This document shows positions 1-19,985 of a stretch of 19,985 nucleotides of DNA, in pieces. The position numbers and the translations under genes are program-made. The stretch comes from an uncultured Bacteroidales bacterium (GTDB taxonomy: Bacteria; Bacteroidota; Bacteroidia; Bacteroidales; UBA932). The notes below the pieces were generated by a model. That model saw only the letters and a list, made by a program, of their open reading frames with translations. It was not told where the DNA came from and ran no database searches. The first letter of the stretch is position 1, and each line of letters begins with the position of its first letter. The stretch spans positions 1 to 19,985 of the forward strand of contig CAKULN010000047.1 in NCBI GenBank assembly GCA_934667175.1. Reading direction: 5' to 3'.

Positions 1-16
1 ATCCGGTTTAATAGAG

Positions 17-24
17 TACCTTTG
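17..24 (+). promoter_or_regulatory. Isolated TAnnTTTG -7 box
   Basis: TACCTTTG matches the Bacteroidetes -7 consensus TAnnTTTG. A matching -33 TTTG would fall off the left edge, so the promoter cannot be completed. No forward reading frame follows within this window. A transcript starting near 30 would run antisense into the 3' end of the CobW-type gene. It may be chance or the start of a small RNA. Confidence 0.25.
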
Positions 25-140
25 CAATGTTGATAACAATAGAACATAAGTTATACTGATTCACGTGCAAAATTTGGAATTTTATTTTTTCGCGTTCGCC
101 CTAAAACGGATTCTAAATAATGTATAGGACAAACGAGTAA

Positions 141-1415
141 CTATTCCACAAGGCAGGAATCCATCAGGTCTGAGATCTGTTTGCGGTCAAGGTTCTGGCC
201 GATGAAGACGATCTTGATCATGCGGTCGCCATAGACCGGATCCCAATCCTTGCGGAGATTCTTGTCCCTGCGCATCATCTCCTGAAGCTGGTCTTCCGGC
301 ATGGTCGCGAACCAAAGTCCCGCGTCCTTGATGGATTTCTGCACCCCGGACTGCTCGAAGAGGTAGCACTTGTCTTTCTCGTCAGCGAAGTAGCACAACC
401 CCTTGGCACGGATGATATTCTTTGGCCATTTCTTTGAGACAAGCCAGTCGAACTTGTTGATGTCCAAAGGCTGACGGCGATAGTAGACGAAAGTCCCGAT
501 GTTATATTCCTCGACCTCACCGCCCTCATGGTCGTGATGATGGTGATGTTCGTGGCTGTGTCCTTCGTGGTGTTCATGCCCGTCTTCATCGTGATGATCA
601 TGGTCGTGTTCGTCCTCCTCATAGTGTCCTTCGTGGTGATCGTGTTCCTCTTCGCCATGGGCATCATGCTCCGGCTCGTTGCCTTCACCCTCGATGGCGT
701 TGATCCATGCAGCTGAAGTGGCGGTCTTGTCGAAATCGAACATTTTGGTGTTCAAGAGTTTGTCAAGGTCGATGTCGCCGTAGTCGCACTCGAATATAGT
801 CACCTTAGGGTTCAGGGCCTTCACTATGCTCCGTACCCTGCCGAGCTCCTCAGGCTTCACCTCGGAGGCCTTGTTCAGAAGCACGATGTTGCAGAACTCA
901 ATCTGCTGAATCACAAGGTTCTCAAGATCATCCTCCTCCAGATTGTCTTTCTTCAGGGCGTCTCCGCATGCGAATTCGCTCTGCATCCTCAGCGCGTCCA
1001 CAACGGTCACGATGCAGTCGAGCTTAGGAACATTCGATTGGGCATATTCAGGAACAAGCTTCGGGAAAGAGCAGATGGTCTGCGCGATCGGGGCCGGCTC
1101 GCATATTCCGCTGGCCTCGATGACGATGTAGTCGAAGCGGTTGTTGCGGCATAGATCGTTGAGCTGCGCTACAAGGTCCATTTTCAGGGTGCAGCAGATG
1201 CATCCGTTCTGGAGAGGGACCAGGCTGTCATCGGTCGTGCCGACAACGCCGCCTTTCTGGATAAGGTCGGCGTCGATGTTCACCTCGCCGATGTCATTGA
1301 CGATGACCGCGAACTTGATGCCCTTCTTGTTGGAGAGTATTCTGTTGACCAGAGTTGTCTTGCCGCTTCCGAGGTATCCCGTCAGGAGCAGCACCGGTAT
1401 TTCCCTGTTTTCCAT
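141..1415 (-). CDS. CobW/ZNG1-type GTP-dependent metal chaperone (P47K family)
   Basis: A 424-aa GTPase of the CobW/YjiA/ZNG1 family, cytoplasmic proteins that use GTP to deliver Zn(II) or other metals to client enzymes. Visible are the Walker A motif GYLGSGKT (residues 13-20), the metal-binding CICC motif (72-75) and an NKAS G4-like element where NKxD is usual. A strongly acidic, His-rich insert at about 247-298 holds about 21 histidines, and a CobW_C domain follows (about 305-420). The frame stays open to an ATG at 1457, but that codon lies in the -7 promoter box at 1455-1462, so translation must start at ATG 1427 or 1415. I chose 1415 because the conserved fold begins right after it. It is transcribed alone, away from its neighbour. 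The His-rich stretch suggests zinc storage or sensing; the exact metal and client cannot be read from sequence. Confidence 0.9.
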   Translation of the reverse strand: MENREIPVLLLTGYLGSGKTTLVNRILSNKKGIKFAVIVNDIGEVNIDADLIQKGGVVGTTDDSLVPLQNGCICCTLKMDLVAQLNDLCRNNRFDYIVIEASGICEPAPIAQTICSFPKLVPEYAQSNVPKLDCIVTVVDALRMQSEFACGDALKKDNLEEDDLENLVIQQIEFCNIVLLNKASEVKPEELGRVRSIVKALNPKVTIFECDYGDIDLDKLLNTKMFDFDKTATSAAWINAIEGEGNEPEHDAHGEEEHDHHEGHYEEDEHDHDHHDEDGHEHHEGHSHEHHHHHDHEGGEVEEYNIGTFVYYRRQPLDINKFDWLVSKKWPKNIIRAKGLCYFADEKDKCYLFEQSGVQKSIKDAGLWFATMPEDQLQEMMRRDKNLRKDWDPVYGDRMIKIVFIGQNLDRKQISDLMDSCLVE

Positions 1416-1454
1416 TGTTATTGTCATGGTTATGCTGTTATTGTCATATTGCCG

Positions 1455-1486
1455 CAAAATTATAATTTTTACTTTGGTTTAGCAAA
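1455..1486 (-). promoter_or_regulatory. Promoter of the CobW-type gene (TTTG-N20-TAnnTTTG)
   Basis: On the minus strand a -33 TTTG (complement of 1483-1486) is followed after 20 nt by TAATTTTG (complement of 1455-1462). Both boxes and the spacing fit the housekeeping promoter of Bacteroidetes. The predicted start near 1448-1450 gives a leader of some 35 nt to the ATG at 1415 and rules out the ATG at 1457. Confidence 0.75.
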
Positions 1487-1511
1487 TCGTACGGAGACTG
1501 GTGCTGCCGTG

Positions 1512-1630
1512 ACGCACAAGAAGTGCTTGGAGGAAGGTGCCGTCTGCTTCGTGCGTGGAAATGCTGTTCTGGCGCACGAGTTGGTACTGTGAGGGAGCTG
1601 CCGTGCGCGGAGAGAGGCGTTCCGGCGCAC
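1512..1630. repeat. Cluster of alternating RCGCAC / GTGCGY inverted motifs
   Basis: In 119 bp the hexamer occurs five times in strictly alternating orientation: ACGCAC 1512, GTGCGT 1551, GCGCAC 1572, GTGCGC 1603, GCGCAC 1625. Neighbouring copies pair: 1512-1523 with 1547-1556 (10 bp with a 2-nt bulge) and 1572-1578 with 1602-1608 (7 bp perfect). Flanks are partly shared, for example TTCTGGCGCACG and TTCCGGCGCACG. The stretch is much more GC-rich than the AT-rich promoters on either side. A small frame across it shows no protein-like composition. It looks like a decayed REP-type cluster or a processed RNA, unrelated to the TCGACAGGCTC family elsewhere in the window. Confidence 0.5.
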
Positions 1631-1679
1631 GGGATGAGATATTCCGCCGGATTAAATAAGGTGATGTCAGTTGAAGTTC

Positions 1680-1710
1680 TTGTGCAAATGAAGATATTTT
1701 GCTAAATTTG
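1680..1710 (+). promoter_or_regulatory. Promoter of the coiled-coil/zapA transcript (TTG-N20-TAnnTTTG)
   Basis: TTG at 1680-1682 is followed after 20 nt by TAAATTTG at 1703-1710, an exact -7 consensus. Transcription should begin near 1715, leaving a leader of about 25 nt before the ATG at 1742. Confidence 0.75.
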
Positions 1711-1741
1711 CAATCGGGCAGGAGAATTAGGCCTTGATGAT

Positions 1742-2011
1742 ATGCTTGAAGGTATTAAGACAAATATTGAGAAGTTGATCGCTCTTTATGAGGCGGAAAG
1801 GTTGGAGCGCGAAAGACTTCAGGCTGAACTTCAGCGGAGCAAGGCTGACAATGAGTCCTGCAGGAAACAGATTGAGGATTTGGAACAACAGGTGAACAAC
1901 CTTCATCTGTCCGAAGCTTTCGGAATGGCCGGAGACGGGTCCGCGGCAAAGGAAAAGATAGAAAGACTGATCAAGGAGATAGACAGGTGTATTTCCTTGC
2001 TAGAGAATTAG
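1742..2011 (+). CDS. Small coiled-coil protein preceding zapA
   Basis: An 89-aa soluble protein without signal peptide or membrane segment. Residues about 5-55 are almost entirely heptad-like, rich in Glu, Arg, Lys and Leu, and predict a coiled coil. A short Gly/Ser break at about 60-68 (GMAGDGSAAK) is followed by a second helix ending in ISLLEN. It is the first gene of the transcript started at about 1715, and its stop lies 2 nt before the zapA ATG, so the two are probably translated together. Such a coiled-coil ORF directly ahead of zapA is, from memory, a common arrangement in Bacteroidetes. By position and shape it could be a ZapB-like partner of ZapA at the FtsZ ring, but I see no sequence match that proves this. 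Confidence 0.8.
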   Translation: MLEGIKTNIEKLIALYEAERLERERLQAELQRSKADNESCRKQIEDLEQQVNNLHLSEAFGMAGDGSAAKEKIERLIKEIDRCISLLEN

Positions 2012-2013
2012 GA

Positions 2014-2310
2014 ATGGGACAGAACATCAAGATAAAGATCGCCGGCAATGAGTATCCTCTTGTCGCTTCATCTCCGGAGATGGAGAGGATGATGAGGCTT
2101 GCCGCGGAGGCCATCAATCAGAAATTGACGGCCTATGATGCGAAGTACCCGAACAAGACCCTTTCCGACAAACTTTCCTTTGTGGCGCTGAACGAGGCCG
2201 TCGGCAGACTTGCCTGCCAGAAGAGACTGGCCGACGTTGACGCGGAGTCGAAGAAGCTTCAGGAGGATGTCGAATCCTACATTAAGAGTGTTGAAAAAGA
2301 CGGCCGTTAG
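2014..2310 (+). CDS. zapA: Cell division protein ZapA
   Basis: A 98-aa cytoplasmic protein of the ZapA family, which bundles FtsZ filaments at the division ring. The N-terminal beta strand GQNIKIKIAGNEYPLV and the following helix (SPEMERMMRLAAEAINQKL) are typical of the ZapA head. The C-terminal half (about 60-95) is the long helix used for tetramer formation. The frame is open further upstream, but those codons overlap the previous gene; the ATG at 2014, 2 nt after that stop, gives the usual family start. The gene ends just before the structured RNA region, and the order zapA, 6S-like RNA, ribonuclease Y gene is what I recall from other Bacteroidetes. Confidence 0.9.
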   Translation: MGQNIKIKIAGNEYPLVASSPEMERMMRLAAEAINQKLTAYDAKYPNKTLSDKLSFVALNEAVGRLACQKRLADVDAESKKLQEDVESYIKSVEKDGR

Positions 2311-2313
2311 TCC

Positions 2314-2490
2314 CACGTGCTCAAATCAACAAGTTCTTCGGAACCGAGTTTACTCGAGCCGGCAATGACGGGCCAAGGTTACCTTCGGGGATTGCGCCTC
2401 AGGCGTGACGATGGATCTCTGAACCGGTGCGGATCTCAAATCTTATTCGTTTAAGGTTTCTGACAAGCGACTAACGGCTTTTTTATCATT
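2314..2490 (+). ncRNA. ssrS: Probable 6S RNA
   Basis: The roughly 310 nt between zapA and the rny start contain no plausible gene but clear RNA-like structure. An apical hairpin is CCAAGG (about 2383) with CCTT-C-GG, extended by GGCAAT with ATTGC-GCC. A side hairpin is CGCC-TCA-GGCG. The two ends pair through GGAACC (about 2340) with GGTTTC (about 2455), flanked by CTT/AAG and AGT/ACT. Closed ends, an open middle and a long upper arm are the 6S plan; 6S RNA binds the sigma70 holoenzyme by imitating an open promoter. Location after zapA is shared with E. coli ssrS. The exact 5' and 3' ends are uncertain and no own promoter was recognised, so it may be processed from the zapA transcript. Confidence 0.55.
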
Positions 2491-2493
2491 CCA

Positions 2494-2536
2494 CGATCGG
2501 TCTGTTTCCGGAAGAGGAGACGGCCGGTCGCTTTTT
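2494..2536 (+). terminator. Intrinsic terminator after the zapA/6S region
   Basis: CGATCGGTC (2494-2502) pairs with GGCCGGTCG (2522-2530) over nine base pairs including two G-T pairs, with a small inner stem. One C and then TTTTT (2532-2536) follow. It would end the zapA/RNA transcript and separate it from rny, whose upstream-extended frame would start at 2537 just after it. Confidence 0.6.
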
Positions 2537-2623
2537 ATGTCCGGAAGTCATTGGGAACAACTGCCTTGCCGTTGGTTTGCCTTTGGAAGGTATGGAATTG
2601 AACACTTTAACATTATTGATATT

Positions 2624-4159
2624 ATGTTGTTGTTTTTTATAGGAGTCCTGATCGGTGCTATAATCGCACTGGCGGCTTACATAATCATTCAGAGAATAGT
2701 TCTGAAAGGACAGAAGAACGAGATCATCGCCAAGGCCGAGATCGAGGCCGAGGGGATCAAGAAGGACAAGATCCATCAGGCGAAGGAGAAGTTCCTTCAG
2801 CTCAAGAGCGAGCACGAGCAGTACATCAACGAGAAGAACAGCCAGCTCAAGGATGCCGAGAACCGCATCAAGCAGAAGGAAAATACGTTGAATCAGCAGA
2901 ACTCGGAACTTCAGAGGAAGATGCGTGACGCGGACAACGCCAAGTCAAGTTTCCAGGCCCAGCAGGAGGCTCTTGCGAAAAAGACGGAGGAATATGAAAG
3001 GCTGAGCGCCCAGGCCAACAAGCAGCTTGAGACCATCGCCGGGATGAGCGCGCAGGACGCCAAGAATGTGCTGATGGAGAACATGAAGGCCGAGGCGAGG
3101 ACCGAGGCTCAGGCCTACATCAACGACACGATGGACGAGGCGCGTCTGAACGCTACCAAGGAGGCCAAGAGGATTGTCATCAACACCATCCAGAGAACGG
3201 CGACGGAGACAGCCATAGAGAACGCCGTGACGACATTCCCGATAGATAACGACGAGATCAAGGGGCGCATCATCGGACGTGAGGGCCGTAACATCCGTGC
3301 CTTGGAGGCCGCGACGGGAGTCGAGATTGTGGTCGATGACACTCCGGACGCTATCCTTCTTTCCGCTTTCGATCCTGTCCGCAGGGAAGTCGCAAGGCTC
3401 GCCCTTCATCAGCTCGTCGTTGACGGGCGCATCCACCCGGCCCGCATCGAGGAAGTGGTCGCCAAGGTTCAGAAACAACTTGAGGATGAGATTCTTGAAA
3501 CAGGTAAGAGAACCTGCATAGATCTTGGAATCCATGGCTTGAACATTGAGCTTGTCAAGATGATCGGCCGAATGAAGTACCGTTCTTCCTACGGACAGAA
3601 CCTTCTTCAGCACTCCCGTGAGGTCGCCAATATCTGCGCCATCATGGCCGCCGAACTGGGACTTAATCCTAAACTCGCAAAGAGGGCCGGTCTCCTTCAC
3701 GACATCGGTAAGGTTTCCGAGGAGGAGCCGGAGCTTCCTCACGCTTTGCTCGGTATGAAACTGGCCGAACAGTATAAGGAGAAACCAGAGATCTGCAACG
3801 CCATCGGAGCTCACCACGAGGAGATCGAGATGACATCAATCATATCTCCTATCGTGATGATCGGTGACGCGATTTCCGGTGCCCGCCCGGGAGCCCGCCG
3901 TGAGGTCATCGAGTCTTACATCAAGAGGCTCAAGGGAATGGAGGATCTCGCCGCCGCCTATCCTGGTGTCACCAAGAGCTACGCCATCCAGGCCGGCCGA
4001 GAGCTTCGCGTCATTGTCGGCGCCGAAGAGGTCAGCGACGATCAGGCCGGAAGGCTCTCGGCGGACATCGCCCAGAAGATCCAGGAGGAAATGACTTATC
4101 CGGGACAGGTCAAGATCACAGTGATCAGGGAGACCCGTTCCGTCGCATACGCTAAATAA
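2624..4159 (+). CDS. rny: Ribonuclease Y
   Basis: A 511-aa membrane-anchored endoribonuclease that starts decay of many mRNAs. One N-terminal membrane helix (about 1-23, [20 protein letters not shown]) is followed by a long charged coiled coil (about 25-190). Next comes a KH domain with the GxxG loop IIGREG (G218-G221) and an HD domain with H330, H359-D360, H397-H398 and D415 as the visible metal ligands. The C-terminal strand [16 protein letters not shown] is the usual family end. The frame extends 29 codons upstream, but that extension begins right after the terminator and reads as non-conserved sequence; the ATG at 2624 puts the anchor at the N-terminus and gives the normal family length. 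No clear TAnnTTTG promoter was found in the 87 nt before it. Confidence 0.95.
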
Positions 4160-4194
4160 TCATTTACGAATATAACGGCAAATGTTTTGACGCT

Positions 4195-6378
4195 ATGACA
4201 CATACTTTCAAGAAAGCTGTGGCGTTGGTGGCTGCGCTCCTTATCGGGAGCGTGGCCTCTTTCGCGCAGGCCCCGGAGGCGACCGCCAAATGGTCAGTCT
4301 CAAGCAAGGCTGTTTCCGGCAACGTTTTCGAGTTGACTTTCAAAGCCACTATCGAGGACGGTTGGCACATCTACACGGTTGATCATGAGTATAACCCTAT
4401 TGTCATTGAGTTTGCTCCCAGCCAGGAATATTCATTGACAGGGGATCTTAAGCAGGTGACGAAACCGTCTGATTTTCAAGGAGAGAAAGTCTTTTTTGAT
4501 TCCGTCACACTCACCCGTAGGGTTAAGTTGACCGGAAGCGAGGCCACGGTCAAAGGTGAGGTCTCCTGGAGCGGGTGCAACGACAGATTCTGCGCGGCTC
4601 CGGAGTCGTGGGAGTTTTCCGTGCCTCTGGTGTCGGAAATCTCCGTCAAGCCAGCCTCGTCTGAGAGTGCCGCTTCGGAAGAAACCCTTGTGCAGCCAAC
4701 GCTTTCTCGGGACAATGGCTCTGTCGCCTCGGATGTCGTTGCTGATGATTCCAAGGCCGATGACGTCTCTTCGTCACTTACGGTCTCTAGTGATGAAAGC
4801 AAGAGCGAAGGCTCTCTCTGGGCCCTGATTATCGAAGCGATTCTTTGGGGATTCGCCATGCTGATGACCCCGTGCGTGTTCCCGATGGTTCCGATGACGG
4901 TGTCGTTCTTCATGAAACAGTCCACAACCGCCGCCGAGGGCCGTTTCAAGGCTTTCATCTACGGACTGTTCATCGTGCTTCTTTACACTGTCCCGATCAG
5001 TGTGATCATAGGCTTGACTTGGATCATCGGAGGAAACACAGTCACCGCTGACATATTCAATTGGCTTGCGACTCATTGGCTGCCGAACCTGATATTCTTC
5101 ATTGTGTTCATGATTTTCGCGGCGTCCTTCTTCGGGGCATTCGAGATCGAACTGCCGTCCAGCCTTGCCAACAAGAGTGACGCCAAGTCTGGCACCAAAG
5201 GACTTGGGGGAATATTCTTCATGGCTTTGACCCTCGTGCTGGTGTCATTCTCCTGTACGGGGCCTATTGTCGGCACGGTGCTGATCAAGTCCACGCAGGG
5301 TGAGTTCTGGACACCGATGGTCACGATGCTGGCGTTCTCCGTAGCCTTTGCCCTTCCGTTCACGATCCTGGCGATGTTCCCGTCGCTGCTGAAGAAGATG
5401 AAGGGCAAGTCCGGCTCGTGGCTGAACAGCGTGAAGGTTGTCTTGGGCTTCATCGAGGTAGCACTTGGCTTCAAGTTCCTCAGTGTCGCAGACCAGACCT
5501 ATCATTGGGGGCTGCTCGACAGGGAGGTTTATCTGGGAATATGGATCGTCACGTTCTCGCTTCTGGGTTTCTATCTTCTTGGTAAGCTGAGGTTCAAGAA
5601 TGACGATCCGGTGGAGCATGTCTCTGTGCCGAGACTCGGCCTTGCGATTGCCGTGTTCACTTTCGTGGTCTATATGATTCCTGGAATGTGGGGTGCTCCA
5701 CTGAAGGCGTTGTCCGGGTATCTTCCACCGTTGGAGACCCAGGATTTCGTGGTTTACAATTATGCGGATTCACCGGCCAGTCCGGTCACTTCGGTCGCTT
5801 CGACAGGCTCAGCGACCAGAATGATGCACGGATCGGTAGCTGATCCTGTGGGGCGGCAAGGCTCAGCGACCACCGAAGCGACTGCCCCCGTCGGCGCTAC
5901 GACAGGCTCAGTGGCCGGAGCATCCACTTTCGGCCAGAAATACGACCTCAAGATGCCCCTTGGTTTGACGGGATACTTCACTCTTGAAGAAGGCCTTGCC
6001 GCTGCCAAAGCCCAAGGCAAGCCTGTCTTCGTGGACATCACCGGCCATGGCTGCGTCAACTGCCGCGAGATGGAACAGCGCGTCTGGAGCGACCCAAGAG
6101 TGTTGGATATTCTTAGAAATGAATATGTTCTCGTGGCCCTCTATGTGGACGACAAGAGCAAACTCGACGAGTCTGACTGGCTGACAACACCGGAAGGCAA
6201 GACCCTGAAGGAGATCGGTCGTGTCAACTCTTACATCGCCCGCACCCGTTTCGGAGTCAACGCCCAGCCTAACTACGCCCTTTTGGATTCAGACGGCAAC
6301 CAGCTTGTCCCTGTCCGTGGCTACAACCTATCCATCGAAGGCTTCATCGACTTCCTGAACTCCGGCCTTAAGAAATAG
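4195..6378 (+). CDS. dsbD: Thiol:disulfide interchange protein DsbD, with repeat-derived linker
   Basis: A 727-aa inner-membrane protein that passes electrons from cytoplasmic thioredoxin to periplasmic thiols. A signal peptide (1-25, ending ASFAQA) precedes an N-terminal DsbD-alpha domain with its cysteine pair C128/C133 (GCNDRFC). Then comes a CcdA-like multi-helix core (about 205-515) with TPCVFP (C227) and SCTGP (C354), and a C-terminal thioredoxin-fold domain with CVNC (620-623). All three redox pairs are intact, so it should work. Odd: the linker between the last membrane helix and the thioredoxin domain (about 528-575) is made of in-frame copies of a palindromic DNA repeat and reads as Ser/Thr/Ala/Gly-rich sequence. 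It starts 36 nt after rny, so co-transcription is possible. Confidence 0.93.
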   Translation: MTHTFKKAVALVAALLIGSVASFAQAPEATAKWSVSSKAVSGNVFELTFKATIEDGWHIYTVDHEYNPIVIEFAPSQEYSLTGDLKQVTKPSDFQGEKVFFDSVTLTRRVKLTGSEATVKGEVSWSGCNDRFCAAPESWEFSVPLVSEISVKPASSESAASEETLVQPTLSRDNGSVASDVVADDSKADDVSSSLTVSSDESKSEGSLWALIIEAILWGFAMLMTPCVFPMVPMTVSFFMKQSTTAAEGRFKAFIYGLFIVLLYTVPISVIIGLTWIIGGNTVTADIFNWLATHWLPNLIFFIVFMIFAASFFGAFEIELPSSLANKSDAKSGTKGLGGIFFMALTLVLVSFSCTGPIVGTVLIKSTQGEFWTPMVTMLAFSVAFALPFTILAMFPSLLKKMKGKSGSWLNSVKVVLGFIEVALGFKFLSVADQTYHWGLLDREVYLGIWIVTFSLLGFYLLGKLRFKNDDPVEHVSVPRLGLAIAVFTFVVYMIPGMWGAPLKALSGYLPPLETQDFVVYNYADSPASPVTSVASTGSATRMMHGSVADPVGRQGSATTEATAPVGATTGSVAGASTFGQKYDLKMPLGLTGYFTLEEGLAAAKAQGKPVFVDITGHGCVNCREMEQRVWSDPRVLDILRNEYVLVALYVDDKSKLDESDWLTTPEGKTLKEIGRVNSYIARTRFGVNAQPNYALLDSDGNQLVPVRGYNLSIEGFIDFLNSGLKK
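5784..5915. repeat. Cluster of REP-like palindromes inside dsbD
   Basis: One full copy lies at 5793-5817: arms GGTCGCT and AGCGACC (7 bp perfect) around TCGACAGGCTC. It is preceded by a partial copy GGTCACTTC (5784). A diverged copy at about 5854-5871 has the half CGGCAAGGCTCAGCGACC, and another at 5893-5915 has GACAGGCTCAGTGGCC. All lie in the periplasmic linker of DsbD and all are read in the same phase, giving VASTGSATR, QGSATT and ATTGSVAG. No stop or frameshift results. Confidence 0.85.
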
Positions 6379-6379
6379 C

Positions 6380-6513
6380 CGTGGCGCTTAATGCGCTATA
6401 AATAAATGTTTTAACGTGATGTCCCAGTGCTGGTTTCAGCACCGGGACATCATGTTATGTGCTTAACTATTAATGGCTTAAGCGCCACGCAACCGGGATT
6501 GTTAATTTTTTTT
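6380..6513 (+). terminator. Nested inverted repeats after dsbD, possible terminator or structured 3' UTR
   Basis: Directly after the dsbD stop an outer 12-bp perfect inverted repeat, CGTGGCGCTTAA (6380-6391) with TTAAGCGCCACG (6478-6489), encloses a strong hairpin. That hairpin has a 14-bp lower stem (6412-6425 with 6444-6457, one G-T pair), one mismatch, then GTGCTG/CAGCAC and loop GTTT. No U-run follows the inner hairpin; a T8 run stands at 6506-6513, 17 nt after the outer arm. It probably separates dsbD from the next operon. The 6490-6579 remainder is AT-rich with no TAnnTTTG match; the promoter of the 6580 operon, perhaps ECF-dependent, must lie here but I cannot point to it. Confidence 0.5.
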
Positions 6514-6579
6514 CTTAATCGTTTTTAGCATATCGGGAGTTTAAGGTGTCTTATCTTATGTATAACGTTTATATGCTCT

Positions 6580-6945
6580 ATGAAACTAAAACTCATAACA
6601 AAACTCATTCTGGCCGTTCCGCTGATTCTCGGTGGGCTCGCTTGCCAGAAACAAACAGAGTCTGAGGTGCATGACACGGTCGTCATCCAGACAGAATTAT
6701 CGGCCAAGACTCCGGCTACATTGGTGGGCGGAGGAACGGATCTGATAACAATCTATGCCACATGTGACTGGTCGCTCGAAGGAGAGGATTGGTTTACGAT
6801 CGAGCCTTCCAAGGGATCGAAAGGCGTGAGCGAATCCGTCATCACTACACAGCCTAACACGACCGGGGCTGACCGTACGGGTACAATACGTCTCATGGCT
6901 GGGTCATATTCAGGTACTTACACGTTCACCCAAGCGGGCAAATAA
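6580..6945 (+). CDS. BACON-domain lipoprotein
   Basis: A 121-aa lipoprotein: signal sequence with lipobox LACQ (Cys22), then one BACON-like domain at about 35-120. The domain shows the expected pattern of CDWSLEGEDWFTIEPSKG, the N-T-x-G-x-x-R-x-G-T-I block (NTTGADRTGTI) and the closing TFTQAG strand. BACON domains are small beta-sandwiches found mainly in Bacteroidetes surface lipoproteins, where they act as spacers or ligand-binding modules. The TAA stop overlaps the fecR ATG by one base (TAATG), so the two are translationally coupled. It occupies the place directly ahead of fecR where an ECF sigma gene normally stands. A role in sensing or in substrate capture is inference only. Confidence 0.8.
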   Translation: MKLKLITKLILAVPLILGGLACQKQTESEVHDTVVIQTELSAKTPATLVGGGTDLITIYATCDWSLEGEDWFTIEPSKGSKGVSESVITTQPNTTGADRTGTIRLMAGSYSGTYTFTQAGK

Positions 6946-8132
6946 TGAAAGTCGAGGACTACAGACGAATTCTGGATTTTTTCTTCAGTGGGGTGGAAGT
7001 CTCCGAGGAACTTAAAATGCGGTATCTCGGTTGGCTTGCGGCGCATGGGGAAGAACCGGAAGTGAGGGCTTTGCTTGAGGAATATTGGGACTCGGTCGCT
7101 TCAGATTCTCCGGATTTCGACTTGACGGCCGGGCTGGAGAGGCTTATGACCTCATTGGGAGAGAACGGCGCTTCGGTGGCTGATGAGCCTTGCCGAACCA
7201 CTGGCTCAGCGACCGGAAAAGTGACTGTGGCAGCGGGCGCTTCGACAGGCGCTTCGACAGGCTCAGCGACCCGGTCGGTCCCTGAGCCTGCCGAAGGGAC
7301 ATGCTCTACGAAAAAGTCTCCGGTCGCTAAGCCAGTCCCTTCGACAAGCTCAGGGACCGGAAAAACCAGTTGGTTGACCAGACTTCTCGGCACGAGACCA
7401 TTGAGGTACTGTGCCGCTGCTGCCGCAGCCGTGGTGATATTCATAGGTGGTGCTGCCGTGGCGAGACTGAACATGACTCCAGAAAGAGAGACAGTGCTCA
7501 TCGCCTCTGTCGACAACGTCAGTTCCTACACTTTGCCGGACGGCACGAGAGTGTGGCTGAACCGAGGCGGAAAGCTGTCCTACAATCAGGATTTCGGAAG
7601 ACTGGAGAGAAATATAGCCATTGACGGTGAAGGCTATTTCGAAGTCACTCGGAATGAAGAGTGTCCTTTCATCGTGAATATGCACGACAATCTTCAAGTC
7701 AAGGTTCTTGGAACGACATTTAACGTGCTCAGCAATCCGGATGAGCATTCCGCAGAGGTGATTCTCCGTAGTGGTTCGGTGCAGGTCTCTGACACGCAAA
7801 GCAAAGAACTCGTGATTCTCAAGCCAGACCAGAAATATTCATGGAACAGAGGCCTGACAGAGGTTTCGGCTGTGAATGCGGACGATTGCTGCCGGTGGTA
7901 CGAGCACAGGCTTGCCTTTGACAATGCAAGGCTTGGCGACATTCTGGAAGGGTTGTCACACAAGTACCAGATCAGGATGACTTGTGTGGAACCGGGATTG
8001 AGGGACAAAAGAATGTCTCTGACAGTAAAAGATGAGTCCATCGGAGACATCATGGAAATCCTCTCGACACTCCTTCCGATCAGATGGGAGCGTCAAGGTA
8101 AGACAATCATAATTGATAGCAAAAACCAATAA
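6945..8132 (+). CDS. FecR-family anti-sigma factor with repeat-expanded linker
   Basis: A 395-aa inner-membrane regulator of the SusC/FecR/ECF trans-envelope pathway. The N-terminal cytoplasmic sigma-binding part is about 1-75. One membrane helix (about 153-175, Ala-rich then VVIFIGGAAVA) leads to the periplasmic FecR domain (about 185-290, YTLPDGTRVWLNRGGKL and GEGYFEV blocks). The DUF4974-type C-terminal domain (about 320-393, LAFDNARLGDILEGLSHKY) should contact the STN domain of SusC. Between the sigma-binding part and the membrane helix lies a roughly 65-residue linker (about 76-141) built from palindromic DNA repeats, unusual for the family. It overlaps the BACON gene by 1 nt and precedes susC by 5 nt. 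Its sigma partner is probably the ECF gene at 16785, the only one seen here. Confidence 0.9.
   Translation: MKVEDYRRILDFFFSGVEVSEELKMRYLGWLAAHGEEPEVRALLEEYWDSVASDSPDFDLTAGLERLMTSLGENGASVADEPCRTTGSATGKVTVAAGASTGASTGSATRSVPEPAEGTCSTKKSPVAKPVPSTSSGTGKTSWLTRLLGTRPLRYCAAAAAAVVIFIGGAAVARLNMTPERETVLIASVDNVSSYTLPDGTRVWLNRGGKLSYNQDFGRLERNIAIDGEGYFEVTRNEECPFIVNMHDNLQVKVLGTTFNVLSNPDEHSAEVILRSGSVQVSDTQSKELVILKPDQKYSWNRGLTEVSAVNADDCCRWYEHRLAFDNARLGDILEGLSHKYQIRMTCVEPGLRDKRMSLTVKDESIGDIMEILSTLLPIRWERQGKTIIIDSKNQ
7170..7358. repeat. Cluster of REP-like palindromes inside fecR
   Basis: At least four copies lie in 190 bp. At 7170-7214 is a composite (GGTGGCTGAT...GGCTCAGCGACC). At 7239-7271 is a forward copy with its first half doubled by a 12-bp tandem duplication (CTTCGACAGGCG at 7240 and CTTCGACAGGCT at 7252). 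At 7277-7300 is a copy in opposite orientation with arms GTCCCT/AGGGAC, and at 7335-7357 a forward copy with the same arms around TCGACAAGCTC. A fragment GGTCGCTAAGCC stands at 7322. All are read in one phase and give peptides such as GASTGASTGSATR, SVPEPAEGT and PVPSTSSGTG. Confidence 0.85.
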
Positions 8133-8137
8133 TACTA

Positions 8138-11100
8138 ATGTTAATGAAAGGAATATCCAACATTCTTCCTTCATTCACCAAAACCGTCCTTTGTGTCTTG
8201 TGTGCGATCGGGCTTTCGCTCGGAGCGTACGCACAGAGCAGGACAGCGAGTGTGAATGTCAAGGACGTGACAGTCAAGGAACTCTTGAAGGCCATCGAGG
8301 CCGGAAGTTCCTACACTTTCGCTTATGTGGACACCGACATTGACCTTGCCCGCAAGGTCTCGGTGACAGCGAAGGATGAGAGCATCGAAAACATCCTCAA
8401 GAGGGTGCTTCCCGGTGTCAAAGTTGAATTCAAGGATCAGAACATTCTTCTGAGCAAGAAGGCTCCTGAACCTAAACCTAAAACAGCTCAGACAACTGGT
8501 CCGAAAGTCATCACCGGAAAGGTTGTTGACAAGTCCGGTCAGCCGGTGATCGGGGCCATGGTCATCGAACGTGGCACCAACAATGGAACCGGAACAGACA
8601 TTGACGGAAAATACGAACTCAAGGTCAAGGGTGATGATGCGGTTCTGGACGTCTCCATCATCGGCTACAACAGCGCCTCAGCTACATTGACCGCAGGACA
8701 ATCCAAGGCTGATTTCGTGCTAGAAGAGGAGGCCATCAAACTGGACGACGTGGTTGTCATCGGCTACGGTGCACAGAACAAGAGAGATGTCACGACATCC
8801 ATCGCCTCCATCAAGGCCGAGGACTTCGCCAATACTCCGACCACTGACTTCCGTGAATCCATGGCGGCCAAGATGCCTGGTGTTCAGGTCCTCAACTTGG
8901 GCGGTCAGCCTTCCGGCAATGTCTCCGTCAGGGTCAGGGGTATCCAGTCCGCCACATCCGGCAATGATCCTCTTTACGTTATCGACGGAATCCCTTGCGA
9001 CTCAAGGGCCTTTGCCAATCTTGACGGCAACGACATCGAAAGCCTTGAGGTCCTTAAGGACGCGTCAGCGGCAGCTATCTACGGATCCAGAGGATCATGT
9101 GGAGTCATCCTTGTGACCACCAAACGTGGAGCAAACTCAGAGACTCCGGTGATTTCCTACGATGGTCAGTTCAGCGTCTCGAATGTCTCAAAGAAGATCG
9201 ACATGCTCGATGCCTACGAGTTCGCGGAGATATTCAAAGAGGCTAGGGACGGTGCATATCTCTTCAATGTCCCTACCGGTTCGATCGGAGATCCTTATAG
9301 CAGTCGTCCGGAGAGTTACCACTGTGTCGATCCTCTCATCATTGCCTATCTTCAGGACAAGACGGGAACCTTGACCAACACTGACTGGCAGGACGAAATT
9401 TTCCGCACGGCTCTCTCGCACAAACACGCTCTCAGTGTGTCAGCGCGTACCAAGGACTACAACTACTACATTGGCTTGAACTACCTTAACCGCGAGGGAA
9501 CGATCATAGGATCTGACTTCGAGAGGTACGGGCTCCGGGCCAACCTTGATGGCAAGAAGGGCAAGCTGAAATATGGCGTAAGTTTCTCACCGTCATATTC
9601 AAAGACCAACTATGTGAACTCTGATGGCCAGTACGGAAGCGACGGTGTGATCGCGTCTGCCTTGATGGCTCCTCCGGTCTTCCCGGCCTATAACTCTGAC
9701 GGCTCCTATAACTGGGACATGAACGGATTCCTGAAATTCAATGTCTACAACACTCAGACAAATGAGGTTTTGAACCCAGTGGCATTGGCTCTGGAAATCG
9801 ATGATGTCAGGGAAAAATTGAATATGGTGGGCAACGTCCACGCTTCCTACGAGTTCATCAAAGGACTTGAATATAAAGTCACGGTCGGGGGAGACTACTA
9901 TTCCTACATCAGGAACTACTACCGTCCGTCCTATATTCCGCTCAAGGGATCGAAGTACTACGACAAACCTTCATCCCCGACAGCCGCCAACTACACCCAG
10001 TCCTATTTCCACTGGAACGTCACCAACCAGATTTCGTTCAACAGAAAGTTCGGAGAGCACTCTGTTAATGCTGTGGCTGTATATGAAGCTGAAAAACAGG
10101 CAATCCAGACCTCTGCAATCAAAGGTACCGGCACTGAGGGTGATGACAAGATCTTGACAACCAAAGGAAAGACGCTCTCAATTGATGACACATTCAATGA
10201 CAAGTACGCCTACACCTTCGCTTCCTGGCTTTTCAGAGCCCAATATTCTTACAAAGGGCGCTACATGTTCTCCGCTTCGATAAGAGGTGATGCATCCTCA
10301 CGATTCGCACCGAACACGAGGTGGGGTTATTTTCCTGCCGCGTCTGCTGGCTGGAGAATCAGTGATGAAAATTTCATGAAGAACACCAAGAGTTGGCTGA
10401 ATGACCTCAAGTTGCGCGCTAGCGTCGGTCAGACCGGTAATGCGCAGATCGGTAACTCTGCGTATCTTGCTCTTTATGGTTCCAGCAACCTGGACCTTGG
10501 AAACGGAATCGTGAATGCGATGTACCCTTCCCAGATCGCCAACAATGAACTTGGCTGGGAGAAAAACACCCAGACCAACATCGGCTTCGATGCAAATCTT
10601 TGGAACGGTCTTCTCGGCATCAACGCTGACTTCTATTATTCTAAGACCACTGACATGCTTTTCAACATTCCTGTGTCATCCGTGTCGGGTCTTACGAAGT
10701 CGAATGTCAACATCGGTTCGATGCAGAACAAAGGAGTGGAAATCACGTTGACTTCCCACAAGTCGTTCGGAGACTTCTCTATGGATTGGAACGCCAACTG
10801 GTCGCTGAACAGGAACAAAGTCCTGTCTCTTGGTGACGAGGACGCTCCGCTGATTGTGGCGTCTTCATATTCAGGAGCCAACTACATCACAAAGGTCGGC
10901 TACCCGGTTGGTTGCTACTACCTGCTCGTGCAGGATGGCATCTTCCACAATCAGGAGGAACTCGACACCTATCCTCACTTCGACACATCTGTGGTAGGCG
11001 ACTTCCGCTTTGTGGACGCCAACGGCGACGGCAAACTCGACAAGGACACCGACCGTGTGATTGTCGGCAACTATATGCCTGATTTCTACTATGGATTCGG

Positions 11101-11569
11101 TGTTCAGCTCGGCTGGAAGGGACTTGACCTTTCGGCGAACTTCCAGGGAGTATACGGCAACGAGATCCTGAACCTTGAGAGACGTTACCTTCTGAATATG
11201 GAGGCGTCCTCCAACATGATGAAGGAGTCTCTGAACAGGTTCCCTTACGGCAATCTCAACAGAGCTACCAGAAAATCCTCCGGAAACAACGGTTCATGCA
11301 CATCCACCTTCCATCTTGAGGACGGATCCTACCTCAGGCTCCAGAACCTCTCGCTTGGCTACACGATGCCGGACAAATGGTTCCGTGGCACCACCATCTC
11401 AAAGATGAGGCTTTACATCCAGGGTACGAACCTGTTCACCCTGACACATTATTCAGGCTACAACCCGGAGGTCAACAAGAGATCTTCCAATGCCCTCAGC
11501 CCAGGCGAGGACTATTGCTCATACCCTCTTTCACGAACTTTCAGTGTAGGTGTCAACTTTAATCTGTAA
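8138..11569 (+). CDS. SusC/RagA-family TonB-dependent outer-membrane transporter with STN domain
   Basis: An 1143-aa outer-membrane transporter. A signal peptide ends near AYAQ (about 33), then an STN signalling domain (about 35-108), a carboxypeptidase-regulatory-like beta-sandwich (about 122-200), a TonB-box-like DDVVVIGYG, the plug (about 218-330, with VRVRGIQS and PLYVIDGIP) and a 22-strand barrel. A SusC-typical loop VDANGDGKLDKDTDR lies at about 965, and the chain ends in SVGVNFNL. The STN domain marks a transporter that also signals to FecR when loaded, matching the anti-sigma gene 5 nt upstream. It pairs with the SusD encoded 1 nt downstream (TAATG overlap). Start could also be the second ATG at 8144. 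The substrate cannot be read from SusC itself; downstream genes point to glycerophosphodiesters. Confidence 0.95.
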   Translation: MLMKGISNILPSFTKTVLCVLCAIGLSLGAYAQSRTASVNVKDVTVKELLKAIEAGSSYTFAYVDTDIDLARKVSVTAKDESIENILKRVLPGVKVEFKDQNILLSKKAPEPKPKTAQTTGPKVITGKVVDKSGQPVIGAMVIERGTNNGTGTDIDGKYELKVKGDDAVLDVSIIGYNSASATLTAGQSKADFVLEEEAIKLDDVVVIGYGAQNKRDVTTSIASIKAEDFANTPTTDFRESMAAKMPGVQVLNLGGQPSGNVSVRVRGIQSATSGNDPLYVIDGIPCDSRAFANLDGNDIESLEVLKDASAAAIYGSRGSCGVILVTTKRGANSETPVISYDGQFSVSNVSKKIDMLDAYEFAEIFKEARDGAYLFNVPTGSIGDPYSSRPESYHCVDPLIIAYLQDKTGTLTNTDWQDEIFRTALSHKHALSVSARTKDYNYYIGLNYLNREGTIIGSDFERYGLRANLDGKKGKLKYGVSFSPSYSKTNYVNSDGQYGSDGVIASALMAPPVFPAYNSDGSYNWDMNGFLKFNVYNTQTNEVLNPVALALEIDDVREKLNMVGNVHASYEFIKGLEYKVTVGGDYYSYIRNYYRPSYIPLKGSKYYDKPSSPTAANYTQSYFHWNVTNQISFNRKFGEHSVNAVAVYEAEKQAIQTSAIKGTGTEGDDKILTTKGKTLSIDDTFNDKYAYTFASWLFRAQYSYKGRYMFSASIRGDASSRFAPNTRWGYFPAASAGWRISDENFMKNTKSWLNDLKLRASVGQTGNAQIGNSAYLALYGSSNLDLGNGIVNAMYPSQIANNELGWEKNTQTNIGFDANLWNGLLGINADFYYSKTTDMLFNIPVSSVSGLTKSNVNIGSMQNKGVEITLTSHKSFGDFSMDWNANWSLNRNKVLSLGDEDAPLIVASSYSGANYITKVGYPVGCYYLLVQDGIFHNQEELDTYPHFDTSVVGDFRFVDANGDGKLDKDTDRVIVGNYMPDFYYGFGVQLGWKGLDLSANFQGVYGNEILNLERRYLLNMEASSNMMKESLNRFPYGNLNRATRKSSGNNGSCTSTFHLEDGSYLRLQNLSLGYTMPDKWFRGTTISKMRLYIQGTNLFTLTHYSGYNPEVNKRSSNALSPGEDYCSYPLSRTFSVGVNFNL

Positions 11570-12960
11570 TGAATATGAAGAATATCATAAAATCTGTGTC
11601 GATCGGCCTTGCCGTGCTTGGCCTTGCCTCCTGCGGAGATAGTTTCTTCGAGCAGTATCCGGCGAACACCGTGACAGAAGGCAATTATTACAAGACCGAT
11701 GATGATTTCAACCAAGGAGTCTATTGCTGCTACGACAAACTGAAGACCAACATGGGCTTTTTCCTTACCGAACTGGCCTACAGAAGCGATGAGTGCGTGC
11801 TGACCTCCATGGCTGTCTCGACTCAGGACAGGTATGACTTTGATCATTTTCAGGAGAGACCGAACAACAAGATTCTGTCGGAAGTCTGGAACGCTTGGTA
11901 CAATGGAATATACCGCTGCAACGACGTTCTTGACCACATGGCCGGCAAAACCCTCGCGAACGGGGACAAATACCGTGGCGAATGTCTGTTCATGAGGTCC
12001 TGGTGGTATTTCAGCCTTTACAGGGTCTTCGGCGTCGTGCCTATCACACGTACCGTCGTGACACCTGTGCAGGCCAAGACAATCCCGAGATGCGCGGATG
12101 AGGAGATGTACAACCTTCTTGTCGAGGATCTTAAGGAAGCCATTGATCTTCTTCCTGTCAAACGTTCGGCGGAAGTGGCCAGGGTCACGAAGATCGCCGC
12201 GCAGGCTCTTCTTGGAAAGGTCTATCTGACTTTCGGTAAATACGCCGAGGCACAGGCAGTGCTTGAGGAGGCGATGAAAGACGCGAACTATGGCCTTATG
12301 TCCACAACTGCCGCCACTTTCGATGTGGCCAACAAGATGAACAAGGAGATCATATTCGCCCTTTATTACAACAAGACCAACGATAACGGTCACGGCTACT
12401 GGTTCAGCTCAGGTGATGCGGATCCGAAATTCAGAATCAATCCGACAGCCGCGTTCAAGGCTGTCTATCCGGAGGATGACAACAGATTTACCCTCATAGG
12501 GGATTATCAGGAGATCACGCCAGGTAAGCTATATGCCATCAACAAGTACATGGACACCTATGACGCCACCTACACCACGCAGGTAGGCAATGATTTTCCC
12601 TTCCTCAGGTACGCCGATGTGGTTCTGATGTACGCCGAGGCTTTGGGACAGCAAGGACGGATTTCCGATGCTCTCGTATATCTCAACAAGACCCGCACTC
12701 GTGCCGGCCTTCCTGAATTGACGGATGCCGAGGTCTCAGACAAGGATGCTTTCATCAATGAACTCGCAGCCGAGAGAGGCCGGGAGTTCGCCCTTGAGGG
12801 ACAGAGATGGTTCGATCTTGTACGTCTTGGACTGGCCGTGGACTACTTTAAGAATCTTGGCTACTCGCTTGATTCTCATAATCTCATCTTCCCGATTCCT
12901 CGGGATCAGATAGAGATTGTGAACAACACTGACATCCTTTGGCAGAATCCTGGATTCTGA
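11569..12960 (+). CDS. SusD/RagB-family substrate-binding lipoprotein
   Basis: A 463-aa outer-membrane surface lipoprotein forming the lid of the SusC channel. The lipobox is LASC (Cys22), followed by the SusD-like N-terminal region (DSFFEQYPANTVTEGNYYKTDDDF) with TPR-type helices (YRGECLFMRSWWYFSLYRVFG). The C-terminal RagB/SusD block has NDFPFLRYADVVLMYAEAL, YLNKTRTRAGLPEL, ELAAERGREFALEGQRWFDLVR and the end FPIPRDQIEIVNN. Length is on the short side of the family (often 500-600 aa), which suits a small ligand. The start overlaps the susC stop (TAATG); an in-frame ATG at 11575 is an alternative. It should work with the upstream SusC. Confidence 0.93.
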   Translation: MNMKNIIKSVSIGLAVLGLASCGDSFFEQYPANTVTEGNYYKTDDDFNQGVYCCYDKLKTNMGFFLTELAYRSDECVLTSMAVSTQDRYDFDHFQERPNNKILSEVWNAWYNGIYRCNDVLDHMAGKTLANGDKYRGECLFMRSWWYFSLYRVFGVVPITRTVVTPVQAKTIPRCADEEMYNLLVEDLKEAIDLLPVKRSAEVARVTKIAAQALLGKVYLTFGKYAEAQAVLEEAMKDANYGLMSTTAATFDVANKMNKEIIFALYYNKTNDNGHGYWFSSGDADPKFRINPTAAFKAVYPEDDNRFTLIGDYQEITPGKLYAINKYMDTYDATYTTQVGNDFPFLRYADVVLMYAEALGQQGRISDALVYLNKTRTRAGLPELTDAEVSDKDAFINELAAERGREFALEGQRWFDLVRLGLAVDYFKNLGYSLDSHNLIFPIPRDQIEIVNNTDILWQNPGF

Positions 12961-12996
12961 TGATAACACTAAGATATTGATAAACATAGAAAAGAA

Positions 12997-15000
12997 ATGA
13001 AAAGAATATTATATTGCATCATGGCGGCCGCAGCCTGTCTGGCGGTTGTCTCCTGCTGGCAGGAAGACATTCCCGAGACCGGAGGGCCGCGCCATCAGGT
13101 GACAGATTTGAAGGCGGTTCCAGGTGACGAGGAGGTCATGCTGTCTTGGTCCGTCCCGGATGGATGGAATCCGACTGAGTACATAATCACCTACACTAAA
13201 GGTTCGGAACTGACGGTCCGTACAAAAGAACAGAACTACACGGTGACCGAGCTTGTCAACGACGACAACTATGAATTCTCTGTCCAGGCTGTCTACGGAA
13301 ACCTGATTTCCAATGCTGTCCAGACAGCGGCCAAGCCTACGACAACCAGGCTTCCTGTGACGGATCTGGAAGCGGACGCTTCCGACGCCACTGTCTCACT
13401 GACTTGGACACGTCCATCTCAGCTGCTGACTTCCTACACTTTGACTTGGTTCATGGAAGGCGCTGAGAGTGACGTACAGAAAGCCGAGATCGAGGCGGAT
13501 AAGGAGAATTATGACGTGGCAGGCCTTACCAACGACAAGAACTACACTTTCACCCTTGTGGCCAACTATCCGAAAGGAGCTTCGACTCCGGCCCAGATCA
13601 AGGCCATGCCGACTCTGGCGATCCCATACACAGTTGACAGGACCACTGCCGCACTCAACCAGCCTATCAAGTTCACTTTCAACGCAGAAGGCTATCCTAA
13701 CGCCACAAATGTCAAGTGGACATTCCCTGACGGAAAGGTTCTCGAAGGCGTGGAGGTCTCAAAAGGCTTCATCGCTGCCGGAACGCAGCAGGTAACCCTG
13801 AGCGCGGAGATAAAGGGCAAGACCAAGACTTGGACCCTTGAGGTGGAGATCCGCCAGTACGTTCTGTTCTTCAACGATTGGGAGACGGTCGGCACCGCTT
13901 ACGAAGGATTCAAGGGCAGCTGCCCTGTCTTCTCTCCTGACGGAAAGACTGTCTATAACGTCACTTTCAACAAGAAAGCTGTTCTTTATGCGTTCGATGT
14001 GATTACCGGCAACCTTAAGTGGAAATATGTCCCCGAGGTTAATTCTGCGAGCTATAATCCGCTGACAGTCAATCCTGTCACCGGCGACATCTATTATGGC
14101 ACCACGTCATCCGGGCAGTTCTATGCCGTTTCGGCTGACGGACAACTCAAGTGGAAATTCACTGAGGCCGGCTCGCTGAAGAGTGCCGCTCCGGCTGTAA
14201 ACGCAGCGGGCACGGAAGTCTACATAGGTGACGCGGCTGGAAATGTGTTCGCCATAGACGCCGCTTCCGGTACGAAGAAATGGCAGCAGGCTGTCGGAGC
14301 AGGTGTGGCAGGCCTTCTCGTGAATGGCGGTGAACTGGTGACCGGTGCGGGAGCGTCGATCACATTCCTCAACATCGCTGACGGTACGATTCTCAAGACA
14401 TTGACCATGGGCGCCAAGATGGTCGGAATCTCAGGCTTTGCCGTGGCTGCGGACAAGAACACGATGTATGTCCCTATGGCTGCCGGACTCAGTTCCGTGG
14501 ATCTTGCCAAAAAGGAAATCATTGTGGACAACTTCGTGTTCGCCGGTAACAATCCTTACGAGCCTGTCGTGGCTCCTAACGGAACAGTGTTCGTCGGCTG
14601 CAAGGACAATCATGTCTATAACATCGACAAGGACTTGACCAAGGTGATCTGGAGCTATGAGCATGTCATTAAGGGAGGAGCCAATGCCTTCAACTTCTCG
14701 CACCCTTGCGTGGACACGGAGAACCACTTCTACATCACTTCCGGACAGGTCGGAAACACATCCTACATATTCAACAGTGATGGAACGGTCAAGGATTCGT
14801 GGACCGAGAACGCCGGCGATGACAACCAGAAGCAGATGGGTGGCAACAACCTCCTCGACGGTGTGTTCTACTCGGCTTTCATCGGTAGCGCCAAAGGCAC
14901 GGGCAACGGCCTGATGGTCGGCAAGTATGTCGGTGGTCAGAGAGCATCCGGATGGAGCACCCACGGCGGTGACATCTGTGGCTCATGCTGCATAAAGTAA
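12997..15000 (+). CDS. Lipoprotein with two Fn3 domains and a PQQ-like beta-propeller
   Basis: A 667-aa predicted surface lipoprotein. The lipobox is VVSC (Cys20). Two fibronectin type III-like domains follow (about 33-110 and 115-205; each has VTDLxA, VxLSW or VSLTW, and NYTxTxL blocks). Next is a PKD-like sandwich (about 210-290, NVKWTFPDGKVLEG), then a propeller (about 295-650) of repeats such as YAFDVITGNLKWKY, YAVSADGQLKWKF, FAIDAASGTKKW and YNIDKDLTKVIWSY, which are PQQ-enzyme-like blades. No PQQ dehydrogenase catalytic signature is evident, so it is more likely a binding or scaffold protein. The last residues CGSCCIK carry three cysteines. It follows susD by 36 nt and presumably helps SusC/SusD capture or process the substrate. 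Confidence 0.85.
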   Translation: MKRILYCIMAAAACLAVVSCWQEDIPETGGPRHQVTDLKAVPGDEEVMLSWSVPDGWNPTEYIITYTKGSELTVRTKEQNYTVTELVNDDNYEFSVQAVYGNLISNAVQTAAKPTTTRLPVTDLEADASDATVSLTWTRPSQLLTSYTLTWFMEGAESDVQKAEIEADKENYDVAGLTNDKNYTFTLVANYPKGASTPAQIKAMPTLAIPYTVDRTTAALNQPIKFTFNAEGYPNATNVKWTFPDGKVLEGVEVSKGFIAAGTQQVTLSAEIKGKTKTWTLEVEIRQYVLFFNDWETVGTAYEGFKGSCPVFSPDGKTVYNVTFNKKAVLYAFDVITGNLKWKYVPEVNSASYNPLTVNPVTGDIYYGTTSSGQFYAVSADGQLKWKFTEAGSLKSAAPAVNAAGTEVYIGDAAGNVFAIDAASGTKKWQQAVGAGVAGLLVNGGELVTGAGASITFLNIADGTILKTLTMGAKMVGISGFAVAADKNTMYVPMAAGLSSVDLAKKEIIVDNFVFAGNNPYEPVVAPNGTVFVGCKDNHVYNIDKDLTKVIWSYEHVIKGGANAFNFSHPCVDTENHFYITSGQVGNTSYIFNSDGTVKDSWTENAGDDNQKQMGGNNLLDGVFYSAFIGSAKGTGNGLMVGKYVGGQRASGWSTHGGDICGSCCIK

Positions 15001-15012
15001 TCATCTCAGACC

Positions 15013-15043
15013 CGGCCGTGGGATGGAACCTGCGGTTGGGCCG
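15013..15043 (+). other. Intergenic hairpin between the two propeller lipoprotein genes
   Basis: CGGCC (15013-15017) pairs with GGCCG (15039-15043), and inside it AACC-TGC-GGTT forms a short tip hairpin (15027-15037). No U-run follows, so it is not a classical terminator. In this position it could protect the 3' end of the upstream susCD message or lower downstream expression. Confidence 0.4.
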
Positions 15044-15061
15044 TAATATTCATAAAAGATA

Positions 15062-16759
15062 ATGAAAATGAATAAGATAAAGTTTGTTTCCATTTTGTCA
15101 GCCGCTTTGGCCTTTTGCGTGATGAACGCATGTAGGGACAATGATGCGTCCGAAGTCACTGAACTTGCGGCCAAGGCAAAGATAACCTTGGGCTCGTACT
15201 ATGAGGCGAGCAAGGATTACAAGACTGCCGGAGCTGTTGTCTCACCGTCTTGGAGGTCAGAGGACAAAGGGGTGATAATGCTTGAGTCTGGCGGTATCGC
15301 AAAGAGAGCCGAGGCGGCTCCGATTCTTCCGGGCAGCAACTCTTCTTTGTTCCTGTTCAATGTACAGGCATCACGTCTTGAGACGTCGGTTCTGAGTTGG
15401 TACCCTTCCGAAGCTGACGTGCGTCTGTCCGGAAACACAGTGAAATACACCATTCCGACCAATCAGAACGGGACCGAGGTCCCGGTCATGTTTGATGTGG
15501 TGAGCGCCAAGGTCAATTCCTACGAAGGCTGCAAATTCAATCTGGAGCCTGCCGGATGTATGGTGTTCGTGAATGTGGCGATGGGGGACTACGATGTGGC
15601 CAGCCTTGAACTGACCGCCAATGGTGGTGAGAACCTTGCAGGTGAGGTCACCGCGGATTTCACGGAGGGTACTTTCATCGCAAGTTCCGCGTCAGTCAAG
15701 ATGACTCCGGCCACACCGGTGGACTGCCGCTCAAATTCGGTCTTCATTCCGGTGTATTGTGCTCCAGTGACCCTATCAAGAGGATTTACGGCCAAAATCA
15801 CCTCATCTTCCGGCCAGACGATCACTACATCCACCAACAGCGAGATAGCCCTTGTGGCCGGTGAGCGGATCAGCACCGAGAAAATGGCCGAAGACAATTC
15901 GACCGAACTTGTGTTCTGCGGAGACAATCACGTGTTTGTGGTCAATGCGACAATCGCCAAGGATTCCTACAAGGAAGGCATTGTATGGCAGTGGGACGCT
16001 ACATCGGCTGCCGGAGATTTGGGACTCGACGCCAAAAGATGCGACCATCTTGACGAGTGCAAGTTCGTGGACAACGGGAGCAAGTTGCTGCTGACCAGTT
16101 CGTACGGTTGGTGCGCCCTTCTGGACTATTCAACCTCCAAGATGCTTTTCCACGCCACGGCTGTGCCGAACGCGCATTCCGCTGAATATATTCCTGGAGG
16201 CTACATCGCTGTCGCCACTTCCACTGGTTCGACGGCCAATCACAACAAGGTTCAGCTGTACAATTCCGCAAGATCAGAGGTGGTTCTCGCAAGCGCTGAC
16301 CTTGATTCAGGACACGGCGTCGTTTGGGATTACAAGAGAAACGTGCTTTATGCTGCCGGTGGAAATGTCATCAAGATATTCAAGATCAATGGCCTTGACA
16401 CAAACGAGCCTTCGTTCGAGCTCGTCAAGAGCATCAAGGCCCCTCAGGGAGGAATACACGACATCAACCGTGTTGATGACAACACCATCACCGTGGCCGG
16501 AAACCGCGCATATTTGTTCAATGTCGAGACTGAAAAGTTCACCGAAATGCCTTTGTTCTCAGGCTCCACCGCTCTTAAGTCTCTCAACTACAATGCTGAG
16601 ACAGGTGAGGTATGGTACACGGACGCGACCTTCCCGGAGGGAGAGGAAAGTTGGTCTTCCCATAAGATCTGCTATAGCAGGAACATAGAGGCTTCCGCTC
16701 CTGACAGAATCATCAACGTTGACATCGACATGTACAAGGTACGTGTAAAAAAATGGTAA
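15062..16759 (+). CDS. Lipoprotein with fimbrillin-like N-terminal half and DUF6528-like propeller
   Basis: A 565-aa predicted lipoprotein: signal peptide with a weak lipobox MNAC (Cys24). Residues about 30-285 resemble fimbrillin-type domains of Bacteroidetes in layout: charged strand-rich N-terminus, NGTEVPVMFD, and a closing strand TTSTNSEIALVAGERISTEKM. From about 290 to the end it resembles DUF6528 proteins: ELVFCGDNHVFVVNA, GIVWQWDA, DECKFVDNGSKLLLTSSYGWCALLD, NAHSAEYIPGG and SGHGVVWDYKRNVLYAAG, a propeller-like repeat series. Function unknown. With the previous gene it gives two propeller lipoproteins in one locus, so both may sit on the cell surface around SusC/SusD. The ATG at 15068 is an alternative start. 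Family names are from memory and need a profile search. Confidence 0.75.
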   Translation: MKMNKIKFVSILSAALAFCVMNACRDNDASEVTELAAKAKITLGSYYEASKDYKTAGAVVSPSWRSEDKGVIMLESGGIAKRAEAAPILPGSNSSLFLFNVQASRLETSVLSWYPSEADVRLSGNTVKYTIPTNQNGTEVPVMFDVVSAKVNSYEGCKFNLEPAGCMVFVNVAMGDYDVASLELTANGGENLAGEVTADFTEGTFIASSASVKMTPATPVDCRSNSVFIPVYCAPVTLSRGFTAKITSSSGQTITTSTNSEIALVAGERISTEKMAEDNSTELVFCGDNHVFVVNATIAKDSYKEGIVWQWDATSAAGDLGLDAKRCDHLDECKFVDNGSKLLLTSSYGWCALLDYSTSKMLFHATAVPNAHSAEYIPGGYIAVATSTGSTANHNKVQLYNSARSEVVLASADLDSGHGVVWDYKRNVLYAAGGNVIKIFKINGLDTNEPSFELVKSIKAPQGGIHDINRVDDNTITVAGNRAYLFNVETEKFTEMPLFSGSTALKSLNYNAETGEVWYTDATFPEGEESWSSHKICYSRNIEASAPDRIINVDIDMYKVRVKKW

Positions 16760-16767
16760 TTTATTGT

Positions 16768-16775
16768 TATATTTG
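16768..16775 (+). promoter_or_regulatory. TAnnTTTG -7 box directly ahead of the sigma gene
   Basis: TATATTTG is an exact -7 consensus, 9 nt before the sigma ATG. Transcription would start near 16780, giving an almost leaderless message. No good -33 TTTG is seen 19-21 nt upstream, so the promoter is weak or needs help. The box also argues against the TTG start at 16764, which would lie inside the promoter. Confidence 0.45.
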
Positions 16776-16784
16776 TCAGGCATA

Positions 16785-17312
16785 ATGCTTAATGAAGACA
16801 AGCAATTACTTGGACAGATAGCGGGAGGGGATGCCAAGGCTCTTGGCATCCTCTATGTTCTGTATGCGGGACGCATCCGAAATTTCGCGTTCAGCATGTT
16901 GCAGAACTCCTCAGAGGCGGAAGACATAACACATGATATCTTCCTGAAGATATGGAACTCCCGTGAGGGCCTGCGCGAAGTGGATTCGCTCAAGTCATAC
17001 CTTTTCAGCATGGCGCATAACGCTGTCCTGAATTTTATCAAGCGCAAGGGAGTGCGCGACAGGTATCGTAAAGTGTCCGCAAGCCTCGGGAGCGACCATT
17101 ATGATCCGTCGTTTCAGGTGGACACGATGGAACTGCTCCATAGCATTGACGATGCGATTGAGGAAATGTCTGTCCTGAGGAAGACGATCTTCAGGATGAA
17201 CCGCTACGAACACAAGACTTACCAAGAGATCGCCGACGCGCTGATGATAAGTCCCAAGACGGTGCAGTACCACATCTCATGCGCCCTCGCAGAACTAAGG
17301 AAGCTTCTTTAG
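16785..17312 (+). CDS. ECF RNA polymerase sigma factor (Bacteroidetes sigma-70 family)
   Basis: A 175-aa extracytoplasmic-function sigma factor. Region 2 (about 20-88) has the core-binding and -10 recognition helices (NSSEAEDITHDIFLKIW, SLKSYLFSMAHNAVLNFIKRK). Region 4 (about 118-172) ends in the helix-turn-helix YQEIADALMISPKTVQYHISCALAELRKLL. This fits the Bacteroidetes ECF group that works with FecR and STN-SusC. No anti-sigma gene adjoins it; the only candidate is fecR at 6945, with susC, susD and two lipoprotein genes between. The start at ATG 16785 is chosen because the upstream TTG lies in a -7 box. It probably transcribes its own locus, making a positive loop released when SusC is loaded. 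Confidence 0.93.
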   Translation: MLNEDKQLLGQIAGGDAKALGILYVLYAGRIRNFAFSMLQNSSEAEDITHDIFLKIWNSREGLREVDSLKSYLFSMAHNAVLNFIKRKGVRDRYRKVSASLGSDHYDPSFQVDTMELLHSIDDAIEEMSVLRKTIFRMNRYEHKTYQEIADALMISPKTVQYHISCALAELRKLL

Positions 17313-17356
17313 CATTGACTGGCAAAAGAATTATTGTTTTAAAAATTAATGAATAT

Positions 17357-18298
17357 ATGAAAGCAAAATTATTGTACCTGTTTGCCGCCGCTGTGTGCCT
17401 TTGCTCCTGCGGCACGGCGAAGAAGGATGTGGTTGATGTGTCCAAGTACCCTAACAGGGCGGAGATGATCGTCGCGCAGATGCACGACCCGGCATCGAAG
17501 TATGTTGTCGTGGCCTGCCACAGAGGCGACTGGCGCAACTATCCGGAGAACTCCATCCCGGCCATCGAGTCCATCATCAGGATGGGAGTCGACATCATGG
17601 AACTTGACCTGAAACTCACCAAGGACAGCGTCCTCGTGCTCTCTCACGACAGGACTATTGACCGCTGTACCACCGGCAAAGGTCTCGTGAGCGACTACAC
17701 ATTGGATGAGTTGAAGCAGTTCCGTCTCAGGCGCGCCCACGGTGTAGCTACTGATTCTCTGCATATATGTACGCTTCGTGAGGCGTTGGAGTGCTGCAAG
17801 GACCGCATCTGCGTGAATGTGGACCAGGGCTATGAATATTATGATTTGGTTCTCGCCCTGACAGAGGAACTCGGAGTCACGGACCAGATCCTGATCAAGG
17901 GCAAGAAGCCAGTGTCCGAGGTCGCCGCTAAAATGGCCGCCCATGAGAGGAATATGATGTATATGCCTATCATTGACATACAGAAAGAGGCCGGCAAGGC
18001 GCTTTTCAATGAATATATGCAGACTGGCACCGTGCCACTCGCCTATGAGGTTTGCTGGAAGAAGCTGACCCCAGAGGTTGAGGACTGCTTCAAGAAGATA
18101 ATCGACTCTGGCTCAAAACTCTGGGTCAACACCATCTGGGGAAGTCTCTGCGGCTACCTTGACGATGACAAGGCTCTTGACTGCGGTGACCCTGCCCTCA
18201 TCTACGATCAGGTGATCGCCTTTGGCACCTCTCTCATCCAGACCGACCGTCCTGAGCAGCTGCTCACATACCTCCGCGGCAAAGGGTTGCACGATTAG
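17357..18298 (+). CDS. Glycerophosphodiester phosphodiesterase lipoprotein
   Basis: A 313-aa predicted lipoprotein (lipobox LCSC, Cys18) with a GDPD TIM-barrel. The catalytic set is visible: H55-R56-G57, P63-E64-N65-S66, metal ligands E82 and D84 (MELDLKLTKD) and H97-D98 (SHDRTIDRCTTGKG). The family hydrolyses glycerophosphodiesters such as glycerophospho-ethanolamine, -choline or -inositol to glycerol-3-phosphate and the free alcohol, with a divalent metal. The frame is open upstream, overlapping the sigma gene, but the ATG at 17357 places the signal peptide correctly. It lies 44 nt after sigma and 25 nt before the GlpT-type gene, so product release and uptake are encoded side by side. Whether it faces the surface or the periplasm is not settled by the sequence. 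Confidence 0.93.
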   Translation: MKAKLLYLFAAAVCLCSCGTAKKDVVDVSKYPNRAEMIVAQMHDPASKYVVVACHRGDWRNYPENSIPAIESIIRMGVDIMELDLKLTKDSVLVLSHDRTIDRCTTGKGLVSDYTLDELKQFRLRRAHGVATDSLHICTLREALECCKDRICVNVDQGYEYYDLVLALTEELGVTDQILIKGKKPVSEVAAKMAAHERNMMYMPIIDIQKEAGKALFNEYMQTGTVPLAYEVCWKKLTPEVEDCFKKIIDSGSKLWVNTIWGSLCGYLDDDKALDCGDPALIYDQVIAFGTSLIQTDRPEQLLTYLRGKGLHD

Positions 18299-18323
18299 GA
18301 AGCCATCATAATATTCATAGATA

Positions 18324-19745
18324 ATGGCTTCATTTCTTGATTTTTTCAGAATAAGCGCTCCGTCAGCGTCCAAGGTCGCTCCTGAGAACGCTGACAGGGT
18401 TTGGAAGCGGGAACGTTTCCAGTCATTCATCGCCATCACTTTCGGCTACGCTCTCTATTATGTGTGCCGTATGTCGATGGGTGTGATGAAGCAGCCGTTG
18501 ATCGACGCTGGACTGCTTAACGCCACTCAGCTTGGTATCATCGGAGCATGCCTTTACTGGACCTATGCCGTGGGCAAGTTCGTCAACGGATTCCTGGCCG
18601 ACGGCTCGAATGTCAAAAGGTTCATGGCCACAGGACTGGTTCTGTCTTCCGCCGCAAACCTGATCATGGGAGTGCTCGGCGCCACGGCTGTAGATGCCGG
18701 CATCAGCAGCTCAGTGATATTCATTGTGTTCGCCATCATGTGGGGCATGAACGGTTGGGCGCAGTCCATGGGGGCTCCTCCTTCCATCGTTACCCTGTCA
18801 AGATGGTTTCCTCTACGGATACGCGGCACTTATTATGGCTTTTTCAGCGCCTCTCACAACATCGGTGAGGGTCTGTCGTTCATATTCGTGGGCTCCATCG
18901 TCGCTGCTTTCGGTTGGAAATGGGGCTTCTTCGGAGCGGCCTGCGCCGGTCTTCTGGGCGTTCTCCTGATTCTCTTCTGGCTTCACGACACGCCTGAGAG
19001 CAAGGGGCTTCCGTCCATTGAGGAACTCTCCGGAGAGGAGACCAAGAAGACTGCCAAGGAAGAATCCGCCGAGTCTGCCGAGGCTCGGGCGGCCGAGACC
19101 CGCAGTATCCAGAAAGCCGTCCTTCGCAATCCCGGAGTGTGGATCCTGGCCCTTTCCAGCGCCTTCATGTACATGAGCCGCTACGCCATCAACGAGTGGG
19201 GCACAATCTTCCTTCAGGAGACTTATGAATATGACCTCAAAGCCGCCGCCGCGATTATCGGCATCAATCCGATCTTCGGAGTGCTCGGAACCGTGTTCTC
19301 AGGCTGGCTGTCCGACAAGGTGTTCAAAGGGGACAGAAAGTACCCTGCATTCACCGCCGGGATCCTTGAGGCCATTTCCCTCTACCTCTTCCTGTTCGGA
19401 GGCGGAAGCCACTTCACGCTCATCCTTTCGATGGTTCTGTTCGGAATCGCGATCGGTGTGCTGATCAGTTTCATCGGCGGCCTGATGGCCATAGACCTTG
19501 TTCCGAGAAAGGCCTCCGGAGCCGCTCTCGGCATCGTAGGTGTTGCCTCCTACGCAGCCGCAGGCCTTCAGAACATTGTCTCCGGTCTTCTTCTGGACAA
19601 CAACACAGTCGAGGTCGTGAACAAACTTGGCGAGACCGTGACCAAGCACGATTTCACTTACGTCAGCTGGTTCTGGCTCGGCGCCGCCGTGATTTCCTTC
19701 CTCCTTCCGATGCTCAACTGGCATCGCAGGCAGCAGGAAATCTAA
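18324..19745 (+). CDS. glpT: GlpT/UhpT-type organophosphate:phosphate antiporter (probable glycerol-3-phosphate transporter)
   Basis: A 473-aa inner-membrane protein of the OPA branch of the major facilitator superfamily, which exchanges an organic phosphate for inorganic phosphate. About 12 membrane helices are visible, with a long charged cytoplasmic loop in the middle (about 232-265, Glu/Lys/Ala-rich). By alignment from memory with E. coli GlpT, the phosphate-binding arginines and histidine are present: R49 (YYVCRMSMG; R45 there), H178 (SASHNIGEG; H165) and R286 (MYMSRYAINEW; R269). The family block MGAPPSIVTLSRWFPLRIRGTYYG is clear. Sugar-phosphate specificity cannot be excluded from sequence, but the neighbouring phosphodiesterase makes glycerol-3-phosphate the likeliest substrate. 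It is the last gene of the locus, followed by hairpins and a terminator. Confidence 0.9.
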   Translation: MASFLDFFRISAPSASKVAPENADRVWKRERFQSFIAITFGYALYYVCRMSMGVMKQPLIDAGLLNATQLGIIGACLYWTYAVGKFVNGFLADGSNVKRFMATGLVLSSAANLIMGVLGATAVDAGISSSVIFIVFAIMWGMNGWAQSMGAPPSIVTLSRWFPLRIRGTYYGFFSASHNIGEGLSFIFVGSIVAAFGWKWGFFGAACAGLLGVLLILFWLHDTPESKGLPSIEELSGEETKKTAKEESAESAEARAAETRSIQKAVLRNPGVWILALSSAFMYMSRYAINEWGTIFLQETYEYDLKAAAAIIGINPIFGVLGTVFSGWLSDKVFKGDRKYPAFTAGILEAISLYLFLFGGGSHFTLILSMVLFGIAIGVLISFIGGLMAIDLVPRKASGAALGIVGVASYAAAGLQNIVSGLLLDNNTVEVVNKLGETVTKHDFTYVSWFWLGAAVISFLLPMLNWHRRQQEI

Positions 19746-19755
19746 TCGGATTAGT

Positions 19756-19775
19756 GCTCAAGCAGAGTCTTGAGC
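19756..19775 (+). other. Short perfect hairpin after glpT
   Basis: GCTCAAG (19756-19762) and CTTGAGC (19769-19775) form a 7-bp stem with a 6-nt loop, 10 nt after the glpT stop. There is no U-run. It sits just before the large palindrome and may add to 3'-end stability. Confidence 0.5.
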
Positions 19776-19781
19776 GATCGA

Positions 19782-19847
19782 CAGCGAAAAAAGAAAAACC
19801 AAAATTTTGCACGGTGGACCAAAATTTTGGTTTTTCTTTTTTCGCTG
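19782..19847. terminator. Bidirectional terminator with 28-bp perfect arms
   Basis: A perfect inverted repeat with 28-nt arms (19782-19809 and 19820-19847) and a 10-nt loop. The arms contain an A-rich tract (AAAAAAGAAAAACC) on the left and its complement, ending TTTTTCTTTTTT, on the right, around CCAAAATTTTG. In either direction it gives an A-tract, stem and U-tract, the layout of a two-way intrinsic terminator. It ends the glpT transcript and would also stop a convergent transcript from beyond the right edge. Confidence 0.7.
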
Positions 19848-19867
19848 CCTTGTGCATGAATAGTCAA

Positions 19868-19890
19868 GTCACTTCGGCAGGCTCAGTGAG
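19868..19890 (+). repeat. Degraded REP-like copy, forward orientation
   Basis: GTCACTTCGGCAGGCTCAGT followed by GAG: same core as the in-gene copies, with TCACT/AGTGA still pairing over 5 bp. Its second half, GGCTCAGTG (19880-19888), also pairs with CACTGAG...AGCC (19905-19917), which is followed by TTTTT (19918-19922). This gives a possible second terminator built partly from the repeat. Confidence 0.7.
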
Positions 19891-19959
19891 CAATCGCTCT
19901 TGTGCACTGAGTCAGCCTTTTTCCGGTAAGGGATTTTACTTTTCGATCATTGAACTTCC

Positions 19960-19984
19960 GGTCACTGAGCTTGTCGAAGTGACC
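19960..19984 (-). repeat. Full REP-like palindrome, reverse orientation
   Basis: A 25-bp copy with perfect 7-bp arms GGTCACT and AGTGACC around the reverse of the core (GAGCTTGTCGA). It faces the copy at 19868 across about 70 bp, forming a head-to-head pair as in REP doublets. It ends one base before the window edge, so more copies may follow. The DNA between the pair shows no gene. Confidence 0.8.
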
Positions 19985-19985
19985 G

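Follow-up and report, generated by a model that had tools for sequence, protein, structure and literature searches.

Short palindromes inserted in frame into Bacteroidales genes appear to be a spreading repeat that adds new stretches to proteins

The window analysed here, a 19,985-nucleotide stretch of DNA from an uncultured Bacteroidales bacterium, contains a dsbD gene and a fecR gene whose linkers both hold copies of the same short palindrome (Table 1). We identified 7 matches to TTCGACARGCTCAG (up to two mismatches) in the window, compared to a mean of 0.39 in 200 dinucleotide shuffles, of which none reached 7 (maximum 3). Two matches lie in dsbD (starting at 5799 and 5898), three in fecR (7253, 7282 on the minus strand, and 7340) and two in intergenic DNA after the MFS gene (19873, and 19965 on the minus strand). 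Both reading frames remain open through the palindromes (727 aa for DsbD and 395 aa for FecR). The original prediction, that one palindrome family fills both linkers with the frames intact and recurs in non-coding DNA at the right end, was borne out on both points, and it had placed the linker copies correctly to within a few bases.

Table 1. Host genes, linkers and palindrome copies in the window.
Feature	Position	Strand	Basis
dsbD host gene: DsbD N-terminal domain, DsbD_TM, thioredoxin-like C-terminal domain	4195..6378	+	ORF, Pfam
DsbD linker, membrane domain to thioredoxin-like domain, residues ~523-583	5761..5943	+	Pfam limits, family orthologues
Palindrome GGTCGC-core-CGACC, exact core, reads STGSAT	5793..5817	+	TTCGACARGCTCAG match
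Degenerate composite palindrome, inverted counterpart of 7169-7215	5834..5880	+	39/47 identical
Palindrome with 1 core mismatch, reads TTGSVA	5893..5916	+	TTCGACARGCTCAG match
fecR host gene, anti-sigma factor family	6945..8132	+	ORF, Pfam FecR + FecR_C
FecR linker, residues 72-154	7158..7406	+	Predicted structure, nearly all pLDDT <50
Composite palindrome in fecR, reads EPCRTTGSAT	7169..7215	+	Sequence comparison with 5834-5880
Palindrome, exact core at 7253, left part partially duplicated, reads ASTGASTGSAT	7238..7271	+	
Opposite-orientation palindrome, gene strand reads VPEPAEGT, inverted pair with neighbours	7276..7300	-	
Palindrome, exact core with AAG, reads PSTSSGT	7335..7358	+	
Intergenic palindrome, after MFS gene	19868..19891	+	
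Intergenic palindrome, inverted relative to 19868, touches window end	19961..19985	-	

The window copies are imperfect hairpins of ~24-25 bp whose stems reach up to 7 bp, which places them within the size range of REP elements (short palindromes of 20-40 bp); unlike REPs, which are mainly extragenic, 5 of the 7 copies lie inside genes, and by eye none has a GTAG or CGTC end. Single copies within genes fold slightly better than their shuffles (z = -1.7, -0.8 and -2.1), and those at the right end gave z = -0.5 and -2.5, compared to -50.1 kcal/mol and z = -6.5 for the inverted pair at 7270-7362 in fecR. Closely spaced inverted pairs of this kind (e.g., 7276-7300 and 7335-7358) are characteristic of REPINs. 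A 47-nt composite, missed in the original prediction, is common to the dsbD and fecR linkers in opposite orientation. An Rfam search of the window returned nothing at the gathering score.

Comparison with relatives shows that the palindromes in DsbD enlarge a pre-existing linker rather than create one. In the window's family, 30 DsbD loci were read and the linker was delimited in 27. The linker is present in 27/27 (53-88 residues vs. 102 in the window), and the palindrome is absent from the linkers read. A scan of genome contigs with DsbD did not reach the window's genus, its best relative having 51% identity. A DsbD linker that is new as such is therefore ruled out: the palindromes have colonised and lengthened an old one. 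Alignment of DsbD orthologues, proposed as a test for presence or absence of the linker, thus went against the prediction, the linker without palindromes being shorter; the proposal of a mobile repeat that makes new linkers holds for a repeated, spreading, in-frame palindrome but not for linkers made from nothing. In FecR, the linker is flanked by a helix (residues 60-71) and a hydrophobic helix (155-175, itself a low-confidence prediction). Searches for close FecR relatives gave 0/268 in the G001 family (at 1e-60) and 0/344 in the order sample (at 1e-40), and in the G468 family only distant matches were found (54/173). Palindrome peptides among FecR homologues range, at the protein level, from none to several; a loose linker motif scan of 35 of the 120 listed homologues, with several linkers wrongly delimited, matched 22 and did not match 13 (two of these fragments), and conveys only this spread. 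Three homologues (P0137-P0139) were considered as ancestral empty forms and dropped, as their flanking SSAS repeats make deletion as likely as an ancestral empty state.

The family is widespread in the order. The exact core occurs in 127 of 344 genomes, compared to 5 matches in total for a reversed control, and, as in REP families, there can be many copies per genome (up to 80 in G600, 50 in G468, 41 in G527 and 29 in G577). Most of the in-gene evidence derives from G468, another genome of the order, and its relatives. Of the 87 copies with up to one mismatch in G468, 58 are clearly inside genes, as called with our own codon model; the reversed control yields 3 matches at this threshold, so that some of the 87 are due to chance. 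The match in a DUF58 gene appears to be native sequence. An in-gene majority was rejected as a general feature of the order: in a 30-genome sample (30 loci, one per genome), 12 of 35 exact copies were in genes under a strict rule, so that elsewhere the copies may be mainly extragenic, as in REPs. Five of the six reading frames are used in G468, and the frame containing TGA never is; the 45 copies outside T9SS-like contexts are distributed as 15, 13, 10, 5, 2 and 0 (six-frame chi-square P = 1.6 × 10−4, n = 45). Peptides read from the commonest frames, GPSTGSGT and VPEPVEGP, are flexible or polar. Host genes span core metabolism, wall synthesis, DNA topology, tRNA modification and secretion; 20 of the 60 host proteins were run through Pfam and include MurD, AroA, transketolase and TilS, and the inserts in housekeeping enzymes fall within conserved domains. 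The window linkers do, as predicted, each join a soluble part to a hydrophobic or membrane part, but this context is not general, because most of these 20 hosts are soluble enzymes by family; the membrane-protein setting of the window palindromes is incidental. A literature search found no paper naming the palindrome peptides, and, among the papers listed as naming the core DNA, none is on palindromes, judging by titles.

Orthologue alignments contain both filled and empty sites. The transketolase site is filled in 3 of 11 rows, and 7 of 11 have the same 33-bp gap; among the best 30 MurD loci, 24 carry a copy at one site. In mvaD, tilS and aroA, the same loop holds the other orientation or another frame among orthologues, and loops are reused further in that some hold an unrelated palindrome family instead, and a second repeat, beginning with CGTC, occupies some of the same loops. 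Composite palindromes are common to unrelated genes (on the one hand tilS, mvaD and murD, on the other a dihydroorotase-like gene, aroA and murD). Two nested composites were measured, and on these two rests a step of exactly 24 bp (eight codons) each, which probably represents an insertion. Alignments of AroA, MurD and transketolase with their best PDB relatives show a gap in the latter at the insert position, and the palindrome-bearing loops would lie at the protein surface. Two TilS and two HemW rows were dropped from the alignments for want of anchors, and three fetched loci stayed outside them (L348 and L349, transketolase-like, 46% identity; L309, partial dihydroorotase-like).

Selection for Ser-Thr-Gly-Ala linkers together with slippage could in principle produce convergent DNA without any mobile unit, and both the occurrence of the linker sites in relatives that lack palindromes and the Ser-Thr-Gly peptide of the commonest reading are in keeping with this. 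We nevertheless consider such low-complexity growth very improbable, given that five frames of the same DNA yield unrelated peptides, that it also occurs in intergenic DNA and that composites are common to unrelated genes; the presence of either orientation in one loop, and changes of frame and orientation at one site in general, argue strongly against it. That the inserts are removed from RNA or protein, or that the host genes are decaying, might be suspected where housekeeping enzymes bear them inside conserved domains, but many orthologues in different species keep an intact frame and the flanks retain coding bias, which makes this explanation extremely unlikely.

With respect to how the copies multiply, gene conversion or template switching among existing copies, with fork hairpins copied into other hairpins and no dedicated enzyme, is a tentative possibility. 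Palindromes nested in palindromes and an arm that is partly duplicated at 7241 are consistent with it, as is the failure to find a cognate transposase at the loci read; conversely, the palindrome-free transketolase sites in relatives mean that template switching would require a step initiated in unrelated DNA. Movement of the family by a RAYT acting in trans, as in the classical pairing of RAYT with REP, is somewhat unlikely. Short palindromes in inverted pairs do resemble REPINs, a G468 protein scores above the NCBIfam cut-off for a REP-associated tyrosine transposase (89.1 vs. 80 bits), and Y1 genes are present in 22 of 24 copy-rich genomes vs. 16 of 24 without exact copies, a raw comparison uncorrected for genome size or kinship. 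However, the palindromes that flank the G468 RAYT differ from this one, and no family copy was found within 500 bp of the Y1 transposase genes at 46 loci read in other genomes (part of the Y1 matches, including a gene that was read twice and some loci truncated by contig ends). A RAYT adjoining the family, which the original prediction had suggested looking for, is thus rejected for these 46 loci and the G468 RAYT locus. The copy-rich G577 and G527 have no PF01797 match, which counts against a RAYT and favours template switching.

Taken together, these findings point, with good probability, to a family of REP-like hairpins that is spread by DNA copying and insertion and survives in frame in flexible loops and linkers. 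Under this reading, imperfect hairpins of ~24-25 bp would multiply through copying, either by hairpin DNA at replication or by a Y1 transposase in trans, and an insertion in a gene would persist if the frame is kept and the site is a flexible linker or surface loop, with selection probably acting as a filter. The family is suited to genes in that it lacks stops in five of the six frames, each of the two measured composites adds 24 bp, and its commonest peptides are flexible or polar; linkers would grow by further copies, inverted pairs and nested palindromes, and shrink by deletion. A bolder version, for which we see about even chances, is that certain loops in Bacteroidales housekeeping enzymes are landing pads repeatedly re-invaded, in both orientations and several frames, by unrelated families of palindromic repeats, and that the repeats have evolved to be harmless to genes (with five stop-free frames and a unit of whole codons), so that mobile DNA dwelling within rather than between genes continually makes protein segments. 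With occupied as well as vacant sites among close relatives, a small repeat in core genes provides many natural experiments on the accommodation of new segments by proteins. It also opens REP movement to direct testing, since insertion points in conserved genes can be located to the exact base.

The best-known coding palindromes are those of Rickettsia and of Wolbachia, the latter of which has protein-coding palindromic repeats. The likeness to Rickettsia drawn in the original prediction is apt as to palindromes in frame within genes, but it is not the sole precedent, as intragenic REPs have been published (PMC3733652). Rickettsia palindromic elements, as far as described in PMC2229807, are 105-146 bp long and occur in frame in genes, many of them conserved, as well as between genes, and one enzyme is active with such an insert. 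The family studied here likewise occurs in frame in conserved protein genes and in intergenic DNA, whereas its unit is only ~24-25 bp, its hosts are Bacteroidales and it forms inverted pairs and nests, a comparison by description only. Intragenic REPs of the GTAG and CGTC classes, the latter reported for Bacteroidetes among other phyla, include clusters coding for 43-82 residues, although most REPs are intergenic (PMC3733652). They share with our family short palindromes present in genes as singles, dimers and clusters, but ours has neither end (by eye) and is in the majority intragenic in G468. REPINs with a RAYT are, in the descriptions of PMC3116915 and PMC2817692, small, closely spaced palindromes of alternating orientation, which our copies match; the differences are that no RAYT lies beside the family at the 46 Y1 loci and that the G468 copies are largely in genes. 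The enterobacterial RU (103-168 bp) and neisserial Correia repeats (107-155 bp) are similarly described as small mobile repeats with open frames fused to genes (PMC2759123, PMC2229807), and, again compared by description only, are larger and reside in other hosts. Coding palindromes and intragenic REPs are thus known already; what is found here is a repeat much smaller than that of Rickettsia, in core genes.

At no more than two mismatches, the core TTCGACARGCTCAG of this family of short REP-like palindromes occurs 7 times in the window, compared to 0.39 times in shuffled sequences (maximum 3). Five of the 7 copies lie in dsbD and fecR, leaving both frames unbroken, and 2 lie in the non-coding right end, in agreement with the original prediction. 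The dsbD and fecR linkers have in common a 47-nt composite (a compound arrangement of palindromes) in opposite orientation, with 39 of 47 positions identical, so that one DNA arrangement is read as protein on both strands. In folding, single window copies exceed shuffles only slightly; strong folding is seen for the inverted pair within fecR. The open reading frames of the window encode CobW, a ZapA-like protein, RNase Y, DsbD, a BACON protein, FecR, a SusC/SusD-type pair, a sigma factor, a phosphodiesterase-like protein and an MFS transporter; Pfam assignments were obtained for CobW, DsbD, BACON and FecR, the remaining names being given by reading.

Coordinates and loci of repeats and protein segments (L-numbers, loci read from comparison genomes)
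Feature	Location	Remark
Perfect 28-bp inverted repeat	window 19782-19847	adjoins right-end palindromes
Inverted match of left-end region to surroundings of 28-bp repeat	window 64-98 vs 19779-19813	83%
Long imperfect inverted repeat	window 6380-6489	dsbD-BACON intergenic; 53-nt arms, 72%
FecR helix (AlphaFold)	residues 60-71	flanks low-pLDDT segment
FecR low-pLDDT segment (AlphaFold)	residues 72-154	nearly all pLDDT <50
FecR hydrophobic helix (AlphaFold)	residues 155-175	flanks the segment; itself pLDDT <50
GTCAGTCGGCCCGACTGAC-type palindromes on both sides of G468 RAYT	L234:8026-8071 and 8775-8795	
G468 palindrome before FTVYPNP-type sequence	L139, L140, L155, L156, L159, L162-L164, L170	
Second repeat family (CGTCATTGCGAGG), MurD	L257, L264-L266, L270, L271, L274, L275	in frame, another MurD site
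Second repeat family (CGTCATTGCGAGG), HemW	L335, L339, L340, L343, L344	in frame
Third repeat, arms GAGACTGCGAGAC and GTCCCGTGTCCCG	L334, L337	in frame, same HemW loop
Nested composite	tilS L296, mvaD L353, murD L263	palindrome within palindrome

The expectation that the palindrome creates a new linker is not supported by DsbD. The 120 homologues listed, which represent the window's clade (118 are 711 aa), have related linkers, degenerate in protein P0002. Among 344 genomes of the order of genome G001, taken to be Bacteroidales, the closest match to the DsbD membrane domain (85%) is in G276; a DsbD hit passes 1e-60 in 225 of the 259 genomes in that family. In the 30 best of these loci, none of the linkers contains a palindrome, and two weak two-mismatch matches fall outside the linker but within dsbD (L383, L388). 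Measured from SGYLPP to the thioredoxin motif, the linker spans 53-88 residues in 27 delimited loci (of the other three, two were clipped at 100 by the script and one lacked an anchor) vs. 102 in the window; in the best match among these loci, G893 (72%), it has 85 residues. Because the linker is present, shorter and palindrome-free in all 27 delimited loci, these loci indicate that it is old and that the palindromes are an addition to an existing linker in the window. At one locus, L373, the same linker is lengthened by an unrelated route, direct repeats of QPGMTYGV. Segments of 13-19 kb that surround dsbD in five relatives, 85 kb altogether, contain 4 imperfect core matches (one or two mismatches each) and lack both exact copies and any FecR match at E 1e-15; RNase Y keeps its position in all five, CobW and the ZapA-like protein theirs in four.

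FecR homologues, compared at the protein level (53-92% identity), have linkers whose length, in those that could be delimited, runs from 39 to 92 residues; peptides of the palindrome, of the STGSATG, PELVEG, EPCRTTGSA or LRQAQCT type, are present in some and absent in others. The homologues P0140 and P0138 differ by 16 linker residues around a palindrome peptide, and since repeats flank both ends, either insertion or deletion may account for the difference. The AlphaFold model (35-row alignment, mean pLDDT 68.8) has a low-confidence segment between two helices (see table).

Coding and other copies were counted in another genome, G468, picked as copy-rich and having a related DsbD (64% over residues 205-726). 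G468 has 87 copies (50 exact and 37 one-mismatch, against 3 for the reversed control). Each was read with its flanks and placed by a codon model that had been trained on the same DNA: 58 fall clearly within genes, 15 at the chosen start or upstream of it, 10 are uncertain and 4 lack an open frame. As the fetched segments, selected around copies, are 90% coding under the same model, the copies seem to be placed almost randomly with respect to genes, after modest purging. Thirteen of the 58 in-gene copies adjoin sequences, flagged by our own pattern, that we take to resemble T9SS C-terminal domains; these copies may have been duplicated along with their genes. In several secreted-protein genes, a GPSTGSGT-like reading stands just before the T9SS-sorting-domain-like FTVYPNP, by duplication or repeated insertion. 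The 45 other in-gene copies read PEPVEG (15), STGS (13), LRQAQ (10), SLSLSK (5) or FDRLR (2), the same palindrome in different frames and orientations, and none of the 45 uses the TGA-reading frame (chi-square with copies treated as independent, p = 1.6e-4 for six frames and p = 0.011 for five). Pfam searches of 20 host proteins, hand-picked from 60, assigned 19 of them to families: PHP hydrolase, UbiA, GDP_Man_Dehyd, mevalonate diphosphate decarboxylase, DnaX, MurD, gyrase/topoisomerase IV subunit A, transketolase, EPSP synthase, TilS, topoisomerase, nucleotidyl transferase, HemN-type radical SAM, ABC transporter, amidohydrolase, DUF58, polyprenyl synthetase, abhydrolase and, below the cut-off, DUF6395; the L143 protein had none. 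The uncertain class includes the UbiA and DnaX copies, and the DUF58 gene's one-mismatch match resembles native sequence, not an insert.

Presence and absence of a copy were read in orthologues of MurD and of six more genes. We searched for TTCGACARGCTCAR with one mismatch allowed, so that the sister form ending in A was counted too. The G468 family comprises 172 genomes, of which 163 yielded a MurD; at a single site in the 30 best loci, a copy is present in 24 (singles, inverted pairs or more) and absent in 6. Six more genes were searched jointly in 16 relatives; with G468 included, a copy occupies the G468 site in 3 of 11 rows for transketolase, 7 of 12 for TilS, 11 of 16 for mevalonate decarboxylase, 8 of 15 for the dihydroorotase-like gene, 3 of 14 for AroA and 3 of 16 for HemW, with copies elsewhere in two more HemW rows. 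Transketolase is the clean case, with an identical 33-bp gap in 7 of 11 rows and another short sequence in one. For mevalonate decarboxylase, G468 reads SLSLSKGRP and most other filled rows a GPSTGSGT-like peptide in the opposite orientation; the TilS loop reads VPEPVEGP or GPSTGSGT, and the AroA loop has three insert forms among the rows aligned. When AroA, MurD and transketolase are each aligned with the top-scoring PDB relative (one alignment per protein), the relative is gapped at the insert.

Other repeats occupy some of the same loops. Grouped by eye, five relatives instead have in the HemW loop a repeat that starts with CGTCATTGCGAGG, or peptides of this type, and two have a GAGACTGCGAGAC-type repeat. 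The former family (with peptides such as VIASKAKQSR and RHCEERSNPD..LDCFVPPRNDAKR) also occurs at another MurD site.

tilS, mvaD and murD share one nested composite, which exceeds the plain form by 24 bp. A second composite, PEPxVPEAxRRVEG, is found in the dihydroorotase-like gene, aroA, two murD genes and one further frame that follows a stop, and where measured is also 24 bp longer (153 vs. 129 bp). Recurrence in unrelated genes suggests that the composites themselves travel. The 24-bp step is based on two kinds of event, and other steps, e.g., 33 and 39 bp, are also present.

The exact core is present in 127 of the 344 order genomes (reversed control, 5 matches in total), mostly at low copy number with a maximum of 80 in G600; these counts come from genomes of unestablished completeness. 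In 30 loci from 30 genomes, several with copies near contig ends, 12 of 35 exact copies satisfy a strict in-gene rule, so a high in-gene share sets G468 and its relatives apart, and perhaps the window's clade as well. Related sequence in 37 plasmid records of other phyla (13 from Sphingobium; listed E-values 0.07 to 3) is a possible lead; 23 of 25 records listed have no feature beneath the match in an incomplete annotation.

Of 48 genomes searched, 38 have Y1 transposases (PF01797): 22 of the 24 copy-rich ones and 16 of the 24 without exact copies. The Y1 genes read do not lie beside the palindrome: none of the 46 Y1 loci read (one gene read twice, some loci ended by contig ends) has a family copy, at no more than two mismatches, within 500 bp. 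G468 has a true RAYT (NF047646, 89.1 bits vs. a cut-off of 80), flanked on both sides by palindromes of another, GTCAGTCGGCCCGACTGAC type. Taken together, these findings assign the family to no mover. Among the literature matches listed, from a search mostly outside subscription literature, none describes this family in Bacteroidales genes. The G468 RAYT and its own palindromes form a candidate REPtron of another family, and the intragenic REPs of PMC3733652 and the Rickettsia palindromic elements of PMC2229807 are the known systems for comparison.
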